DNA of 64,000 nucleotides from assembly GCF_900177765.1 (NCBI RefSeq), contig NZ_FXWI01000005.1:62001-126000 (forward strand). Direction: 5' to 3'. Below are positions 1 through 64,000 of this stretch, piece by piece (within the stretch, counting starts at the first letter, position 1; each line of letters opens with the position of its first letter). Origin of the DNA: Agreia sp. VKM Ac-1783 (GTDB lineage: Bacteria; Actinomycetota; Actinomycetes; Actinomycetales; Microbacteriaceae). A program made the translations under genes and the position numbers. The notes under the pieces were generated by a model. It saw nothing but the letters and a program-made list of their open reading frames with translations, had not been told where the DNA came from and did not search any database.

Positions 1-891
1 GACCATTGCTCCGTTGACGTTGAGCGTCTCGCCCGACACGTAGCTCGACTCGGGGGAGGCGAGGAACACGAAGGCGGGTGCGAGTTCGGCCGGCTGGCCG
101 GCGCGCTGGTAAGTGCTCTCGTCGTCGAAGGCCGTCATCTGCTCGTCGGAGACGCCCTGCGACACCTGCAGTGCTGTCCACACCGGGCCCGGCGCCACGA
201 CGTTGACTCGGATGCCGCGCGGCGCCAGCTGCTGAGCCAGACCCTTCGAGAGGTTGTTGATCGCGGCCTTCGTCGAGGCGTAGTCGAGTCGATCGGGCGC
301 AGGCTTGTAGGCCTCGAGCGACGCGGTGTTGATGATGGTCGCGCCCTCGGGCAGGTGGGGGAGGGCGGCTTTGCTGAGCCAGAAGTTGGCGAAAACGTTG
401 GTGCGGAAGGTCTGCTCGAACTGCTCGTCGCTGAGGTCTTCGAGGCGGTCGACAGCGACCTGCTTGCCCGCGTTGTTGACGAGGATGTCGAGTCCGCCGA
501 GCACGCTCACGGCCTCGGCGACGATGGCGCGGCAGGTGGCCGCCTCGGTGATGTCGGCCGCGATGGAGTGGCCCTTCCTGCCCGCCTCGTCGATCAGGCC
601 CACGATGCGGTCGGCATCCTGCTGCTCTGCGGGCAGGTGCACGATGACCACGTCGGCGCCCTCGCGAGCGAAAGCGATCGCCACGGCGCCGCCGATGCCC
701 GAGTCGCCTCCGGTGATGAGCGCCTTGCGGCCCGTGAGCCTGCCGGTGCCGCGGTAGGTCTTCTCGCCGAGATCGGGAACCGGAGTCATCTTCGCCTGCA
801 CTCCGGGTTCAGGCTGGTGCTGAACGGGAGGCTCGACCCGATCGTAGAGGGTGACCGGGTTGCCAAACGTGTACTGATCGCGTGCAGTCAT
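1..891 (-). CDS. SDR family oxidoreductase, truncated by window edge
   Basis: Short-chain dehydrogenase/reductase of the long, N-terminally extended type (YhdF/YhxC-like general stress oxidoreductases); probably NAD(P)-dependent reduction of a carbonyl or sugar-like substrate in the cytoplasm. The frame is open from ATG at 891 to position 1, giving 297 residues without a stop. A ~50-residue N-terminal extension precedes the cofactor motif TGGDSGIG at residues 60-67. The NNAG motif follows, then the catalytic Tyr204/Lys208 (YASTK). The last residues seen (SGETLNVNGAMV) are the usual SDR end, so only a few codons are missing. It lies downstream of the Hsp20 operon in the same direction, which fits a stress role. 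The substrate is unknown. Confidence 0.9.
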   Translation of the reverse strand, partial: MTARDQYTFGNPVTLYDRVEPPVQHQPEPGVQAKMTPVPDLGEKTYRGTGRLTGRKALITGGDSGIGGAVAIAFAREGADVVIVHLPAEQQDADRIVGLIDEAGRKGHSIAADITEAATCRAIVAEAVSVLGGLDILVNNAGKQVAVDRLEDLSDEQFEQTFRTNVFANFWLSKAALPHLPEGATIINTASLEAYKPAPDRLDYASTKAAINNLSKGLAQQLAPRGIRVNVVAPGPVWTALQVSQGVSDEQMTAFDDESTYQRAGQPAELAPAFVFLASPESSYVSGETLNVNGAMV

Positions 892-1033
892 AGGGATCAG
901 GTTAGGCGGGTGGCCCGATTGGACGAGGGCATTGCACGCCATGTGATTTCTGGTAGTGCCGGGTGGGCTTCGCGGCCGGCTCCCGACATGAGTGAAGCGG
1001 TGCCACATGATCTGGCACCGCTTCACCGGTTCG

Positions 1034-1303
1034 TCACGTCTGAGGCGGAGACCTGCTCCTGCCCGGGTGTACCCGAGGGGGTGGAGTCCAGATGCTGTAG
1101 CCGTCTTCGGATTCATCCGCGTGCGCGGACCACGCATCCGGCTCCGGCTCACGAGCGTCGACCGGGGTCAGCAACTGACGCACGATGTCGTCGAACAGGG
1201 CGCTCACGACGATGTCGTCGGCCTCCGCGAGAACTTGGTCAGACGCTGAAGCCGACGTCGTTCGCGGTTCGTCGCGAGGCTTGATCGAGGCGACGAGAAA
1301 CAT
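1034..1303 (-). CDS. small hypothetical protein downstream of Hsp20
   Basis: An 89-residue protein I do not recognise. The ATG at 1303 lies 11 bases past the hsp20 stop, so the two are probably co-transcribed. The centre is acidic (ADDIVVSALFDDIVRQLL) and could form an amphipathic helix; the C-terminus is rich in proline and arginine. There is no signal peptide or membrane segment. Position alone suggests a stress-related or Hsp20-associated role. It could be a chance frame in GC-rich DNA, and the low-complexity C-terminus weakens the case for coding. Confidence 0.45.
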   Translation of the reverse strand: MFLVASIKPRDEPRTTSASASDQVLAEADDIVVSALFDDIVRQLLTPVDAREPEPDAWSAHADESEDGYSIWTPPPRVHPGRSRSPPQT

Positions 1304-1314
1304 GGCTCACCTCG

Positions 1315-1743
1315 TCAGCTTTGCAGAGCGGCCTGCTCGCGCGGTGCGCTGGGGTGGACCTCGATCTTGCGGGGCTTCGCGCGCTCGCTCACCGGAAGCA
1401 GTAGCGAGAGAACACCGTTGTCGTAGTGCGCAGTGATGCTCGCCGAGTCGATGCCCTCTCCCACACTGAACTGCCGCACGTACGAGCCGTGCGGGCGCTC
1501 CTGGGTGAGCCACTTCACGCCGCTTCGGATGTCGGAGGTGCGTTGGGCGCGGACCGTCAGCACCTGCCCGTCGACGTCGATGTCGACGCTCTCCGGATCG
1601 ATCCCGGGGAGGTCGGCGTTGAGTACGTAGTGATCACCTTCGCGGTAGAGATCGACGGGCATGAACCGCGGGCCGGTCTGGCCGCCGTTCAGGCTGCTCG
1701 CTAAGCGGCCGAACTCGGTGAAAGGATCGAAAAACATAGCCAT
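1315..1743 (-). CDS. Hsp20/alpha-crystallin family small heat-shock protein
   Basis: Small ATP-independent chaperone that holds unfolding proteins for refolding. At 142 residues it has the usual length for the family. A short N-terminal arm (MAMFFDPFTEFGRL) is followed by the alpha-crystallin domain at about residues 27-120, with the family hallmarks PVDLYREGDHYVLNADLPGI near its start and the G-V-L motif in DNGVLSLLLPV near its end. A short basic/polar tail (KPRKIEVHPS) follows. A GGGGACTCC-rich leader with an AGGAG-like element precedes the ATG. The promoter proposed at 1819-1848 would drive this gene and probably the small gene after it. Confidence 0.95.
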   Translation of the reverse strand: MAMFFDPFTEFGRLASSLNGGQTGPRFMPVDLYREGDHYVLNADLPGIDPESVDIDVDGQVLTVRAQRTSDIRSGVKWLTQERPHGSYVRQFSVGEGIDSASITAHYDNGVLSLLLPVSERAKPRKIEVHPSAPREQAALQS

Positions 1744-1818
1744 GATGAGGAGTCCCCTTTCTGATATCGCGTGTGGAATTGTGCTGGCTAACGAGGGTTT
1801 TGACCTTCGGACGGCAAC

Positions 1819-1848
1819 ATATTAACTCCACTCGAGAGCCCGATTCAA
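1819..1848 (-). promoter_or_regulatory. probable hsp20 promoter
   Basis: On the minus strand TTGAAT (1848-1843) and TAATAT (1824-1819) are spaced by 18 bp, about 75 bases upstream of the hsp20 ATG. This is close to the sigma-70-type consensus and stands out in GC-rich DNA. The -35 box is part of CTTGAAT, which resembles one half of the actinobacterial HspR inverted repeat (CTTGAGT-N7-ACTCAAG), but the second half is not convincing. Confidence 0.5.
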
Positions 1849-1879
1849 GACCCTTTTTTGCATAATTCTGAGCGCAATG

Positions 1880-1953
1880 CTTCAACTCAGGAAAAGCCGT
1901 ATAGCGGCGTGCGAAACCGCCTATTTGGGGCGGTTTTTCCTGAATTGGAACGG
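1880..1953. repeat. 75-bp palindromic intergenic repeat, copy A
   Basis: First of eight copies of an interspersed element in this window. Its ends CAGGAAAAGCCG and CGGTTTTTCCTG can pair over 12 bp (one G-T), around a ~35-nt centre containing GCGTGCGAAACCGCC. It lies between the end of the ten-gene minus-strand operon's last gene and the hsp20 promoter, where it could also act as a transcriptional barrier. Confidence 0.8.
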
Positions 1954-1967
1954 AGCCGGTGGACCGG

Positions 1968-3323
1968 TCAGCGGGCCGAGCACCAGTTGGGGTCGCGGCC
2001 GTCGACCGTGCCGAGAGTCGTGCCGTTCGAGAGATCGACGTAGGTGATCTGCTCGGCACTCGTCGTGACCGCGGCGTAGAGACCGTTGGGTGCGACGCAG
2101 ACGCCCGTGATGGATTGGCCGGCGGGCTCGAGGGAGTCGAGGGAGTACAGAATCTTGCTGTCGGCGGCTTCGAGCCTGGCCACGGCCGTATCGGGGCCAC
2201 TGCCCGAGTCTTGGATATCGAGGGTGGTGCCCGCGGCATCCACGATCGCGGAGTCGGCGGCGTCGGGGTCGCCGGCGACAGAAGGGAACGAGCTGCTGGG
2301 ATGGTCCGCCTGACCGAAATCCGTCGCCGTGCGTGTGCCGCCCGTCGCCGTGATCAACGTCTTGGTCGTGGGAACGAAACCGACCAGTGAGTCCGCGCTC
2401 CCGATCGGCACCGGTCCAGACGTGCCATCGCGTTCGCCGAGAGTGTCGACCAGCAGCAGGTCCGAGCCCTCTGTCTGCGCGACCAACGAGGTGGTGCCGG
2501 GGATGAGCGTCCAATCTTTGGCCGTCAGTACCTCGAAATCGGTGCCCGTGATGGGTATCGAGTAGTCGTTGCCCCGCGTGATGTCGTAGACGTAGAGCTG
2601 GTCGGGCTGCGCCTCGTAGTGCGGGGACGGCTGTGGCGTGAACGTGTAGCCGAAGAGCTTGCTCGTCGGGTCGGCCTTGAGGCTTGTGATGGTGCCGGAG
2701 CCCGCGAGGTTCACGACGATGGGCGCACCGCCCGTGAGCGGCACGATGGTGAGAGCGTCGGTTCCATCGTCGTTCACGGTGTCGACGACCAGGGTGTCGC
2801 CGAGCGCCACGAACTGCCGGATGCGCGCGGCTTGGTAGACCGGTTTCGGTGTGCCCCCGCCGATGGGTGCGGCCAGAACAGCGTCGCTGAACTGTTCTCC
2901 GTCTTTTGACGGTGACAGGAAGTAGGTCGTCGGATTCGCCGTGGTGAAGGAGTAACCGAGGGTCGACGCGCCTCCACCCGCGACGCTGCGAACCTCGGGC
3001 ACAGAGACGGTGTAGCGGGTGTTGTAGCTGAGGATTCCGGTGAACTGCACGTCGATGGTGTCGCCGTCGACGGTTGCGGTGGCCGCCGCTGCCGGGCTGA
3101 CCGTGAGCTTGCCCGCAGCCGAGGGGTCGAGCGGCTCGTTCGCCTGCAGAAGCAGGCGCTGGCCCGAGCGTTCGACCGCGGTGTTCACGTTGATCTGTGC
3201 GGACTGCAGCTGTGGCCCGTGCGAGAAGTTGGCGCCGACCAGAACGGCAGCCACGACCGACACGATCGTGATGCTGCCGTAGAGCAGTCGACGGAACCTG
3301 CGGGCCGCGCTATCAGTAGACAT
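1968..3323 (-). CDS. secreted or membrane-anchored Ig-like/beta-propeller protein
   Basis: A 451-residue exported protein of unknown function, last gene of the long minus-strand operon. An N-terminal basic stretch (RRFRRLLYG) and one hydrophobic segment at about residues 14-32 act as a signal anchor. Residues ~40-130 look like a bacterial Ig-like (SbsA/Big_5-type) domain (NEPLDPSAAGKLTVSP ... YNTRYTVSVPEV). The rest has repeating beta-blade-like segments rich in G, D and T, suggesting a WD40-like or lactonase-type propeller. Its start overlaps the end of the TIGR03943 gene by 11 bp, implying coupled translation. From context it may be an extracytoplasmic accessory of the neighbouring permease pair; that is inference. 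Confidence 0.7.
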   Translation of the reverse strand: MSTDSAARRFRRLLYGSITIVSVVAAVLVGANFSHGPQLQSAQINVNTAVERSGQRLLLQANEPLDPSAAGKLTVSPAAAATATVDGDTIDVQFTGILSYNTRYTVSVPEVRSVAGGGASTLGYSFTTANPTTYFLSPSKDGEQFSDAVLAAPIGGGTPKPVYQAARIRQFVALGDTLVVDTVNDDGTDALTIVPLTGGAPIVVNLAGSGTITSLKADPTSKLFGYTFTPQPSPHYEAQPDQLYVYDITRGNDYSIPITGTDFEVLTAKDWTLIPGTTSLVAQTEGSDLLLVDTLGERDGTSGPVPIGSADSLVGFVPTTKTLITATGGTRTATDFGQADHPSSSFPSVAGDPDAADSAIVDAAGTTLDIQDSGSGPDTAVARLEAADSKILYSLDSLEPAGQSITGVCVAPNGLYAAVTTSAEQITYVDLSNGTTLGTVDGRDPNWCSAR

Positions 3324-4137
3324 AGGGCTCGGCAGGTTGATCGACGGCGGTGAGGCTGTCGGGGCGGACGACGGTGGTGGCTGCGCTGAGCACGCTGGGG
3401 TTCGGCTCGAACGCGCCCGTGACCGTCACCCAGCTGTCTGTGGGGTAGCTGCTCGACCAGCCTGGCGAATAGACCGGAACCCCGACGGGCTGCGCGTCGA
3501 CCGCGCAGCAGGTCACCACGAAGCGGGCGACGTAGAAGACGTTGTCGGGATCGTCGGCGTCGGGGGTCACGAACCCCGTGAGGGTGGCGGTTCGGCCGCT
3601 CAGATCGTCGGCGCTCGCGCCCTGGCGAATGAGCGCGGCCCAGTCTTTGACCGAATACGCCGAGGTGTCGTCCGACGTTCCCGGGGGCGGTCCGGCGTTC
3701 GCGAGGGTGTTCGATGAGCCGTTGAGGCTGCGCTGTTCGACCGCCGCCGACGTGAGCGAACTCGGGGGCACGACGAGCAGGGCGACGGCCGCGGCGGCGA
3801 CGATGACGACGGCGGTGAGCGATCCGCCGAACGCGAGCAGCGGACGGCGGCGACCGGCGCCGGCGACGTCGCGGGCGTTGGGCCTGCGCCCATCCGGCCC
3901 ATTGAACCCGGCGTGCTCGTGATCGTGCTCGTCGTCTTCGCCCGGCCCCGGAATGACGAGGAGCGCACCGATCGTGAGCACGAACGCGATGCCGGCCATG
4001 ATCAGGGTGAACACGTAGTAGCGCGGGTTGATGTAGAGGCCGAGCTGGCCGGTGACGCCGAGCCAGACCGTGGCGATCGCAGCGAGCAGTGTCAGAGCCA
4101 GACCTTTCCAGCGCGTGACGAGACGACTAAAAAACAA
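3313..4137 (-). CDS. TIGR03943 (DUF1980) family putative permease subunit
   Basis: A 274-residue membrane protein that is the known partner of DUF318 permeases; in other bacteria the pair is linked with COG0523 (CobW) proteins and zinc homeostasis. Two N-terminal membrane segments (about 10-30 and 38-60) precede a charged His/Asp-rich loop (EDDEHDHEHAG) that could bind metal. A third segment at ~100-122 leads to an extracytoplasmic domain carrying the family motif VVTCCAVDAQPVGVPV with a Cys pair. The start overlaps the permease gene by 11 bp. Substrate unknown; metal-related export or uptake is the family-based guess. Confidence 0.85.
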   Translation of the reverse strand: MFFSRLVTRWKGLALTLLAAIATVWLGVTGQLGLYINPRYYVFTLIMAGIAFVLTIGALLVIPGPGEDDEHDHEHAGFNGPDGRRPNARDVAGAGRRRPLLAFGGSLTAVVIVAAAAVALLVVPPSSLTSAAVEQRSLNGSSNTLANAGPPPGTSDDTSAYSVKDWAALIRQGASADDLSGRTATLTGFVTPDADDPDNVFYVARFVVTCCAVDAQPVGVPVYSPGWSSSYPTDSWVTVTGAFEPNPSVLSAATTVVRPDSLTAVDQPAEPYVY

Positions 4138-5068
4138 GGTTCACCGCCAATCCGATGGCCGCCGCGCAGACGGCGATGAGCACGCTCACCTGCACCAGAG
4201 TGCGCACGGTGAAGGTGGTGCGCATCAGGGCGAGCATCTTGATGTCGATCATGGGTCCGAAGATGAGGAAGGCGACGATGCCGCCGGGCAGGAAGGTCGA
4301 GCCGAACGAGAGGATGAAGAACGCGTCGACGTTCGAGCAGATGGCGACGATGAAGGCGAGCGCCATGAGTGCGAGCACAGACCACAGGGGGTTGCTGCCC
4401 AGCGTGATCAGCAGGTTGCGCGACACGGCCACCTGGATGAGTCCCGCGACGCCCGCGCCCACGATCAGAGCGGGCATCATGGCGGCGGATTCGCGTCCGA
4501 AACTGATAAGAGTGCGGCGCGTTCGAGTGCCGTGCTCGGCGTGCGGATCGACGGCGCAGGCCGCCTGAAAGCCGCGCGTGAGCAGCGTCTGCGGAGCCGG
4601 GTGGGCGCTGTAGATGAAGCCGACGAGGTTCGCGATGAGCAGGCCGCCGACGATGCGGCTGATGAGGATGCCGTCGGTCCAGCCGAACGCTTGATAGGTC
4701 GTGACGATCGTGATCGGGTTGATGATCGGCGCCGCGAAGAGAAAGGCCATGGAGTCGGCGACGCTGAGGCCACTGACGATGAGCCCTCGGGTCAGGGGCA
4801 CATTGCCGCATTCGCAGACCGGCAGCAGAACGCCGAGCAGAGAGATGAGGCTGCGCCGCAGCACGGGATTTCGGGGCAGTCTCCTCAAAAGAAAGCCCGC
4901 CGGCAGCCAGATCTGCACGATGGCCGAGAGCAGTATTCCGAGGATCACGAACGGAAGCGACTCGATGATGACGCTCACCGACAGAGTCACGAAGTCCTTC
5001 GCCGGATCCGTCATCCACGACGTCCACTCGGCCGGCGCCAACAGCCTGATCGCCACGAGAAGCAGCAC
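4127..5068 (-). CDS. DUF318/ArsP-type permease
   Basis: Polytopic membrane protein of the DUF318 (YraQ/ArsP) family, at least 313 residues with eight or so hydrophobic segments. The family motif with a Cys pair is visible (LLPVCECGNVPLTRGLI). ArsP members export organoarsenicals; members paired with TIGR03943 proteins are tied to zinc. The GTG at 5068 sits inside the first predicted membrane helix and has no Shine-Dalgarno sequence. The frame stays open upstream to a TGA near 5190. The only well-placed start signal there is AGCGAGGAG followed six bases later by CTG at 5155, which would add 29 residues (LSTTPAAHPSLRELTR...). The true start is therefore uncertain and may be non-canonical. Confidence 0.85.
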   Translation of the reverse strand: MLLLVAIRLLAPAEWTSWMTDPAKDFVTLSVSVIIESLPFVILGILLSAIVQIWLPAGFLLRRLPRNPVLRRSLISLLGVLLPVCECGNVPLTRGLIVSGLSVADSMAFLFAAPIINPITIVTTYQAFGWTDGILISRIVGGLLIANLVGFIYSAHPAPQTLLTRGFQAACAVDPHAEHGTRTRRTLISFGRESAAMMPALIVGAGVAGLIQVAVSRNLLITLGSNPLWSVLALMALAFIVAICSNVDAFFILSFGSTFLPGGIVAFLIFGPMIDIKMLALMRTTFTVRTLVQVSVLIAVCAAAIGLAVNLVF

Positions 5069-5238
5069 CGCGGCGATGCCGATCGTGGGCGTCCAGCGCC
5101 ACTCCGACCGGGTCAGTTCGCGCAGTGAGGGGTGCGCCGCGGGTGTCGTGCTCAGCGTTCGCTCCTCGCTCTGTCGACCGTCGTTCCGGCTACCCCATCA
5201 TGGTGCGCTCATGCCGTGCGGTAGCTGGGCGTGACTGC

Positions 5239-6231
5239 TCACACGCTGACGCTGGGTCCGATCGCCCTGTCGCGTTGCTTCTCCTGTCTGCGCAGCAGGT
5301 GGGTCAGAGCCGTGAGATGAGGGAATTCGATGAGCATGCCCAGGATGATCGCCGCGTAGACGACGGGCTGATCAGGCAGGGCGACGGTCGTGACGGCGAG
5401 CATCAGCGGCGCGTTACGAGCGGAGGTCGTCATGGTCAGCAGCGCCTTGGACGGATATCCGAGATGGAACAGGCGCGCGACTCCCTCGCCGATCACGAAG
5501 ACGACGACGAAGAAGAGGAAGACGACCAGCAGCACCCGCGCGAACGAAGCCGGGTCGGCAAGGATCGTTCCGACGTTGCCGGCGAACAACCCGAGGATCA
5601 CCACGGCGATCACGAGGGGAACCAGCCTGTCGGCCGCCTCGACGATGCGCTCCCGCAACGACGAGTCGAGGAACAGACGCATCAGCAGCCGCGCTCCCAG
5701 CGCGAGTCCTGCCGGCACGGCGAACCACGTGACGAGCGTCGGCGCGATCTCGACAGGCGAGCTCCCCACCTGCTGGCCGCCGAAGAGGCCGAGCCAGACG
5801 GGATAGAGCACCAGCTGCAGCGTCATCTGAATCGGGATGAGCGCCGCCCCCGTCGTCGTGTCGCCGCCGGCCATCCGGGTGAAGCCGAGGAACCAGTCGG
5901 TGCAGGGGAACAGGCAGTAGATCAGCACTCCCAGTCGCAGCGCCTGCTCGGGCAGCAGGAGCGAGGTCAGACAGAACGCGACCAGCGGAACCAGGGCGAA
6001 GTTGAAGGCCAGTGCGAGCAGCACCGTTCGAGGCGCACGCTTCAGCGCGGCGAGGCCGTCGAGCCGCAGCGTGAACACGAGCAGCCCGACCAGCACCATG
6101 ATCGACGGATCCACCATCGATGCGACAGCGGTGCCCGCCGCGGGAGCGAGTGCGCCCGTGAGGCTGCCGATGAGGATGGCGGCGACGAAGAGCGCGGTCA
6201 CCGCCCAGGGGCGAGGTGTTGCGGTCAGCAC
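5239..6231 (-). CDS. ACR3-like transporter (bile acid:sodium symporter/arsenite efflux superfamily)
   Basis: A 330-residue, ten-segment membrane protein resembling ACR3 arsenite exporters. The key motif CLFPCTDWFLGFTRMAGGDT (near residues 100-120) matches the ACR3 helix-4 PCT motif with its essential cysteine, and IPIQMTLQLVLYP resembles a later ACR3 motif. The GTG at 6231 (another at 6237) overlaps the stop of the upstream flavoprotein, indicating translational coupling. No arsR or arsC is nearby. The surrounding genes point to metal-chelate handling, so the natural substrate may be an organic metallophore or metalloid species rather than arsenite. That functional shift is inference. Confidence 0.8.
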   Translation of the reverse strand: MLTATPRPWAVTALFVAAILIGSLTGALAPAAGTAVASMVDPSIMVLVGLLVFTLRLDGLAALKRAPRTVLLALAFNFALVPLVAFCLTSLLLPEQALRLGVLIYCLFPCTDWFLGFTRMAGGDTTTGAALIPIQMTLQLVLYPVWLGLFGGQQVGSSPVEIAPTLVTWFAVPAGLALGARLLMRLFLDSSLRERIVEAADRLVPLVIAVVILGLFAGNVGTILADPASFARVLLVVFLFFVVVFVIGEGVARLFHLGYPSKALLTMTTSARNAPLMLAVTTVALPDQPVVYAAIILGMLIEFPHLTALTHLLRRQEKQRDRAIGPSVSV

Positions 6232-7361
6232 GCGCACTCCACTCCACAGCACGACAGGTCGTCGGTGAGCATGCCCGCGGTGCGCCATTCTTCGAGGCCG
6301 CTGCAGTCCTTGCCCTGCGCTTCGCCGATCACACGAGCGACGTGGGCGAAGCGCTGTCTGAACTTGTAGATGAAGCAGAACTTGAGCGCGCCGTGCCGCA
6401 TTGCCGGACCGGACAGGAAGAGTCCGGGGGTGATGGTGGACTGGTCGTCGTCGTCGAGTTCGGGCCACCCGTCGCGGCGCAGCGTGAACAGCTCGGACAC
6501 CGGGCCCAGACCCGGGCCGAAGCCGGTAGCGGCGATCGGTCGAGAGTCGGCCCGGATGCGCGTGCCGTTGTCGAGGCTCACGACCCATTCGGCGCCGTCG
6601 CGTTTGATGCTGCTCGCGTGAGCGGCGGTCAGCGTCAGCCGGCCGGTCGCTGTGGCGCCGTCGAGTCGCATCCGTGAACGCGGAGCGAGGCGGAACGACG
6701 GATCGGAGCCCGAGCCGGCATCCCAGGGGCTCCCGGCATCCACGACCGTGACCTGCGCGCCGTGCTCGATGTGATGGCAGGCGATGTCGATGCCTGATTC
6801 GTAGCCGCCGATCACGATCACCCGGCCCGAGCGCGGCTCCCAGGCCTCGGGGGTGGCGGAGTGATCGGAGAGGCCGGCTCCGGCAAGACGCACGTCGGGG
6901 CGATCGGAGAACTCGCCGCCGGCCCACACGACGGTGCGCGCAGACACCGGTCCGCGCGAGGTCGCCACCGTGAACCCGTCGCCGACAGCCTCCACCGCGG
7001 TCACCTCGGTATCCGACAGCACCGGCACCTCAAAGTGCTTCACCACGCTGCGCAGATACTTCGCGTACTGCGGCCCGGTGAGGTAGTCGGCGCCCAGGCT
7101 GAAGGCGGGCGACGTGCGCGGGTGCACCGCGTTGAGGTCGGTCGCGCCGAACCCGTTGCCCGTGAACGAGGGAGTGAGAAAGGTCTGCTTCGTTGGCCAG
7201 TTCAGAAACGTCTGACCGATCTGACCGCGATCGACCACGCCGATCAGGAGGTCGTCGACCGCCGAGAGGGCAAGCGCCGTGCCGATTCCGGCCGGGCCGG
7301 CGCCGATGACGAGCGCGTCGAGGGCCTTGGCTGTGGGAGCCATGTCGCGTCGGGAGCTCAT
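6225..7361 (-). CDS. NAD(P)/FAD-dependent oxidoreductase with cysteine-rich tail
   Basis: A 378-residue flavoprotein of the flavin-monooxygenase/CzcO/Pyr_redox_3 type. The FAD motif GAGPAG is at residues 20-25, and a second dinucleotide site appears as VIVIGGYESGIDIA. The C-terminus is unusual: it ends CCGVECAC, with Cys371, 372, 376 and 378, a likely metal or metalloid ligand or redox relay. The ATG at 7361 overlaps the methyltransferase stop (ATGA). It resembles the flavoproteins found next to ACR3-like carriers in some actinobacteria (ArsO-like); activity on a metallophore or metalloid is inference. Confidence 0.85.
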   Translation of the reverse strand: MSSRRDMAPTAKALDALVIGAGPAGIGTALALSAVDDLLIGVVDRGQIGQTFLNWPTKQTFLTPSFTGNGFGATDLNAVHPRTSPAFSLGADYLTGPQYAKYLRSVVKHFEVPVLSDTEVTAVEAVGDGFTVATSRGPVSARTVVWAGGEFSDRPDVRLAGAGLSDHSATPEAWEPRSGRVIVIGGYESGIDIACHHIEHGAQVTVVDAGSPWDAGSGSDPSFRLAPRSRMRLDGATATGRLTLTAAHASSIKRDGAEWVVSLDNGTRIRADSRPIAATGFGPGLGPVSELFTLRRDGWPELDDDDQSTITPGLFLSGPAMRHGALKFCFIYKFRQRFAHVARVIGEAQGKDCSGLEEWRTAGMLTDDLSCCGVECAC

Positions 7362-8145
7362 TGCGCGAGGACCCCGTAGACCACGTGATCGTCGAGGTAC
7401 TGCCAGACCGTTCCCGTCTCGGCGAATCCGGCGCTGGCGAGGCTCTCGAGGTGGAAGCCGAGCGTGACCTTCGGCGGCGCCTCGTGCAACTCTGCTCCCC
7501 AGACCTCCGACCGCCGCGCCAGGGCCTCTGCGTAGCGGGGCTCGTCGGCGACGGCCTGCCACCACTCATCCCAGGTGTCGGTGTCGCCGGCGAACGTCGT
7601 CTGCTGCATCGCCGCGTCGTCGGCGAGGGCGACGCGAGCCAGCGTGCTCTCGTGCCGGGCGCTGTACGACAGGTGGTCGCCGTTCAGCACGATGCCGCCC
7701 GGGCGCATCAGATCGGGCAGAGCCCGGTAGACATCGGCGAGGGTTCCGGGCTGCAGCCAGTGCAGCGCGGTCGACGAGACCACGGCGTCGAACGGCGCGG
7801 CCGCGATGGCCGGATGCGTCGCCCAGTGTGGGTGCGCGAGGTCGACTTCGGCGGTCTGCAGGCGAGCATCGCCGGCGGCCAGGTCGGCGGCGATGGCCAG
7901 AAGTGCCGGATCTTTGTCGGTGACGACCGCGCGACCGTTCGGAACGTGGCCGAGAACGTGCAGAGCCAACGAGCCCGTGCCCCCGGCGAGGTCGAGGATG
8001 CGCGGCTCGGCGACGTCGGAGCACACAGCGGCGACGACGCGGGCGATGGTGTCGAAGCGCTCGGCGCGGTGTCGGATGTAGCCGGTCTGCTGGGCGTCCC
8101 AGCGGGCCGCGAGGGAGCGTGCGGTGTCGAGGGTGGCGAGGTCTG

Positions 8146-8149
<4 letters not shown>
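7358..8149 (-). CDS. class I SAM-dependent methyltransferase
   Basis: A 263-residue Rossmann methyltransferase. Motif I is DLAGGTG at residues 53-59; an acidic residue ending strand 2 (VVTDKDP) and motif IV (FDAVVSSTALHW) follow. It carries a single cysteine (Cys43), so it lacks the cysteine set used by ArsM arsenite methyltransferases. The start overlaps the ABC ATPase stop as ATGA, and its own stop overlaps the next start. It probably methylates a small molecule made or imported by this operon. The acceptor is unknown. Confidence 0.85.
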
Positions 8150-8936
<787 letters not shown>

Positions 8937-8940
<4 letters not shown>

Positions 8941-9938
8941 GGCAGAGTCGAGAGTAGCTCGCGCAGGTGCTGCGGTCCAGCGATCGAGAGCATGCTCGGC
9001 GGGTCGGTGTAGGGGAACTGCAGCGCAACGACCCGTCCCTTTTGCACCGCCGACAGGGCGGAGACTCCGGGTGCGCTCATGAAGCTGTCGATCACGTCTT
9101 TCGGCTCGCCGCTCGAGTAGAGCAGCACGATGGTCGCCGGGTCACGCGAGATGATGTCCTCGATATTGGCGTCGAAGACCCGCTCTGTGGAGTCGGCGTA
9201 GACGTTGGTGAGCCCTGCCGCGGTGAACACCGGCGTGACCATGCTCGGGCCGCCGTAGGGCGAGAGCACGCTTCCTCCGGATGAGACGTAGAGGGCGGCG
9301 GCGGTGCCGGCATCCGGAGCATTCGAACCGAGGTTTGCCGAACCCTGCTCGACGACCTGCTCGGCCTTGTCGCTCTCACCGAGGAGGGTGCCGAGGGTGC
9401 GCACCTCGCTCCAGACACGACCGAAGGTCGCGGGCTTGCTCAGCTCTGGGCCGGGGTTGGCGCAGTAGGCGCTGGGCGTGTAGACGGCGATTCCGGCGGC
9501 GGCCAGGGCGGCTCGGTCGACCGCGTTCTCGGGCGCGATCACGAGATCGGGCTGGGCGCCGAGGATGCTCTCTTGCGACACGATCGACCCGCCGGTCGCG
9601 TTCTTCTCGGTCGAGAGCAGGTCGAGCGAAGCGAGGGTCGTGTAGGTGGAGTCTTCGTAGAGCCCCGGCTGCACAGCCGAGGTGAGGGCGACCACGCGGT
9701 CGACCGCGTCGAGCGCCTCGAGGTTGGGCAGGGAGTCGTTGTTCACGAGCACGATGCGCTTCGCTGGCGCCTTCAGAGTGACCTCCGACCCGCAGTTCTC
9801 GATGGTGATGGGTGCGTCGGCGGCACTCGTTGTGGAGACGCTGCTCGCCGTCGTGCTCACGCAGGCGCTCACGGCCGCGAGGGTAAGCGCGGCGATGGTG
9901 AGGGCCGCCGGCAGTCGCCGGAGGAGGGGTGTATTCAT
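8937..9938 (-). CDS. FecB/BtuF-type substrate-binding lipoprotein
   Basis: A 333-residue periplasmic-binding-like lipoprotein. The signal peptide ends in a lipobox with lipidated Cys26 (VSAC). The mature protein has the two-lobed PF01497 layout: APAKRIVLVNNDSLPNLEAL at the first lobe and ILGAQPDLVIAPEN before the linking helix. It lacks the His-rich loop of ZnuA proteins, so the ligand is more likely a chelate (zincophore, siderophore or corrinoid) than free zinc. It follows the permease after 19 bp and overlaps the ATPase. Confidence 0.9.
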
Positions 9939-9957
9939 CGGGTTCTTTCTAGATGGG

Positions 9958-11055
9958 TTACGGGGTGTGTGCTGACGAGGAGGGGGTGCGGAGCAAGAGG
10001 AGCAGAAAGGGGGCGCCGATGATTCCGGTGATCACGCCCACGGGAATCTCCTGGGGAGCGAATGCGGTTCTCGCCACGGTGTCGGCGGCGACAAGCAGGA
10101 TGGCGCCGAGAAGCGCAGAGATCGGCAGCACGACGCGGTGGCGGCCGCCCGCCAGTCGGCGCGCGAGATGGGGCACGACCAGGCCGATGAACCCCACGCC
10201 TCCGACCGCGGCGACGGTGACGCCGACCATCGCCGAGACGCCGACCATCACAGCGATGCGGGTGCGCTCGGGATCGATTCCCGCCGAGCGGGCGGAGTCG
10301 TCACCCGAGGCCAGCGCGTCGATCATCGGCGCGATCGCGATCAGGATGCCGATGCCGACGGCCGCGGTGACGGCTGCGGCCGCGAGGGCGGCCGGCTGCA
10401 CGGCGGCGAGCGAACCGAGCAGCCAGAAGAGCACCGAGCGCGCCGCCTCGGGAGAGTCGCTCGAGAATACGAGAAAGCTGGTGGCGGCGTTGAGCGCGTA
10501 GCCGACGGCGAGGCCGGCCAGCACCAGGCGCAGCGGACCGCGCCGGTTGGCTACGCCGGCCAGCATCAGAACGAGAAGCACGGCGCCGATGGCACCGGCG
10601 AGGGCCGCGCCGGAGAACAGCAGGGCACTTCCGCCGCCGATCACCAGAACGACGAGGGCGACACCGGTGGATGCGCCGGAGTTGAGTCCGAGCAGGTAGG
10701 GGTCGGCGAGGCTGTTGCGCACGAGCGCCTGCAGCACTGCTCCCGACACAGCGAGAACTGCACCGGCGACCAGGGCCATCGCCACACGCGGCAGCCGGGT
10801 CGCCCACACGATCTGCTGGGCGGAATCCGACCAGTCGCCGTGACCGGTCGAGAAGAGTCCGTCGCCGATGATGCCGACGACGCTCGCCGGGGCTATCGGC
10901 ACGGGGCCGATGCTGACCGCGACCAAGGCCGCAATGGTCGCTGCGCTCGCCAGGGCAGCGATCATCGCGGCGCCGCGTCGTCGACCACGTCTGATCGACG
11001 AGACGACCTGGCGCTGGGCGAGGCTCGTCATCCGTGAGGGGCTTTCGCTTCTCAC
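9958..11055 (-). CDS. FecCD-type ABC transporter permease
   Basis: A 365-residue inner-membrane permease with about ten hydrophobic segments. FecCD hallmarks include [36 protein letters not shown] and [15 protein letters not shown] (the ATPase-coupling region). The GTG at 11055 overlaps the rpmJ stop as GTGA, which I take as the start. An ATG at 11031 in the same frame is possible but has no Shine-Dalgarno sequence. It forms the importer together with the ATPase and lipoprotein downstream. Confidence 0.92.
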
Positions 11056-11174
11056 CCCTGGCGGGCTTTGAAGCGCGGGTTGAGCTTGTTGATCACGAAG
11101 ACACGACCGCGCCGTCTGACGACCTGCGAGCCGGGCATCTTCTTCATCGACTTGATCGAATTGCGGACCTTCAC
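11052..11174 (-). CDS. rpmJ: ribosomal protein bL36, zinc-independent form
   Basis: A 40-residue protein that begins [15 protein letters not shown] and ends [12 protein letters not shown]. Canonical bL36 binds zinc through three Cys and one His; here there are no cysteines at all, so this is the C-minus paralog made under zinc shortage to free zinc from ribosomes. GGAGG stands five bases before the GTG at 11174; an in-frame ATG at 11186 overlaps that Shine-Dalgarno sequence and is less likely. It is the first gene of a ten-gene run and lies just downstream of the proposed Zur box. Confidence 0.95.
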
Positions 11175-11186
11175 AGCCACCTCCAT

Positions 11187-11216
11187 TTGTTATTGAGAAC
11201 GATTCTCACATACAGT
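11187..11216 (+). promoter_or_regulatory. probable promoter of the CobW-like gene, leaderless
   Basis: TTGTTA (11187-11192) and TACAGT (11211-11216) are 18 bp apart, and the ATG at 11225 begins 8 bases after the -10 box. Transcription would therefore start at or next to the ATG, giving a leaderless mRNA; no Shine-Dalgarno sequence is present. The Zur-like palindrome fills the spacer, so bound repressor would block polymerase. The match is partial and the divergent rpmJ promoter could not be placed with confidence. Confidence 0.4.
11194..11208. promoter_or_regulatory. putative Zur box between rpmJ and the CobW-like gene
   Basis: TGAGAACGATTCTCA is a palindrome with 6-bp arms around a 3-bp centre. 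It closely follows the actinobacterial Zur operator reported as TGAAAATGATTTTCA. It lies in the 50-bp gap between divergent rpmJ and COG0523-type genes, both classic Zur targets, so Zur is preferred over the related Fur-family regulators. One site could control both directions. Confidence 0.8.
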
Positions 11217-11224
11217 AACTCACT

Positions 11225-12304
11225 ATGAATGAGTCCTCCGACCGCCGACCGATCACCCGTATCGCTGGCCTCGCCGTCACGCTCGTCTCGTCGAGCGATC
11301 GGCTCCGGGCCGAGCGGGTCGCCGCCATCCTCAGCGGCTGTACCGTCTCGGAGTCTCCGGCCGAGCTCGATGTCGGAGGCGACGACGACTCCACGTTCGC
11401 CGTCGAGCTCGCCGAGCAACTCGCATCCGACTACGACGACGGCCTCACGGGCAACACCGTGGTGGTGCTGGAGTCGAGCGCCGACATCGTCGAGATCGCG
11501 CTGGTGCTCGAGCACATGCTCGAGAGTCGTCGACCGCGCGTGCCCGTAGGCATTCGCGACGTGGTGGCGGTGACCTCGGTGCGCGAGGTGGGGCAGCAGC
11601 TCCTCGGCTGGGCCGCAGGAAAGTCTGCGCCGGCAGACGACTTCACCTCGCCGGGGCGGTTGGCCTCGCGCCTGGAGTTCGCCAGCATGATCGTGCTGAC
11701 CGATGCGCCCAACGGGGCTGCCGCCGACGACACGCGGCTCGTCCTGGCGCTTCTCGAACGGCTGGCGCCATCGGCTCTTATGCTGACGCCCTTAGACGTG
11801 GCGCACGCGCGGCAGTTGTCAGGGCTGCTGGTGCGCGGACGCGCTCGCCGACTCGGAGCGTCGATGGGCTGGCAGCGGGAGCTCGCGGAGGGTGCGCCCG
11901 CGCATCCGGTGTCTGCGTGTTCGACGTTCGTGTTCCGCGATCCGCGACCGTTTCATCCGGGTCGGTTGCACGCCGCCGTCACGCTGCGGCTGACCCCCGA
12001 GAACGTCGGATGCATCGCGCGCTCGCGAGGGTTCGTTCGGCTGGCGACGCGCGGCGGCCGGGTCGGGTCGTGGGCGACCGCGGGCAATGTGCTCGACCTC
12101 GAGCCGACCGAGATGCTGAGCTGGAGTGCGGACTCGCCGATCGGGCAGGAGATCGTGTTCTTCGGTCCAGGTCTCGACGAGACTGCCCTCGAAGCGGTGT
12201 TGTCGGAGTGCCTGCTGACGACCGAGGAGTTGGCGGCGGGGCCCGAGGAGTGGGCTCGCTACCCTGACCCGTTCCCTGAGTGGATGGTCGAGCACCACCA
12301 CTGA
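11225..12304 (+). CDS. CobW C-terminal-domain protein lacking the GTPase P-loop
   Basis: A 359-residue member or offshoot of COG0523. The second half carries a recognisable CobW C-terminal domain (FHPGRLHAAVTLRLTP ... GFVRLATRGGRVGSWATAG). The first half keeps the spacing of a CobW G-domain (LAVTLVSSSDRLRAERVAAIL), but there is no Walker A GxxxxGK(S/T), no CxCC metal motif and no NKxD, so GTP binding as known is unlikely. It ends HHH, a possible metal ligand. It sits divergent from rpmJ over the Zur box. A role in zinc allocation is inferred from context; the mechanism must differ from that of zinc-transferring GTPases. Confidence 0.75.
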   Translation: MNESSDRRPITRIAGLAVTLVSSSDRLRAERVAAILSGCTVSESPAELDVGGDDDSTFAVELAEQLASDYDDGLTGNTVVVLESSADIVEIALVLEHMLESRRPRVPVGIRDVVAVTSVREVGQQLLGWAAGKSAPADDFTSPGRLASRLEFASMIVLTDAPNGAAADDTRLVLALLERLAPSALMLTPLDVAHARQLSGLLVRGRARRLGASMGWQRELAEGAPAHPVSACSTFVFRDPRPFHPGRLHAAVTLRLTPENVGCIARSRGFVRLATRGGRVGSWATAGNVLDLEPTEMLSWSADSPIGQEIVFFGPGLDETALEAVLSECLLTTEELAAGPEEWARYPDPFPEWMVEHHH

Positions 12305-12350
12305 GGTGCGGCGCTGCGGCGGGCTCGTGGTGGCTGGGCTGGTGGGCTGT

Positions 12351-12427
12351 GCTGCAACTCAGGAAGAACTGGCTTTCGGGGTGCAGAAGTGCCCGATTTC
12401 GGTCGATTCTCCTGAATTAGAGCGGCG
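12351..12427. repeat. 75-bp palindromic intergenic repeat, copy B
   Basis: Complete copy between two convergent genes (the CobW-like gene and the HAD gene). Left end CAACTCAGGAAGAAC, central GTGCAGAAGTGCCCGATTTC, right end TTCTCCTGAATTAGAGCGG. It is closest to copies C, G and H. Confidence 0.85.
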
Positions 12428-12461
12428 CTGCGGCGCCGGCAGGCGCCGTCGTAGCCACGTG

Positions 12462-13088
12462 TCAGCCCAGAGCGGCGGTCAGCTGGGCGAGCGAGTCGAG
12501 GCGAATGTCGGCGAGCTGTGCTTCCTCGCGTTGAGAGTGGATATAGCCCCAGGGGCCGCGACGAATAAACGCAGTGCGCATGCCCAGGTGGCGCGCGGGC
12601 AGAATGTCGTTGTCTAGGCGGTCGCCCACATAGAGGATGGCGTCGGGATTCAGGTCAGCGCGCTCCGCGATCCGAGAGAAGAACTCCAGTGACGGTTTTG
12701 CGACACCCCACTCGGCTGACGATGCGACGAAGTCAGCCTCGAACCCCAACGTGTGCAGCTGCGTGACGGCGCCGGCCGGCTGATTCCCTGCTATACCGAC
12801 GAGAAGCCCGGCGGCGCGGGCCGCGTGGAGGCAGGGCGTCGCGTCGGCGTAGAGGTCGTCGCGCTCGATCTGCACCACGACAGTGGGCGGCTCGACGTCG
12901 AGGATGTCCCAGACCCGCCGATGATCCTGGCCTCGTTCAATGAGTGCTCCCAGAGCGCCCATCAATGCAAACGGAGTGACCCCCACGTTTAAGGCCCGGA
13001 GGGACCATGCTCGCGACTCGTCGACCAGCGTCTCGCCGACGTCGAAGACGATCGCCTGCACGTCTGCCGGAAGCATGATCTTGTCCAT
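12462..13088 (-). CDS. HAD family hydrolase
   Basis: A 208-residue haloacid-dehalogenase-fold phosphatase. Motif I is DVGET with nucleophile Asp16, although the usual second Asp (DxD) is replaced by Gly18-Glu19 as in several YjjG/HAD-IA proteins. Motif II is the NQ segment in VGIAGNQPAGA (a Thr/Ser variant). Motif III Lys is in GVAKPSLEFF, and motif IV is ILYVGDRLDNDILPA. A cap domain lies between motifs I and II. Substrate unknown. It is flanked on both sides by copies of the interspersed repeat. Confidence 0.85.
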   Translation of the reverse strand: MDKIMLPADVQAIVFDVGETLVDESRAWSLRALNVGVTPFALMGALGALIERGQDHRRVWDILDVEPPTVVVQIERDDLYADATPCLHAARAAGLLVGIAGNQPAGAVTQLHTLGFEADFVASSAEWGVAKPSLEFFSRIAERADLNPDAILYVGDRLDNDILPARHLGMRTAFIRRGPWGYIHSQREEAQLADIRLDSLAQLTAALG

Positions 13089-13121
13089 GACTCACATTGT
13101 CTCGTGTCGCTGACGGCGTGC

Positions 13122-13197
13122 CGCAACTCAGGAAGAACCGGCCCTCGGCGTGCAGAACTGCCCGATTTCGGCCGATTCTCCTGAACTAGAGCGGCGC
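13122..13197. repeat. 75-bp palindromic intergenic repeat, copy C
   Basis: Complete copy between the divergent HAD gene and the membrane protein at 13230. The arms CAGGAAGAACCGGCC and GGCCGATTCTCCTG pair imperfectly (one bulge, one mismatch). The centre GTGCAGAACTGCCCGATTTC is shared with copy B almost exactly. Confidence 0.85.
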
Positions 13198-13229
13198 ACG
13201 TCACCTATCGTCGCTGGCATTCGTGGGCG

Positions 13230-13685
13230 GTGTGGCTTAATCGGGAGATGGATACCCTCGCGATGTGGGCCGGCACCATCGGAGCCTGGTTGCTCTTTGC
13301 GGGGCCTCTGTTTCAGGGGTCGCTCGAACTCTGGGAGGTCGCTCGCACCGGTCCGGCGTGGCCCGACCGCAAGCGAATCGACAAAGCCCTCTGGTTGGTG
13401 CCGCCCGTCATGTACTTTGTGCAGCGCGCTCGCTTCAGACGCAGCGGCACAGCGGCGGCAGACGTGACGAGTTCGTTCTCCAACCGTGCCTCGGGCTGGT
13501 TCGCGGTGGCCATCGGAGGACTGCTCGTCGCGGTCAAAGAAACGTGGGAACTTGCAGAGCGATATGAGCTGTCGCCGGTCGCCTACTGGTCGATCGTGGT
13601 CGTTGTACTTCTCGTGTCGCAGCTGAATGTGACCGTTCGGATGCTCCGCCTCAGTAGAGAGCCTGCTGCTGGCGGTTCCTCCTGA
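13230..13685 (+). CDS. hypothetical membrane protein
   Basis: A 151-residue protein not assigned to a family. It has three hydrophobic segments: about 12-30, 88-106 and 122-142 (WSIVVVVLLVSQLNVTV). The basic loop between the first two (RARFRR) should be cytoplasmic. I take the GTG at 13230 with GGGCGGT just before it; an ATG at 13248 (MDTLAMWAG) is the alternative. The stop codon TGA lies inside a partial copy of the interspersed repeat, so the last residues (GGSS) may be a truncation product. Function unknown. Confidence 0.65.
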   Translation: MWLNREMDTLAMWAGTIGAWLLFAGPLFQGSLELWEVARTGPAWPDRKRIDKALWLVPPVMYFVQRARFRRSGTAAADVTSSFSNRASGWFAVAIGGLLVAVKETWELAERYELSPVAYWSIVVVVLLVSQLNVTVRMLRLSREPAAGGSS

Positions 13686-13696
13686 ATTAGAGCGGC
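13677..13696. repeat. partial copy D (right end only) of the palindromic repeat
   Basis: TCCTCCTGAATTAGAGCGGC matches the right terminus of copies B, C and H. The left arm and centre are absent. It overlaps the end of the preceding reading frame and supplies its TGA stop. Confidence 0.6.
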
Positions 13697-13708
13697 AGGG
13701 CGCGATCG

Positions 13709-14158
13709 TCAGGAGTTCGAGTGTGCGGCCATCTCGTCGAGGTGATCGAGCACGTCGACGAATGTGCGTTGGCTATCCGTGAGCCGAGATCTCGTGATGG
13801 CCATGACGTCGGCCATATTTCCTCCCGGCACCTCGACGAGGGGCTCGCCCTCGCGGATCACTCTCCACTGGCTTCCGGGAATCGACTGGATGACGACATC
13901 GCCGAAGTACATCGCCATCGCCTCGTCGAGTCCCTCGGGAAGAGTGGCTATGGACGCATCGAACGCCGCCAGCCCTGCGCGGCTCACTTCGAGGTTCATC
14001 CCGATCTGGTCGGCGGCATCGATGAGTGCGTCGTATCCGCCCACGTCTGTGATCGGCACTCCCGCCGGCTGGTCGGTTGGTGCTGCTCTATAGCTTGCGT
14101 AGCGTCGGGCCATGCCGGACGGAAGCGTCTGAGTGGCCTGTCGATGTGACCGATTCAT
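13709..14158 (-). CDS. hypothetical protein
   Basis: A 149-residue soluble protein I cannot assign. It contains a compact segment GYDALIDAADQIGMNLEVSRAG followed by a likely beta-rich part (MYFGDVVIQSIPGSQWRVIREGEPLVEVPGG) and a C-terminal helix with acidic residues ending AAHSNS. No signal peptide is seen. The segment MYFGDVVI...WRV resembles small actinobacterial domains that follow an aspartate-rich helix, but this is only a resemblance. It is convergent with the membrane protein and divergent from the GyrB-like gene. The first in-frame ATG was used; Met16 is another possibility. Confidence 0.6.
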   Translation of the reverse strand: MNRSHRQATQTLPSGMARRYASYRAAPTDQPAGVPITDVGGYDALIDAADQIGMNLEVSRAGLAAFDASIATLPEGLDEAMAMYFGDVVIQSIPGSQWRVIREGEPLVEVPGGNMADVMAITRSRLTDSQRTFVDVLDHLDEMAAHSNS

Positions 14159-14261
14159 CTATCCACCATCTGTCGGTTTTAGTGTCATGTCAAGCTGCGC
14201 TTATCGCCTCTGCGGTGTCGCCGGTTCTCAGGGGTCAGGACTCTCGTCGCCATAATTGGTC

Positions 14262-14894
14262 ATGGCGAATTCTCCTCGTGAGTCCTGGTTGGCAACGACT
14301 CATGCGTGGGCCGACGAAGTCGATCTGGAGCATCTGGACGCGGCTCGACAACTCGTCGGTTCCGTCGGCTCTTCCGAACTCATGCACATGGTGCTCGAGG
14401 TCGTGGCATACGCCGACGACGAAGCCGCCGATCAACAGCGAATCGCTCACGTTCTCATCGAGGTGGCTGACGATCAGATCAGCGTTGCCGACGACGGGCG
14501 TGGAACCAATACTCGGCGCGATGCAGACGGCAGAGCGGTGAGGAAGCCGGTCATGGCGACGAAAGACATACGTTTCTTCGAAAGACGAGACGCTCCGGCG
14601 CTCCCCGATGGTGAACCGCGTCGGGGCATGTCTGCCGTAGCGGCAGTGTGTGAGCGGCTTGTTCATGAGAACCGGCGGCACGACGGTGCGTGGTCTCAGA
14701 CATACGAGCGCGGAGTCCCCACATCTGCCCTCGAGAACGTGGAGCGGCAGGGCGGGACGGGGACGGTCGTGCGACTGTCGCATCTCGACCGACGGGCAGT
14801 CGCAGATCTCGACGTGGACCGGCTCCGATCGTTGCTCGCTGCCTTCCCGAACGTCGAGGTCGTCGTCCGATCGTTCAGCGAGTCGCTCGAATAA
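14262..14894 (+). CDS. stand-alone, degenerate gyrase-B-type GHKL ATPase domain protein
   Basis: A 210-residue protein that covers only the ATP-binding domain of a GyrB/ParE subunit. Aligned motifs: the N-box region LEVVAYADDEAAD (GyrB normally EVVDNxxDEA, so the Mg-ligating Asn is lost); the G1 box DDGRGTNTRRD (normally DNGRGIPV); and a G2-like segment GEPRRGMSAVAAVCERL matching the GyrB lid before VVNALS. The toprim and transducer domains are absent. Such short paralogs occur in actinobacteria as ATP-binding proteins of unknown role. The start is ATG at 14262; TTG at 14256 is also in frame. The 3' end overlaps the convergent epimerase gene by 20 bp. Confidence 0.7.
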   Translation: MANSPRESWLATTHAWADEVDLEHLDAARQLVGSVGSSELMHMVLEVVAYADDEAADQQRIAHVLIEVADDQISVADDGRGTNTRRDADGRAVRKPVMATKDIRFFERRDAPALPDGEPRRGMSAVAAVCERLVHENRRHDGAWSQTYERGVPTSALENVERQGGTGTVVRLSHLDRRAVADLDVDRLRSLLAAFPNVEVVVRSFSESLE

Positions 14895-15846
14895 TCGCCT
14901 GCTCGTCGACTGCGCTGAGCCCCGCCCGGCGCTCGCGGTCGACGCCCCGTGCGACCTCATCGGCATGCACGCGCGACAGCGTCTCGTGAAGCGATCGCCG
15001 GATGCCGGATGCCAGGTAGGCGGCTCCGGAACGCTGAGCAAAGGCCGCGTCGCTGAGCGGAAGCCACAGGGGGAGCGACCTGGGCCCGGCCCAGTAGTTC
15101 ACCTCGTGAGTGAGCAGCGCCTCGTCGTCGACCTCGACGAGTTCGCCGTCGTAGCCAGCCACCGTCGCTGCAGCGCGCAAGAACTCCGCCATGGGCAGTG
15201 CCTCTCCGACAGCATTCACCACGCCCGACAACCGAGTATGCCCGGCGCGCTCGATCCACGAGGCGAGGTCGGAGACGTCGATCGCCTGCACAAATCGACC
15301 CGCCGTCGTGGGGACGAGCGCAGGGCCCGTGCGGCTGAACCGTGCCGGCCAGTACCCGTAGCGATCGCTCGGGTCGCCGGGGCCGACGATCAGTCCCGGA
15401 CGAGCGACGAGCAGGCGGTCGCCGAGGTGCTCGAGGCTCAGGCGCTCCGCGGCGACCTTCGCGTCCGCGTAGTCCGAGGTGTCGCGGGGCTCCACGACGG
15501 CGGCCGACTCGTCGGCATCCGGTTCATCGTTTCGGCTGTAGACCGAGACGCTCGACACGAGCGTCCAGTGCGCCGCGTTCGACGCGAGGGCATCGAGGGC
15601 TGGGCCGACGAGTCTCGGGTCATACGAGAGCTCGATCACGTCGTCCCACTCGTCGGTCGCATCGTCGTACGCCTGTGGCGACATGCGATCGGCTGGCACG
15701 AGATGCGCACCATCAGGAGCCGACCCCGATTCGCCCCGAGCGAGGCAGGTGACCTCTGCTCCCTCGGCCACCGCCCGCTGCGCGATCTCGCGCCCAAGCC
15801 ATCCCGTTCCGCCCAGTACAAGCACTCGTCGCATGGGGCTAGTCAA
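14875..15846 (-). CDS. NAD-dependent epimerase/dehydratase family reductase
   Basis: A 323-residue extended-SDR or atypical-SDR protein. The dinucleotide motif GGTGWLG appears near residues 12-18, with a probable NADP-binding strand (VTCLARG). The catalytic region reads SSVSVYSRN ... SDYADAKVAAE, where Tyr-x-x-x-Lys is present as YADAK. C-terminal segments resemble isoflavone-reductase-like epimerases that act on a bound metabolite. The start could be ATG at 15846 or the ATG at 15834 (MRRVLVLGGTG). Substrate unknown. Confidence 0.85.
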   Translation of the reverse strand: MTSPMRRVLVLGGTGWLGREIAQRAVAEGAEVTCLARGESGSAPDGAHLVPADRMSPQAYDDATDEWDDVIELSYDPRLVGPALDALASNAAHWTLVSSVSVYSRNDEPDADESAAVVEPRDTSDYADAKVAAERLSLEHLGDRLLVARPGLIVGPGDPSDRYGYWPARFSRTGPALVPTTAGRFVQAIDVSDLASWIERAGHTRLSGVVNAVGEALPMAEFLRAAATVAGYDGELVEVDDEALLTHEVNYWAGPRSLPLWLPLSDAAFAQRSGAAYLASGIRRSLHETLSRVHADEVARGVDRERRAGLSAVDEQAIIRATR

Positions 15847-15960
15847 GCGTGCGGGGCGACCTCGCGTAGTGGGCTTCGCTGGGGGCGCAATCCGCGACGA
15901 TAGTGCGCGCCGTCAGGTCGTCACGACGACGTGCTGCCGCGGTTGGTGAGCAGGCGCTCG

Positions 15961-16034
15961 CTTCAATGCAGGAAAAACGGGGTGTCTACGTTCGAATTAG
16001 CCCGATCGGGGTCGTTTTTCCTGATTTGGGGCGG
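15961..16034. repeat. 75-bp palindromic intergenic repeat, copy E
   Basis: Complete but divergent copy between two divergent genes. The arms CAGGAAAAACG and CGTTTTTCCTG pair perfectly over 11 bp. The centre (GTTCGAATTAGCCCGATCGG) differs from other copies. Arm changes relative to copy A preserve pairing. Confidence 0.75.
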
Positions 16035-16127
16035 CCGCCACGAGGGAGCTTGCCCGAGTCTTGAAGCCCACTCGATAGGGTCGATGGAAGGCACGAAAGA
16101 CGGTGGCCGGTCTGACGGAGGAGTTCG

Positions 16128-16796
16128 ATGACTCGGTGGAGATGGCGTTACGCCTTCTGGTATCTACTGCTGATTCCGCTGATCGTCCCCCTGTCCGTGG
16201 TTGCCGGATGGGTCGTGAAGAACTCGTCTCGTATGGCGGATCCGCCCGACTACCCGCTGTCGGCGAACCTCTTCCTCGGCACAGTGGTCATCGTGCCCAT
16301 CGTGATCTTCCTGTTCATCTACGAGGCGAGGGCTGCCCGGCGCTTCGCGGCAATTCGCGCGCAGTTTCCTCGAGCGGTCGTGGTGGAGTTCGGTGTCAGC
16401 CGTGAACTGCGAGCTGCGTTGCAGCAGCTTCTCGGTCGACGATTGGCCGGGCCTGTTCTGGCGTCGATGGTCGTCGTCGTGTCCGAAACAGCGATCGGTC
16501 TGCACCGCCGTGCCGACCCGACGACACCCGAGATCGTTCTGCGTTGGAGTTCGATCGGTCGGGTCGCCGTCGTGCGCGAAAGAAGAACGATCGATGTCGT
16601 CGTCGAGATCCTCCGGTCGAGCACATCAGAGAGCAACGCTCAATCCGACTCGCTGATCATCAACCTGCCCGTGGCGCTCAACCACTCACCGAGCCCACGG
16701 CAGTACGCGGGTCGCCGCGAGGTGCTCGAATCGGCGCTCGACGGCATCGCGTCGTGGCGCGAGCACCGCTTCGTGGCCGGAGATGCTCGGATATGA
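16128..16796 (+). CDS. hypothetical membrane protein
   Basis: A 222-residue protein with two strong N-terminal membrane segments (about 9-28 and 48-66), then a basic region (EARAARRFAAIRAQFPRA) and a cytoplasmic domain of alternating beta-strands (RAVVVEFGVSREL, LASMVVVVSETAIGLHRRAD, IVLRWSSIGRVAVVRE). This layout resembles the bPH-type (PH-like) domain of small actinobacterial membrane proteins, but I cannot confirm it. Its stop overlaps the next start as ATGA, so the two proteins are made together. Confidence 0.7.
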   Translation: MTRWRWRYAFWYLLLIPLIVPLSVVAGWVVKNSSRMADPPDYPLSANLFLGTVVIVPIVIFLFIYEARAARRFAAIRAQFPRAVVVEFGVSRELRAALQQLLGRRLAGPVLASMVVVVSETAIGLHRRADPTTPEIVLRWSSIGRVAVVRERRTIDVVVEILRSSTSESNAQSDSLIINLPVALNHSPSPRQYAGRREVLESALDGIASWREHRFVAGDARI

Positions 16797-17389
16797 GCGC
16801 CCTCCCTCCCCTTCCGTCGATTCGCAAGCCACCCCCAAGGTTGCCCGCGTGGCCGGTCTGGGTGCTCTTCGTCGTCATGCTCATTCCCGGTACCATCGCT
16901 CTCGCCCTGCTCGGTGTCAACAAAGATGCCGCAGCGAACGGCCTCGATTTTCAACGCGATGCGATCGGCCACAGCGTCGTGCTCACGGGGACCTTGACGA
17001 GCGTCGACACGACCTCGGGCTTGCCCAAGACCACGAGCTACTACGAGGTCGCGATTCCGGATGCCGACGGCGGCCCCGGCGACATCGTCACGTTCGCCGG
17101 CGGCGAGCAGTGGGGCTTCCCGCCATCGAAGGACTACCCGGCCGAGCGGTCTTTTCTCGTGGTCACCGACGACCCGCCGCGAGTGGTCAAGCAGGGGCCC
17201 GTCGACAGCGTCGAGCCGGTGACCGACGAGACGGTGCGCGAGGCCGAAGGCGCCATGACGATCGCTCAGACGGTGTGGGTTGTGGGCATCGTCTTTTTCT
17301 GGATCTTCGCGGTGGGGCTCCCCGTGCTCGGGACCGTGCTCGCGGTGCGCAGACATCGAACGCGCCCCGGGGTCGTTCCACGCATCTAG
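16793..17389 (+). CDS. hypothetical membrane protein with extracytoplasmic DUF3592-like domain
   Basis: A 198-residue protein with membrane segments at about 20-42 and 158-182 enclosing an extracytoplasmic domain. That domain has the pattern VVLTGTLTSVDTTSGLPKTTSYYEVAIPDADG, which recalls the DUF3592 family (short beta domains between two helices). Translation is coupled to the upstream membrane protein by an ATGA overlap, so they may form a two-component membrane complex. Function unknown. Confidence 0.7.
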   Translation: MSALPPLPSIRKPPPRLPAWPVWVLFVVMLIPGTIALALLGVNKDAAANGLDFQRDAIGHSVVLTGTLTSVDTTSGLPKTTSYYEVAIPDADGGPGDIVTFAGGEQWGFPPSKDYPAERSFLVVTDDPPRVVKQGPVDSVEPVTDETVREAEGAMTIAQTVWVVGIVFFWIFAVGLPVLGTVLAVRRHRTRPGVVPRI

Positions 17390-17401
17390 TGCGTCGCGAA
17401 C

Positions 17402-17833
17402 TCAGTACTCGCGAAACGCCGGTGCCTGCGCGCGCTGCGTCGTCATGGCCTGAGAATTCAACTCGGCACACCAGCTCGGATACACCCGGAAGCCGCGCTT
17501 TCCCGGCCGGCGACCGGAGGTGACGCCGAGTCGGGCGAGGTGCTCGCGGGTGAATCGGAAGACCCCGCGTCTGCCTTGCCGTTCGACGAAGACGAGCAGC
17601 CCGGCAGAGAGATCGTCATCGCCGAACGGCACCGTCGTCCCGTCTGCGTCGCGCTGCCAGAAGGCGACGAAGGATCCCGGCTTGGTCGGGGTGTTCCGCG
17701 CGGTGCGAATGTGCCACGTTTCGTCATCGATCTGCGCGACACCCGACTCATAGTCGCTGTTCTGCGACTCCGGGGTCACCGAAAATGCCGCCCCTACCGA
17801 GGCCGCATACTCCTCGAACGCATGGAACTGCAC
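17402..17833 (-). CDS. MepB family protein
   Basis: A 143-residue soluble protein matching the MepB family, named from the Staphylococcus aureus mepRAB locus; the molecular function of MepB is not established. Family landmarks are ESQNSDYESGVAQIDDETWHIRTARNTPTKPGSFVAFWQRD, here read in pieces, and the terminal FRVYPSWCAELN with GKRGFRVYP. No export signal. No MepA efflux pump lies beside it. It is convergent with the membrane-protein pair and followed upstream by repeat copy F. Confidence 0.8.
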   Translation of the reverse strand: MQFHAFEEYAASVGAAFSVTPESQNSDYESGVAQIDDETWHIRTARNTPTKPGSFVAFWQRDADGTTVPFGDDDLSAGLLVFVERQGRRGVFRFTREHLARLGVTSGRRPGKRGFRVYPSWCAELNSQAMTTQRAQAPAFREY

Positions 17834-17859
17834 GCGGCCAAGCTATCCCATCTGTCCGC

Positions 17860-17933
17860 GCTCCAATTCAGGAAGAGCCGACCAGCCGCGTGCGAAACCG
17901 CCCGATTCGAGGCAGTTCTCCTGAATTGTGGCG
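17860..17933. repeat. 75-bp palindromic intergenic repeat, copy F
   Basis: Complete copy between the MepB start and the end of the thi operon. Left arm CAATTCAGGAAGAGCCG, centre GCGTGCGAAACCGCCCGATTC (shared with copy A at GCGTGCGAAACCGCC), right arm AGTTCTCCTGAATTG. It may also terminate the thi operon. Confidence 0.8.
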
Positions 17934-17942
17934 CGCACTCCT

Positions 17943-19460
17943 TTATGACCCCAGCGGCGCCGCGAAGAAGGCCAGTTCGTGCTCCGCAGAACGCACGAAC
18001 GCCTCTCGCATCGCCTCGCGACCCGGTTCGTCGGCGCGCGCGGCAGCCTGCATCACGAACTCGACCGCCGTCTCGGTCACCTCGGCGATGCCGGCGTCGG
18101 CGTACGTCTCGATCCACGATCGATACGGGTGCGCGTCGTGCGATCGAGGCAGCAGTCGCAGGCCGATGTCTTGATACAGCCAGAAGCACGGCAACAGCGC
18201 GGCGATGAGCGTGTCGTAGCTGCCCTCGGCGCACCGAGCGAGCAAGTGGTCGAGATAGGCGGTCGTCGCGTCGTCTGCGACCGTGCCGTCATAGGCTCCG
18301 TCGGCGAGCCACGACTCGTGCAACTCCAGCTCCGCGGTGATCGATCCCTCTGCCGCTGCCGCCCAGAACGCCTGCTCTGCGACGGTCGGAGCCAGGGCGC
18401 TCGCGGTCGCCAGAGCACGTGCGTAGTCGCGCAGATAGAGCGCATCCTGAGCCAGATAGCCGCGGAAGGCGTCGTCGCGCAGCGATCCGTCGCCGAGGCC
18501 AAGCACGAACGGCAGCGCATCGATCTGCTCGCGCACGGGCCGGATACCGTCCCACCACTGAGCCCGGATCTCGCCGGCCGTGGGGCGGGTCTCGAGCCCG
18601 GCGCGCTGCCACATTCCCGCGAAGTGGTGGATCGGCCCGTTGCCTCCCCCGACAGAGAGGTCGCCGCCGCCCCGGATGCTCTCGCTGATCCAGCGCTTCA
18701 CCTCGCCGACCGCGTGCGCCGGGTGCGCGGAGCCCACGAGTCGGGTGGCGAGGCCCGACGAGAGGGAGCATCCGGTGCCATGCGTGTTCGTCGTCTCGAT
18801 GCGCGTGGCCTCGTAGACCGTCACGAGCAGCTCGTCGCCCGTCGCGTCGACCAAAGCGTCGGGGGCGGTGTCTCCATCGAGATGCCCGCCCTTCGCCAGC
18901 ACCATCACGCCGAGTCGCGTCGACACTCGCGCGGCCTGGTCGAGCGTCTGCTGCCAGCTGGTTGCCTGCGGTTCGTCGGCCAGAATCGCCAGCTCGGGGA
19001 TGTTCGGGGTGACGACGTGCGCCAGCCGGGCCAGCTCGCGAAGCGCGCCCTCCGCATCGGCCCGCAGCAGTCGGTCTCCGCTGGTCGCGACCATCACGGG
19101 GTCGAGCACCACGATCGGCGGAGCCACCCGAACCAGCCATTCGCGCACGGCAGCGATCACGTCCACGTCGGCGAGCATCCCGATCTTCACCGCGTCGATC
19201 TCGACGTCGTCGCTGACGGCATCGAGCTGCTCGCGCAGGAACGCTACCGGAGGCACATGCACCGAGCGCACCCCGCGTGTGTTCTGCGCGACGAGGGCCG
19301 TGACGACCGCCATGCCGTAGCCGCCGTTCGCCGCGATGCTCTTGAGATCGGCTTGAATCCCGGCGCCGCCCGTGGGGTCTGTGCCGGCGATGCTCAGCAC
19401 ACGAGGCACGGCGCGGGTCGCAGACGTTCGAGTCGCGGCGCGGGTTGTCTCGACGCTCAT
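17943..19460 (-). CDS. thiD: bifunctional HMP kinase/HMP-P kinase (ThiD) fused to TenA
   Basis: A 505-residue fusion. Residues ~19-285 are ThiD, which phosphorylates hydroxymethylpyrimidine twice for thiamin synthesis (GTDPTGGAGIQADLKSI at the N-terminus; NTHGTGCSLSSGLAT with the anion hole and catalytic Cys/Asp region). Residues ~300-505 are a TenA-type thiaminase II/aminopyrimidine hydrolase, with YLAQDALYLRDYARAL and LLPCFWLYQDIG carrying the active-site cysteine. Fusion couples salvage of degraded thiamin to re-phosphorylation. ATG at 19460 overlaps the thiE stop (ATGA). Expression should be controlled by the TPP riboswitch upstream of thiM. Confidence 0.93.
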   Translation of the reverse strand: MSVETTRAATRTSATRAVPRVLSIAGTDPTGGAGIQADLKSIAANGGYGMAVVTALVAQNTRGVRSVHVPPVAFLREQLDAVSDDVEIDAVKIGMLADVDVIAAVREWLVRVAPPIVVLDPVMVATSGDRLLRADAEGALRELARLAHVVTPNIPELAILADEPQATSWQQTLDQAARVSTRLGVMVLAKGGHLDGDTAPDALVDATGDELLVTVYEATRIETTNTHGTGCSLSSGLATRLVGSAHPAHAVGEVKRWISESIRGGGDLSVGGGNGPIHHFAGMWQRAGLETRPTAGEIRAQWWDGIRPVREQIDALPFVLGLGDGSLRDDAFRGYLAQDALYLRDYARALATASALAPTVAEQAFWAAAAEGSITAELELHESWLADGAYDGTVADDATTAYLDHLLARCAEGSYDTLIAALLPCFWLYQDIGLRLLPRSHDAHPYRSWIETYADAGIAEVTETAVEFVMQAAARADEPGREAMREAFVRSAEHELAFFAAPLGS

Positions 19461-20122
19461 CGGGCGCTCCGCCACTCGCTCGCCAACTCCCGAGCAGCGT
19501 CGCCGGGGTTCGGCGCCGAGCAGATGGCCGACACCACGGCGGCACCGGCCGCTCCCGCTCGGCGCAGCGGTGCGATGTCTACCCGCCCGATGCCGCCGAT
19601 GGCGACGGCCGGCAGACGGGTGGATGCGGCCAGGGCCGCGAACGCCTCGAGCCCCAGAGGCCGGGGCGCGTCGGTCTTCGTCGTGGTCGCGTGCAGCGCC
19701 CCGATGCCGACGTAGTCGATCGCGCCGGGATCGTTCTCGGCCTCGAGCAGCTGCGTCGTCGTCGACGCGCTGAGCCCCAGCACGGCGTCGGGGCCGATGA
19801 GCTCGCGCGCCAAAGCCGGCGGAAGGTCGGACTGTCCGAGGTGCATGCCGCTGACTCGCGCACCGAGCCTGCGGGCGGCGAGAAAGACATCCACCCGGTC
19901 GTTGACGATCACGGCGACCTCGTCGGGCACTGCGTCGCCGACCCGGCACACCAGGTCGAGAAACTCGCGGGCCGTGGCGTTCTTCTCGCGCAGCTGCACG
20001 ACGGTCACGCCGCCTGCGACGGCCTCGCGCACGACCGTGAGAATCGGATGCCCGGCCGCCGTCGCGAGGGCCGTGTCGGTCACGAGGTAGAGAGACAGAT
20101 CGAGCGTCGAATCGACGCTCAC
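19457..20122 (-). CDS. thiE: thiamin-phosphate synthase
   Basis: A 221-residue TIM-barrel enzyme joining HMP-PP and hydroxyethylthiazole phosphate to form thiamin monophosphate. Motifs: YLVTDTALA at the N-terminus, [16 protein letters not shown] (diphosphate/Mg binding), [23 protein letters not shown] and [13 protein letters not shown]. The GTG at 20122 overlaps the thiM stop (GTGA), and its stop overlaps the thiD-tenA start. No thiC or thiG is in the window, so the operon is for salvage. Confidence 0.95.
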
Positions 20123-20925
20123 AAGATGCTCGCTCGCGCCACGATGTCGTCGGCATCGACGGAGGCCAGTGCGTCGAGGAAGGCGACGCCGAAGCTTCCC
20201 GGGCCGACGGACTTCAATGCGGCCAGCTCGGCGGCGACCGTGTAGACGGTGACCGCCGCGACGGTCGCAGCCAGCCGGTCGTCGTGGGCCGCCAGGAATG
20301 CGGCCATCACGGCGCCCAACGCGCATCCACCGCCCGTGATTCGGGTGAGCAGCGCGTCACCGTTGGCGATGCGCACCACCCGCGTGCCATCGGTGAGCAG
20401 GTCGACAGCTCCGGAGACGGCGACGACGCCCGACGTCGTCTCGGCGAGAGATCGGGCGGCGGGAAGGGCGGCCTCGACCGAGTCGAGGGCGTCGACGCCG
20501 CGCCCGCCCTCGCCCATGCCCGAGAGCGCGATGATCTCCGAGGCGTTGCCTCGGACGACCGTGGGGTGCAGATCGCGCAGGCGGTAGGCGAGGGGTGTGC
20601 GCACCGGAAGCGATCCGATGGCCACAGGATCGAGCACCCATGGGGTGTCTCCCACTGCGGCTCCGGCCTGCGCTTCGAGCATCGCCGCGCGCTGCTCGGG
20701 CGTCGGCGTACCCAGGTTGATCAGCAGGCCGGACGCGACGGTCGCGAACGGCCCGGCCTCGCCGACTATGTCGACCATCGCGGGGGAGGCCCCCACGGCG
20801 AGAAGGGCGTTGGCCGTGAAGTTCACGACCACGCTGTTAGTGATGCAGTGCACGAGCGGGCTGCTCAGCCGCACCTGCTCGAGGGCATCGACGGTGGATT
20901 CGATAAATGGTTTTGACGTGCGCAT
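20119..20925 (-). CDS. thiM: hydroxyethylthiazole kinase
   Basis: A 268-residue ribokinase-fold enzyme phosphorylating the thiazole moiety of thiamin for salvage. Landmarks: [21 protein letters not shown] near the N-terminus, [41 protein letters not shown], and [11 protein letters not shown] with the catalytic Cys. It is the first gene of the thi operon, 6 bases after the riboswitch, so ligand-bound RNA likely blocks translation or transcription at its start. Confidence 0.96.
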
Positions 20926-20931
20926 GAGCGC

Positions 20932-21005
20932 GACATCCCTTCGCTAGTACGAACTAGATCAGGTTCGACGGGTGTGTTCTCAGCCCGGATGGGCACCCCG
21001 TGTCA
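20932..21005 (-). ncRNA. TPP riboswitch (THI element)
   Basis: On the minus strand the conserved THI-box blocks appear in order: GGGGTGCC, then GGGCTGAGA, ACCCGTCGAACCTGATC, and TAGTTCGTACTAGCGAAGGGA read in parts. These form the pyrimidine and diphosphate sensing helices. The element ends a few bases before the thiM ATG at 20925. In high-GC bacteria this arrangement usually hides the ribosome-binding site when TPP is bound. Confidence 0.95.
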
Positions 21006-21072
21006 CGTAATTGCGGCCAGCCTAGCAAAGTCCCCGATCAAGCTGTGGCTAGACGAAGGCGGGCACAATGAG

Positions 21073-22011
21073 TTACTCCCAGCGCTCTCGTAACCAGGCG
21101 GCTCCGGCGATTCCTTCCTTGCGCTGAAACTCACGCAGGGCAGGCATATTCGGAGGGGAAGGCTGGCGAGCCTTGTTGAAGAATCCGCCCGTGACGGCCG
21201 ACAACACCGAGTCGATCGCTGAGGCGTCGACGCCCTCGAAGAGAGGATGCGTTCGAAGAATCGTGTCGCTGTCGACCGCTTCGTCTCTCACCCGGCAGTC
21301 GAAGAGATACATCAGGCCATCGACCCATCTCGCTCCGACGCTCGCCCACGGCCAGTCGATTATCCACGCCTTCTGTGTCACGTCGATGAGGACATTGTCG
21401 GCTCGAGAATCGAGGTGCTGCAGATGCTCCCCGTCGGCTGCCTTCGGCGCCGCGTCGGCTGCATCCCGCAGCTGAGCCAAGCGCGACTGAGCCCATTCCG
21501 GCAGGAGGTTCGCTGCGCCATCATCTGCGATCTCTCGCCATCCGCGCGCTTCTGTCGCGATGTCGTCGAAGACGCGAGGAAGCCGCCCCTGCGTCGACCG
21601 ATCGATACGGGGGAAGGTTGCGAACGCATCGAGTACCGCCCACGTCTCGGAACCGTCGCCGTCGTGGCCAGGGTGACGCCCGTCGATGTCGTCGAGGATC
21701 AGAGCGACCCAGCCATCGCGGTCGTACGATCCGAGCAGCGCGGGTGCGCTGACCGTCGGCGGCAACACTGTCATGACATCGATTTCTCGTCGATGCAGAT
21801 CGAAGGCGCCGGGGTTTCGGTCACGGTGCACGGCTTTCACGAACGCTCTTCCGCCGTTGGCACCCGAGACTCGATCGGCGCTTCCCGGCGAGAACCCGTT
21901 CATCTGACTGATCGCGCTCGTGACTCGGGCATCGAGGATCTCGGCCACAAACTCGTGGATTGCCGGGGGGAGGTCTATCCAGTCAGTGCGCGGGCGCTCA
22001 ACGGTTGCCAT
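21073..22011 (-). CDS. APH-fold phosphotransferase
   Basis: A 312-residue aminoglycoside-phosphotransferase/choline-kinase-fold protein. A nucleotide-anchoring strand is followed by FVKAVHRDR (ATP-site Lys). The catalytic loop reads HLDSRADNVLI (normally HGDxxxxN, here HLD) and the metal-binding DFG-like motif is WIIDW. A conserved tail (GVDASAIDSVLSAVTGGF) resembles uncharacterised actinobacterial members rather than resistance enzymes. Substrate unknown; an antibiotic target is possible but unproven. It lies 66 bases past the riboswitch in the same direction but ends the block. Confidence 0.85.
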   Translation of the reverse strand: MATVERPRTDWIDLPPAIHEFVAEILDARVTSAISQMNGFSPGSADRVSGANGGRAFVKAVHRDRNPGAFDLHRREIDVMTVLPPTVSAPALLGSYDRDGWVALILDDIDGRHPGHDGDGSETWAVLDAFATFPRIDRSTQGRLPRVFDDIATEARGWREIADDGAANLLPEWAQSRLAQLRDAADAAPKAADGEHLQHLDSRADNVLIDVTQKAWIIDWPWASVGARWVDGLMYLFDCRVRDEAVDSDTILRTHPLFEGVDASAIDSVLSAVTGGFFNKARQPSPPNMPALREFQRKEGIAGAAWLRERWE

Positions 22012-22062
22012 GCGACAACGCTAGCGAGCACCGGCGTCGCTTCATGGTGTCGTTTCGCCCGA

Positions 22063-24006
22063 TCAGGGCAGTGGCCGCATCCGCCGCCGCGAGATCGCCA
22101 CGAGCGTCAGTGCCACCCCGACGGCTCCGGCGATCACCAGCGATGCCGTCGCCGCGCCGACCTGTGCCCAGCCGCCGTCGCCCGCCGCGAGTGCCTGCAG
22201 CGCCCGGGTCGCCTGCGCCAACGGAAGGCTGGCGGCTAGCGACTGCACCGGATTGTCGGCCCCCGCACGCACGAACAGAGTGCCGACGGCGGCGAGCTGC
22301 AGGGCGATGAACGCCAGCGAGATCACCCAGCCGACACGGCCGAACAGCGCCACCAGTCCCTGATGCAGCAGCACGAATGCCAGCGAGATGCCGAGCACGA
22401 CGAGCACACTGCCGACGTGGTGAACGGGCGATACGCCGAAGGCGGCCAGCCAGACCAGCACCAGCACGGCCTGCGTAAGAACGAGGGCGGCCACGACCGC
22501 GAACGAGCGTGCCCCGATGCGCCAGCTCGACGCCGCCGAGAGCAGGGCTCGTGGCGGGAACGGGCGTAGCAGCACGAACAGCACGAGCGCGCCGATCCAC
22601 AGTGCCAGGGGCAATACGGCGATCGATATCGCCGTCTTCGGCGCGGGCGCAGAGGTGGTGTCGCTGGTCGTCGTGACGATCGGGTCGCTGACCACGGTCG
22701 ACAGCGTCTTCTCCTGGTCGTCGGTGTAGCTGGGCACGGCGTCGGCCGCCGTGCGAAGGCCGGATGCGAGTTTTCCCGTTCCGCCGGACAGCTCGGCCGC
22801 TCCGCTCGCGAGAGCGGCGGTTCCTGTATTCAGAGACGAGGTACCCGTGGCCAGTTCTGAGGCGCCACCCGCGAGCAGGGTGAGTCCGTTGCTCAGCTCG
22901 GGAGTCTTCGTGGCGAGCGCATCCGTGCCCGTCGCGATGAGCTTGTTCGCTTCGGTGACAACGCCGGCGCCGAGGGTCGCAGCGTCGAGATCGATGCCGA
23001 GTTCGATGGCCTGGGCCTCGGTCGTGTTCGCGGTCGTTTGCGACGCCTCGAGCTTCTGCTGCAGCTCCAGCTTCAGGGGTGCCAGCGCGGGGTCTGTCGT
23101 CGTGTCGATGCCGTCGATGACCTGGCGCAGCGCATCCATCTCGCCGCGCAATTGCAGCTGATTGGCCTGGAGGGTCTCGGCTTTGCGGGCGGTGTCGCCG
23201 AGGCCCGAGGTGAGCAGTGTCGACCCATCGACGGTCACGCCGGCCAGGGTGTTGAGTTCTTTGGTCGCGGTGGGCAGCGCGCCGGCGCCGACCGCCGCGG
23301 CGGAGAGTGCACTCGACAGCTGCTGCGCGCCCGTATCGAGCTTCGCGGTGCCGGTTGCTGCGTCCTGCAGCCCCGTGGCCAGCTTGCCCGCTCCCGAGGC
23401 GAGGGTGCTCGCGCCGTCGGCAGCCGTGCCGAGCTGGTTGTGCAGATCGGTGTATCCGACGAGCAGCTGAGAGACGAAGCCCTGAGTGAACGTGGTGGCG
23501 AGGCTCTCGTGCAGGCTGCGGGCGAGTGCCGAGGCGAGCGCCTGCGCGGATGCTCCCTCGACGCTGCTGGTCTGAACGTCGAGCTGCGCCTGCACGGGGG
23601 CGTCGCCTGTGCTCGAGACGTAGGCCGCCGAGAAGTTCGACGGAACCGTCACCACGGCCGAGTAGAGGCCGTCGGCAAGGCCGGCCGACGCGGCGGTCGG
23701 ATCGGTCAGCGTCCAGTCGAAGCCGCTGTCGTCGGCCGACACCAGCTGCTGGGTGAGCAGTTTTCCGGCCGCGACGGGAGTCGATTTTCCGCCCGCCTTG
23801 CTGTCGATCGGAGTGTCGAGGTTCACGATCGCGGCGGGCATGGTGGGCACCCCGTTCGCCGCGGAGGGGGTGGCGGGCGTCATCGCCGTGACGGCGATGC
23901 CGGCGACGACGAGCGGCGTCACGAGAGCGAGCGCGAGGATCGCCCCGCGCAGCCAACGCGGCCGCCGGGAGTCGGCGTCGTTCAGCAGGCCGGTGAGCGC
24001 GCTCAT
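22063..24006 (-). CDS. YhgE/Pip family membrane protein
   Basis: A 647-residue protein of the YhgE/Pip (phage infection protein) family, linked to ABC-2-type and ESX/type VII export systems. It has one membrane segment at ~20-42 and a long extracytoplasmic region with heptad-like GA-rich repeats (ASTLASGAGKLATGLQDA and similar, ~210-330 and ~490-570) predicted to form coiled coils. A C-terminal block of five membrane segments follows. Its ATG overlaps the MMPL stop (ATGA), so the two act together, probably as a membrane export or envelope complex. Confidence 0.9.
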   Translation of the reverse strand: MSALTGLLNDADSRRPRWLRGAILALALVTPLVVAGIAVTAMTPATPSAANGVPTMPAAIVNLDTPIDSKAGGKSTPVAAGKLLTQQLVSADDSGFDWTLTDPTAASAGLADGLYSAVVTVPSNFSAAYVSSTGDAPVQAQLDVQTSSVEGASAQALASALARSLHESLATTFTQGFVSQLLVGYTDLHNQLGTAADGASTLASGAGKLATGLQDAATGTAKLDTGAQQLSSALSAAAVGAGALPTATKELNTLAGVTVDGSTLLTSGLGDTARKAETLQANQLQLRGEMDALRQVIDGIDTTTDPALAPLKLELQQKLEASQTTANTTEAQAIELGIDLDAATLGAGVVTEANKLIATGTDALATKTPELSNGLTLLAGGASELATGTSSLNTGTAALASGAAELSGGTGKLASGLRTAADAVPSYTDDQEKTLSTVVSDPIVTTTSDTTSAPAPKTAISIAVLPLALWIGALVLFVLLRPFPPRALLSAASSWRIGARSFAVVAALVLTQAVLVLVWLAAFGVSPVHHVGSVLVVLGISLAFVLLHQGLVALFGRVGWVISLAFIALQLAAVGTLFVRAGADNPVQSLAASLPLAQATRALQALAAGDGGWAQVGAATASLVIAGAVGVALTLVAISRRRMRPLP

Positions 24007-27000
24007 GCCAGCACCTTTCCGTTCAGGTCGTGCGCCGGGTCGTCGACGGCCATCCTCAGCTCGACGGTGTGAGCGACACGATCGATGTTTCCTGTGCCGC
24101 TCGCGTTCGCCTCGAGAGCGATCACCAGCGTGACGTCGGTGGCTGCGGCCTCGGCGAGGGCGACCACGAAATCGGATGCGTGCCGCGGCTCGATCGCGCC
24201 CGTGTCGACGGCGATCAACGGCCGGCCCGACGAGAGCGCGATGGCGGCATCGACGGCGAGCAGTTGCCCGCTCGAAAGCTCGCGAAGAGGTGTCTTGTCG
24301 GTCACTCGCCGTGCGCCCGCGATCGGGCGGGCATCTATCGCGGGCAGCACAGCCGTCCATCCCATGGCGCCGTCGTCGCTCACCGCGACGAGCAGGGCGG
24401 GCAGGATGCGGTGCGCGACTCCGCGACGATCCGCACGGTGGCCGCGTGGCGCATCCATGGCGATCTGGGCCGTGAGGTAGCGGCCGACGGTCAGCGGTTC
24501 CGCGGGCTGGGCGATCACGAGCTCGCTCTGGGCGCGCAGCGCGTGTGCGTCGAAGGGCAGGGCGTTGCCGAGAACGCTGAGATGGCCAGACGCGGGGCGG
24601 CCTCGCCCGGTGAGCGTCGAGAGGAGCTCGACGCGTGCGGGTGCGGAGGCTCCGACGAGCAGAAGCACGTCGCCCACTGCCGCGTCGATGTCGATGGGGG
24701 AGAGGCCCGCGGTGGCAAGGTCGCGCGCCTCGACCGCGGGTGCGGCCGGAGCGGCCGGGAGCGGGCCGGTGTCGGGGTGCCAGCCCCGGGCATCCAGAAG
24801 CTCGTGCACCGTCTCGCCCTCGATGTCGACGTTCGGCACGATGCGGTCGAGCCACGCCGGCAGGCCCCACGCGCGATCTCCGAGCAGCGCCATCAGGGCG
24901 GGGATGAGGGTCATGCGCACAACGAAGGCGTCGATGAGCACGCCCACGGCGAGGCCCCCGGCGAGGGGCTGCAGCACGGCGCCTCCGCCGGGAACGAACG
25001 AGGCGAAGACGCTGAACATGATCAGTGCGGCGGCCGTGACCACGCGAGCCGACGCCGTGAAGCCATCGATCACCGAGCGGTGTGCGTCGCCGGTGTTCGT
25101 GAAGTCCTCACGCATGCGGGTGACGAGAAAGACCTGGTAGTCCATGGCGAGGCCGAAGAGAACGGCCATCACGAGAATGGGCATGAAGCTGATAACGGGC
25201 CCGACCTTCTCGACTCCGAGCGGGTCGGCCAGCCAGCCCCAGTTGAAGACCGCTGTCACCAAGCCGAAGGACGCCCCGACCGACAGGAGGAAGCCGAGCG
25301 TCGCCGTGAGCGGAACGGCGAGCGAGCGGAACACCATGGTCAGCAGCACGATGCACAGGCCGACAACCACCAGGGCGAAGGGCAGCAGCGCGTTGCCGAG
25401 GCGTTCGGAGATGTCGATCGCGACCGCGGTCTGGCCGGTCACCATGTAGCCGAAACCGTTCGCCTTCTCGAAGGCGGGTTCCCTGTCGCGGATACCGGTG
25501 ACGAGCGCCTTGGTGGCGTCGGAGTCGGGCGCGCTCGATGGGGTAATCGAGATGATGGCCATGTCGAGTGCCTGATTCGGAATCGCCTGGCTCACGGTGG
25601 CCACATCGGCGACGCCGGTGAACTGCTTCTCGAGGGCGTCGAGCGCATCCTGGATCTCTAGCGTGCCGCTGATGTCTGCGGTCACGAGCAGCGGGCCATT
25701 GAAGCCGGGGCCGTAGCCCTTGGCCAGCAGATCGTAGGCCACCCGCGCCTGCGATCCGGGGGCGTCGTAGCCTGCGTCGGGCACGGTGAGCTTGAGCCCG
25801 AGGGCGGGCACGGCGAGCAGGCCGAGGCCCAGAACGGTGGCGACGACGGTGATCACCGGGCGCCGGGTCGCCATGGTCACCCAGCGGTGCCGGATGCTCG
25901 TCTCCTCGGTGCGCGGGCGTCGCGGTGCGCGAACGGTCGGCTTCTTCGATGGATGCTTGGCGGCCTTCGCAGCGGCCTTCGCCTCTTTCTTGGCTTCTGC
26001 GGCGGCCACCTTCGCGGGGGCCGACCGGGGGATCAGTCGTTTTCCGCAGAGACCGAGGATCGCGGGCAGCAGAGTGACGGAGATGACGATGGAGATGACC
26101 ACGCCGAATGCGGCACCCGCGCCCATGACAGAGAGGAACGGGATGCCCACGACCGAGAGGCCGAGCAGGGCGATGATCACGGTGAGGCCGGCGAACACCA
26201 CTGCGCTGCCGGCAGTCGCGGTGGCGAGAGCCACTGATTCGCGCGGCGCCATGCCCGTGGCCAGCTGTGCCCGGTGCCTCGACACGATGAAGAGGGCGTA
26301 GTCGATTCCCACGGCGAGGCCCAGCATCGAGGCGAGCACCGGAGCTGTCGATGAGATGGTGACGAAGGCCGAGAAGATGCCGATGCCGCCACTCGAGATG
26401 CCGACGGCTATCAGGGCGGTGACCAACGGCATCCCCGCTGCGAGAAGCGAGCCGAAGGTGACGGCGAGGATCACGAAGGCCACACCGAGCCCGATGGACT
26501 CCTGGCTCACATCGGAGGCCGCCGCGGGTGGGGTGACGCCCGCGTACGACACCGTGAGCCCGTCTTTCTCTGCGGCGTTGCCGATGCTCTGGATGTTCTC
26601 CTCGGCCTCCGGGGTCAGCGACGTCTGGGGAACGTCGTACTGAACAGATACATAGGCGAGCGACTTGTCTGCGCTGATCTGGCTCGAGTTGCCCGACGCG
26701 AAGGGATCGGCCGCGTTGGCGACATCGGCCATCGCGCCCAGGTTCTTCGAGATGGCGCTGATCTCGGTGGAGTAGTCCTCGATGTCGTCGCCTGCGGGCG
26801 CTTGGAAGATGACCTTCGCGCTGCCGCCGCTGGCCTGCGGAAAACGCGTCTCCAGCATGTCGATGGCGGTCTGCGACTCGGTTCCCGGAATCTCGACGCC
26901 CTGCTGCATCTGCCCGTTGAGAACGGCGGATCCGCCGAGCGCGGCGGCGGCGAGAAGCAGCCACGCGACGATGACGAGAAAGTGCCGACGGGCAGAGAAC

Positions 27001-27029
27001 GCCCCGATCGAATACAGCAGTGTTGCCAT
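24003..27029 (-). CDS. MMPL family RND transporter fused to a degenerate ABC ATPase domain
   Basis: A 1008-residue protein. Residues ~1-750 are a complete MMPL (RND) transporter with two six-segment halves, the second beginning after a cytoplasmic Lys/Ala-rich linker (AKKEAKAAAKAAKH). MMPL hallmarks include GIDYALFIVSRHR and AMDYQVFLVTRMRED. Residues ~765-1008 look like an ABC nucleotide-binding domain that has decayed: the Walker A site reads GASAPARVEL (no GK[S/T]), while LSSGQLLAVDAAIAL keeps the signature and PLIAVDTG the Walker B shape. The start is ATG at 27029. Substrate unknown, likely a lipid or cell-envelope molecule. Confidence 0.88.
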   Translation of the reverse strand: MATLLYSIGAFSARRHFLVIVAWLLLAAAALGGSAVLNGQMQQGVEIPGTESQTAIDMLETRFPQASGGSAKVIFQAPAGDDIEDYSTEISAISKNLGAMADVANAADPFASGNSSQISADKSLAYVSVQYDVPQTSLTPEAEENIQSIGNAAEKDGLTVSYAGVTPPAAASDVSQESIGLGVAFVILAVTFGSLLAAGMPLVTALIAVGISSGGIGIFSAFVTISSTAPVLASMLGLAVGIDYALFIVSRHRAQLATGMAPRESVALATATAGSAVVFAGLTVIIALLGLSVVGIPFLSVMGAGAAFGVVISIVISVTLLPAILGLCGKRLIPRSAPAKVAAAEAKKEAKAAAKAAKHPSKKPTVRAPRRPRTEETSIRHRWVTMATRRPVITVVATVLGLGLLAVPALGLKLTVPDAGYDAPGSQARVAYDLLAKGYGPGFNGPLLVTADISGTLEIQDALDALEKQFTGVADVATVSQAIPNQALDMAIISITPSSAPDSDATKALVTGIRDREPAFEKANGFGYMVTGQTAVAIDISERLGNALLPFALVVVGLCIVLLTMVFRSLAVPLTATLGFLLSVGASFGLVTAVFNWGWLADPLGVEKVGPVISFMPILVMAVLFGLAMDYQVFLVTRMREDFTNTGDAHRSVIDGFTASARVVTAAALIMFSVFASFVPGGGAVLQPLAGGLAVGVLIDAFVVRMTLIPALMALLGDRAWGLPAWLDRIVPNVDIEGETVHELLDARGWHPDTGPLPAAPAAPAVEARDLATAGLSPIDIDAAVGDVLLLVGASAPARVELLSTLTGRGRPASGHLSVLGNALPFDAHALRAQSELVIAQPAEPLTVGRYLTAQIAMDAPRGHRADRRGVAHRILPALLVAVSDDGAMGWTAVLPAIDARPIAGARRVTDKTPLRELSSGQLLAVDAAIALSSGRPLIAVDTGAIEPRHASDFVVALAEAAATDVTLVIALEANASGTGNIDRVAHTVELRMAVDDPAHDLNGKVLA

Positions 27030-27264
27030 CAGAAAGCACGTCCCCCGGTGAGCGCTTGCGCCCCGACGGGTGCGCCGCACGGTCGCGGCCACGGGGCATC
27101 CCCACGATACCGGAGGAGGACCTCAAACGCGACGAGGTATCGCGATTTTGCGCGGGCGGAGAATCGGGTGGTCCGAGCGCGAGAGGCGGTCGGATGCGCG
27201 GAATCTCCGCCCGTCTGCCAGGTCGCGCTAGCGTCGAGCCAACGACAACGGCAAGGAGGTCTCG

Positions 27265-27591
27265 ATGCGAGCCGAATGGGATGAGTCGTACTTCGATGCA
27301 CAACCGGAGGATGCAGCCGTCTACTGGGTCTGCTTCTGGACGGGCGACGACATTGAACGGCCCGCCGCGTACGACCCACAACGCGTCACCGGGGCCGAAT
27401 CGGTCGAGGAGGTTCTCGCCTGGGTGCACGCGGTAAAGGGTGAGAGATTCTTCGAGCTCTTCGTCGAAACCGACGGCAACTCGCAGACGCGCGAGCACGG
27501 TTGGATGCCCTACCGTAAGCGGATCCGCCTGGCCGGCGACTTCACCCCGGCCCGAGTCACCGTCACGATCACCGCTACGCGTCCGGATTGA
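27265..27591 (+). CDS. hypothetical protein
   Basis: A 108-residue acidic, aromatic-rich soluble protein (AVYWVCFWTGDD). A clear AAGGAGG stands seven bases before the ATG. The final strands GDFTPARVTVTITATRP suggest a small beta-sandwich. I cannot assign a family. It is convergent with the VOC protein gene, which starts 6 bases past its stop. The 235 bases upstream, shared with the divergent MMPL gene, show an inverted repeat (GGGCGGAGA at 27154 and TCTCCGCCC at 27204) but nothing decisive. Confidence 0.7.
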   Translation: MRAEWDESYFDAQPEDAAVYWVCFWTGDDIERPAAYDPQRVTGAESVEEVLAWVHAVKGERFFELFVETDGNSQTREHGWMPYRKRIRLAGDFTPARVTVTITATRPD

Positions 27592-27597
27592 GGTCGC

Positions 27598-27975
27598 TCA
27601 GGCGGAGTCTTCCGGCCTGTTCTCGATGAGACTCAGTTGCGTGCCGTCGGGATCGATGAGGAATCCGGCTCGATGACCCCACGGCTGCAGCGTCACGGGA
27701 TGCAAGCGCGGTGCGCCGACGGACTTCTCCTCGACTCCGGACCGTTTGATCTGCTCGTAGAGCTCATCGATGTCGTCGACGCGAATGCTGCACATGAACG
27801 AGCTGTCTTCGGGAACGAGCTCGGGAAAGGGAAAGAACTCCACGTGCATCTCGCCGCGGCGCAGGATCAGCCAGTCGTCGCTTCGGTAGCTCGGCTCGAA
27901 TCCGAACGCGCCGTAAAAGGCGGCGGTCACGTCGAAGTCTCGGGACGGCAGATTCGGCACGGCGCGATCGTTCAT
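27598..27975 (-). CDS. VOC-fold bleomycin-resistance-like protein
   Basis: A 125-residue member of the glyoxalase/bleomycin-resistance/dioxygenase fold. Paired beta-alpha-beta-beta-beta units are visible: FDVTAAFYGAFGFEPSYRSDDWLILRRGEMHVEFF and, in the second half, RAGFLIDPDGTQLSLIE. This matches drug-binding bleomycin-resistance proteins (they bind rather than modify the drug) as well as antibiotic-binding decoys. Ligand unproven. It overlaps no other gene and is convergent with the acidic hypothetical. Confidence 0.85.
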   Translation of the reverse strand: MNDRAVPNLPSRDFDVTAAFYGAFGFEPSYRSDDWLILRRGEMHVEFFPFPELVPEDSSFMCSIRVDDIDELYEQIKRSGVEEKSVGAPRLHPVTLQPWGHRAGFLIDPDGTQLSLIENRPEDSA

Positions 27976-28090
27976 AGAACGAGGCTAGTGAGACGGATGC
28001 GTCGGGGCTAGTTCCACACGTACAGCTCGTGCGAGCCGACGCCGTGATGCGGCAATATGGAGCGCGACGACATCGAGGAGGTTCTTTTCC

Positions 28091-28624
28091 ATGACATCGC
28101 CGAGAGCTCCGAAGCTCGCTCTCTTGTTCGGTACCGCCATCATCGCAACGGCGCTCGCGGCGTGCTCCACGACGGCGGCCACTGACTCACCGAGTTCGAC
28201 CCGACCCACTGCGATGGCGACGCCGACGCCCACTGCGACGCCCGACGCATCCGGAGACTCTGCCGAAGAGCGATACGCGGCTTTTTGCTCCGCCAACACG
28301 GCTGCGGCGGCGGCGAAGGCCGGCACGGTCGGCGAAGACCTCGAGGCCGTCCAAGCTCAGGGCGCCGCGATCCGAGAGCTCCTTCCGATGACCGAGGTGA
28401 GCCCAGAGGTCGCAGCGGGCGCCGAGGTGTTCGCAGCATCGACCGACGAGACCGCCGGGATCCTCGCGCAGTTTCCGGCAGACAGCCTGGTCTCGGATGT
28501 CGGGCTCGACCCGAGATTCACGCAGTCGCAGTCGGTGCAGAGCGCGATGACCGACCCGAACTACCAGGCGTTCATAGCCTGGACCATGCAGACCTGCGGA
28601 CTGGGCGCAGCCGACGAGGGCTGA
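28091..28624 (+). CDS. lipoprotein of unknown function
   Basis: A 177-residue exported protein. A basic N-terminus and hydrophobic core lead to the lipobox LAAC with lipidated Cys near residue 25. A Ser/Thr/Pro-rich linker (TDSPSSTRPTAMATPTPTATP) and a mostly helical domain rich in Ala and Glu follow, ending in MQTCGLGAADEG. GAGGAGG lies 12 bases before the ATG. No family assigned. It is 142 bases upstream of kaiC and co-directional; co-transcription is possible but not shown. Confidence 0.8.
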   Translation: MTSPRAPKLALLFGTAIIATALAACSTTAATDSPSSTRPTAMATPTPTATPDASGDSAEERYAAFCSANTAAAAAKAGTVGEDLEAVQAQGAAIRELLPMTEVSPEVAAGAEVFAASTDETAGILAQFPADSLVSDVGLDPRFTQSQSVQSAMTDPNYQAFIAWTMQTCGLGAADEG

Positions 28625-28766
28625 TTCAGGCACGTCACGCGAGGCCGGTTTCGTGTGCCATCGGCGAGGTGATTTCGAGCCGGCTCTGGGGCGATACAGC
28701 TGTCTCTCGGTATGATCGCGAGACCGGGCCCTGGGGAAGCGTGCCTGACATCGATGGACGGATGGC

Positions 28767-30518
28767 ATGGACGAGACACAGCAGCTCCGCGAGGTAGAGG
28801 CACGATCTGTTCTCGAGACGGGCATCGCCGGTCTCGACCACATAACCGGCGGCGGGCTGCCGCGCGGGCGAGTGATCACCATCTTCGGGGCGGCCGGTGC
28901 GGGAAAGACCGTGCTCGGCCTGCAAATTCTCGCCCATCGCGTGGCTGAGGGCGAGCGCGCCGTCTTCATAAGTTTCGAGCAGACGGCGGATGGCGTGCTC
29001 GAAGACATGGCCGGCTTCTCCTGGGGCGCCGATGGCTTTGCCGAAGACGATCTGATCGTGCTCGAGACCGGGATGCCGACCGAACTGCACGTCTCTGGAC
29101 GCTTCGACATGCAGGGGCTCATCGCCACGCTGCTGGCCGTGACCGACGCATCAGGCGCCACGATTGTGATGCTCGACGGACTCAACGCGCTGCTGTCGCT
29201 GCTGCTCGAAGAGGCTGACGAGCGGCGAGAGCTCTTGCGTTTGACCGACTGGGTTCGCAGCCAGGGGCTCACCGTGCTGATCACGGCCAAGGCGAGTGCA
29301 GAGAACGATCGAGCACGTACTCGCGCCGAGATCCTCGACTACCAGACCGACTGCGTGGTGGTGCTCGATCGGCTTCAGACGGGCAACTCCATTTCGCGCA
29401 CGCTCCAGGTCACGAAGTACCGGGGCGCCGCGCACATCGGGCACGTCGTTCCGGTGGTCATGACGAACGACGGCCTCGAGGTCGTCATCGCGGGGGGACT
29501 GGCATCCGAGGAGCTCGCGTCAGGCGCCCCCTCGTCGCGGCCAGATGAGCGGATGCCTACCGGCGTCGAGGAGCTCGATCCACTTCTGGGCGGCGGATAT
29601 CTCCTGGGATCGAGAACATTGCTCTCGGGTGCGCCCGGAACGTCGAAGAGCACCCTTGCGGCGGCGTTCTCTCTCGCTGTCGTGCGCGGTGGCGGGCGAG
29701 TCCTCTACGTGAGTTTCGACGAGGTGCGTGCTCAGCTCGAGCTGCATACCGCGAGCGTCGGCTACTCGTTCCGGGAACCTCTTGAGAGCGGGAGCCTCCG
29801 CATCCTCGAGGAGTCGGCGACGGGGAGCACGCCCGAGGAGTCGGCGCTGCGGATCATCCGCGCAGTCGATGAACTGGGCGCCAACGCGGTGGTCATCGAC
29901 CCCGTCTCGGCATTGACCGGCTCGGGGCATCCGTTTGCCGATGAGGCGCTCAGCTATCTTCTGACCAGCCTGAGCCAGCGCGGGATCACGGTGCTGCTGA
30001 CCTCGCTGCTGCACGGCGCGGCCTCGCTCGATGAAGAAGCGACGAAGAGCAATATCTCGACGATCGCCGACAACTGGATCCACCTCACCTATATAGCGAA
30101 CGGTGGAGAGCGCAACAGGGCGCTGACGATCGTCAAGTCGAGGGCGACCGCACATACGAATCAGGTGCGAGAACTCGTGATCACCTCGGAGGGCATCGAG
30201 CTGCGTCCGGCCTACGTCTCCGACGGCGATGTGCTGCTCGGCTCGGCGCGCGCTCAGAAAGAGGAGCTGGATCGCACGGCTGCCTGGCTGCGTGCGGTCG
30301 AGTACGAGCGGGGCGAGGCGGAGATTCTCGCTTCGATGGCCGAGCTCGAAGGCCGCATCTCGGGCCTCGGCAACGAGGTCGATCTGCGTCGACGAGATCT
30401 CGAGCGACTCAGATCGACCAGGGATGGCGCGTTGGAGCGGACGGCCACGGCGCTCGAGGCCCGCGTGGCTGCCCGAGGGTCGGGCAACCTCGCAAACGAG
30501 GAAGGGGACCAGCGATGA
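28767..30518 (+). CDS. kaiC: KaiC-like circadian clock/RecA-superfamily ATPase
   Basis: A 583-residue double-domain RecA/KaiC protein. CI Walker A is GAAGAGKT at 41-48 and CII Walker A is GAPGTSKS at 288-295; the CII Walker B ends at Asp378. The catalytic pair is altered in CI (Glu71-Gln72 in place of Glu-Glu) and reads FDE in CII. The autophosphorylation triad is present with cyanobacterial numbering: Thr426, Ser428 in TKSNIST, Ser431 and Thr432. After CII a ~90-residue coiled coil (ASMAELEGRISGLGNEVDLRRRDLERL) replaces the usual A-loop tail. The stop overlaps kaiB as ATGA. No kaiA is nearby, so any rhythm would be of hourglass or damped type. Confidence 0.93.
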   Translation: MDETQQLREVEARSVLETGIAGLDHITGGGLPRGRVITIFGAAGAGKTVLGLQILAHRVAEGERAVFISFEQTADGVLEDMAGFSWGADGFAEDDLIVLETGMPTELHVSGRFDMQGLIATLLAVTDASGATIVMLDGLNALLSLLLEEADERRELLRLTDWVRSQGLTVLITAKASAENDRARTRAEILDYQTDCVVVLDRLQTGNSISRTLQVTKYRGAAHIGHVVPVVMTNDGLEVVIAGGLASEELASGAPSSRPDERMPTGVEELDPLLGGGYLLGSRTLLSGAPGTSKSTLAAAFSLAVVRGGGRVLYVSFDEVRAQLELHTASVGYSFREPLESGSLRILEESATGSTPEESALRIIRAVDELGANAVVIDPVSALTGSGHPFADEALSYLLTSLSQRGITVLLTSLLHGAASLDEEATKSNISTIADNWIHLTYIANGGERNRALTIVKSRATAHTNQVRELVITSEGIELRPAYVSDGDVLLGSARAQKEELDRTAAWLRAVEYERGEAEILASMAELEGRISGLGNEVDLRRRDLERLRSTRDGALERTATALEARVAARGSGNLANEEGDQR

Positions 30519-30802
30519 CCGAGATGTCTACATCGAGAAGCGCCGAGTTGACCCTGCTCGTGGCTGGCGAATCACAGGCGACGCGATCGGCGCGGGCGAC
30601 CCTCGACAGTCTGATCGGCGACGGTCTCGCAGAGGCATCGCACGTGCGCGTGATCGATATCCTCCAGCAGCCCGACTACGCGCTGCGCTACAAGGCCTTT
30701 TTCACGCCGAGCCTCATCGTCGAGACCCCGACCACGACGACGACGATCGTGGGAGACCTGCACGAACTCGACGAGGTCAGGTCGCTGCTGGCCGCTGCCT
30801 GA
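30515..30802 (+). CDS. kaiB: KaiB-like protein
   Basis: A 95-residue thioredoxin-like KaiB homolog, close to the ~100 residues of cyanobacterial KaiB. Conserved features: ELTLLVAGESQATRSARATLDSLI (first beta-alpha unit), VRVIDILQQPDYALRYKAFFTPSLIVE (KaiB normally [24 protein letters not shown]), and an ETPTTTTTIVGDL segment. It begins four bases before the kaiC stop, a tightly coupled pair. KaiB in cyanobacteria refolds and binds the KaiC CI ring to reset it; the same partnership is likely here. Confidence 0.92.
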   Translation: MTEMSTSRSAELTLLVAGESQATRSARATLDSLIGDGLAEASHVRVIDILQQPDYALRYKAFFTPSLIVETPTTTTTIVGDLHELDEVRSLLAAA

Positions 30803-30858
30803 GAACTGGGCAGCGCCGCTGATTTTTCGCGTCGGCCGGCGCCTGCTTAGCTGGTCGG

Positions 30859-31266
30859 ATGCGTGACCACCTTCCTGTAGTCGAGTTCGCCTTCCCTGGT
30901 CCCCTCCGGGATCGCCTCGTTGATGCCATCCGCTCCGGCGCCAAGACGGCCACCAGCTCTTTGCTGAACGAATACGAGGTCAGCGAGGACCCGCTGCCCC
31001 TCGTCGGTGACAAGGGTGCGGTCATCGACTCGAACGGCGACAGGGTCGCCGTGATCGAAACGACCGCTGTGCGCGTGGTCGCTCTCGAGGACGTGTCGCT
31101 GGAGCATGCCATTGCCGAGGGTGAGGGCTACGAGTCGGTCGCAGAATGGCGCGCCGGGCACACCCGTTTCTGGACCTCGGCGGCCATGCGTGCCGAACTC
31201 GGCGACGGCTTCGAGCTCACCGACTCGTCGCTCGTCGTGCTCGAGCAGTTCATTCTCGTCGGCTGA
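30859..31266 (+). CDS. ASCH domain protein
   Basis: A 135-residue protein of the ASCH (ASC-1 homology) superfamily, beta-barrel domains related to PUA folds. Landmarks are FPGPLRDRLVDAIRSGAKTATSSLLNEYE (the Lys-x-x-T-x-x-x substrate loop), PLVGDKGAVIDSNGDRVAVIETT and AEGEGYESVAEWRAGHTRFW. Some members hydrolyse N4-acetylcytidine or degrade nucleotide effectors. It sits 57 bases after kaiB and could be in the same operon. Confidence 0.88.
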   Translation: MRDHLPVVEFAFPGPLRDRLVDAIRSGAKTATSSLLNEYEVSEDPLPLVGDKGAVIDSNGDRVAVIETTAVRVVALEDVSLEHAIAEGEGYESVAEWRAGHTRFWTSAAMRAELGDGFELTDSSLVVLEQFILVG

Positions 31267-31343
31267 GGTCTCTGTCGCCCCGGGCTCTTCGCAGCTTCCG
31301 GATGGGCCGGATGCCTACGCTTGGTGCACCCGCGAACAACCGA

Positions 31344-32051
31344 ATGGACCGTATGCCCTCCGTGAAGCACGCCGCACCGACGCCCGGAGCGCATTCGCAC
31401 ATTCTTCGTGCCGACCCGCATCCTCGTCGAACGCTCATCGTGGCCGCCGTCGCGATCGTGGCGCTCACGCTTCTCGGGTTCCTGCTGCGATCCCACCCCG
31501 TCGACCAGCAGCTGTCCCAGGCATTCAACGTTCTGCACACCGGCGCCCTCGGCGCCGTCACTTCGGCTGTCTACGTGGTGATCGGCCCGGGCCCCGCCAT
31601 CGTCGGCACGGCACTCGTCGCCGTGGCGATCGGCTTCGTCGGGCGGCACTGGCGCAGGGCCGCGGCGTTCGCCGGCGTCGTCGCTCTCACCTGGGTCCCT
31701 TCCGACCTCGTGAAGATCCTGGTCGATCGGCCACGACCGGATGCGCAGGCGCTCGCACACCCCACCGTTCCGGCGGCGGTCGATGCCTCGTACCCGAGCG
31801 GGCACACCGTCTTCATCGTGGCACTGGTGATCGCCGCGCTGTACCTGCTCGCGGGCACGCGCTGGTTTCGTGTCGGGGTGATCGTCGGCGCACTCTTCGT
31901 CGCGGTCGTCGTGCTGTCGGTCGTGATCGACGGCCTGCACTATCCGACGGATGCCGTCGCATCCGTCGCCTGGGCTCTGCTCGTGGCGCCGGCGGCCCGC
32001 GTCGTGTGGGTCGACTGGATCCTCGCCCGGTTCTGGCCAGGCAGGCGCTAG
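31344..32051 (+). CDS. PAP2 family membrane phosphatase
   Basis: A 235-residue lipid phosphatase. After a His/Pro-rich N-terminus, five to six membrane segments carry the three PAP2 motifs: KILVDRPRP (motif 1), YPSGH with the catalytic His (motif 2) and a final LHYPTDAVAS (motif 3, normally SRxxxxxHxxxD). Likely acts on phosphatidate or undecaprenyl diphosphate at the outer face. I take ATG at 31344; ATGs at 31302 and 31353 are in frame and no Shine-Dalgarno sequence decides. Confidence 0.88.
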   Translation: MDRMPSVKHAAPTPGAHSHILRADPHPRRTLIVAAVAIVALTLLGFLLRSHPVDQQLSQAFNVLHTGALGAVTSAVYVVIGPGPAIVGTALVAVAIGFVGRHWRRAAAFAGVVALTWVPSDLVKILVDRPRPDAQALAHPTVPAAVDASYPSGHTVFIVALVIAALYLLAGTRWFRVGVIVGALFVAVVVLSVVIDGLHYPTDAVASVAWALLVAPAARVVWVDWILARFWPGRR

Positions 32052-32070
32052 GCGAGAAGTTCCGCGTCGC

Positions 32071-32388
32071 TCACACCGGCGCCTCGGTGTCACGATGGTG
32101 GTCGGTCCGGTGCGAGATCCAGGCCATCTTGCGCCTGGTCAACGACTCGACGAGAGGGGCCGTGTCGAGATCGACATCGGGCTCGTCGCTCGGAGCGACG
32201 TGCAACTGATCCCCAGGAATCAAGACGAGGGAGAGCAGATTCTCTCCTGTCGCGGAGTCGGTGACGATCGGTACGTCTATACGAACGACACGCCCACGTC
32301 GTTGGGCTGCCTCGTAGAAGTTGCGGAGCGCGTCGGCGACGTCATTCGTCGTGACGAAGGTTCTTCCCTGGCATGTCACCGTGCGCAT
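32071..32388 (-). CDS. hypothetical protein
   Basis: A 105-residue soluble protein of unknown function with an alternating pattern (MRTVTCQGRTFVTTNDVADAL) and a likely beta core (VVRIDVPIVTDSA ... LLSLVLIPGDQLH). A His/Arg/Asp-rich tail (HRTDHHRDTEAPV) could bind metal. The Met at 32388 fits the fold better than the upstream ATG at 32475. It is convergent with the PAP2 gene. No family assigned. Confidence 0.6.
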   Translation of the reverse strand: MRTVTCQGRTFVTTNDVADALRNFYEAAQRRGRVVRIDVPIVTDSATGENLLSLVLIPGDQLHVAPSDEPDVDLDTAPLVESLTRRKMAWISHRTDHHRDTEAPV

Positions 32389-32512
32389 CGATCGGTTCCC
32401 CACCTGATTGCGGCAAACTGCGGCCTGCGAAACTTCGGGGTCTGGGAAGAGCGCTGTGGAAAGCATATTGCGCATTAGTGCCGAGAGTGAACCCTTGAAC
32501 AGGGCGATCGAC

Positions 32513-33133
32513 TCAGCGCGTGCGCGCGAGCCGCAGCGCCAGCGCCGTGCGATCGGGCTCGTCGAGTTTGCGCAGCAGTGCCGACACCGTGTTCTTCACC
32601 GTGCCGTGTGCCAGGTGCAGGCGCGCCGCGATCTCGGCATTCGGCATGCCTCGCGCGACGAGGTCGGCGACGGCGCGTTCCGCCTCGGTGAGAGCCGGAT
32701 GCCGCTCGCTCGGCTCGGCGGTGGAGAGCGCGGCTCGTGCGACACGAGGGTCGAGAACGAGGCCCCCGCCCAGAACCTGACGGATCGCATCCGTCAGCGC
32801 ATCCGTCGAGATGTCTTTGAGAAGAAAGCCGGCGGCGCCGGCGTCGAGCAGCTCGCGCACCAGGCGCGCATCGTCGAAGGTCGTGAGCACGAGCACGGGC
32901 AGCCCGGGATGCGACGCCGCGCACTGCTGCACCAGCCCGAGCCCGTCGAGCACGGGCATGCGGGCATCGGCGAGCACTACGTCGGGGGCCAGCTGGGGAA
33001 TCAGTGCGAGGGCGCGCGTGCCGTTCTCGGCCTCGCCGACCACGTCGATCGACGGGTCGGTCTCGAGGATCATGCGCAGACCCCGCCTCAGCAACTCTTG
33101 ATCGTCGACGATGAGAACGCGGATGCCGGTCAT
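32513..33133 (-). CDS. NarL/LuxR-type response regulator
   Basis: A 206-residue regulator. The receiver has the acidic pair Asp10-Asp11, phospho-acceptor Asp56 (ADARMP), Thr near LTTFDDA and Lys in FLLKD. The C-terminal LuxR helix-turn-helix reads LTEAERAVADLVARGMPNAEIAARLHLAHGTVKNTVSAL, here given in parts. Cognate to the upstream kinase, whose stop overlaps its start by 4 bp. The divergent palindrome at 34440 is a candidate binding site. Confidence 0.93.
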   Translation of the reverse strand: MTGIRVLIVDDQELLRRGLRMILETDPSIDVVGEAENGTRALALIPQLAPDVVLADARMPVLDGLGLVQQCAASHPGLPVLVLTTFDDARLVRELLDAGAAGFLLKDISTDALTDAIRQVLGGGLVLDPRVARAALSTAEPSERHPALTEAERAVADLVARGMPNAEIAARLHLAHGTVKNTVSALLRKLDEPDRTALALRLARTR

Positions 33134-34404
33134 GCGGCATAGCCCGTGACTGCAGCGGCCGTGTCAGTGCCCGCCGTCGCGCTCGCCGGGAGCGGTCGTG
33201 CCTCGACCGACGCCTGCGCCGGCGTGGGCAGGGCGAGCGACAGTCGGAAGCCGGACGCGGTGGGCGTGGCGTCGAGCGTTCCGCCGAGTGCCTCGGCTCG
33301 CGCGCGCAGCGAACGAAGGCCGAAGCCCGGAGTTAACGAGGCCGCCGAGGCGCTCGACGATGGGCCTCCGCGATCCTCGAGTACGGCGTTCACGGCGCCG
33401 TCGCGCAGCTCGTCGCTGGCGCCGCAACCGACGACCACGCGCAGCTCCGCCTCGCTCGCGTTCGAGTGCCGCACCACATTCGTGAGCCCCTCTTGCACGA
33501 AGCGCAGCAGCAGAAGCGAGCGCTCGTGACTCAGTGCAGAGTCGTCGCCCTCGATCGCCACGCGGATGTCGATGCCTGTGCCTCTGAATGCCTCGGCCAC
33601 GGCACGGAATGCCTCCGCGTTGCCCAACGTGCTGAGCTCGACCGGGTGCATCGCGCGCACGAGCCGGCGCATCGCATCCAGGGACTCGCCGACCAGGTCG
33701 CGGGCGCGGCGCAGCTCGTCACGCGCGGCATCCGAGTCGTCGACTCGGGCGGCGTAGTCGAGCGAGAGGCCGATGGCGGTGAGGCGGTGGCCGAGTCCGT
33801 CGTGCAGCTCGCGCGCGGTGCGTTCGCGCTCCTCGGCGAGCACCAGGTCGCGGTCGGTGTCGAGGCGCCCCCGCAACTCGGCGTTGGCCGCATCCAGTTG
33901 CTCGAGCGCGCCGCGCAGGGCCTCGCCCACGCTGAAGCTGTCTCGCAAGATGCCCGCGACCGCGGCAGCGATGCCGGTGAAGAACGCGGCGCCGATCGCT
34001 TCGGCCACTAGGAGTTCGATCGAGCTGCCGGACGAGAGATGCAGCGCCACGGACAACGTCACCAGTGCCGCGGCGTAGCCCCATACGACGGCACCCCTCG
34101 CGAAGGTGACACCGAGCATAAGACAGGCCGCCCAGATTATGCCGTAATAGAGAACGCCGTTGCCGAGCATCAGGGTCGCCGTGGCGACGATCACGAAGGC
34201 GATCGCAGCGGTGCGTGACCTCTGCCCGGAGCGGCGCCACAGCACCCAGATCACAATGGCGGCGATCAGCAGCAGCACGACCGACATCGTGGCCTCGCCG
34301 GGCCTGCTGTCGAAAGAGTCGAGCACCATGAGCGCCGGCCCACCCAACCCGATGGCCGCGGCGAGGTCGAGCAGCAGGGCGCGGCGGGTCGGGATGCTGG
34401 GCAT
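33130..34404 (-). CDS. HisKA_3-type sensor histidine kinase
   Basis: A 424-residue membrane kinase. About six membrane segments (residues ~10-150) form the sensory part without a large external domain. The HisKA_3 phospho-acceptor site is ERERTARELHDGLGHRLTAIG with the His. The ATPase domain has QEGLTNVVRHSNA (N-box) and TPGFGLRSLRARAEALGG (G-box). The ligand is unknown; such kinases often sense membrane stress. The start chosen is ATG at 34404, next to the palindrome shared with the CPBP gene. Confidence 0.92.
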   Translation of the reverse strand: MPSIPTRRALLLDLAAAIGLGGPALMVLDSFDSRPGEATMSVVLLLIAAIVIWVLWRRSGQRSRTAAIAFVIVATATLMLGNGVLYYGIIWAACLMLGVTFARGAVVWGYAAALVTLSVALHLSSGSSIELLVAEAIGAAFFTGIAAAVAGILRDSFSVGEALRGALEQLDAANAELRGRLDTDRDLVLAEERERTARELHDGLGHRLTAIGLSLDYAARVDDSDAARDELRRARDLVGESLDAMRRLVRAMHPVELSTLGNAEAFRAVAEAFRGTGIDIRVAIEGDDSALSHERSLLLLRFVQEGLTNVVRHSNASEAELRVVVGCGASDELRDGAVNAVLEDRGGPSSSASAASLTPGFGLRSLRARAEALGGTLDATPTASGFRLSLALPTPAQASVEARPLPASATAGTDTAAAVTGYAA

Positions 34405-34439
34405 ACTCTTCAGCGTATGCAGTCGCCGGGTCCGGCCGC

Positions 34440-34457
34440 ACGTGACCGCGGTCACGT
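34440..34457. promoter_or_regulatory. 18-bp perfect palindrome between kinase and CPBP genes
   Basis: ACGTGACCGCGGTCACGT reads identically on both strands and lies in the 109-bp gap between two divergent genes. A further CGTGACC half-copy follows at 34463-34469. The probable ligand is the NarL-type regulator of the adjacent two-component system, controlling its own operon and the CPBP protease. Confidence 0.65.
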
Positions 34458-34513
34458 TTCGTCGTGACCCCAGGGGCGGGCCGGATGCCGTGCGGCTCCG
34501 TAGCGTGCTGGAT

Positions 34514-35443
34514 ATGACCACCGCACCCGTCGCATCCACCCCGCCTGCCGCCCCCACGTCGCCCGCGTCGTCGCCCGGGTCTCCACGACTCGGCCTCGGC
34601 CCGCTCGGCATCGCCGTTCGTGTCGTGGTGGCCATCGGCATCCTGATGATCGCGAACCTCGTCGCCGGGCTGTTGCCCGCCGCCATCCTGCTCATTCCGG
34701 GAACGACCGAGATCGTCGAAGGGTCATCGCCGTGGGTCTTCGCGCTGGCGTTCGTGCTGCAGGCGATCGTGCTGTGCCTCGTGGTGCTCTGCGTGTGGCT
34801 CTGGATGCGGTGGGTCGAGCGCGCCCCGATTCGCGCCGCCGGCTGGCGCTGGGGCAGGCGCTCGATTCTGTGGCTGCTGCTAGGAGTCGTGATAGCGGCG
34901 GGCAGCGCGTTCGCGGTCGTGGCGTTGCTGCCGGCGACGGGACCGGTGCTCGACGACTCGCAGTTGCCTGGCGGTCAGGAGGCTACGCCGCTGATGATCG
35001 TGCTGCTGATCGCCTATTACCTCGGCCTGGCTTTCCTGCAGCAGGGCATTCCCGAGGAACTGCTGTTTCGCGGGATGCTTCTCTGGAGTCTGCGCGAGCG
35101 ACCGGTGCTCGCGGTGGTCGTGACGACTCTGGCGTTCACGGTGATCCACCTCGTGTCGAGCGGCGGGCAGCAGTCGGCAGCGGAGCACGTGCTCTACCTC
35201 GCCCTGCCGTTCGGCTTCGCGCTGCTCGCGGTGGGGCTGCTGCTCTGCACGGGCTCGCTGTGGGCGGCCGTCGGCGTTCACGGAGGATTCCACGTGGGCA
35301 ACTACCTCGCGGTGGCGTTCCTGCACCAGGTCGAGCCGGTGGCATCGTGGCTTGTGATCGGCGGAGTGCAGGCGGCGCTCGGGCTTGTGCTGGTGGTCAC
35401 CGCCCTGCGCCGGGGCAAGCGCATTCTCGACGGCCAGAGCTGA
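34514..35443 (+). CDS. CPBP family intramembrane metalloprotease
   Basis: A 309-residue membrane protein of the CAAX-protease/bacteriocin-processing (ABI) family. The three motifs are present in order: GIPEELLFRGM with the catalytic Glu pair, FTVIHL with a metal-binding His, and GVHGGFHVGNYL. A Ser/Pro/Ala-rich N-terminus precedes eight membrane segments. Divergent from a two-component system over a palindrome, so probably its target. CPBP proteins process prenylated or peptide substrates, often in bacteriocin immunity. Substrate unknown. Confidence 0.9.
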   Translation: MTTAPVASTPPAAPTSPASSPGSPRLGLGPLGIAVRVVVAIGILMIANLVAGLLPAAILLIPGTTEIVEGSSPWVFALAFVLQAIVLCLVVLCVWLWMRWVERAPIRAAGWRWGRRSILWLLLGVVIAAGSAFAVVALLPATGPVLDDSQLPGGQEATPLMIVLLIAYYLGLAFLQQGIPEELLFRGMLLWSLRERPVLAVVVTTLAFTVIHLVSSGGQQSAAEHVLYLALPFGFALLAVGLLLCTGSLWAAVGVHGGFHVGNYLAVAFLHQVEPVASWLVIGGVQAALGLVLVVTALRRGKRILDGQS

Positions 35444-35689
35444 GAGCCGGCGCGAAAGGAGGACATATTGCGAGGAGCAGAGAAGTCCAGCGGATTCAGC
35501 TCCCGAACTCTGCACCTTGGGGCGAGGGCGCAACCAAGTTGTCCTCAGTTGGCCATCGGGCTGTCGACCATGTCGTGCTTCTCCGGGCTAAAGAAGCACG
35601 TTTTGAGCAACATGCCGCTCTCAGAGCCCTGGGTGGCGGCGTGTCGACCGATTCGTGCTCCGTTAGCTCGTTCCGAACCGCTCCGTACG

Positions 35690-36283
35690 TTAGTCGCGGG
35701 AGTCCGAGCGATCGGCCGGGTCGGTCCAGTGGTCCAGTGCAACCGTGAAGCCGCGGATCAGCCGCTCGAAGCTGCGGTCTATGTCCGCCGTGAGGGCGAA
35801 TCCTCCCGTGGTCTCGAGCGACACGAATCCGTGGAGAAGCGAGCGGAAGGCGCGGATCGCGTCGACCGAGTCGTCGCCCTCGAGCCGATACGCGGTGAGC
35901 ACATCGGCGATGACCTGCACCGCAGACATCATGGTGTTCTCGTCTTCGGTATCTCCAGGGGAGGCCGGTGTCTGCGTGACGTCGTAGCGGCCGGGATGCT
36001 GGATCGCCCAGTTTCTGTAGGCATGCGACATGGCGAAGATGGCGTCGGAGCCGGAGCGACCGACGGCGGCGCGCGAGATCGCCTCTCCGAGTTCGCGTTT
36101 GGCGAGCAGAGAGACGCTTCGGTGCAGGCCCGCCAGCGAATCGAGATGCTTGTAGAGCGAGGGCTGCTTGACGCCGAGTCGTTCGGCCAGGGCGGCGAGG
36201 GTCAGGGTGTTGAGCCCCACCTCATCCGCCATGACCGCGGCCGTCTCGACGACGCCGTCGCGAGTGAGGCCCGCCCTAGGCAA
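35690..36283 (-). CDS. TetR family regulator (WHG-type C-terminal domain)
   Basis: A 197-residue repressor. The N-terminal helix-turn-helix is LTLAALAERLGVKQPSLYKHLDSLAGL; the C-terminal region contains the WHG-type motif HPGRYDVTQTP and acts as ligand domain. I place the start at TTG 36283, which overlaps the hydrolase stop (TTGCCTAG) and gives a normal N-terminus (LPRAGLTRDGVVETA). No ATG or GTG lies within the coding part of the frame. Co-transcribed with the hydrolase, it likely controls both through the operator at 37122. Confidence 0.88.
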   Translation of the reverse strand: MPRAGLTRDGVVETAAVMADEVGLNTLTLAALAERLGVKQPSLYKHLDSLAGLHRSVSLLAKRELGEAISRAAVGRSGSDAIFAMSHAYRNWAIQHPGRYDVTQTPASPGDTEDENTMMSAVQVIADVLTAYRLEGDDSVDAIRAFRSLLHGFVSLETTGGFALTADIDRSFERLIRGFTVALDHWTDPADRSDSRD

Positions 36284-37100
36284 CGGGAGCCACTGTGCGG
36301 AGGAAGCCCAGAACCGCGGGCGTGGTGATCTCGGGACGCTGCGACTGCGGGTAGTGCCCGGCGTCGGGCACCATGACGACGTCGGCGTGCAGCTTCTCAC
36401 CGATCCACTGGGCTTCGCCGACCGGGTTCTTGAAGTCGGGATCACTATCACCCATGATGACGATGGCTGGAGCCGCGACCTTGCCGAGGCTGGCCTCTGC
36501 GGGGGCGTGGTCGGTCTGCCTGGTCGTGAGCGAGAACGCCTTGCCGTATCCGGGGCGCTTGAGGCTAGCGACCACGCGCGCGCGGTACTGCTCGAAGTCG
36601 GCGGGCTTCGTGCCCTTGTAGAGCGTCGGCATGTAGGCCTTCCACATGGTGGTCACCCACAGCGGAGCCATCATCGTGCGGAACATCCAGGTCTCGAACC
36701 CTGACGCTTGTGGATTGCGCACGAACGGACCGAACAGCAGCAGGCCCGAGACCTTCTCGGGGTGCGCTGCGGCGACGATGACCGCCGCGCCCGCCGCGAG
36801 CGAGTTGCCGCCGATCACGGCCTTTCCGCCCAGCTCGTCGATCAGGGCGTCGATGTCGCCAGCGGTCTCGGGGTCGCCGTAAGACGAGAAGGTGATGTCG
36901 CTGTCTCCGTGGCCGCGAAGGTCGGTGGTGGCGACGGTGTATCCGGCCGCGACGAGCTCGGGGGTCAGGTAGCGGTAGGTGGCGCGGAGATCGCCCATGC
37001 CGGGAACGAGGACGACGAGGGGGCCGGCGCCCTGAACGTCGTAGGCGATGCGGCCTTCGGGCCGCTTGATGTAGCGAGTGGAAGGCGATGATGTTGTCAT
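36276..37100 (-). CDS. alpha/beta-hydrolase
   Basis: A 274-residue alpha/beta-hydrolase of the epoxide-hydrolase/esterase type. Oxyanion segment VLVPGMGDLRATY; nucleophile elbow GGNSLAAG with Ser; acid Asp probably in MGDSDPDF; catalytic His in VPDAGHYPQSQRP. I chose ATG at 37100 rather than 37142, because the latter start lies inside the operator. It is first in an operon with its TetR regulator, implying a detoxification or catabolic role for a small ligand. Substrate unknown. Confidence 0.9.
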   Translation of the reverse strand: MTTSSPSTRYIKRPEGRIAYDVQGAGPLVVLVPGMGDLRATYRYLTPELVAAGYTVATTDLRGHGDSDITFSSYGDPETAGDIDALIDELGGKAVIGGNSLAAGAAVIVAAAHPEKVSGLLLFGPFVRNPQASGFETWMFRTMMAPLWVTTMWKAYMPTLYKGTKPADFEQYRARVVASLKRPGYGKAFSLTTRQTDHAPAEASLGKVAAPAIVIMGDSDPDFKNPVGEAQWIGEKLHADVVMVPDAGHYPQSQRPEITTPAVLGFLRTVAPVA

Positions 37101-37121
37101 GTAGCTAGTATGCATTCCCGT

Positions 37122-37148
37122 TTGGCTAACGTCAATAGCCAACGTTGG
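37122..37148. promoter_or_regulatory. TetR operator upstream of hydrolase operon
   Basis: TTGGCTA (37122-37128) and TAGCCAA (37136-37142) form an inverted repeat with a 7-bp spacer, followed directly by the palindrome CCAACGTTGG (37139-37148). It lies 22 bases upstream of the hydrolase ATG and is the likely site of autoregulation by the TetR protein encoded downstream. Confidence 0.7.
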
Positions 37149-37290
37149 AATTGCTCGTCGTGGCGTCTGCGGATCGCCGCCCTCCTGATGCCTATGTCGC
37201 GACGGCGGTGGCTGTGATAGTTCTTAGGTGCCCGTCGAAGGCCGACGGTGTCGACCGAACGAACATCGATGTCAAGGTGGTGGCTCGACG

Positions 37291-37854
37291 ATGCTTCTGA
37301 ACGTGAACGAGTTCCTCCTCGGTGTCGCCGGCGTCGCATCGACCCTGATCGGTACGTTCATCGTGGGTGTCTTCTTCTATATCGACACCGATCTGCACCG
37401 CATGATGATGTCGTCGGATGCCGCCGATCGCTATCTGCGTTCTGGAGTGCGCTGGGTCTTCATCATCTACACCGTGCCGCTCTTCGTCGCCCTGGCGCTC
37501 GCGGCGTTCGAGCCGATCTGGGGTGCGGTGACGTTCATCGCTCTAGGCCTGTTCGTCGTGCTCACCACTGTCGATACCGGACTGCGCATGCTGCGGCGGG
37601 GCGGCTCGGGCAACTCCATGGCCCTCGTGGTCAATCAGTGGGCGTGCACGGTGGCCGTCGTCGTGATGGTGGCGCTTCCGTGGGTCATCGGTGGCTGGGT
37701 GCCTCCTGCGACGGCATACATTCCGTCACTTCTCATCGCGCTCGGTGCCGGCTTCGCCAGTACGGCGGCGCTGATCATGACGCAATTCGACGCGACGGCG
37801 GCGATGGCCGCGTCGCGCGATGAGGATGGCAGGCCGAGAGGGCCGCGACATTAG
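37291..37854 (+). CDS. hypothetical four-helix membrane protein
   Basis: A 187-residue protein with four hydrophobic segments (about 9-33, 52-75, 82-101 and 118-141). Short loops and a GFASTAALIMTQFDATAAMAA tail with a polar C-terminus follow. Signature LNVNEFLLGVAGVASTLIGTFIVGVFFYI recalls small holin-like or stress-response membrane proteins of unknown function in actinobacteria, but I cannot assign it. ATG at 37291 was chosen. It converges on the YrdC-fold gene and ends at a GC-rich hairpin. Confidence 0.75.
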   Translation: MLLNVNEFLLGVAGVASTLIGTFIVGVFFYIDTDLHRMMMSSDAADRYLRSGVRWVFIIYTVPLFVALALAAFEPIWGAVTFIALGLFVVLTTVDTGLRMLRRGGSGNSMALVVNQWACTVAVVVMVALPWVIGGWVPPATAYIPSLLIALGAGFASTAALIMTQFDATAAMAASRDEDGRPRGPRH

Positions 37855-37860
37855 AGGTGC

Positions 37861-37882
37861 CGGCCGGGCCCGCACCCGGCCG
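37861..37882. terminator. GC-rich hairpin between convergent genes
   Basis: CGGCCGGG (37861-37868) and CCCGGCCG (37875-37882) pair perfectly over 8 bp with a 6-nt loop. It starts 7 bases after the membrane-protein stop and 23 bases before the convergent YrdC-fold gene ends. No T-tract follows, as is common for actinobacterial terminators. Confidence 0.5.
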
Positions 37883-37904
37883 ACACCCGCCTGCCGAGCC
37901 GGGC

Positions 37905-38684
37905 TTAGTAGTACTCGCCCTGTCGGTAGTCCCAGCTCGAGAATGTGTCGGCCAGCAGCGACATGATGCGGTCTACCGCCAGTCCCTTGCGAATGAGCGT
38001 CGGAGCGGGCGTGATCGATCGCTGCCCGTTCTGCTCGGGCACGAGAGTGCCGAATACGTCGACCATCGACACCATGACGCCCTGCTCGTAGCGGCTGTCG
38101 GCATCCTTGTCGGGCTGGATCGACGCGACGTAGTCGTCTGCCTCGATGATCACGTCGGCGGCGTCGAAGATGCGCTCGCCGATTCCCTCGACGAGACCCC
38201 GGTTGCCCTTGCCCGAGGGGTTCGCCGAGCTGGCGAAGGCGATCTTGCCGTGCGTCTCGTAGAGTTCGCGGGCCGTGTTCTCGGCCGGAAGACCGAACTT
38301 GATGACGAAGCACGACGTGCCTCGGGTATCCATCATGAGTTCGTCCGAACCATCGGCGGGCAGCGACGCCTTGCCCTCCTCGCTCCACGGCAGGATGCAT
38401 CCGAGCAGCACGTCTTCATTCCAGCACCGCTCGTAGAGCGAGTCGATCTCCGGGGTGAGCTGAGCCAGCTTGCGCAGCATCTCGAGCGAGCTCACCAGCA
38501 CGACTCCGGGCTTGTTGCGGTTGCGCTCCTTGGCGTCGAACTTGCGCTCGAGTCCCTCCTTGTCGCTCGTCATGATGATGTAGCCGACCTTGGTGGCGAC
38601 GACGGCGATGCCGCCTTCGCCCGAGAGAAGGTCGACGGCCTCGGTGGGGGTGCCGCCAGTCCAGTGGATGGGTGTCGTGCTCAT
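37905..38684 (-). CDS. YrdC/Sua5-fold (L-threonylcarbamoyladenylate synthase-like) protein
   Basis: A 259-residue protein of the Sua5/YciO/YrdC/YwlC superfamily, which makes threonylcarbamoyl-AMP for tRNA t6A modification. Landmarks: VDLLSGEGGIAVVATKVGYIIMTSDKEG near the N-terminus (normally an FPTDTVYGL-like motif, here altered), a KPGVVLVSS strand and SSANPSGKGNRG with the ATP-site Ser. The altered first motif and extra C-terminus suggest a paralog outside tRNA modification. ATG at 38684 was chosen. Confidence 0.75.
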   Translation of the reverse strand: MSTTPIHWTGGTPTEAVDLLSGEGGIAVVATKVGYIIMTSDKEGLERKFDAKERNRNKPGVVLVSSLEMLRKLAQLTPEIDSLYERCWNEDVLLGCILPWSEEGKASLPADGSDELMMDTRGTSCFVIKFGLPAENTARELYETHGKIAFASSANPSGKGNRGLVEGIGERIFDAADVIIEADDYVASIQPDKDADSRYEQGVMVSMVDVFGTLVPEQNGQRSITPAPTLIRKGLAVDRIMSLLADTFSSWDYRQGEYY

Positions 38685-38742
38685 CGGGTTCCGTTCAGTG
38701 GGTCGTGACGCGGTGAATGATGTACGCCCCGGCGATCTCATT

Positions 38743-38754
38743 AGACGATCGTCT
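38743..38754. promoter_or_regulatory. 12-bp perfect palindrome in divergent intergenic region
   Basis: AGACGATCGTCT lies in the 267-bp gap between the YrdC-fold and formamidase genes, 59 bases upstream of the YrdC-fold ATG. It is a candidate operator. The gap holds no other gene I can support. Confidence 0.35.
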
Positions 38755-38951
38755 GAGCAAGTTGATCGTACGGTCGTCGACGTGGTGCCGGATGCCTGAC
38801 GGCGGCTTTAGCGGCGGGCATTCAGCGTCTTCAAGGCGGGAGCGAAGCTGGGGATCCGTTTAAGCGGTGCGAGCGTGAGATCGCGACAATTGACGCATCC
38901 GGCGGCCCGCTGCGTCGAGCAAGATGGCACTACCGAGCTGAATGGGGAGCA

Positions 38952-39950
38952 ATGCCTGAGCCGCACGTCGTTGAATCGACCACTGACACCATCCGATCCG
39001 GTTATCTCGACCCGACGGCCCCGCCGGTCGTGTCGATCGCCTCGGGAGACCGTGTGTCGTTTCCCAACACCTGGACTCATTGGGGAAACGAGGCCGTGTT
39101 CGGCATGACGTTCGCCGAGCGGGAGCCGCTGCGCCACAAGTATCCGCAGGGCCCTTACTCGATGCTCGGCCCCGTTGAAGTCGTCGGAGCCGAGCCTGGC
39201 GATGTCATCGAGTGCAGCATCGAGACGCTGAGGACTCTGGATTGGGGCTGGAACAGCTTCCCTCTCGGCGTCGGAGCGCTACCCCATGATTTCTCCGAGC
39301 CCTATCTGCACTACTTCCGCTTCGACGACGACCGCCGGCGCGCCGAATTCGTCTCCGGTGTCGAGTTCGATCTGAACCCTTTCGTGGGAGTGATCGGCAC
39401 CGAACCGGCCGGCGAGAACGCGACGAGCGCCATCCTCTCTGGACCATATGGCGGAAACCTCGTGCTGAACTCGCTCACGGCCGGCACCTCGGTCTTCCTT
39501 CCCGTGTTCAAACCGGGGGGACGGGTCTGGTTCGGAGACATCCATGCGGTTCAAGGCGACGGCGTCGTCGACCAGACGGCGATCGAGACGGCCGCCGAAG
39601 AACTCGTGATCCGCTACGACCTCCGCAAAGACGTTCCCTTGTCTGGGCCGTTGGTCGAGACAGAGACGGAGTGGATCGGGTTCGGGTTCAGTGACACCCT
39701 CGACGACGCGCTCGTGCAGTGCCTGCGCGGCCTCATCGCGTGGCTTCACGTCGCAGCGGGAATCAGTGAGAGTGAGGCCTACGCTCTGTGCAGCCTCTCG
39801 GTGAGCTTTCGGGTCACCCAGTTCGCGAACCAGACGGGATCGGCCTACTCATCGGTACCCGCGAAGACGGTGCACGGCGTGGTTCCGAAGCGGGTGTTCT
39901 CTCCCGACAAGGTGGCTCAGATCAATGCATGGTTGAGGCCCGCTACGTGA
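38952..39950 (+). CDS. acetamidase/formamidase family protein
   Basis: A 332-residue amidohydrolase of the FmdA/AmdA family, which releases ammonia from short-chain amides. Landmarks: NTWTHWGNEAVFGMTF, GPVEVVGAEPGDVIECSIETL, a central FVGVIGTEPAGENAT region, FGDIHAVQGDGVV (acid residues of the active site) and YALCSLSVSFRVTQ. The length is in the normal range. GGGGAGC lies just before the ATG. The following gene is coupled by a GTGA overlap. Confidence 0.9.
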   Translation: MPEPHVVESTTDTIRSGYLDPTAPPVVSIASGDRVSFPNTWTHWGNEAVFGMTFAEREPLRHKYPQGPYSMLGPVEVVGAEPGDVIECSIETLRTLDWGWNSFPLGVGALPHDFSEPYLHYFRFDDDRRRAEFVSGVEFDLNPFVGVIGTEPAGENATSAILSGPYGGNLVLNSLTAGTSVFLPVFKPGGRVWFGDIHAVQGDGVVDQTAIETAAEELVIRYDLRKDVPLSGPLVETETEWIGFGFSDTLDDALVQCLRGLIAWLHVAAGISESEAYALCSLSVSFRVTQFANQTGSAYSSVPAKTVHGVVPKRVFSPDKVAQINAWLRPAT

Positions 39951-40327
39951 GCGCGCTGTCCGACGCTGATCAGCAGCAGATCGTCGCGGTCGTTCGTCGA
40001 GCGGACGAGCTCGCGACGGCACGCGACGTCGACGGGTATCTCGCACTCACGACGCCCGACATGGTGCTGGATGGAATTCAGGGTGCTGCCTCCGGCCGCG
40101 ACGCAGTTCGGTCGGCGATTGGTGGCATCTGGGCGGCTGAACCTGTCGGCACGCGGCATGTCACGAGCGATGTCGTCGTCACGTCGAGTGACGACGCAAC
40201 CGCGGATGCCCACTCCACCCTCACCCTGATAGGTGCTGACGGCGAGGTGCGCGCCGTCGCCAGCATCTCGCAGTCACTGCGCAAGACGGATGGCACGTGG
40301 CTGATCGCCCGCCGCTCCGTCGGTTAG
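39947..40327 (+). CDS. SgcJ/EcaC-type NTF2-like protein
   Basis: A 126-residue NTF2-like fold protein (SgcJ/EcaC type), seen as VRRADELATARDVDGYLALTTPDMVLDG (first helix and strand), a conserved DAVRSAIGGIWAA, and a C-terminal TWLIARRSVG. Such domains bind small ligands or assist oxygenases. The GTG at 39947 overlaps the formamidase stop (GTGA); an ATG at 39929 in frame is an alternative. It probably works with the amidase, though the ligand is unknown. Confidence 0.85.
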   Translation: MSALSDADQQQIVAVVRRADELATARDVDGYLALTTPDMVLDGIQGAASGRDAVRSAIGGIWAAEPVGTRHVTSDVVVTSSDDATADAHSTLTLIGADGEVRAVASISQSLRKTDGTWLIARRSVG

Positions 40328-40355
40328 AACCGGATGCGCACAAGGCGCCTCGCCA

Positions 40356-40739
40356 TCAGCTATTCGGCGCGGCCTCTCTCACCGAGAAGAGGTTGCCGAA
40401 AGGGTCGAGCAGCTGGCACAGGCGCTCACCCGTGAACACCGTCTTCGGCCCTCGATGTGCCACCGCGCCGTTGTTGGTCCACTCCTCGACGAAGGCGTCG
40501 ACGTCGGAGACCGTCCAGTAGGGGCTGGTTCCCGCCGGCCCCGGCGAATTGAGTTCGTCTTTCTGATGCAGTGTCAGCCTGGTGCCGTCGAGGTCGAAGG
40601 CCACGAGTGCTCCGCCGCGCACGACCGGCTCGCGTTGCAGTCGCGCCGAATACCACTCGACCGCGGCGTCGAGATCGTCGACGAAGTAGAAGACGTTGCC
40701 GACCCCGGCGAACTCCACTGCTGCTGGCTGATCCGACAT
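40356..40739 (-). CDS. VOC family protein
   Basis: A 127-residue glyoxalase-fold protein. Two beta-alpha-beta-beta-beta halves are seen: FYFVDDLDAAVEWYSARLQR ... LVAFDLDGTRLTLHQ and SPYWTVSDVDAFVEEW ... LLDPFGNLFSV. The metal ligands of true glyoxalases cannot all be placed. ATG at 40739 was used rather than ATG at 40772. Function unknown; bleomycin-type binding or dioxygenase roles are both possible. Confidence 0.85.
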   Translation of the reverse strand: MSDQPAAVEFAGVGNVFYFVDDLDAAVEWYSARLQREPVVRGGALVAFDLDGTRLTLHQKDELNSPGPAGTSPYWTVSDVDAFVEEWTNNGAVAHRGPKTVFTGERLCQLLDPFGNLFSVREAAPNS

Positions 40740-40855
40740 CACAGACCTCTTTCCGTCGGGCGGTGTGATCATCGCCAGCCTACGAGCGGGTGCCGCCGCG
40801 TGACGAGCCCTCGTGGGGTCACCCCGACGGCATCCGAGACGCGACGATCACGAAT

Positions 40856-41137
40856 CTACTTCTCCGGCTTCTCCTGAATTTTCTGAACGGCTTCGTTCCA
40901 TTCAGCGGCCAGCGTCGCGCGAGTGTCATCGTCGAGCCGATCATCGAGTACGTCGAGGAACGGGTTGGGCATGGCCTTCTTGGCGGGTAGGGAGGACAAG
41001 TAAAGGCTGGCCGCCTCCCTCACGCGCGACGTGGCGCGTTCGATCTGCTTCATGGAGCTCTTGTCGGCGTTGGCCACAAGGGAGTGCTTCTCTAGAGCCG
41101 ACAACAGCTTGTTCAGAGCCTTCGCGTTCTTGGTCAT
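40856..41137 (-). CDS. small hypothetical protein
   Basis: A 93-residue highly charged, helical protein (KNAKALNKLLSALEKH ... AAEWNEAVQKIQEKPEK). No membrane segment or known motif. Its codons include TTCTCCTGAATTTTCTGAACGG read on the plus strand, which resembles the interspersed repeat's right end by chance. Function unknown. The ATG at 41137 has no strong Shine-Dalgarno sequence. Confidence 0.65.
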   Translation of the reverse strand: MTKNAKALNKLLSALEKHSLVANADKSSMKQIERATSRVREAASLYLSSLPAKKAMPNPFLDVLDDRLDDDTRATLAAEWNEAVQKIQEKPEK

Positions 41138-41205
41138 GTACGTATTGTGGCGCGTTCAGGCGTGCGGGGCGTACGGCATTTTGAGCAAGCCACTGGGCGC
41201 CCGAG

Positions 41206-41379
41206 TCAGCTCTCCAACTCGGCTCTCAAGAGTGCGATGGCTTTCGGTCCGACTCCATGAAGTGTCGCGAGAAATGCGAGATCGGCATTCTCCAGGTCGT
41301 CGAGGTTCCGCACCCCTACCTCGGCCAGCGCACGAGTTGCCGGCGCCCCGATGGCGGGAAGGGGCCGGGGATCGTCCAT
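41206..41379 (-). CDS. helix-hairpin-helix domain protein
   Basis: A 57-residue protein formed by two helix-hairpin-helix motifs: LPAIGAPATRALAEVGVRNLDDLENA and LATLHGVGPKAIALLRAELES. This matches the small DNA-binding HhH proteins related to TfoX C-terminal domains. The second GVGPKA hairpin is typical of non-specific DNA backbone binding. The 228 bases upstream to 41607 contain no gene I can support. Confidence 0.8.
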   Translation of the reverse strand: MDDPRPLPAIGAPATRALAEVGVRNLDDLENADLAFLATLHGVGPKAIALLRAELES

Positions 41380-41607
41380 GATTTTTAGGGTACGCCTCCG
41401 TCGGAGCGGCCCGTAAGTCGGTCGGTCACCTCGTGCCGACATCCCTCAGCGAAGACGTTCGGTCTGCGCCCTGACTTGACGAAGGCGCGCGGACGGTGGA
41501 GGAGGACCCGACCCGACGGAGACAACGAGGATGAAATCGCTCCTCCTTTGGTAGGACCGGCCTCCATCCGCCGACATCCGACGTCGTCTTCGACCTAACG
41601 TGATGGC

Positions 41608-42459
41608 ATGCAACCTGTCAGACGATTTCGGTGGGCGGTCGAGCCCCTGGTGGCCATCCTGTTCGTGTTGGTGTGGTGGGCGAGCGAGTCCGATGGATTC
41701 ACCGATGCCGTGTCGCTGCGCTCAGACACCTCCTTCACCAGCCCGTACGGCGTCGCGGTCGCCGCGGGATTCGGCCTCTCTGTTGCCGTGTCGCGGTTGA
41801 GTCCCGCGTGGTCGGTAGGGATGACAGGCACGCTGCTGCTGGCCCAGCTGCTCTTCTGGCCGGCCCGGTTCAGTCAGGTGAGTTGGACCGCATATCTGTT
41901 CTTGGCTGTCTTGGTGTTTCTCCTCGGCCTCAGCGCCCCTCCTGTGAGCCGGTGGGTCGTCATCCCCTCCCTTGTCGCTGGTGCTGTGGTCGTGACGGCC
42001 CTTCTGAACTTTCCGTCACTGTCGATCTCGGGAAGCTATGGAACCATCAACGGAAAGTCGTGGGACTCGATCGAGATCGTTCAGGGTGCCGCTGTGTGGT
42101 GTGTCGTCTGCCTCGCTCTGGCGGCCGGATGTTGGCGGTACGGCCGCAAAGCAAGGCGCGTCATCGAGGTCGAATCGGCTTCTGCGCCCAGCTCGGAGCC
42201 GGCGGCGCGGACATCGACGGAGTTACTTCTGGCTCCGCTCTCCCCTCGCGAGCGGCAGATCTTTTATCGAGTCGCCGAAGGCCTGTCGAACGGCGAGATC
42301 GCGAGCGAGGAGTTCATTGCAGAGACCACCGTCAAGTCCCACGTCGGCAGCATTCTCAACAAGCTCCATGCCTCATCGCGCAGCGAACTCATCGCCCTGG
42401 CCTACCGGCCGCGGGTCGCCAATACTCAATCAGTGACCGACCGGAGTCTCGGCAACTAG
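41608..42459 (+). CDS. membrane-tethered LuxR-type transcriptional regulator
   Basis: A 283-residue protein with five to six membrane segments in the first ~180 residues (WAVEPLVAILFVLVWWA, VSRWVVIPSLVAGAVVVTALL and others) and a LuxR helix-turn-helix at the C-terminus (LSPRERQIFYRVAEGLSNGEIASEEFIAETTVKSHVGSIL, read in parts). There is no receiver domain, so the membrane part may sense directly, as in ToxR-like one-component systems. It ends 64 bases before the TetR-DoxX pair, whose expression it might affect. Confidence 0.85.
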   Translation: MQPVRRFRWAVEPLVAILFVLVWWASESDGFTDAVSLRSDTSFTSPYGVAVAAGFGLSVAVSRLSPAWSVGMTGTLLLAQLLFWPARFSQVSWTAYLFLAVLVFLLGLSAPPVSRWVVIPSLVAGAVVVTALLNFPSLSISGSYGTINGKSWDSIEIVQGAAVWCVVCLALAAGCWRYGRKARRVIEVESASAPSSEPAARTSTELLLAPLSPRERQIFYRVAEGLSNGEIASEEFIAETTVKSHVGSILNKLHASSRSELIALAYRPRVANTQSVTDRSLGN

Positions 42460-42483
42460 ACGGTGTCATTGGCTTTACCGTAG

Positions 42484-42512
42484 AATGAACGTGTTCACTG
42501 AATGCGTTCATT
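42484..42512. promoter_or_regulatory. TetR operator overlapping the Shine-Dalgarno of the TetR gene
   Basis: AATGAACG (42484-42491) and CGTTCATT (42505-42512) are perfect 8-bp inverted arms with a 13-bp spacer, ending one base before the GGAGG Shine-Dalgarno sequence of the TetR gene. A -10-like TAGAAT overlaps the left arm at 42481. Autorepression of the TetR-DoxX operon is likely. Confidence 0.7.
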
Positions 42513-42523
42513 GGAGGAATTAG

Positions 42524-43105
42524 TTGGCAGCAACACGCACAGAGCTGCGCGAAGCGACCCGGGAGCGGGTGCTCGCCGCGGCGGATCGACTCTTCCGTGA
42601 GCGCGGGTTCGACGCCGCGACGATTCGCGACATTGCGGAGGCGAGCGGCGTGAGCGTCGGCTCGGTGATGGCGACGGGAGACAAGAACGCTCTGCTGGTA
42701 CAGATCTTCGATGGACTGATCGAGGCCGGTCACGAGCGGTCGACATCCGATGCCGGCGATGACACGTCGTGCGCCCAGCACATCGTGAATCTCGTGCGGC
42801 CGTTCGTCTCTCTGTTCGCGAGTCGGCAAGATCTGTCGAGGACGTACGCGTCGATCCAGGTTTCGGGAAGAGAGCCGTCGCCCCTTTTCTCGCGTCTCGC
42901 CAAACTGCTCGTAGACGAGATCACTTCCACCATCACGCGTCACGGATGCACCACGCTCGGAGCCGTCGCACCGACGGCTCAGGCGATCTACTTCGCCTAC
43001 CTCGGCACCCTCTTCAGCTGGTCGGCGCGCACGACGATCGACGAAGGCGAACTCACCGACAGCCTGCACGCCACGTTCGCTGCTATCTGCACCTGCAAGG
43101 AGTAA
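42524..43105 (+). CDS. TetR family regulator
   Basis: A 193-residue repressor with TTG start and GGAGG just upstream. The helix-turn-helix reads AATIRDIAEASGVSVGSVMATGDKNALL. The C-terminal ligand domain ends ATFAAICTCKE. It is followed after 5 bases by a DoxX-family gene, so it probably controls that membrane protein. A collapsed copy of the same gene pair is found at 59272-59604. Confidence 0.9.
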   Translation: MAATRTELREATRERVLAAADRLFRERGFDAATIRDIAEASGVSVGSVMATGDKNALLVQIFDGLIEAGHERSTSDAGDDTSCAQHIVNLVRPFVSLFASRQDLSRTYASIQVSGREPSPLFSRLAKLLVDEITSTITRHGCTTLGAVAPTAQAIYFAYLGTLFSWSARTTIDEGELTDSLHATFAAICTCKE

Positions 43106-43110
43106 CCGAG

Positions 43111-43470
43111 ATGATCCTCATTCCCGACGTGTGGTGGCCGACGGCCCTGCTCGCTTTCGTGCTGTTCGTCGATGCGGCGATGTCGGTGCGACCGCCCAAA
43201 TTCATCAGCGACTGCCTCGACGGTGTCGGCTTTCCGCGTGACTGGTGGTGGACCTTGATTGTCATCAAGACCCTGGCGGTGGTTGGTCTGATCGTGGGCA
43301 TCTGGGTGCCCGGTGTCGCACTCTCGGCGAACGTCGCCGTGATCATCTACTTCTGCAGCGCAGCAGTCGCTCACCTGCGAGCACGCAATACCGGACAGGC
43401 ATTCTGGATGAACTGCCTCGGCATGCTCCTGCTCTCCGTCGCGGTCCTCGTGCTGTCGCTCATCCTCTAG
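43111..43470 (+). CDS. DoxX-like membrane protein
   Basis: A 119-residue protein with four membrane segments (about 8-27, 45-64, 68-86 and 98-118). It matches the DoxX-like family of small membrane proteins that interact with redox enzymes or thiosulfate; precise function unknown. Landmarks: WWPTALLAFVLFVDAAMSV and RARNTGQAFWMNCLGMLLLSVAVLVLSL. It is part of the TetR operon and has a degenerate relative at 59272. Confidence 0.9.
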   Translation: MILIPDVWWPTALLAFVLFVDAAMSVRPPKFISDCLDGVGFPRDWWWTLIVIKTLAVVGLIVGIWVPGVALSANVAVIIYFCSAAVAHLRARNTGQAFWMNCLGMLLLSVAVLVLSLIL

Positions 43471-43503
43471 GGTTTCTGCATCGCAAGGAAGACGCGGATC
43501 GCC

Positions 43504-43698
43504 GTGCGCAACCGTGTCAGCGGTCCGCTCCCGAATCGCGAACGCTACGAGAATCTCGTTTTCCAGTTCATGACCCTCCGCTGGGGAAAGGTGTCATCCG
43601 TGGAAACGGTGGAAGACCTGCAGGTCCTCGAGCGAGCGCTGCAGATCGTCGCTGAGGCTGGAAACTCCGAAGCCCGTGCAGCACCGATCGTCGGCTAG
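43504..43698 (+). pseudogene. C-terminal fragment of an NTF2-like (SnoaL-type) protein
   Basis: Only the last ~64 residues remain of a nuclear-transport-factor-2-like protein: VRNRVSGPLPNRERYENLVFQFMTLRWGKVSSVETVEDLQVLERAL, read in parts, matches the family's C-terminal half. The N-terminal half and start codon are missing, so it is probably a truncated gene remnant next to the TetR-DoxX operon. Expression as a short protein from GTG at 43504 cannot be excluded. Confidence 0.6.
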
Positions 43699-43715
43699 AG
43701 ACGGTTCAACTGCGA

Positions 43716-45617
43716 TCAGGACGCGGTCGGCACGTCTTCATCCGCCGCAACATCCTTCTGCACAGCGAACTGCGTGCGGTGCAACTCCTCATACCGCCCG
43801 CCCGCAGCCAGCAACTCCTCGTGCGTGCCCCGCTCCACGATCGAGCCGTCCTCGACGACGAGAATCAGGTCTGCGCTTCGGATGGTCGAGAGGCGGTGCG
43901 CGATCACCATCGCGGTGCGCCCCTCGAGCGCCTCGCTGAGCGCCGCCTGCACGGCGGCCTCCGAGGTCGAGTCGAGCGCCGCAGTCGCCTCGTCGAGGAT
44001 GACGACGCGCGGCTGCGCGAGCAGGAGCCTCGCGATGGTCATCCTCTGGCGTTCACCGCCCGACAGCCGGTAGCCCCGCTCTCCCACCATCGTGTCGAGC
44101 TGGTCGGGCAGCGATCGGATCAGCGGCTCGAGCCGCGCACGACGCACAGCGTCCCACACGTCGTCATCGGATGCATCCGGCCTCGCGAGACGCAGATTGG
44201 AAAGAATGGTCTCGTGGAAGAGGTGGCCGTCTTGGGTCACCATGCCGAGGGTGTGCCGCATCGACGCGAAGGTGACGTCGCGCACGTCGGTGCCCCCGAG
44301 GCGCACTGCGCCGCTGTCGACGTCGTAGAGGCGCGAGAGCAGCTGCGCGATCGTGGACTTGCCGGCACCAGACGTACCCACGAGGGCGACGGTCTGACCC
44401 GGCTCGATCCTGAAGGACAGGCCGTGCAGAACCTCCTCGCCACCGCGGGTGTCCAGCGTCGACACCTCTTCGAGCGACGCGAGCGACACCTTGTCGGCAG
44501 ACGGGTAGGCGAAGCGCACATCGTCGAACTCGACCGACACGGGCCCTTCGGGCACGGATGCGGCGTCGGGCTTCTCCTGGATGAGCGGTTCGAGATCCAG
44601 AATCTCGAAGACCCGCTCGAAGCTGACCACCGCGCTCATGATCTCGACCCGGGCGCTCGCGAGGCCGGTCAGCGGTACGTAGAGGCGGGTGAGCAGCAGA
44701 GCCAGCGTGACCACGTCGCCGGTGTCGAGCTGGCCGGCGAGGGCGAGGAAGCCGCCGAGCCCGTAGACGAGCGCGAGGGCGAGGGCGGAGACGAGCGTCA
44801 GGGCGGTGACGAAGACGAACTGCAGCATCGCGGAGCGCACCCCGATGTCTCGCACGCGGGCGGCGCGCACGCGAAACTCCTCGGCCTCGTCGTCGGGCCG
44901 GCCGAACAGCTTCACGAGGGTGGCGCCGGGAGCCGAGAAGCGCTCGGTCATCTGCGTGCTCATAGCGGCGTTGTGGTCGGCGGCCTCGCGGCGCAGGGCA
45001 GCGAGTCGGCTGCCCATGCGGCGTGCAGGAAACAAGAAGAGGGGCAGCATGATCACGGCCAGGATCGTCACGAGCCACGACGTGCTGAGCATGACGATCA
45101 GGGTGAGGATCAGCGCAACCACGTTGGTGACCACCCCGGAGAGCGTGCCACTGAAGGCCTGCTGAGCGCCGATCACATCGTTGTTGAGGCGGCTCACGAG
45201 GGCGCCCGTTCGGGTGCGAGTGAAGAACGCGATCGGCATCTTTTGCACGTGATTGAAGACGGCGGTGCGCAGATCGAGGATCACGCCTTCGCCGATTCGG
45301 GCCGAGAACCAGCGCGTCACGAGCGAGACTGCGGCGTCAGCCACGGCCACGAGGGCGATGACGACGGCGAGCCACACGATCGTCGAGACCGCGCCCCTGG
45401 CGACGATGACGTTGACCACCTGGCCGGCGAGTACCGGCGTCGCGACCGCGAGGAAGGCCCCCACGACGGAGAGCGCGATGAAGATCAGCAGCTTGGCTCG
45501 GTAGGGCACCGCAAACGTCAGGATGCGCCGCACGGACTCACGGGAGAACCCGTGCTTGCCGTCTCTGGCAGACGAGATCTTGTACAGCGAGCTCCAGGCC
45601 GCGCTCTCCATGCTCAT
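43716..45617 (-). CDS. ABC transporter, fused permease and ATPase (exporter)
   Basis: A 633-residue half-transporter of the MdlB/MsbA type, exporting a drug, lipid or peptide as a homodimer. Residues ~30-330 hold six membrane segments; the ATPase follows with Walker A GTSGAGKST, Q-loop near LGMVTQDG, signature [10 protein letters not shown], Walker B RVVILDEATAALD and switch His in IAHRLSTIRSAD. I chose ATG at 45617 with GAAAGGAATT upstream; another ATG at 45638 is in frame. Upstream lies an inverted repeat that may bind a regulator. Substrate unknown. Confidence 0.92.
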   Translation of the reverse strand: MSMESAAWSSLYKISSARDGKHGFSRESVRRILTFAVPYRAKLLIFIALSVVGAFLAVATPVLAGQVVNVIVARGAVSTIVWLAVVIALVAVADAAVSLVTRWFSARIGEGVILDLRTAVFNHVQKMPIAFFTRTRTGALVSRLNNDVIGAQQAFSGTLSGVVTNVVALILTLIVMLSTSWLVTILAVIMLPLFLFPARRMGSRLAALRREAADHNAAMSTQMTERFSAPGATLVKLFGRPDDEAEEFRVRAARVRDIGVRSAMLQFVFVTALTLVSALALALVYGLGGFLALAGQLDTGDVVTLALLLTRLYVPLTGLASARVEIMSAVVSFERVFEILDLEPLIQEKPDAASVPEGPVSVEFDDVRFAYPSADKVSLASLEEVSTLDTRGGEEVLHGLSFRIEPGQTVALVGTSGAGKSTIAQLLSRLYDVDSGAVRLGGTDVRDVTFASMRHTLGMVTQDGHLFHETILSNLRLARPDASDDDVWDAVRRARLEPLIRSLPDQLDTMVGERGYRLSGGERQRMTIARLLLAQPRVVILDEATAALDSTSEAAVQAALSEALEGRTAMVIAHRLSTIRSADLILVVEDGSIVERGTHEELLAAGGRYEELHRTQFAVQKDVAADEDVPTAS

Positions 45618-45659
45618 AGCAATTCCTTTCGAGGGCACCAGGCCACAATGAAAGTCTGA

Positions 45660-45685
45660 CTGGTCATGCTCGAGGTTCTGACCAG
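45660..45685. promoter_or_regulatory. inverted repeat upstream of the ABC exporter
   Basis: CTGGTCA (45660-45666) and TGACCAG (45679-45685) form perfect 7-bp inverted arms with a 12-bp spacer, 43 bases upstream of the exporter start. Candidate operator for an efflux regulator encoded elsewhere. Confidence 0.5.
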
Positions 45686-45731
45686 CGGGCGCCCGACTTG
45701 GCGAAAAGTCGTCGATTGAGAGGGGACCTCG

Positions 45732-46103
45732 TCAGATCGAGTACCCGAGCGCCGCTGCGCCGAACGATGCGAGAGCCGTGCCGACGGCGTAGGTCGCCGC
45801 AGGCATCCATTGGCGTTTGAGCAGCAGGTCGGCGCTGTCGACACTCGCCGTGCTGAAGGTGGTGAAGCCGCCGCAGAATCCCGTGCCCGCTATGGCGAGC
45901 CAGGCCGGGCCGGCCGGCGCGAGAGCGGCGCTCATGACGAGCCCCAAGAGGAACGACCCGCTGACGTTGATGACCAGTGTGCCGATGGGAAAAGACGTGC
46001 GCACCGCGTGTTGGATGGCTCCGCCGAGAACGAGGCGCGCGACGGCCCCGAGCCCGCCGGCGATGGTGATGGCGATCACGGTGAGCGGCAAGAAATCGGT
46101 CAT
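45732..46103 (-). CDS. crcB: CrcB/FluC fluoride channel subunit
   Basis: A 123-residue membrane protein with four segments, matching FluC fluoride channels. Landmarks: GGAIQHAVRTSFPIGTLVINVSGSFLLG (with Asn for fluoride passage) and GFCGGFTTFSTASVD. FluC works as an antiparallel dimer; here two crcB genes are adjacent, as in heterodimeric pairs. The start overlaps the upstream crcB stop (ATGA). Confidence 0.93.
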   Translation of the reverse strand: MTDFLPLTVIAITIAGGLGAVARLVLGGAIQHAVRTSFPIGTLVINVSGSFLLGLVMSAALAPAGPAWLAIAGTGFCGGFTTFSTASVDSADLLLKRQWMPAATYAVGTALASFGAAALGYSI

Positions 46104-46573
46104 CGCTTGCTCCCGGATGTCGGCCTCGTGACGAAGGTCTCGACGAGGCAGCGTCCCGTCATCGCCGCGATGGTTGCGACGACGATGCTCGCCACGGCGA
46201 GAAGGGCTGCGTCAGCCACAGAACCGGATGCCGCCTCGGTCGCGACCGCGACGGAGAACGAACTGTAGGTGGTGAAGCCGCCCATGAAGCCCGTGCCGAG
46301 GAGCAGCCGAAGACGACGTTGAGCGGGCGGAGTCTCGACCCGCAGCTGAATGAGCGAATAGATCACGGCGAGTGCGAACGAGCCGACCACGTTGATGATG
46401 AAGGTCGTGTGCGGCAGATTGTGCGCCGGCGTGATCAGGTCGAGCGACTCCCTGGCGAGCGTGCCGATGGCGCCGCCCAGAAACACCAGCCACACCGCTG
46501 ACCAGGTGCGATAGTCGGGCTTCGGCGCATCCGGAACCCGTGACACCGCGGTCTGCTGACCGAGAGCGCTCAT
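46100..46573 (-). CDS. crcB: CrcB/FluC fluoride channel subunit, second copy
   Basis: A 157-residue FluC protein. The N-terminal ~25 residues are extra. Conserved segments: GGAIGTLARESLDLITP, TTFIINVVGSFALAVIY and GFMGGFTTYSSFSVAV. It is coupled to the aquaporin gene upstream and to the first crcB downstream by 4-bp overlaps. The two probably form an antiparallel heterodimer conducting fluoride out of the cell. Confidence 0.92.
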   Translation of the reverse strand: MSALGQQTAVSRVPDAPKPDYRTWSAVWLVFLGGAIGTLARESLDLITPAHNLPHTTFIINVVGSFALAVIYSLIQLRVETPPAQRRLRLLLGTGFMGGFTTYSSFSVAVATEAASGSVADAALLAVASIVVATIAAMTGRCLVETFVTRPTSGSKR

Positions 46574-47346
46574 GACGCGGGCTGTTCTTCGCGCGGCGCG
46601 AACAGGCGCGGATATACGAGTGCGGCCAGCGCGCCGCCGAGGAGCGGGAACACGATGAAGACCCAGCTCTGCGCTAGCCACTCGGGCCCGCCGAAGAGTG
46701 CCGTGGCGATCGACCGTGCCGGGTTGATCGACGCGTTGTCGATCGGCAGCGCGACCAGGAGCATGGAGGTGAGAGTGAGGCCGACCACAAGAGGTGCCAA
46801 GGGAGTTCCTTTGACCGGGTGGGTAGCAGCGAGCACAACGAACACCAGCACAGCGGTAGCGATCGTCTCGACCGCCGCAACGGGGAGCAGCCCGAATTGC
46901 CCCGGCGACAACGAGTCGAAACCGTTCGACGCGAATCCCGATGACACGGCCTTCTCGAGAAAGCTCTGCTTCGCTCCGGATGCGAGCCCGTAGACCGCCG
47001 TCGCACCGACGATTGCGCCCACGATCTGGGCTACCAGGTAGACCGGCACCAGGCGCCACGGCAGACGCCCCGCGATCGCGGTTCCCAGCGTGACGGCCGG
47101 GTTGAAGTGACCGCCCGAGATCGGGCCGAACGCGAAACCCCCTGCCGTGACGGCCAGGCCGAGTGCCAGCGCGATGCCCAACAGGCCCGTTCCGGGTTGC
47201 GCGGCCGCCCCATTCGAGTCGGGCGCCGTGAACAGCGCTGCTCCGACGAGGCCGAAGACGAGGAGAAACGTTCCCGCGAATTCGGCGGCAGCACGCGAGC
47301 CAGGGCGAGACGCAGCGGGAAACGGCCGGTGCTGGGGATTCGTCAT
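46570..47346 (-). CDS. aquaporin (MIP family) channel
   Basis: A 258-residue MIP channel. The two half-helix signatures are HFNPAVTLG and SINPARSIA, both intact. N-terminal segments carry GTFLLVFGLVGAALF. Coupling to two fluoride channels hints that it may pass HF or a related small solute rather than just water; that is inference. It is first in the three-gene operon. Confidence 0.93.
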   Translation of the reverse strand: MTNPQHRPFPAASRPGSRAAAEFAGTFLLVFGLVGAALFTAPDSNGAAAQPGTGLLGIALALGLAVTAGGFAFGPISGGHFNPAVTLGTAIAGRLPWRLVPVYLVAQIVGAIVGATAVYGLASGAKQSFLEKAVSSGFASNGFDSLSPGQFGLLPVAAVETIATAVLVFVVLAATHPVKGTPLAPLVVGLTLTSMLLVALPIDNASINPARSIATALFGGPEWLAQSWVFIVFPLLGGALAALVYPRLFAPREEQPAS

Positions 47347-47426
47347 GCCGCCAGGCTAAAGAAGATCCCGCTCAGCACACTCGGACTGCTGTCGCGAGAC
47401 GATTCGACGAACTGAGCAATCTTTGC

Positions 47427-48125
47427 CTACGTCCGGCGAACAACCCTCCCGGCAATGACGACAGCCGCCGCCGCCGCGAGAGCCACCGCCAGCGGCAGTA
47501 TGGGCCCGGCCCATTTGGCGGATGCGATGACCACGGTCTCGCAGACAGCCCCGAGTGGCAGCATGAGAATGCTGAGAACGCGAATGAACTGTCCGGAGGA
47601 GCTGCGTTCGGCCAGGGCTTCCATCGTGCTCGTCAGTGTGCCCGTGACATAGGTGGTCGTGACGCCCGAGCGATCCGACAGGCGCCGGGCCGCGACCGTC
47701 TGCAGGGCCAACGCCGCAGAGGCGAGCGCCACTGCGAGAATCTGGCCGTTCGGGGCCGTGGCCCATTCGAAGACCCAGACCAGCACAACGATCGCCTGCA
47801 GCACGATCGAGCCGACCAAGAGATGGGTCCAGGTCGTGGCGCGGGGCGAATTCGTCGGCGGGCGATGCGCGCTCGTCAGCCGGAAGCCGAGGTAGAGAAA
47901 GGCGGCGAAGGCCAGAATCGCCGTGACGGAGCCGATGAAGGTCTGCAGAAACTCCGGCCTCGAGAACATGCCGCTCAAGATGAGGTTGCCGGTCATGTTG
48001 GCGGTGAAGATGCCGCCTAGTGCGAGGAACGCGAACGCGTCGGCCGCGCCAGAACCGAACGACAGCAGCAGCAGGCTGACGTGAACGGTGCGTCCGCGGG
48101 ACTCACTCGGCGGTGTCGACGTCAT
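47427..48125 (-). CDS. DUF1275 (YoaK) family membrane protein
   Basis: A 232-residue membrane protein of the DUF1275/YoaK family with six segments. Landmarks: LLLLSFGSGAADAFAFLALGGIFTANMTGNLILSG and RSGVTTTYVTGTLTSTMEALAERSS, read in parts. Function unknown. The ATG at 48125 lies within the end of the upstream small acidic gene; the preceding ORF extends the frame to 48179, but without the family's usual N-terminus. Confidence 0.88.
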   Translation of the reverse strand: MTSTPPSESRGRTVHVSLLLLSFGSGAADAFAFLALGGIFTANMTGNLILSGMFSRPEFLQTFIGSVTAILAFAAFLYLGFRLTSAHRPPTNSPRATTWTHLLVGSIVLQAIVVLVWVFEWATAPNGQILAVALASAALALQTVAARRLSDRSGVTTTYVTGTLTSTMEALAERSSSGQFIRVLSILMLPLGAVCETVVIASAKWAGPILPLAVALAAAAAVVIAGRVVRRT

Positions 48126-48264
48126 CGAGAGTCGTTGCTTCTTCGTCCTCCGCTGCGTCGTCGCTGTCGGCGAGCTCACTGAGAATCGCTTCGGATGCGT
48201 CGGCGTCGGCCGGTTCGCCGGCGAACTCGAATCCGTCTTGATTGGGGTCGCTTGGCAGGCTCAT
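48103..48264 (-). CDS. small acidic hypothetical protein
   Basis: A 53-residue, strongly acidic protein (DADASEAILSELADSDDAAEDEEATTLDDVDTAE), with no membrane segment. Small acidic proteins of this type occur in actinobacteria without known function. Its 3' end overlaps the start of the DUF1275 gene by 23 bp. The ATG at 48264 has an AGATCGGAACTC leader, not a strong Shine-Dalgarno sequence. Coding status is moderate. Confidence 0.5.
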   Translation of the reverse strand: MSLPSDPNQDGFEFAGEPADADASEAILSELADSDDAAEDEEATTLDDVDTAE

Positions 48265-48505
48265 ACGAGTTCCGATCTGAGAGAGTGGCTGGCACATGCG
48301 GGCCCTCGCGACACTACCCGCGAGGCCGGATGCCGCCACGCGACAAACGTCGAAAGCCTGGCCCCTGCTGCACCTCTTCGGCGTACACATACTCGTCATG
48401 CTCGACAAGAGTCGTAGACAACCGAGCACCTGGTGGATGAGGATCGACACGACACCGTGCAGCACCGCTGAACGGACTCTCAACACGCAGATAAAGGAGC
48501 AGATC

Positions 48506-48673
48506 ATGGCCGACCTCGAAACCCAAGCAGCGCTCTCCGAAGCGCGCAAAGCCGCAAGTGCTGCGAGCTATGACATTCAGAAGCTCCCCGAGGATTCCGT
48601 GGAGCGCCAGGCGCTGCACAACCTCCTCACCGCCGTGGACTACTTGATTCAGGCGGCCGACGGATCAGAGTGA
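48506..48673 (+). CDS. small hypothetical protein
   Basis: A 55-residue soluble helical protein (MADLETQAALSEARKAASAAS ... NLLTAVDYLIQAADGSE). AAAGGAG stands seven bases before the ATG. No known family. The 240 bases between it and the acidic gene show nothing else. Confidence 0.7.
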   Translation: MADLETQAALSEARKAASAASYDIQKLPEDSVERQALHNLLTAVDYLIQAADGSE

Positions 48674-48701
48674 CGCATGGCCTGACCGTCGAGTCTGGGC
48701 A

Positions 48702-48968
48702 TCACATGAACCCGGCGTCTTTGAATATGCGGCGCAGTTCGAGCAGCGTCTGCTCGCTCACGGGAGTGCCCTCGGGTCGAGTCAGCTCGAGCCGCTGATT
48801 GGCCAGGTGCACGACGACCTTCGCGCCGGCGTGGCTCTCGTCGACCGTGGCGACCTCTTTGAGCATGACGACCAGGTCGTGCCAGCCCAGGTTGTGCGTC
48901 GTGGGGTGGTACTCGATCTGATCGAGAACGCGTCGGGCTTCGGGCGTCAGATCGCTGGGTGCATGCAT
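48702..48968 (-). CDS. small hypothetical protein
   Basis: An 88-residue soluble protein with segments LTPEARRVLDQIEYHPTTHNLGWHDLVVMLKEVATV and KVVVHLANQRLELTRPEG, and a C-terminal helix LELRRIFKDAGFM. This has the look of HicA-like small domains, but the catalytic histidine layout does not match well, so the assignment is only tentative. The 168 bases upstream to 49136 hold no other gene I can support. Confidence 0.65.
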   Translation of the reverse strand: MHAPSDLTPEARRVLDQIEYHPTTHNLGWHDLVVMLKEVATVDESHAGAKVVVHLANQRLELTRPEGTPVSEQTLLELRRIFKDAGFM

Positions 48969-49136
48969 GGCTGTCCTCGTTCCGTTGGCTGGCCCCGGCA
49001 TCGACGTGCTGACCCTCTCAGTTGTCCTCCGGAGCGTGACTGCGACGTTACTCCGGGGGTTGTTCGCGACGGCACGACAAACGTCTGAACCCTCGGGCCT
49101 CGTCCGCCCGTCGTTCGGGCCAACTAGTATGCCTAC

Positions 49137-49895
49137 GTGTCTGCCATGTTGTACGTCGAGATCGCCGATGACCTGCGCCGCAAGATCGTGAGCGGCGAGC
49201 TGTCCCCGGGTGACGACGTGCCGAGCGAGGGAGAGCTCGCCGACCTGTGGCGCAGCTCCCGCGGCCCGATTCGCAACGCGCTCGCGGCGCTGAGAAACGA
49301 GGGGCTCATCGAGACCCGTCGTGGTCGCCCCGCCAGGGTCGCCGAGCGCAAGGCGCAGCAGGCGGCGGATGTGTCGATCCCGTTCACGCGTTGGGCGGAG
49401 CAGATGGGAACGCAGCCTGGTGCCCAGACCCAGGAGGTCTCCCTTCGTCGCGCCGACGAGGACAAGGCCCGGGCGCTCGGAATCGAGAAGGGTGCCCCGA
49501 TCGTCGACGTCGTGCGTCTGCGCCTGCTCGACGGCCGACCGACGATGCTCGAACGCCTCACGTTCATCGAGGAGGTGGGCCGTGTTCTCTTCGATGTCGA
49601 TCTCGACACCGTCTCGATCACCGAGTACCTGAACGAGCGAGGCTTCGGCTACCAAGACGTCGACCACGAGATCGACGCCGTCGCTGCCGACGAACTCGAC
49701 AGCCGGCTCCTCGACGTCGAGCCCGGAGCGCCGATTCTGCGCCTGCACCGCGTAACGCGAGGCCCCGACGGTCGCATCTTCGAGGCGTCGGATGACCGCT
49801 ACCGCAGCGACATCATCCGCTTCACCGTCTCGGCGTCAGGGCGCGCCCGAGAAGGCAGCCACTTCATCCGCGCGATCGGCTCGATCGGCGCCTAG
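49137..49895 (+). CDS. GntR/UTRA regulator, probable phosphonate operon regulator
   Basis: A 252-residue GntR-family protein. The N-terminal winged helix is SEGELADLWRSSRGPIRNALAALRNEGLI; the UTRA ligand domain includes FTRWAEQMGTQPGAQTQEVSLRRADEDKA and YRSDIIRFTVSASGRARE (read in parts). It is convergent with the phosphonate operon and its 3' end overlaps that of the alcohol dehydrogenase by 4 bp. PhnF-type regulators commonly control such operons, so that role is likely but not shown. The start is GTG 49137; ATG at 49146 is close. Confidence 0.9.
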   Translation: MSAMLYVEIADDLRRKIVSGELSPGDDVPSEGELADLWRSSRGPIRNALAALRNEGLIETRRGRPARVAERKAQQAADVSIPFTRWAEQMGTQPGAQTQEVSLRRADEDKARALGIEKGAPIVDVVRLRLLDGRPTMLERLTFIEEVGRVLFDVDLDTVSITEYLNERGFGYQDVDHEIDAVAADELDSRLLDVEPGAPILRLHRVTRGPDGRIFEASDDRYRSDIIRFTVSASGRAREGSHFIRAIGSIGA

Positions 49896-51097
49896 CCGGT
49901 CTGCGTGCGCGATCCCACCGGTTCGAGGCTGGGGGACACACCGATGCGCACGGCACCCCCGCCGGCCGCCGCCTCGATGCCGTCATCGAGGTCACCCAAG
50001 GCGACCGTCGCTCCGACGAGGTCTGCGAACGGGTAGGCATCGTGTCGAGCCTCGACGAATCGGGCCGCCTCCTCCAGGTGCCGAGGGGCGTAGTTGTGCA
50101 CTCCACGAATCGTGATCAGCCCTCGCACGATGGCCTCGGGGTCGATCGGCACGGCCGCCGAGGGTGACACGCTGCCGATGAGAACGGCGACTCCGCCGGT
50201 GCCGAGGCAGTCGATCGCCGACGCGACGGCGAGAACCGATCCGGATGCTTCGATCGCCACGAGCGGACGCGTCCCGATCCCGTCGATCGCGGCCTCGAGC
50301 GATCCCGGGTCGCCTGTCTTCAGGGTGGGATCGACGGTGGCCGCAGCGCCGAACCGCGAGGCGAGGGTTCGACGACGCCGGGCCGGATCGACGACGATCA
50401 CGCGCGCTCCCCGGTCGGTGGCGAGCGCGCTCGCGGTGAGCCCGATGAGACCGGCTCCGAACACGATCACGACGGCGCCGTCGAGCGGAGTGATGGTGGA
50501 TGCTGCGTCGAGTGCAGCGACCGCCGTCGCCGTTCCACACGAGACCGGTGCCAGCACTGCGGCGGGCAGCACGCGAGAGACGGGAACGATGGCCGTGCCG
50601 CGGCGGAGGTGCGCGTGAGAGGCGAACCCGCCGCTGAGCTCCCATCCGGCCTCGAGCCGTTCGTGGCCGTACTTTCTGACCGTCTCGCACTTCTGTGGGA
50701 GCCCGCGCAGGCAGGTGTCGCAGCTGTCGCATCCGAGGGTCAGCGACCACACGACCCGTTCGCCCACGTCGAGCGGCTCGCCCGTCGACGTGACGGCTCC
50801 AACGCCCACAGCGACCACCCGCCCGACCTGCTCGTGCCCGAGCACCAGAGGTGTGGGGGCGCTGCGATGCCCCTGGGTGGTGTGCACGTCGGAGCCGCAG
50901 ATAGTTGCGAGCTCGATGGCCACCAACGCGTCGCCGGGGGCCAGTGACACCGTCGGAACAGCGATGCACTCGTGCTTCTGACCCGGCTGCACCCAGACCA
51001 TGGCCGTGGGTGCCGGGTCGAGCTGCAGGCGCGTGACAGCAGCGACGGCTGGCGGCTCAGCCAAAGGTGTCGAGGTGCGGCTGCGAAAGAGGATCAC
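49892..51097 (-). CDS. phosphonate-catabolism-associated zinc alcohol dehydrogenase
   Basis: A 401-residue medium-chain dehydrogenase. Zinc ligands: catalytic Cys in ATICGSD with GHEQVG, structural Cys in CDSCDTCLRGLPQKC. The Rossmann motif is GAGLIG. It matches the family annotated as phosphonate-catabolism-associated alcohol dehydrogenase. I take GTG at 51097, overlapping the HAD stop as GTGA, although this gives a long N-terminus (ILFRSRTSTPLAEPP) before the domain; the ATG at 51001 is an alternative. It may oxidise an aldehyde or alcohol derived from the phosphonate. Confidence 0.85.
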   Translation of the reverse strand: MILFRSRTSTPLAEPPAVAAVTRLQLDPAPTAMVWVQPGQKHECIAVPTVSLAPGDALVAIELATICGSDVHTTQGHRSAPTPLVLGHEQVGRVVAVGVGAVTSTGEPLDVGERVVWSLTLGCDSCDTCLRGLPQKCETVRKYGHERLEAGWELSGGFASHAHLRRGTAIVPVSRVLPAAVLAPVSCGTATAVAALDAASTITPLDGAVVIVFGAGLIGLTASALATDRGARVIVVDPARRRRTLASRFGAAATVDPTLKTGDPGSLEAAIDGIGTRPLVAIEASGSVLAVASAIDCLGTGGVAVLIGSVSPSAAVPIDPEAIVRGLITIRGVHNYAPRHLEEAARFVEARHDAYPFADLVGATVALGDLDDGIEAAAGGGAVRIGVSPSLEPVGSRTQTG

Positions 51098-51816
51098 CGA
51101 GCAGCCAGCTGAGGCAAGGATGCGAGCTCGCACACGCTGTCGAGCACGACGTCGGCGCCCGCGGCCTCGAGCTGCTCACGGTTGTGTGCCCCGGTGGTGA
51201 CGCCCACCACGAGGCCCGCGCCTGCGTTGCGGCCCGAGCGCATGTCGCTCATGGTGTCGCCGACCACGACGACGGATGCGACGGAGCTCGCACCGGTCGC
51301 CATGAGGGCGGTGAGAACGAGGTCTGGCGCGGGGCGGCCGCGACCGGCGTCGGCGGGCGACAGCGCGGCATCCACCTGCCAGCCGAGGCGGGCGAGCACG
51401 GCGTCGCGGGTGACGGGCGAGAAGCCGGTGGTGAGTGCGACCTTGATGCCGGATGCCCGGAGCGCGTCGATCGCGTCGCCCGCGCCGGCGATCGGGTCGA
51501 CTCCGATCTCGTCGATGAGCTCGGCGTAGGCCGCCTCGAACGCCGTGTTCGCGGCGTGAGCCGCGTCTTCGTCGCCGCGCGTGAGATAGCGGAACACCTC
51601 GATCTTCGACTGGCCCATGGTGTCGCGCACGTACTGCAGTGACTCCTCGAGCGGCCGGGTCGACGCGAGACCCGAGCGGCGGGCGGCGCGTTCGAAGGCC
51701 TGCTCGACGATGCCGTCGTCGACGACGGTGGTGCCGGCCATGTCGAGAACGACGAGCTCGACGGGAACGATCGCGGCGGCGGAGTCTGCGGAGGCAACGG
51801 GAGTGGTGAGGGTCAT
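51094..51816 (-). CDS. phosphonatase-like HAD hydrolase (PhnX-like)
   Basis: A 240-residue HAD enzyme. Nucleophile Asp25 lies in DMAGTT. The cap motif MGQSK with Lys71 is in the place of the Schiff-base lysine of phosphonoacetaldehyde hydrolase (PhnX). Motif IV is VVVGDTMSDM. It matches the PhnX-like family found with FAD oxidases of phosphonate operons. It probably cleaves a phosphono-aldehyde to release phosphate. ATG at 51816 overlaps the FAD gene stop. Confidence 0.88.
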   Translation of the reverse strand: MTLTTPVASADSAAAIVPVELVVLDMAGTTVVDDGIVEQAFERAARRSGLASTRPLEESLQYVRDTMGQSKIEVFRYLTRGDEDAAHAANTAFEAAYAELIDEIGVDPIAGAGDAIDALRASGIKVALTTGFSPVTRDAVLARLGWQVDAALSPADAGRGRPAPDLVLTALMATGASSVASVVVVGDTMSDMRSGRNAGAGLVVGVTTGAHNREQLEAAGADVVLDSVCELASLPQLAAR

Positions 51817-52982
51817 GAGATCGTGCTTTCTGTCAGTGTGCGGGCGAGGGTGTCGAGGTGTCCGCCGACGACCTTTTCGGCCAGGCCGAGTCCGGTGGTC
51901 ATGCCGATGCCGGTGGTCACGATGGTGACGAGCACGCCGGGCTCGATCTCCTCGATGAGGAACTCCTCGGGTGCCGTGGCGTACACGCCTTGCCAGCGCT
52001 CGACCACGTCGGGCCGGCGCTGAAACAGCGTCTCGAACTCGTCGAGGAGCGCGTGAGGCGCAGCTTCGGGCTGGAAGGGCGAGACTGTGGCGCCCTTCCA
52101 ATGGCTGTCACCCACGATGAGTGAGCCGTCGGGCCGCTGCGTATACATCTGGTTGAGGTCGAGCGCGGCCAGTTCGGGTCGCTCGGCCGTGAGTCGATCG
52201 CGCACGTCGGACGAGGCGGCCATGCCCGTGAAGGCGCTGTACCGAATGAGCGACCATCCGGTGAGAAGCGGCCCGGTGAGCGGCCTCGGCAGGTCGGCGG
52301 TGACGCGCATCATGTCGAGTCCGCAGCGCACCACGCCGTATCGCTCGGCCAGCTCGGGGAACAGCTGATCGATGTCGTGGTTGACCGCGACGACGACGGT
52401 TCCGGCGTCGACCGGTCCGCGGCTGGTCTCGACCCGCCCGCTCGCGATGCGGCCGGCGGCCGTGCGCATCCGGAACTCGACGCCGCGGCCCGACAAGAGG
52501 TCGCGGATGGCGGCGGCGGCGAAGCGCGGATCGACCTGCAGGTCGAGGGGCAGTCGCGCCCCTCCCACCGCGGTGCCCGGGGGCAGGGCCGCCAGCGTCT
52601 CGATCTCGGCGGCGTCGAGGAGTTCGATCTCGACCCGGTCTGCGGCGGATCGTGGGGACCGCTGTGCGGCGAGCTCGCGGAGGAGCTGCAACTCGTCGTC
52701 GTGCCGGGCGACCACGAGGGTGCCGGCGTCGTCGATCCAGAATCCGGCGTCGCGCGCCAGGCGCAGCCAGATCTCGCGTGACGCCATCGCGTAGTCGCGG
52801 GCGACGCCCGACTGCGGGGTGAAGCAGAGGTGACCGAAGTTGCGGATGCTCGCGCCCGCGATCTCGGACGCACGGTCGATGACCAGCACCGAGCATCCGC
52901 GATCGACGGCGGCGAGGGCCGCGCCGAGCCCCACGATGCCAGCCCCGACCACCACCACGTCGAAACGCTCGATCGCGCTCAT
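51813..52982 (-). CDS. FAD-dependent oxidoreductase of phosphonate catabolism (TIGR03364-type)
   Basis: A 389-residue DAO-type flavoprotein. The FAD motif GAGIVGLGAA is at residues 13-22, and a second FAD-binding end TTGIGMTTGLGLAEKVV is at the C-terminus. The family is linked to aminophosphonate operons and is thought to oxidise AEP or its N-methyl derivatives to phosphonoacetaldehyde, releasing amine. The ATG at 52982 overlaps the phnE stop. Confidence 0.88.
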   Translation of the reverse strand: MSAIERFDVVVVGAGIVGLGAALAAVDRGCSVLVIDRASEIAGASIRNFGHLCFTPQSGVARDYAMASREIWLRLARDAGFWIDDAGTLVVARHDDELQLLRELAAQRSPRSAADRVEIELLDAAEIETLAALPPGTAVGGARLPLDLQVDPRFAAAAIRDLLSGRGVEFRMRTAAGRIASGRVETSRGPVDAGTVVVAVNHDIDQLFPELAERYGVVRCGLDMMRVTADLPRPLTGPLLTGWSLIRYSAFTGMAASSDVRDRLTAERPELAALDLNQMYTQRPDGSLIVGDSHWKGATVSPFQPEAAPHALLDEFETLFQRRPDVVERWQGVYATAPEEFLIEEIEPGVLVTIVTTGIGMTTGLGLAEKVVGGHLDTLARTLTESTIS

Positions 52983-54754
52983 CGGAAGACCCGTCGCATC
53001 CAGATCGCGAGACCCTCGACGAGCAGCACGGTGACGAGGATCATCAGCACGATCGCCGTGACGACGCCGTAGTGAGAACCCTGACTCGCGTTGAGCAGGT
53101 AGTAGCCGACGCCGCCGGCGCCCACGATGCCCAGAAGGGTGGCGGAGCGGATGTTGCAGTCGATCATGTAGAAGGTGTGGCCGATCATCGCGCGCAGCCC
53201 CTGCGGCACGGTGGCTCCGGCGTACACCTGCAGTCGCGACGCACCCGCCGCGGTGAGCGCCCGCTCGGGGCCTGCCTTGACCTCCTCGAAGGAGTCGGCG
53301 AGCAGCTTGCCGAGCAGACCGACGCCGCCGATGGCCAGGGCGATCGTGCCCGCCTGGGTGCCGAGGCCCGAGATCACGATGAGCACGATGGCGAGGATGA
53401 TCTCGGGAATGCCGCGCACCACCACGAGCAGCAGCCGCATGCCCCCGCGCACTCCGCTGTTCGGGGCGACGTTGCGGGCGGCGAGCGAGCCCACCACGAT
53501 CGACACGATCGCGGTGAGGAGGGTCGCGGCGAGCGCGATCGCGATGGTCTCGCCCATGGCGTCGAACATCGTCGAGGCTTCGTAGCTGCCGAACGAGGGT
53601 GGCCAGAACTGCACCGCGATCGCCGGAACCTTCGCCCATACGGTGACGAGGTCGCCCCACTGGATGTTGCAGATCAGGATGCTGCCGACCACGACGGCCG
53701 CCGCGATCCATCCCCACACCGTGTTGCGTACCCGCGCACTGTTCCACGGGCGGTACAGCATCGCGGCGGGGGAGGCGGCAGCGGCCTGAACGCCGAGCCG
53801 TGCAGAACCGGGCCGGATGCGCCGGAGCCCTCGGAGCATCCGGTCGCCGAGGCCTCGGCCGGTCGGCTGAATGCCGAGCATGGCGGCCCGCACGGCGCTG
53901 GAGACGACCTCCATCACTACGCAGAGCACGAAGATCACAAGGGCGAATCCGAGGCCGAGGCCGTAGTCGAGCGACTTGAACGCGAACGACATCTGCATGC
54001 CCAAACCGACGACGCCGACGTAGCCGAGAATCACCGAACCGCGCAGGTTGATGTCGTTGCGGTGCAGCACGGTGGCCACCCACGACGGCATCACCTGGGG
54101 CAGCACCCCGGCCATGAACTCCTGGAGCTTGCTTCCTCCGCCGGCGCGGATGGCCAGGCGCGGACCCTCGTCGATCTGCTCGATGGCGTCGGCGAACATC
54201 TTCGAGATCATGCCGATCGAGTGGATGCCGATGGCCAGGATGCCGGGCAGCGCACCGAGCGAGAAGATCAGCACGAAGACCATCGCGAAGACCACGTCGG
54301 GGATGGCGCGGGTGAGCACTCCGAAGAACCGGGCGAAGGCTCGCCAGCCATTGCCGGGCGTGGTGTTGGATGCCGCCAGGTAGGCGACGGGAACCGAGAT
54401 GACCGCGGCGAGCAGCGTGCCGCAGATCACGAGTCCCAGGGTGAGGCCGGTGAGGTAGAGCAGCTCGCCGGGTTCGGGAAACGAGATGGCGCCGACTCGA
54501 GTGAAGAAGCGCTCTGCGTTCGACCAGCTGCGCGCCATCTTCGCGGGGTCGATGCCGATGTTGTCGAGGGCCACGATCGACGCGGCGAGAAGGGCGAGCA
54601 GCGTGATGCCGGCGGCGATGCGCTCGGGCGAGATGCGGCGGCGCGGTGCGCGTTCGGCGACGCTGCCCGGAGGAGTCTGGGGGCCGCTCGGCTCGCGCGA
54701 TCCGGAGCGGTTGCCCGCTCGGCTGTTCGAAGAGGTGCGGGTCGCGGTACTCAT
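52979..54754 (-). CDS. phnE: phosphonate ABC transporter permease, two PhnE domains fused
   Basis: A 591-residue protein with two PhnE-type membrane domains in one chain (about residues 85-290 and 355-580). Each has the EAA-like coupling region: ADAIEQIDEGPRLAIRAGG in the first, ADSFEEVKAGPERALTAAG in the second. Fused permeases form the whole pore in one subunit. A disordered N-terminus precedes it. The start overlaps phnC (ATGA). Confidence 0.93.
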   Translation of the reverse strand: MSTATRTSSNSRAGNRSGSREPSGPQTPPGSVAERAPRRRISPERIAAGITLLALLAASIVALDNIGIDPAKMARSWSNAERFFTRVGAISFPEPGELLYLTGLTLGLVICGTLLAAVISVPVAYLAASNTTPGNGWRAFARFFGVLTRAIPDVVFAMVFVLIFSLGALPGILAIGIHSIGMISKMFADAIEQIDEGPRLAIRAGGGSKLQEFMAGVLPQVMPSWVATVLHRNDINLRGSVILGYVGVVGLGMQMSFAFKSLDYGLGLGFALVIFVLCVVMEVVSSAVRAAMLGIQPTGRGLGDRMLRGLRRIRPGSARLGVQAAAASPAAMLYRPWNSARVRNTVWGWIAAAVVVGSILICNIQWGDLVTVWAKVPAIAVQFWPPSFGSYEASTMFDAMGETIAIALAATLLTAIVSIVVGSLAARNVAPNSGVRGGMRLLLVVVRGIPEIILAIVLIVISGLGTQAGTIALAIGGVGLLGKLLADSFEEVKAGPERALTAAGASRLQVYAGATVPQGLRAMIGHTFYMIDCNIRSATLLGIVGAGGVGYYLLNASQGSHYGVVTAIVLMILVTVLLVEGLAIWMRRVFR

Positions 54755-55587
54755 CGCACCGAGCCCGCGATGGTGTCGGCGAGCAGCTCTGCCTCGATGG
54801 CCTGCAGCTCACGGGTCGTGGTGGCGACGCGGCCGTAGATCTCCATCACCTGCGCCTTCGTCAGTCCGACTGTCGTGGTGTCGAGCACGACCTCGCCGTG
54901 CCGAAGACCCACGATGCGGTCGGCCCACGAGAGGGCGAGATCGACCTGGTGCAGGCTGCAGAGCACGGTGAGTCCGCGGTCGAGGGCGATCTCGCGGATG
55001 AGAGCCATGACCTGGTCGCTGGACTCCGGGTCGAGCGACGCGACCGGTTCGTCGGCGAGCAGGATCTCGGGGTTCTGCATGAGGGCCCGAGCGATGGCGA
55101 CCCTCTGCTGCTGACCGCCGGAGAGGGTGTCGGCGCGCTGGTACGCGCGGTCGAGCAGGCCGACCCGGTCGAGGTGGCCGAGAGCGGCGAGCTTGTTGGT
55201 GCGGCCGTAAGACCAGAGGCCGAGCCGAGGGCCTCGAAGGGTGGCGAGTGCCCCGGTGAGCACGTTCTCGAGCACCGAGAGCGAGGGCACGAGCTCGAAC
55301 TGCTGGAAGATGAAGCCGACCTTGCTGCGGAGCGCGCGCAGGGGTCGACCGGAGAGCCCGGGAACATTCTCTCCGAGCACCTGGATGCTGCCGTCGGTGG
55401 GCTGCTCGAGCCCGTCGACGTGGCGCAGAAGGGTCGACTTGCCCGATCCGGAGAGTCCCAGGAGGACGACGATCTCGCCGCGCTTGACCTCGATGGATGC
55501 GCCGTTGAGAGCGGTCGTCGCGCCGAAGCGCTTCGTGACGCTCGACAGCGTGATCACGGTGTCGGTCGGTGTCTGGGGATTCGTCAT
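54751..55587 (-). CDS. phnC: phosphonate ABC transporter ATPase
   Basis: A 278-residue ABC ATPase. Walker A GLSGSGKST, Q-loop FIFQQFELVPSLSV, signature [15 protein letters not shown], Walker B ILLADEPVASLDPE and switch His in SLHQVDLALS. This layout is typical of PhnC. The start is ATG at 55587. It follows phnD by 55 bases and its stop overlaps phnE. Confidence 0.94.
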   Translation of the reverse strand: MTNPQTPTDTVITLSSVTKRFGATTALNGASIEVKRGEIVVLLGLSGSGKSTLLRHVDGLEQPTDGSIQVLGENVPGLSGRPLRALRSKVGFIFQQFELVPSLSVLENVLTGALATLRGPRLGLWSYGRTNKLAALGHLDRVGLLDRAYQRADTLSGGQQQRVAIARALMQNPEILLADEPVASLDPESSDQVMALIREIALDRGLTVLCSLHQVDLALSWADRIVGLRHGEVVLDTTTVGLTKAQVMEIYGRVATTTRELQAIEAELLADTIAGSVR

Positions 55588-55642
55588 TGCAGTCTCCGGA
55601 TCGGGTTCGTCAGCGGGTTTCGGTCTCAGGCGTCGCGCTCGG

Positions 55643-56578
55643 TCAGCTCTGGCACTGTTTCGCCTTGGTCTTGTCGCAGATGTCGCGGATGGTGTCGTAG
55701 TAGGTGTCGTCGACCGGCTTGGTCTCGTAGAACACGCTGCGGAACCCGTCGGAGTCGGCCGAGCTGACGCCCGACTTGATCATCTGGTCGATGGTGACGT
55801 CAGAGAGCGTCTTCGTGAGCTTCGTCTGCACATCGGTGGGGAGCGTGCTCGACATAACGATCGGAGCTCCGGGCACCATCGTCTGGGCGATGACGGTCAC
55901 CTTGTCGGACTTGGCGACCTCGCTGTCTTCGGCGAAGCCGGCGTCGCACTCGGTGCCCTCGCCCACCTTGGTGACGCTCACGTCGTGCTTGCCGGCGAAC
56001 ACCGGAGTGACGTCCTTCTCAGGGTCGATGCCGGCCTCGAGCAGGTTGTAGCTCGGGAACAGGTAGCCCGAGGTCGACGACGGGTCGACGAAGCAGACCT
56101 TCTTGCCCTTGAATCCGGCGAGGTCAGTGATGGAGCTGCCCTTGGGAACGATCGCCTGCGAGTAGTAGCCGGGCTCCTGGCCCTCCTTGGTGACGATCGA
56201 CGAGATCGGGGTGAGCTTTGCGCCGTTGTTCGAGGCGGTGACGTAGGTGAAGCCGGAGAAGCTGGCGACGTCGATCTGGCCGGCGATGGCGGCCTCGATC
56301 AGCGCGGCATAGTCGGTGGACTCGTGGTACTCGACCTTCTTGCCCGTCTCCTGGGCGATGTAGTCCATGAGGGGCTGGTAGTTGGTCTGGGTGTCGACCG
56401 AGTCGGGAACGACGCCGAACACCAGGGTGTTCTCGTCGACGGCGTAGGTGCCCGCACCCGAGGCGTCGTCGGTGGAGGGGGTGGATGACGCGGCAGGTGA
56501 CGCGCAGCCGGCGAGCGTGGCGGTGAGGAGCACGACGCCGGCGAGCGCGGTCGCGAGCGGTGAACGACGGATTTTCAT
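55643..56578 (-). CDS. phnD: phosphonate-binding lipoprotein
   Basis: A 311-residue substrate-binding lipoprotein of the PhnD type. The signal peptide ends with lipobox LAGC (Cys25). Conserved PhnD features: LVFGVVPDSVDTQTNYQPLMDYI, FVDPSSTSGYLFPSYNLLEAG (phosphonate pocket) and GTECDAGFAEDSEV. It probably binds 2-aminoethylphosphonate or phosphite-type ligands. ATG at 56578 was chosen. The 120 bases upstream to the EamA gene are AT-rich and likely hold the promoter; TAAGC/GCTTA inverted arms at 56645-56662 are a weak operator candidate. Confidence 0.92.
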   Translation of the reverse strand: MKIRRSPLATALAGVVLLTATLAGCASPAASSTPSTDDASGAGTYAVDENTLVFGVVPDSVDTQTNYQPLMDYIAQETGKKVEYHESTDYAALIEAAIAGQIDVASFSGFTYVTASNNGAKLTPISSIVTKEGQEPGYYSQAIVPKGSSITDLAGFKGKKVCFVDPSSTSGYLFPSYNLLEAGIDPEKDVTPVFAGKHDVSVTKVGEGTECDAGFAEDSEVAKSDKVTVIAQTMVPGAPIVMSSTLPTDVQTKLTKTLSDVTIDQMIKSGVSSADSDGFRSVFYETKPVDDTYYDTIRDICDKTKAKQCQS

Positions 56579-56698
56579 GACGGCCTTTCGGTGAGAACGG
56601 GACGCCAGAATCGTGTCATGCAGCGGAAAACAAATATACCTAAGTAAGCCCAATTCAGCTTAAGTTCATGTGTTGTATGCCTATCTCGTGCCCACCTC

Positions 56699-57577
56699 TC
56701 AGATCGCGAGCAGCACAACGCCCGCGACGACGACGAGGGAGGCAGCGATTCGCCATCCGGCTCGCCCTTCTCGCAGCACGACCACGCCGAAGAGGCTCAC
56801 CAGAATGACGCTGATCTCGCGCATCGGGGCGACGAGCGCGACGGGAGCCATGGTGATCGCCACCAGCACGAGGATGTACGACAGTGGCGAGAGCACGCCG
56901 AAGGCGACGAGTCGGGGCCAGTGCTGTCGGAACACGGTGGCGAGCTCACGACGGCGACGACCGAGCGCGGCCGTGTAGATCGGAATCTCGATCAGCGTGC
57001 AGCCCACCATAAAGGCCACGGGCGCAAGGCCCAGCTCGCGAACCGCGTGGGCGTCCCAGATCGTGTATGTCGCGATGGCGACGCCGGTGAGCAGGCCGAA
57101 GAGGATGCCGGGGTCGAGTCGCCGACGTGCCCCGGGCATCCGGCTCTCGCCCCGCTCGCGGTCGACGAGCCCGACGGTCACGACGCCGAGCAGGATGGCC
57201 GCGACTCCGACCAGCGCGACCCACGACGGGCGCTCGCCCAGAAACGCGACGGCCACCACCACGCTGATCGTCGGCCCGGTTCCCCGCGCTGTCGTGTAGA
57301 CGGTCGAGAGTCGTCCGACGGCATAGCCGCGTTGCAGCACCAGCATGTAGGCCACGTGCATCACTCCCGAGACGCCGACTCCCAGAAGGAAGGCGCCGAT
57401 GTCCGGGGTGCCCAGCCCGCCGGTGAAAGGAATGGCCCCGGCCCAGAGCACGGTGCTGAACACCGCGGACCACCAGAGGAACGGCAGGCCGATGCGGCTG
57501 ACGCCGTGCGCGAGTATGTTCCAGGCGGCGTGGCAGACGGCGGCGGCGAGAACGAGGAAGACGGCGAACGAAGACAC
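56699..57577 (-). CDS. EamA/DMT family transporter
   Basis: A 292-residue membrane protein with about ten segments in two EamA halves (SSFAVFLVLAAAVCHAAWNILAHG in the first, LSPLSYILVLVAITMAPVALVAPMREISVILV in the second, read in parts). It probably exports or imports a small metabolite. It is upstream of and co-directional with the phosphonate operon, and could supply a step of the same pathway, but a 120-bp gap separates them. Confidence 0.9.
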   Translation of the reverse strand: MSSFAVFLVLAAAVCHAAWNILAHGVSRIGLPFLWWSAVFSTVLWAGAIPFTGGLGTPDIGAFLLGVGVSGVMHVAYMLVLQRGYAVGRLSTVYTTARGTGPTISVVVAVAFLGERPSWVALVGVAAILLGVVTVGLVDRERGESRMPGARRRLDPGILFGLLTGVAIATYTIWDAHAVRELGLAPVAFMVGCTLIEIPIYTAALGRRRRELATVFRQHWPRLVAFGVLSPLSYILVLVAITMAPVALVAPMREISVILVSLFGVVVLREGRAGWRIAASLVVVAGVVLLAI

Positions 57578-57751
57578 GGGCAGACCCTTCTACCTGTCGC
57601 AGGCGCGACAAAGCAGGGTCCTCCGGGCTTTTGTCCTGTCAGATGACGGTCGTTGCATGGGCTTCGACCGTGGCGCCGCTCGGACCAGGCGAGCGTGCTG
57701 CTCCGGAACCCTAGGCGCTATCGCGGCTGACCGTAGCAGACCGAAGTGTCT
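57578..57751. other. intergenic, no gene supported
   Basis: First half of a 320-base gap between the EamA gene and the membrane protein at 57898. I see no conserved reading frame or RNA here. The second half holds a tandem repeat and copy G of the interspersed repeat. Confidence 0.5.
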
Positions 57752-57811
57752 GGCTGGGGGTTGGGCGGCTCAGGGTGCAGTGGCTGGGGGTGCAGTGGCT
57801 CAGGGCGCCAC
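57752..57811. repeat. four-unit 15-bp tandem repeat
   Basis: Four units of 15 bp starting at 57752, 57767, 57782 and 57797: GGCTGGGGGTTGGGC, GGCTCAGGGTGCAGT, GGCTGGGGGTGCAGT and GGCTCAGGGCGCCAC. Units alternate GGCTGGG and GGCTCAG. The array abuts repeat copy G on its right. Confidence 0.75.
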
Positions 57812-57884
57812 GCTCCAACTCAGGAAGAACCGTCTCTCGATGTGCAGAAGCATCCGATTCCGGCCGATTCTCCTGAAATAGAGC
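57812..57884. repeat. 75-bp palindromic intergenic repeat, copy G
   Basis: Complete copy directly after the tandem array. Left CAACTCAGGAAGAACCG, centre TGTGCAGAAGCATCCGATTC, right GCCGATTCTCCTGAAATAG. It belongs with copies B, C and H. Confidence 0.85.
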
Positions 57885-57897
57885 AGGCGAGGCGCGT

Positions 57898-58596
57898 TCA
57901 GTCGTGGGGCTCCGAGTGAAGGAAGCGGCGCAGGGCTGCGTAGCGGTACTCCTGGTAGAGGCCGTGCAGAACGGCGAGAAGCGCGGCGGTTCCCAGCCCG
58001 ACGAGGATCGACGGCGTGGCCTGCTCGGTGGACTGCACGATGATGATCGCGACGCCCGCGCCAGCCACCATCGAGTTCACCACTGCGATGGCCGTGGCCG
58101 TCGTGAAGAACACTCCGATCCAGGAATGCCGGCGGCCGATGGGCAGCATCTCGTTGGGTGCGTGCGGGCCGACGGGGCGGGGAAAGTACTTCGCCGCCCC
58201 CGGCAGGAGCGTGGAGTAGACGGCGCGGATGCGCTGGATGGAGTCGAGGGCCGCGACGTCTTCGAGGGAGGTCTCGACGAGTCGCTCATACGTGAAGATG
58301 CCGAGCAGAAAGACGACCGGGATGATCACCATGAGGAACCCCAGCGCATAGTCCGTCTGGGCGAGGAAGCCGAAGGCGACGAGGCTGCTCGACAGCGTCG
58401 TGAGGTACAGGGCGGCTCGGCTGCTGGCCTCGCTCACGGTGATGCTGCGCGCCGATTCGAGCACGAAGTGCTCGTTCATCAGCGCGCTGTAGAACGCCCC
58501 GGCGCGATCAGACAGCGCTGCGATCGCCTCGTCAGCGGTCGGCAGATCTGCCGAGGTGGCCGGCGGCAGAATCGCAGGACGCTCGTCATCAGTCAT
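57898..58596 (-). CDS. hypothetical membrane protein
   Basis: A 232-residue protein with a long acidic N-terminal helix (about residues 20-45), then four membrane segments in two pairs (about 63-85, 88-108, 165-185 and 192-212). Between pairs lies a cytoplasmic stretch (RLVETSLEDVAALDSIQRIRAVYSTLL). The motif HSWIGVFFTTATAIAVVNSMVAG recalls small actinobacterial membrane proteins of unknown function. Start ATG at 58596 with GGAGCC nearby. It is flanked by repeat copies G and H. Confidence 0.7.
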   Translation of the reverse strand: MTDDERPAILPPATSADLPTADEAIAALSDRAGAFYSALMNEHFVLESARSITVSEASSRAALYLTTLSSSLVAFGFLAQTDYALGFLMVIIPVVFLLGIFTYERLVETSLEDVAALDSIQRIRAVYSTLLPGAAKYFPRPVGPHAPNEMLPIGRRHSWIGVFFTTATAIAVVNSMVAGAGVAIIIVQSTEQATPSILVGLGTAALLAVLHGLYQEYRYAALRRFLHSEPHD

Positions 58597-58726
58597 GGAG
58601 GGCTCCTTCTCGATTGGCAGCTTACGGCGCACAATCGAGCCTAGAAAGCGACCTCCCCGCGAACCACGCCCCGCTGGGGCCAGTTGGGGCTGCGGCGTTC
58701 GAATCGACCTCTCGCGGCTCAGCCCG

Positions 58727-58800
58727 CACTAATGCAGGAAATGTTGAGGGTCTGCGTGCAGAACTTCCCGATTCCAGCCGTTTCTCCTGAATTAGAGCGG
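58727..58800. repeat. 75-bp palindromic intergenic repeat, copy H
   Basis: Complete copy between the membrane-protein gene start and the DUF1801 gene end. Left AATGCAGGAAATGTTG, centre GCGTGCAGAACTTCCCGATTC, right TTTCTCCTGAATTAGAGCGG. Confidence 0.8.
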
Positions 58801-58814
58801 CGCGAGCCGCGGGC

Positions 58815-59192
58815 TCAGGCTTTCGGAGCAGTGTTGAGCGCCGCCGCCGCGCGGATCACGGCGCGGAACGCATCCGCATCCGGTGTCTCGCCCTCGCGGA
58901 TGTCGATGGCGCGACGCACGCCCGCGCCCACCGCGAGCAGCCCTGCGGGGTCGTCGATCGACGAGCCCTTCGGGAACGTGAGTTTGACCTTGTCTTTGTA
59001 GGTCTCGCCGGTGCAGATGAGGCCGCCGAGGCTCCAGGTGGCGACGCCGAGCGGGTTGGTGGGCTTCTTCCACTTGGCCTCTTCGGTCACGTCGGGCAGC
59101 GCCTCGACGATCAGGTTCCGGATGCGCGAGAGCGTGTCGCCGCGCCAGTCGGGAAATGCGGCGATGATCTGGTCTACCTCGGGTGATGCCAT
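58815..59192 (-). CDS. DUF1801 domain protein
   Basis: A 125-residue DUF1801 (YdhG-like, SufE/ferredoxin-type) protein of unknown function. Landmarks: FPDWRGDTLSRIRNLIVEALPDVTEEAKWKKPTNPLG near the N-terminus (the WKKPxxxG motif), KVKLTFPKGSSIDDPAGLL and TPDADAFRAVIRAAAALN. It may bind small molecules or iron. The start is ATG at 59192. Confidence 0.88.
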   Translation of the reverse strand: MASPEVDQIIAAFPDWRGDTLSRIRNLIVEALPDVTEEAKWKKPTNPLGVATWSLGGLICTGETYKDKVKLTFPKGSSIDDPAGLLAVGAGVRRAIDIREGETPDADAFRAVIRAAAALNTAPKA

Positions 59193-59271
59193 GGGATGAC
59201 CTTATTGGGGTGCGGCGAGTTCTGGGCCACATTTCTGGGGAGACTCGGCAGGCGAGTCAGATGCCCCGACG

Positions 59272-59604
59272 CTAGAGCGTCAGAGACAGCACGAGTACGG
59301 CGACAGAGAACGCGAGCATTCCTAGGCAGTTCAGCCAGAATGCCTGTGTGGTGTTGCGCGCCCTGATGTGCGGCCCACGACGGTGGGTGGTTGGTTGGGC
59401 ATGGCCCTTCTCGATGAGGGAGTCGAAGACCTGAACCAGCAGAGAGTTCTTGTCGCCTGACGCCATGACCGATCCGACGCTCACGCCGCTGGCCTCGGCG
59501 ATGTCTCGAATGGTCGTCGCGTCGAATCCGCGCTCGCGGAAGAGGCTGTCGGCAGCGGTGAGTACTCGCTCTTGCGTGGCCAGTCGAAGCTCGGCGTGTG
59601 CAGC
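59272..59604 (-). pseudogene. collapsed TetR/DoxX gene pair
   Basis: One open frame begins directly after the response-regulator stop and reads the start of a TetR protein (LFRERGFDATTIRDIAEAS, GVSVGSVMASGDKNSLL), then, after about 11 unrelated residues (QPTTHRRGPHI), the end of a DoxX protein (RARNTTQAFWLNCLGML). The fused parts match the intact pair at 42524-43470 closely. An internal deletion removed the TetR ligand domain and most of DoxX, and the TetR start codon is gone. It is non-functional as either gene. Confidence 0.85.
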
Positions 59605-60288
59605 TCAGCCCGCTTGGAGCGTGTACCCGACCCCGTAGACGGTGACGAGTCGAGCGGGGCTCTGCGGGTCATCCTCGATCTTCGCGCGGAGGTTCTTCAC
59701 ATGCGTGTCGATGGTGCGGCCGCCGATCCAGCGGTCAGTTCCGTGGAGTCGATCAAGGAGCCTGGCGCGGCTGAGCACGATCCCGGGGTGCACCGCGAAT
59801 TCCTCGAGCAGGTCGAACTCGGCGCGGGTGAGGTCGAGTGACCGTTCGGCGATCGTCGCCTGACGTCGCTCTGGGTCGATCTCGAGGTCGCCGACCGTGA
59901 TCACGTTGGAGGCGGGAGCAGTTCGGCGGGCCCGTCGCAGAAGTGCACGAACCCGCGCAACGAGCTCTCGGGGGCTGTAGGGCTTGGCGAGGTAATCGTC
60001 GGCGCCGAGCTCGAGCCCGAGAAGGAGGTCGTTCTCGGTGGAACGGGCGGTGAGCAGAAGGATCGGCAGTTCGTACTGCTCCTCGCGCAGTGTGCGGCAC
60101 ACTGTGAGGCCGTCGGCGCCGGGCAGCATCACATCGAGTACGAGCAGGTCGGGCGCGGAGCGACGTACCTCGGAGAGCGCCTCGAGGCCGTCGGCCAGAA
60201 CCGTCACGTCGTGCCCCTCTCGTTCGAGGTAGCGGCGGATGAGCTCGGACTGCAGCACATCGTCCTCGACGATCAAGACTCTGGTCAC
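59605..60288 (-). CDS. OmpR/PhoB-type response regulator without adjacent kinase
   Basis: A 227-residue regulator. Receiver: acidic pair Asp9-Asp10, phospho-acceptor Asp52 (VLDVMLP), Thr in LLLTAR and Lys in YLAKPYSPREL. The winged helix is LTRAEFDLLEEFAVHPGIVLSRARLLDRLHG and GRTIDTHVKNLRAKI, read in parts. A kinase gene would usually follow; here the collapsed TetR/DoxX pseudogene does. Direct CTCACA repeats lie in the divergent gap before the lipoprotein operon and may be its binding site. Confidence 0.92.
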   Translation of the reverse strand: MTRVLIVEDDVLQSELIRRYLEREGHDVTVLADGLEALSEVRRSAPDLLVLDVMLPGADGLTVCRTLREEQYELPILLLTARSTENDLLLGLELGADDYLAKPYSPRELVARVRALLRRARRTAPASNVITVGDLEIDPERRQATIAERSLDLTRAEFDLLEEFAVHPGIVLSRARLLDRLHGTDRWIGGRTIDTHVKNLRAKIEDDPQSPARLVTVYGVGYTLQAG

Positions 60289-60339
60289 GCTCCGATCCTA
60301 TGCATGCAACAGACATGCGGTCGGGCTCTGCACCGATCG

Positions 60340-60356
60340 CTCACAAGTCCCTCACA
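60340..60356. promoter_or_regulatory. direct repeat, likely OmpR-type regulator site
   Basis: CTCACA at 60340-60345 and again at 60351-60356, an 11-bp period as favoured by OmpR/PhoB dimers. It lies between the response regulator and the divergent lipoprotein-efflux operon, 49 bases upstream of the latter's start. Confidence 0.5.
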
Positions 60357-60404
60357 TTCGGCGGCGAGTGTGGATCACAGCCACTCTCGACCTGAGGAGG
60401 AACC

Positions 60405-61007
60405 GTGTTTCGTATAACCCACCGATCCCTGACAGCCGCAGCGGGCGGCCTTGCACTGCTGGCGATGCTTGCCGCGTGCGCTGCCCCTGCGGATGAAGAA
60501 GGCAAGGGCGGCGATTCGAAGATCGCCACGCTCGAGACCGGGAGTCCGGCGCCGACTGCGAGCGCCGATCCGCTCTTCGCCAAGTACGGTGAGCCCGTTC
60601 GGGAGCGCCTCGACATGACAGACGAAGAGGGAGAGGCCGCATGGAAGCCGCGTGATCGCTGTGTCGCCGACCACACCTCCGCGCCGCAGGGCACCTCGGA
60701 GCAGGGAGGCGGCGGCAGCAGCGCGGCCGCGGGCGATGCAGAGGCGGAGGCGATCTGCTCGCGCCTGGCTCCGCTGCCCCCGTGGCAGCTGGATGCGCAG
60801 AACCCCGATGCGCTGCGGTTCGTGCAGCAGGTCGTGGACTGCCTGCGCGAGCACGGCGTGCGTGAGGTCGAGATCGGCGAGGCTGATCAGTTCGGTCGCA
60901 TCGGCATCCTGCTTGGCGGCGAGAGCAACGACTCCTCTTCGATCTCGCTGGGCATGCAGCACACCGATGCCTGCATGGCAGCCGCGTCTGAAGAGGTCGC
61001 TCCGTGA
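60405..61007 (+). CDS. lipoprotein of efflux operon
   Basis: A 200-residue exported lipoprotein: signal peptide with lipobox LAAC (Cys25), then an acidic, Ser/Gly-rich region (EQGGGGSSAAAGDAEAEAIC) and a C-terminal domain ending [15 protein letters not shown]. Cysteines at several positions could form disulfides. GTG start with GGAGGAA before it. It overlaps the adaptor gene by 4 bp (GTGA), so it probably serves the same efflux or sensing complex. No family assigned. Confidence 0.85.
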   Translation: MFRITHRSLTAAAGGLALLAMLAACAAPADEEGKGGDSKIATLETGSPAPTASADPLFAKYGEPVRERLDMTDEEGEAAWKPRDRCVADHTSAPQGTSEQGGGGSSAAAGDAEAEAICSRLAPLPPWQLDAQNPDALRFVQQVVDCLREHGVREVEIGEADQFGRIGILLGGESNDSSSISLGMQHTDACMAAASEEVAP

Positions 61008-62047
61008 CGCGGTCGCGACGTCGCACGGCGCTCGTCAGCACGCTCGCGCTCTGCCTGGCCTTGGCTGCGGGCGGCGGCGCAGCTGTTCTGCTGCTCCACC
61101 CGGCCGACGACGCTGCCCCCGTCGAGAAAGCGGCTGCTCCGGTCACCGTCGTCATCGAGCGCGGCACGCTCACGCAGTCCGCTCGCCTCGACGGCGCCAT
61201 CGGCTTCGGCCCGGCAGTGCCGGTGACAGTCAAGGCCGAAGGCGTCATCACCAAACTGCCCGCCGTCGGCGAGCAGTTCGATCGCGGATCGGTGGCACTG
61301 CGCGCGAATGAGCGCGCGGTGCCGGTGCTTATCGGCGATGTGCCGCTATACCGAGCGGTCGACGGATCCGGGCTCAAGGGCGCCGACGTCAGCATGGTCG
61401 CCGCGAACCTCATGGAGCTCGGACAGCTGCGTCACAGCGACCCCGCGGCCTTCGTTACAGGGCCGCAGTTCGCCGAGGCCGTGCGGGACTGGCAGGAGTC
61501 ACTCGGCCTGGAGCGCACGGGCGTGCTCGGCCCCGCCGACGTGATCGTCTTGAGCGCGCCGAGCCGCATCGCCGCCGTGTCCGCTCGCCCGGGCGATGCG
61601 GCATCCGGTCAGCCGTTCACGGTCACGGCCACGACGAGAATCGTCGAGGCATCGGTGCCGGCCCAGGATGCCGGGGTCATCGGGGTGGGGGCCAGGGCGA
61701 CGGTCGAACTGCCAGACGGGCGCACCGTGGAGGGTTCCCTCGTTACGGTGACGACGACGGGCGAGGGCGTCGAGGCCAAAGTCCATGCGGTAGTCGCGAT
61801 CGATGATCAGGCTGCGCTCGACGGTGTGGATGCTGCGGCCGTGACAGTGCGTGTCGTGACCAGAACGGTGGAAGATGTGTTGATCGCACCCGTGGCCTCG
61901 CTTGTGGCGCTCGCGGAAGGCGGCTATGCGCTGCAGGACGAGCGGGGTGTGCTTCATGGCGTCGAGCTCGGTCTCATCGCCGATGATCGCGTCGAGGTGC
62001 GCGGCGCAGGAATCGATGCCGGCATGACGGTGGTGTCGGCACGATGA
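61004..62047 (+). CDS. periplasmic adaptor with peptidoglycan-binding domain
   Basis: A 347-residue exported protein with one N-terminal membrane segment. Beta-barrel-like adaptor segments ([26 protein letters not shown] near the start, [28 protein letters not shown] near the end) flank a peptidoglycan-binding-like segment ([15 protein letters not shown] ... [28 protein letters not shown], in parts). This matches MacA-like adaptors of actinobacteria. GTG at 61004 overlaps the lipoprotein stop. It likely couples the MacB-type transporter to the wall. Confidence 0.87.
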
Positions 62048-62733
62048 CGACTCCTGCGCTCCAGCTCGACCGCGTCAGCCGCATCCATCCCGGCGGTGTA
62101 GCCGCCCTCGACGATGTCTCCCTGCAGGTCGACGCGGGGGAGCTGCTTGCGATCGTCGGACGCTCCGGCGCCGGCAAGTCGACGCTGCTCAACATTCTCG
62201 GCACCCTCGACCGGCCTACAGAGGGGACGGTGCGCATAGGCGGCGTCGACACTCGCGAGCTCTCGGATCGAGCGCTGTCGGATTTGCGGGGCAGCACGAT
62301 CGGATTCGTCTTTCAGAGTTTCCATCTGACCGACGGCGTCACCGCCGAGCAGAATGTCGCCACCGCCCTGCTCTACAGCGGTGTGCGCCGGCGCGAGCGC
62401 CGTGGTCTCGCGCGTGCAGCGCTGGAGCGCGTCGGGCTCGGTCACCGCATCGGGCACGCGGCGCAGGACCTCTCAGGCGGTGAGCGCCAGCGGGTCGCCA
62501 TCGCGCGGGCGATCGTGACCGACCCGCTCGTTGTGCTCGCAGACGAACCGACCGGCGCTCTCGATACGGCGAATGGAGAACGCGTGCTCGCTCTACTCGA
62601 GCAACTGCACGACGAGGGAACCACTGTCGTCGTCATCACGCACGATGTCGAGCTCGCCGCACGACTGCCGCGGCGCGTCGAGCTGCTCGACGGACGGATC
62701 GTCACCGACACCGAGGCGGTGGCTCATGCATGA
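62044..62733 (+). CDS. MacB-type ABC transporter ATPase
   Basis: A 229-residue ATPase of the LolD/MacB type. Walker [10 protein letters not shown], signature [15 protein letters not shown], Walker [14 protein letters not shown] and switch His in [10 protein letters not shown]. It is coupled to the adaptor upstream (ATGA overlap) and overlaps the permease downstream by 8 bp. It powers mechanotransmission rather than transport through a membrane pore. Confidence 0.94.
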
Positions 62734-63913
62734 GCGTCGCCCCCGCCTCGATATTCGCGATCTGTTCGAGGTCGGCACCGTCGGGCTCCGCACTCGACCC
62801 CTGCGTGCGGTGCTCTCGGCGATCGGCGTCGCCATCGGCATCGCCACGTTGGTGGCCGTCACCGCCGTGCCCGCGTCTTCGCAGGCCGCACTCGACAAAA
62901 CCCTCACCGCGCTCGGCGCCGACCTGTTGCGCGCTGATCCGAGGACAGGAGGCGACGGTGCACTCGTGCCGCTTCCTGCCGAGGCCGTCGGCATGCTGGA
63001 GCGAATCGGAACCGTGACCGGTGCCGCATCCGTCGGCAACACGCACGCCCCTGTGCGCAGCAACGAGCTGCGCAGCTACCCGGAGAGCGGCCTGACCACC
63101 CTCGCCGTTCGCGGCGACCTCGTGGGAGTGTTGCGAGCCGACGTGTCGTCTGGTCGCTGGCTCGACGGCAGCGACCTGCCGACGGCCGTGCTCGGCGTCG
63201 AGGCGGCCGAACGACTCGGCCTGTCTGAACTCCCTGATCGGCCGGTGGCGATCGATATCGGGGGTGTCGCATTCACGGTCGTCGGGGTGCTCGCTAAGAC
63301 CCCGCTCTCCGCCGATCTGCAGTCGGCGGTTCTGGTCGACGATGCTGCCGCGCGGCGCTGGCTCAGCTTCGATGGCGTGCCCACCGCCGCCTACGTCACC
63401 GGTATCGAGTCCTCGATAGAAGCCTTGCGTCCCATCGTCGCGGCGACTCTCTCCCCGAAAGCGAGCGGGCTCGTGCAGGTGAGCCAGCCCTCCGCCGTGC
63501 TCGCGGCCAAAGCTGCTGCCCGCGACAGCTTCGACGGTCTCTTTCTCGCTCTTGCTGCGGTCGCGCTCGTGATCGGGGGTATCGGCATCGCCAACACCAT
63601 GTTCGTCTCCGTGCTCGAACGACGCAGAGAGATAGGACTGCGCCGCGCACTCGGCGCACACCGCGGTCAGATCCAGGCGCAGTTTCTGGTGGAGGCGATC
63701 GTGTTGTGCGCGCTGGGCGGGGCAGCAGGGGTGCTACTCGGTCTGCTGGGCACTGCCGCCTGGAGCGGCTATCAGGGTTGGCCGTTGGTGGTGCCGGTGC
63801 AGACGGTGCTGGTCGGCATGGCCGCCTCTCTCGGCACGGGCGCGATCGCTGGACTCGCACCCTCCGTGCGCGCCGCTCGGCAGTCGCCGACCGCGGCGCT
63901 CGCGGCGACCTGA
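62726..63913 (+). CDS. MacB/FtsX-type ABC transporter permease
   Basis: A 395-residue permease with one N-terminal membrane segment ([22 protein letters not shown]), a large extracytoplasmic MacB-type domain (~55-270) and three C-terminal segments ([43 protein letters not shown], in parts). It forms a tripartite-like efflux system with the adaptor; substrate unknown. ATG at 62726 was chosen. The last 87 bases of the window hold nothing I can support. Confidence 0.92.
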
Positions 63914-64000
63914 GCGCGCAATGCGGCTACGGCGAGGGCGGATGCGTGTAGGGACGCAGGACGATGAGAGCATGGCATACGACATGGGCACAACGACGAG

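What the first reader, a model, noticed from the sequence alone, without database searches (positions are those of the whole stretch)
1968..11208. Ten-gene putative zinc-starvation operon led by zinc-free bL36
The Zur-like palindrome at 11194 precedes a run of ten same-strand genes, mostly with overlapping ends: rpmJ without cysteines, FecCD permease, binding lipoprotein, ATPase, methyltransferase, Cys-tailed flavoprotein, ACR3-like carrier, DUF318 permease, TIGR03943 protein and a secreted Ig/propeller protein. Known Zur regulons contain the first, the ABC importer and the DUF318/TIGR03943 pair separately. Here they are joined to a methyltransferase-flavoprotein-ACR3 module, suggesting uptake, modification and export of a metal-binding small molecule (a recycled zincophore or similar). 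I know of no described pathway with this set, though I could not search.
Basis: partly seen in the sequence, partly recalled or inferred. Interest (0 to 1): 0.82.

Follow-up and report, generated by a model that had tools for sequence, protein, structure and literature searches.

The report
Zinc-starvation operon built from modules
In the bacterium Agreia, one zinc-sensing switch appears to control ten genes that spare, fetch and handle scarce zinc, including an uncharacterised cysteine-tailed flavoprotein and its partner membrane carrier, whose relatives often sit beside zinc-starvation genes in several bacterial phyla.

Summary
Ten same-strand genes (11174 to 1968) follow a perfect Zur-type box at 11194-11208, one of five in the 3.76-Mb Agreia genome; another precedes znu-like ABC genes and a Fur-family gene. 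The box is shared with a divergent COG0523/MRF-like gene that has lost its P-loop.

The grouping needs revising. The operon is a mosaic: (1) zinc-free rpmJ; (2) FecCD importer plus methyltransferase; (3) flavoprotein plus ACR3-like carrier; (4) DUF318-TIGR03943-secreted protein. Two of seven congeners keep the full order, one keeps modules 1+2, three keep box, rpmJ and divergent gene.

Module 2 recurs across actinomycete families behind Zur-type boxes. In one genome the methyltransferase family sits in a CntKLM opine-zincophore operon; CntM and CntL were not found in eight Agreia-genus genomes. Uptake of a zincophore made by others is therefore likely.

Module 3 is the surprise: the flavoprotein ends in CCx2-4CxC (75 of 80 relatives) and adjoins an ACR3-like carrier (31), a FeoB-like permease (32) or neither (17), with Zur boxes in Actinobacteria and Bacilli. 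A solved relative (3d1c) is called only a putative monooxygenase. I infer thiol-based zinc hand-off from carrier to flavoprotein; this is untested.

The parts
11194..11208 (.). Zur-type operator TGAGAATCGTTCTCA shared by both divergent genes
   Evidence: 1 of 5 exact sites in the genome, reversed-pattern control 0; an exact site also lies between rpmJ and the divergent gene in G297-G302, the 6 congeners in which the divergent gene was found
11225..12304 (+). divergent COG0523/MRF-like protein that keeps CobW_C but has no recognisable P-loop domain
   Evidence: ZigA 78.6 and MRF 69 bits, both below cut-offs; PF07683 CobW_C only; sequence
11052..11174 (-). rpmJ type B, zinc-free bL36
   Evidence: NF002021 76.5 bits over cut-off 70; no Cys; the zinc-ribbon type A copy with three Cys is elsewhere in the genome, C3:703319
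9958..11055 (-). FecCD-type ABC permease (start GTG 11055 or ATG 11031)
   Evidence: PF01032 285 bits
8937..9938 (-). substrate-binding lipoprotein
   Evidence: PF01497 64 bits; nearest NCBIfam TIGR03868 115 bits, cut-off 392
8146..8940 (-). ABC ATPase
   Evidence: PF00005 110 bits
7358..8149 (-). class I SAM methyltransferase of the importer module
   Evidence: PF08242/PF13649; homologues inside FecCD importer operons
6225..7361 (-). FAD/NAD(P) flavoprotein with C-terminal SCCGVECAC tail
   Evidence: PF13738 290 bits; 80 relatives; AlphaFold model pLDDT 91.8
5239..6237 (-). ACR3-like BART-fold carrier with invariant PCTDW cysteine
   Evidence: SBF 48 bits; ASBT fold TM 0.78; Cys in 32 of 32
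4127..5155 (-). DUF318/ArsP_1 permease (start uncertain)
   Evidence: PF03773 173 bits
3313..4137 (-). TIGR03943/DUF1980 partner subunit
   Evidence: TIGR03943 157 bits over cut-off 88.8
1968..3323 (-). predicted secreted or anchored protein with one Ig-like Big_5 domain
   Evidence: PF13205 27.3 bits, cut-off 23.6
1914..1936 (-). 8-bp inverted repeat just past the last stop, possible transcript end
   Evidence: read from sequence; no T run; not tested

Best explanation
The cluster is a Zur-repressed zinc-starvation operon that Agreia assembled from units which occur separately elsewhere.
(a) When zinc falls, Zur leaves the single box and both directions are expressed.
(b) bL36 without a zinc site replaces the zinc-ribbon copy and frees zinc; the P-loop-less COG0523-like protein is a ribosome or chaperone helper.
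(c) The FecCD importer takes up a zinc chelate, most likely an opine or nicotianamine-type zincophore that Agreia does not make itself; the methyltransferase acts on that ligand or frees zinc from it.
(d) The ACR3-like carrier moves a thiol-liganded metal through a membrane site that contains its invariant PCTDW cysteine. The flavoprotein, kept reduced by NAD(P)H through FAD, takes zinc on its CCx3CxC tail and passes it on. This resembles the mercury hand-off from MerT to MerA (recalled), but without metal reduction.
(e) The DUF318/TIGR03943 pair is an accessory envelope permease for low zinc.
Shown by sequence: the gene set, the box, recurrence of each module, the conserved cysteines, the partner swap. 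Inferred: (a) in vivo; (b) from known families; (c) the ligand; all of (d); (e). My probabilities: Zur operon 0.9; zincophore-type import 0.65; metal or thiol chemistry by the flavoprotein tail 0.5; direct carrier-to-flavoprotein hand-off 0.3.
For: Zur box; another exact site precedes znu-like ABC genes, a Fur-family gene and bL28, and another precedes a second FecCD importer.
Congener mosaic.
Importer plus methyltransferase: among the best 52 of 94 non-own homologue places, 19 have an importer within 4.5 kb (15 FecCD, 4 Nik/Opp type) and 13 have a box within 1 mismatch (19 control palindromes: mean 0.7, max 10); 5 are exact (controls 0).
Opine link: L158 holds CntK, CntL and CntM homologues, MFS, FecCD importer and this methyltransferase family in one run. 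CntM is found in 1 of 394 class genomes, the one with L158. CntM 0 of 8 and CntL 0 of 8 Agreia-genus genomes.
Flavoprotein: Zur box within 2.7 kb upstream in 17 of 31 (exact) or 24 of 31 (1 mismatch) actinobacterial loci; 19 control palindromes: mean 0.16 and 0.37, max 3 and 5. Bacillus-type Zur box (recalled consensus) in 6 of 11 Bacilli, 30 controls all 0.
Partner within 1.2 kb: ACR3-like 31, FeoB-like 32, none 17 of 80.
Tail: 75 of 80.
Published zinc-limitation expression data for probable relatives: PMC5480029 and PMC7174638 (passages).
Against: No expression data exist for Agreia here. No Zur box within 1 mismatch lies in the 19-kb stretches around the DUF318 block of G297 and G302, where it stands alone, so the distal three genes may not be Zur genes by ancestry; and in B. 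anthracis the authors infer that Zur activates, not represses, the ArsP_1 permease (PMC6336718, passage). Of the 52 methyltransferase places, 33 show no importer nearby and 39 no box (a few stretches are cut by contig ends), so the family also has other jobs; in L162 and L193 it follows ribosomal-protein genes instead. 38 of 80 flavoprotein loci show no COG0523 gene in the held stretch and 17 have neither transporter; 7 of 31 actinobacterial loci have no box within 2.7 kb, two of them the Agreia loci whose box lies further up. The gamma-type box was found in 0 of 2 Pseudoalteromonas loci. The tail is poorly placed in the model (pLDDT about 57), so contact with FAD is unknown. L158 has no Zur box within 1 mismatch and two with 2 mismatches, one of them 32 bp before its binding-protein gene, none before its first gene. 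The Agreia permease is no closer to L158's (43-45%) than to others (up to 51%).
Confidence: 0.6

Rival explanations
1. One reading: a zincophore is imported, then modified by methyltransferase and flavoprotein, then exported by the ACR3-like carrier for reuse.
For: All genes lie in one run with 4-bp overlaps from binding protein to flavoprotein; the methyltransferase family and a FecCD importer occur in an opine-zincophore operon with an MFS transporter.
Against: Flavoprotein and ACR3-like carrier pair up without this methyltransferase in 29 of the 31 ACR3-linked loci, apart from one weak hit in L044; elsewhere FeoB-like permeases take the carrier's place; CntM and CntL not found in the genus.
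Confidence: 0.12
2. The flavoprotein is a low-molecular-weight thiol or persulfide disulfide reductase (YpdA-like) that counters thiol stress accompanying zinc loss; it does not carry zinc.
For: After 3d1c, the nearest folds are bacillithiol disulfide reductases 7a76/7apr; best NCBIfam hit is YpdA, 72 bits; the S. aureus gene NWMN_2483 responds to sulfide as well as calprotectin (PMC5480029, passages).
Against: YpdA score is far under its cut-off (340); a CCx2-4CxC tail is nearly universal in the sampled family, and a membrane transporter gene adjoins in 63 of 80 loci.
Confidence: 0.27
3. The distal DUF318-TIGR03943-Ig block is a separate, not Zur-controlled transcript that happens to lie downstream.
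For: 83-bp gap; the block stands alone with no box within 1 mismatch in G297 and G302; B. subtilis ycgRQ is under ECF sigma factors (PMC5584981, passage); for the B. anthracis ArsP_1 permease Zur is inferred to act as activator (PMC6336718, passage).
Against: DUF318/TIGR03943 adjoins the importer-methyltransferase unit in L023, L153 and L156 and a staphylopine-type cluster in Priestia; no terminator-like match in the gap (one of the two matches found lies at 4157-4142, in the end of DUF318, and the total is not above shuffles).
Confidence: 0.3
4. Arsenic handling: ACR3-like carrier, ArsP-type permease, methyltransferase and flavin enzyme form an organoarsenical resistance set.
For: Family names only: acr3 50 bits, ArsP_1 173 bits, ArsO 40 bits.
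Against: acr3 and ArsO models score far below their cut-offs; only the generic ArsP_1 passes; boxes and many neighbours are zinc-linked. Neighbouring arsR or arsC genes were not searched for.
Confidence: 0.03
5. The importer carries cobalamin, F420 precursor or an iron siderophore, not a zincophore.
For: Best NCBIfam names are F420-0, BtuC and Fec/Fhu types.
Against: All score below their cut-offs; Zur-type boxes lie in front; one homologous importer-methyltransferase unit is within an opine-zincophore operon.
Confidence: 0.15

Closest known systems
Mycobacterium smegmatis Zur cluster MSMEG_6045-6071 (PMC7174638, passages)
   Same: Zur-controlled block with ABC transporters, a class I SAM methyltransferase (MSMEG_6055, 498-fold up in the zur mutant, 28-fold with TPEN), COG0523/MRF and alternative ribosomal proteins
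   Different: Homology of MSMEG_6055 to the Agreia methyltransferase was not tested here; the passages read name no flavoprotein-carrier pair
Opine-type zincophore gene clusters (CntKLM; PMC7438024, passages and its section 8)
   Same: Actinomycete clusters with only a FecCD importer also encode an extra predicted methyltransferase (PF13649 in cluster 1); L158 shows the Agreia methyltransferase family in such a cluster
   Different: CntM and CntL were not found in Agreia-genus genomes (0 of 8 each)
Corynebacterium glutamicum cg0794/cg0795 (PMC2823685, passages and section 7)
   Same: Zur-controlled COG0523 GTPase divergent from an oxidoreductase
   Different: Whether cg0795 is this flavoprotein was not tested
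S. aureus NWMN_2481-2483 (SA2368-SA2370; PMC5480029, passages) and PDB 3d1c
   Same: COG0523 GTPase operon with an FAD disulfide oxidoreductase induced 152-fold by calprotectin; 3d1c is a full-length family member with the same tail
   Different: That SA2370 is the protein in 3d1c was not tested; I found no assigned function for either
MerA/MerT mercury hand-off (recalled)
   Same: Flavoprotein with a C-terminal Cys pair served by a Cys-bearing membrane carrier
   Different: Zinc cannot be reduced; different transporter families
B. subtilis ycgRQ / streptococcal ScfAB (PMC5584981, passages)
   Same: ScfA-type membrane protein with a linked partner; that these are DUF318 and TIGR03943 is recalled
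   Different: Sigma-factor control reported there; a Zur box reported before the B. anthracis ArsP_1 permease (PMC6336718, passages)

Membership tests
Zur regulon (actinobacterial) | Palindromic Zur box close to the promoter of the first gene | tested here: met
   Box 19 bp before rpmJ and 16 bp before the divergent gene; 5 exact sites per genome, control 0
Zur regulon (actinobacterial) | Zur binding and zinc-dependent repression | not testable with these tools
   No expression or binding data for Agreia
Type B (zinc-free) bL36 | Score over NF002021 cut-off and no zinc-ribbon cysteines | tested here: met
   76.5 against 70 bits, 0 Cys; a type A paralogue with 3 Cys exists
ACR3 arsenite efflux family (TIGR00832) | Curated score | tested here: not met
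   49.8 against 282.8 bits
ACR3 arsenite efflux family (TIGR00832) | BART fold and a conserved transmembrane Cys (the ACR3 Cys is recalled) | tested here: met
   ASBT fold TM 0.78; PCTDW Cys in 32 of 32; supports works-like only, since the score test failed
YpdA/Bdr bacillithiol disulfide reductase (TIGR04018) | Curated score | tested here: not met
   72.5 against 339.9 bits; fold related, TM 0.65-0.71
F420-0 ABC importer (TIGR03868/69/73) | Curated scores | tested here: not met
   115, 257 and 227 bits against 392, 437 and 372
TIGR03943 with DUF318 permease | TIGR03943 over cut-off next to a PF03773 permease | tested here: met
   157 against 88.8 bits; neighbours overlap by 11 bp
Opine zincophore biosynthesis cluster | CntL and CntM present | tested here: not met
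   0 of 8 Agreia-genus genomes for PF10100 and for NF033601
COG0523 / MRF GTPase (divergent gene) | P-loop GTPase domain | tested here: not met
   Only CobW_C matched; scores under MRF and ZigA cut-offs
Flavoprotein family of 3d1c | Full-length similarity and C-terminal CCx3CxC | tested here: met
   phmmer E 5.5e-58 over 17-378, tail aligned

The most novel reading that the evidence does not exclude
The flavoprotein and its carrier are an undescribed, cross-phylum zinc-delivery pair. A membrane protein with a buried cysteine (ACR3-like in Actinobacteria) or a FeoB-like gate brings the metal in, and a NAD(P)H-dependent flavoprotein takes it on an exposed CCx3CxC tail for COG0523 chaperones. In Agreia this pair is wired to an orphan importer and methyltransferase that scavenges zinc chelates made by neighbours, possibly plant nicotianamine.
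Probability: 0.25. Interest if true: 0.85.

Novelty: new variant of a known kind. Interest (0 to 1): 0.62.

Why it matters
Zur regulons are well mapped for uptake and ribosomal proteins, but this flavoprotein, Zur-linked in Actinobacteria and Bacilli and with relatives beside zinc-linked genes in a cyanobacterium, a haloarchaeon and proteobacteria, has no function that my searches could find, although a relative's crystal structure exists. Its near-universal cysteine tail and its two interchangeable transporter partners make a specific, testable proposal for how starved cells move zinc from membrane to protein. Separately, a zincophore-type importer with a methyltransferase in bacteria in which CntL and CntM were not found suggests use of chelates made by other microbes or by plants, which would matter for microbial communities.

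Tried and rejected
Rejected: the 'methyltransferase-flavoprotein-ACR3 module' as one unit. Rejected: 'no relatives'. The order and class searches with the flavoprotein gave only the own genome (1 of 297 and 1 of 394), which wrongly suggested extreme rarity.

Considered and not supported: arsenic resistance, F420, cobalamin (scores below cut-offs). An internal promoter or terminator: 0 promoter-like and 2 terminator-like matches, not above shuffles; the 83-bp gap folds no better than shuffles. A gamma-type Zur box: 0 of 2 loci. A general TGATAATNATTATCA box in the 49 loci L056-L104: 7 of 49, control mean 0.13, max 3, weak. The Bacillus-type and gamma-type consensus patterns are recalled.

The flavoprotein tree is the quick one, the careful search having run out of time; it needs 3 partner changes, at least 2 forced by starred branches, but Tritonibacter (L093) has a long branch.

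Literature searches whose listings showed no description of the flavoprotein's function or of its FeoB-like/ACR3-like pairing: (0 papers), open-access library only; of the papers listed I looked at passages in some and not at the rest, so I cannot exclude a description. PMC13339975 (S. aureus ZigA) was checked by passages and does not use the words oxidoreductase, FAD or flavin in its main text. All papers cited were seen as passages, except that section 7 of PMC2823685 and section 8 of PMC7438024 were read whole.

Full report
WHAT IS THERE. The window lies in a genome of the genus Agreia (contig C1:62001-126000). Ten minus-strand frames run from 11174 to 1968: rpmJ, permease, binding lipoprotein, ATPase, methyltransferase, flavoprotein, carrier, DUF318 permease, TIGR03943 protein and an Ig-like protein. 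Seven of nine junctions overlap with the starts used (six if the permease starts at 11031); the gaps are 19 bp and 83 bp. Promoter- and terminator-like patterns inside do not exceed shuffles (0 and 2 found). An 8-bp inverted repeat lies at 1936-1914, just past the last stop.

THE BOX. TGAGAATCGTTCTCA at 11194-11208 is one of five exact TGANAANNNTTNTCA sites in 3.76 Mb (reversed-pattern control 0; 0.23 expected by composition). Of the other four, one lies at the head of an ABC gene run: a first frame in which NCBIfam recognised nothing, an ATPase and an AztB/ZnuB-like permease (98 bits, below cut-off), followed by a Fur-family gene and bL28, i.e. a znu-zur-rpmB-like locus. One precedes a second FecCD importer related to the window's (permease 43%, ATPase 40%, binding protein 27%). 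One lies beside an ABC ATPase frame and about 2 kb from aztC and aztD. The fourth is near a phospholipase C gene and may be unrelated. The window box sits 19 bp from rpmJ and 16 bp from a divergent gene with a CobW_C domain but no P-loop domain detected. The rpmJ protein has no cysteine; the zinc-ribbon paralogue, with three cysteines, is elsewhere.

THE OPERON IS A MOSAIC. Among the seven other same-genus genomes held, G298 and G299 have all ten genes in the same order; G300 has box, rpmJ, permease, binding protein, ATPase and methyltransferase; G297, G301 and G302 have box, rpmJ and divergent gene without the importer unit or flavoprotein next to them; G303 gave no hit for the divergent gene or the flavoprotein. 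In G300 and G301, 36% FecCD permease hits lie on the far side of the divergent gene, not followed up. G297 and G302 carry DUF318-TIGR03943-Ig at a separate place with no box within one mismatch in the 19 kb around it. This defines four modules.

MODULE 2, IMPORTER AND METHYLTRANSFERASE. Methyltransferase homologues (E up to 1e-15) occur in 71 of 394 class genomes, the own one included. I examined the best 52 of 94 non-own places: 15 have a FecCD and 4 a Nik/Opp-type importer within 4.5 kb; 13 have a Zur-type box within one mismatch and 6 kb (19 control palindromes over the whole stretches: mean 0.7, max 10) and 5 an exact one (controls 0); 9 of the 13 have an importer. In seven loci the order is binding protein, methyltransferase, permease, ATPase, with a box within about 0.5 kb of the binding-protein start: exact in L151, L154 and L155, one mismatch in L152, L153, L156 and L157. 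DUF318 and TIGR03943 adjoin the unit in L153, L156 and in Nonomuraea gerenzanensis (L023). In L162 and L193 the methyltransferase instead follows alternative ribosomal-protein genes. In L158 one strand reads CntK (174 bits), CntL (241), CntM (483; PF10100 652), MFS, binding protein, permease, ATPase, methyltransferase; the three Cnt scores are below NCBIfam's equivalog cut-offs, but PF10100 is far over its own. CntM occurs in 1 of 394 class genomes, the one that holds L158, and in 0 of 8 Agreia-genus genomes; CntL in 0 of 8. A published survey found that actinomycete opine clusters with only a FecCD importer also encode an extra methyltransferase (PMC7438024, passages and section 8). A zincophore-type substrate that Agreia does not itself make is therefore the best reading; plant nicotianamine is an attractive but untested candidate.

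MODULE 3, FLAVOPROTEIN AND CARRIER. The C-terminus is exactly CCx2-4CxC in 75 of 80; the other five keep three or four cysteines in a variant spacing. Another cysteine, C329, is invariant in the 44 aligned sequences of A3; a pattern for the motif around it hits 73 of 80. A transporter gene lies within 1.2 kb in 63 of 80: ACR3-like in 31 and FeoB-like in 32; 17 have neither. Three FeoB-like proteins scanned have Gate and FeoB_N domains. Partner identity changes at least twice on the quick tree: FeoB-like inside the ACR3 half (L049) and ACR3-like in the other half (L093, long branch). Zur-type boxes lie within 2.7 kb upstream in 17 of 31 actinobacterial loci exactly and in 24 of 31 within one mismatch (19 controls: mean 0.16 and 0.37, max 3 and 5); in the two Agreia loci of that set the box is further upstream, before rpmJ (same genomes). 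Bacillus-type boxes occur in 6 of 11 Bacilli within one mismatch (30 controls 0). COG0523 homologues lie in 42 of 80 held stretches, 37 within 3 kb. Plasmid records show relatives beside zigA, folE2, dksA, cysS, hisI, uS14 or bL33 genes in Klebsiella, Haloferax, Paracoccus, Paenibacillus and Acaryochloris, each with a part of that list. The AlphaFold model (pLDDT 91.8; tail about 57) matches 3d1c, an S. aureus entry called a putative monooxygenase, at TM 0.87, then the YpdA/Bdr reductases at 0.65-0.71; 3d1c ends in the same tail. The carrier model (pLDDT 90.9) has the ASBT/BART fold (TM 0.78) and an invariant PCTDW cysteine (32 of 32).

EXPRESSION EVIDENCE FROM PRINT. In S. aureus a COG0523 GTPase, a hypothetical gene and an FAD pyridine-nucleotide disulfide oxidoreductase, neighbours by locus tag, rise 43-, 83- and 152-fold with calprotectin (PMC5480029, passages); that the last is the 3d1c protein is likely but not tested. 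In M. smegmatis a Zur-controlled class I methyltransferase rises 498-fold in the zur mutant (PMC7174638, passages); homology not tested. C. glutamicum Zur controls a divergent COG0523/oxidoreductase pair (PMC2823685, passages and section 7). B. anthracis Zur binds before an ArsP_1 permease, with positive regulation inferred by the authors (PMC6336718, passages). The S. coelicolor SCO0472-0476 targets (PMC4726154 and PMC6103462, passages) may match module 2, also untested.

MECHANISM. Zinc sparing by bL36 and chelate uptake follow from known families. The new proposal, a thiol relay from the carrier's membrane cysteine to the flavoprotein's tail with FAD/NAD(P)H keeping it reduced, rests on conserved cysteines, gene pairing and zinc context only. 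The main rival is a YpdA-like disulfide reductase without metal transfer.

VERDICT. The operon as a whole is a new variant of known Zur-controlled gene sets; the flavoprotein-carrier pair is the part that deserves experiments.

Noticed in passing
L157:11277-12320 (-): One open frame of 347 aa carries a methyltransferase domain (25-175) and a full ribosomal L31 domain (267-345), beside uS14, bL28, rpmJ, a ZigA-like gene and the importer-methyltransferase unit: apparently a methyltransferase-bL31 fusion.
   Followed up: partly
window 11225-12304: COG0523/MRF-like protein without a detected P-loop domain yet kept at 56-92% identity beside the Zur box in 6 of 7 congeners. Whether the congeners' copies also lack the P-loop was not checked.
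   Followed up: partly
L015:9703-12698: A second FecCD importer in the same genome with its own exact Zur-type box; no methyltransferase hit in the 19-kb stretch.
   Followed up: partly
L014:9095: An exact Zur-type palindrome near a phosphocholine phospholipase C gene; possibly unrelated to zinc.
   Followed up: no
L177: Streptomyces sp. NBC_01201: the methyltransferase homologue adjoins a Nik/Opp-type (SBP_bac_5) importer, the class used for staphylopine (staphylopine link from PMC6711530 and PMC7438024 passages).
   Followed up: no
L176: Streptomyces sp. NBC_01717: methyltransferase homologue in a cluster with two ATP-grasp enzymes, MFS, aminotransferase and isochorismatase.
   Followed up: no
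L221: Priestia sp. J2 plasmid: staphylopine-type cluster flanked by type B L31, S14 and a TIGR03943/permease pair.
   Followed up: no
L171:11102-11968 and L172:6544-8339: Weak (36%) FecCD permease hits on the far side of the divergent COG0523-like gene in two congeners; possibly another importer at the same box.
   Followed up: no
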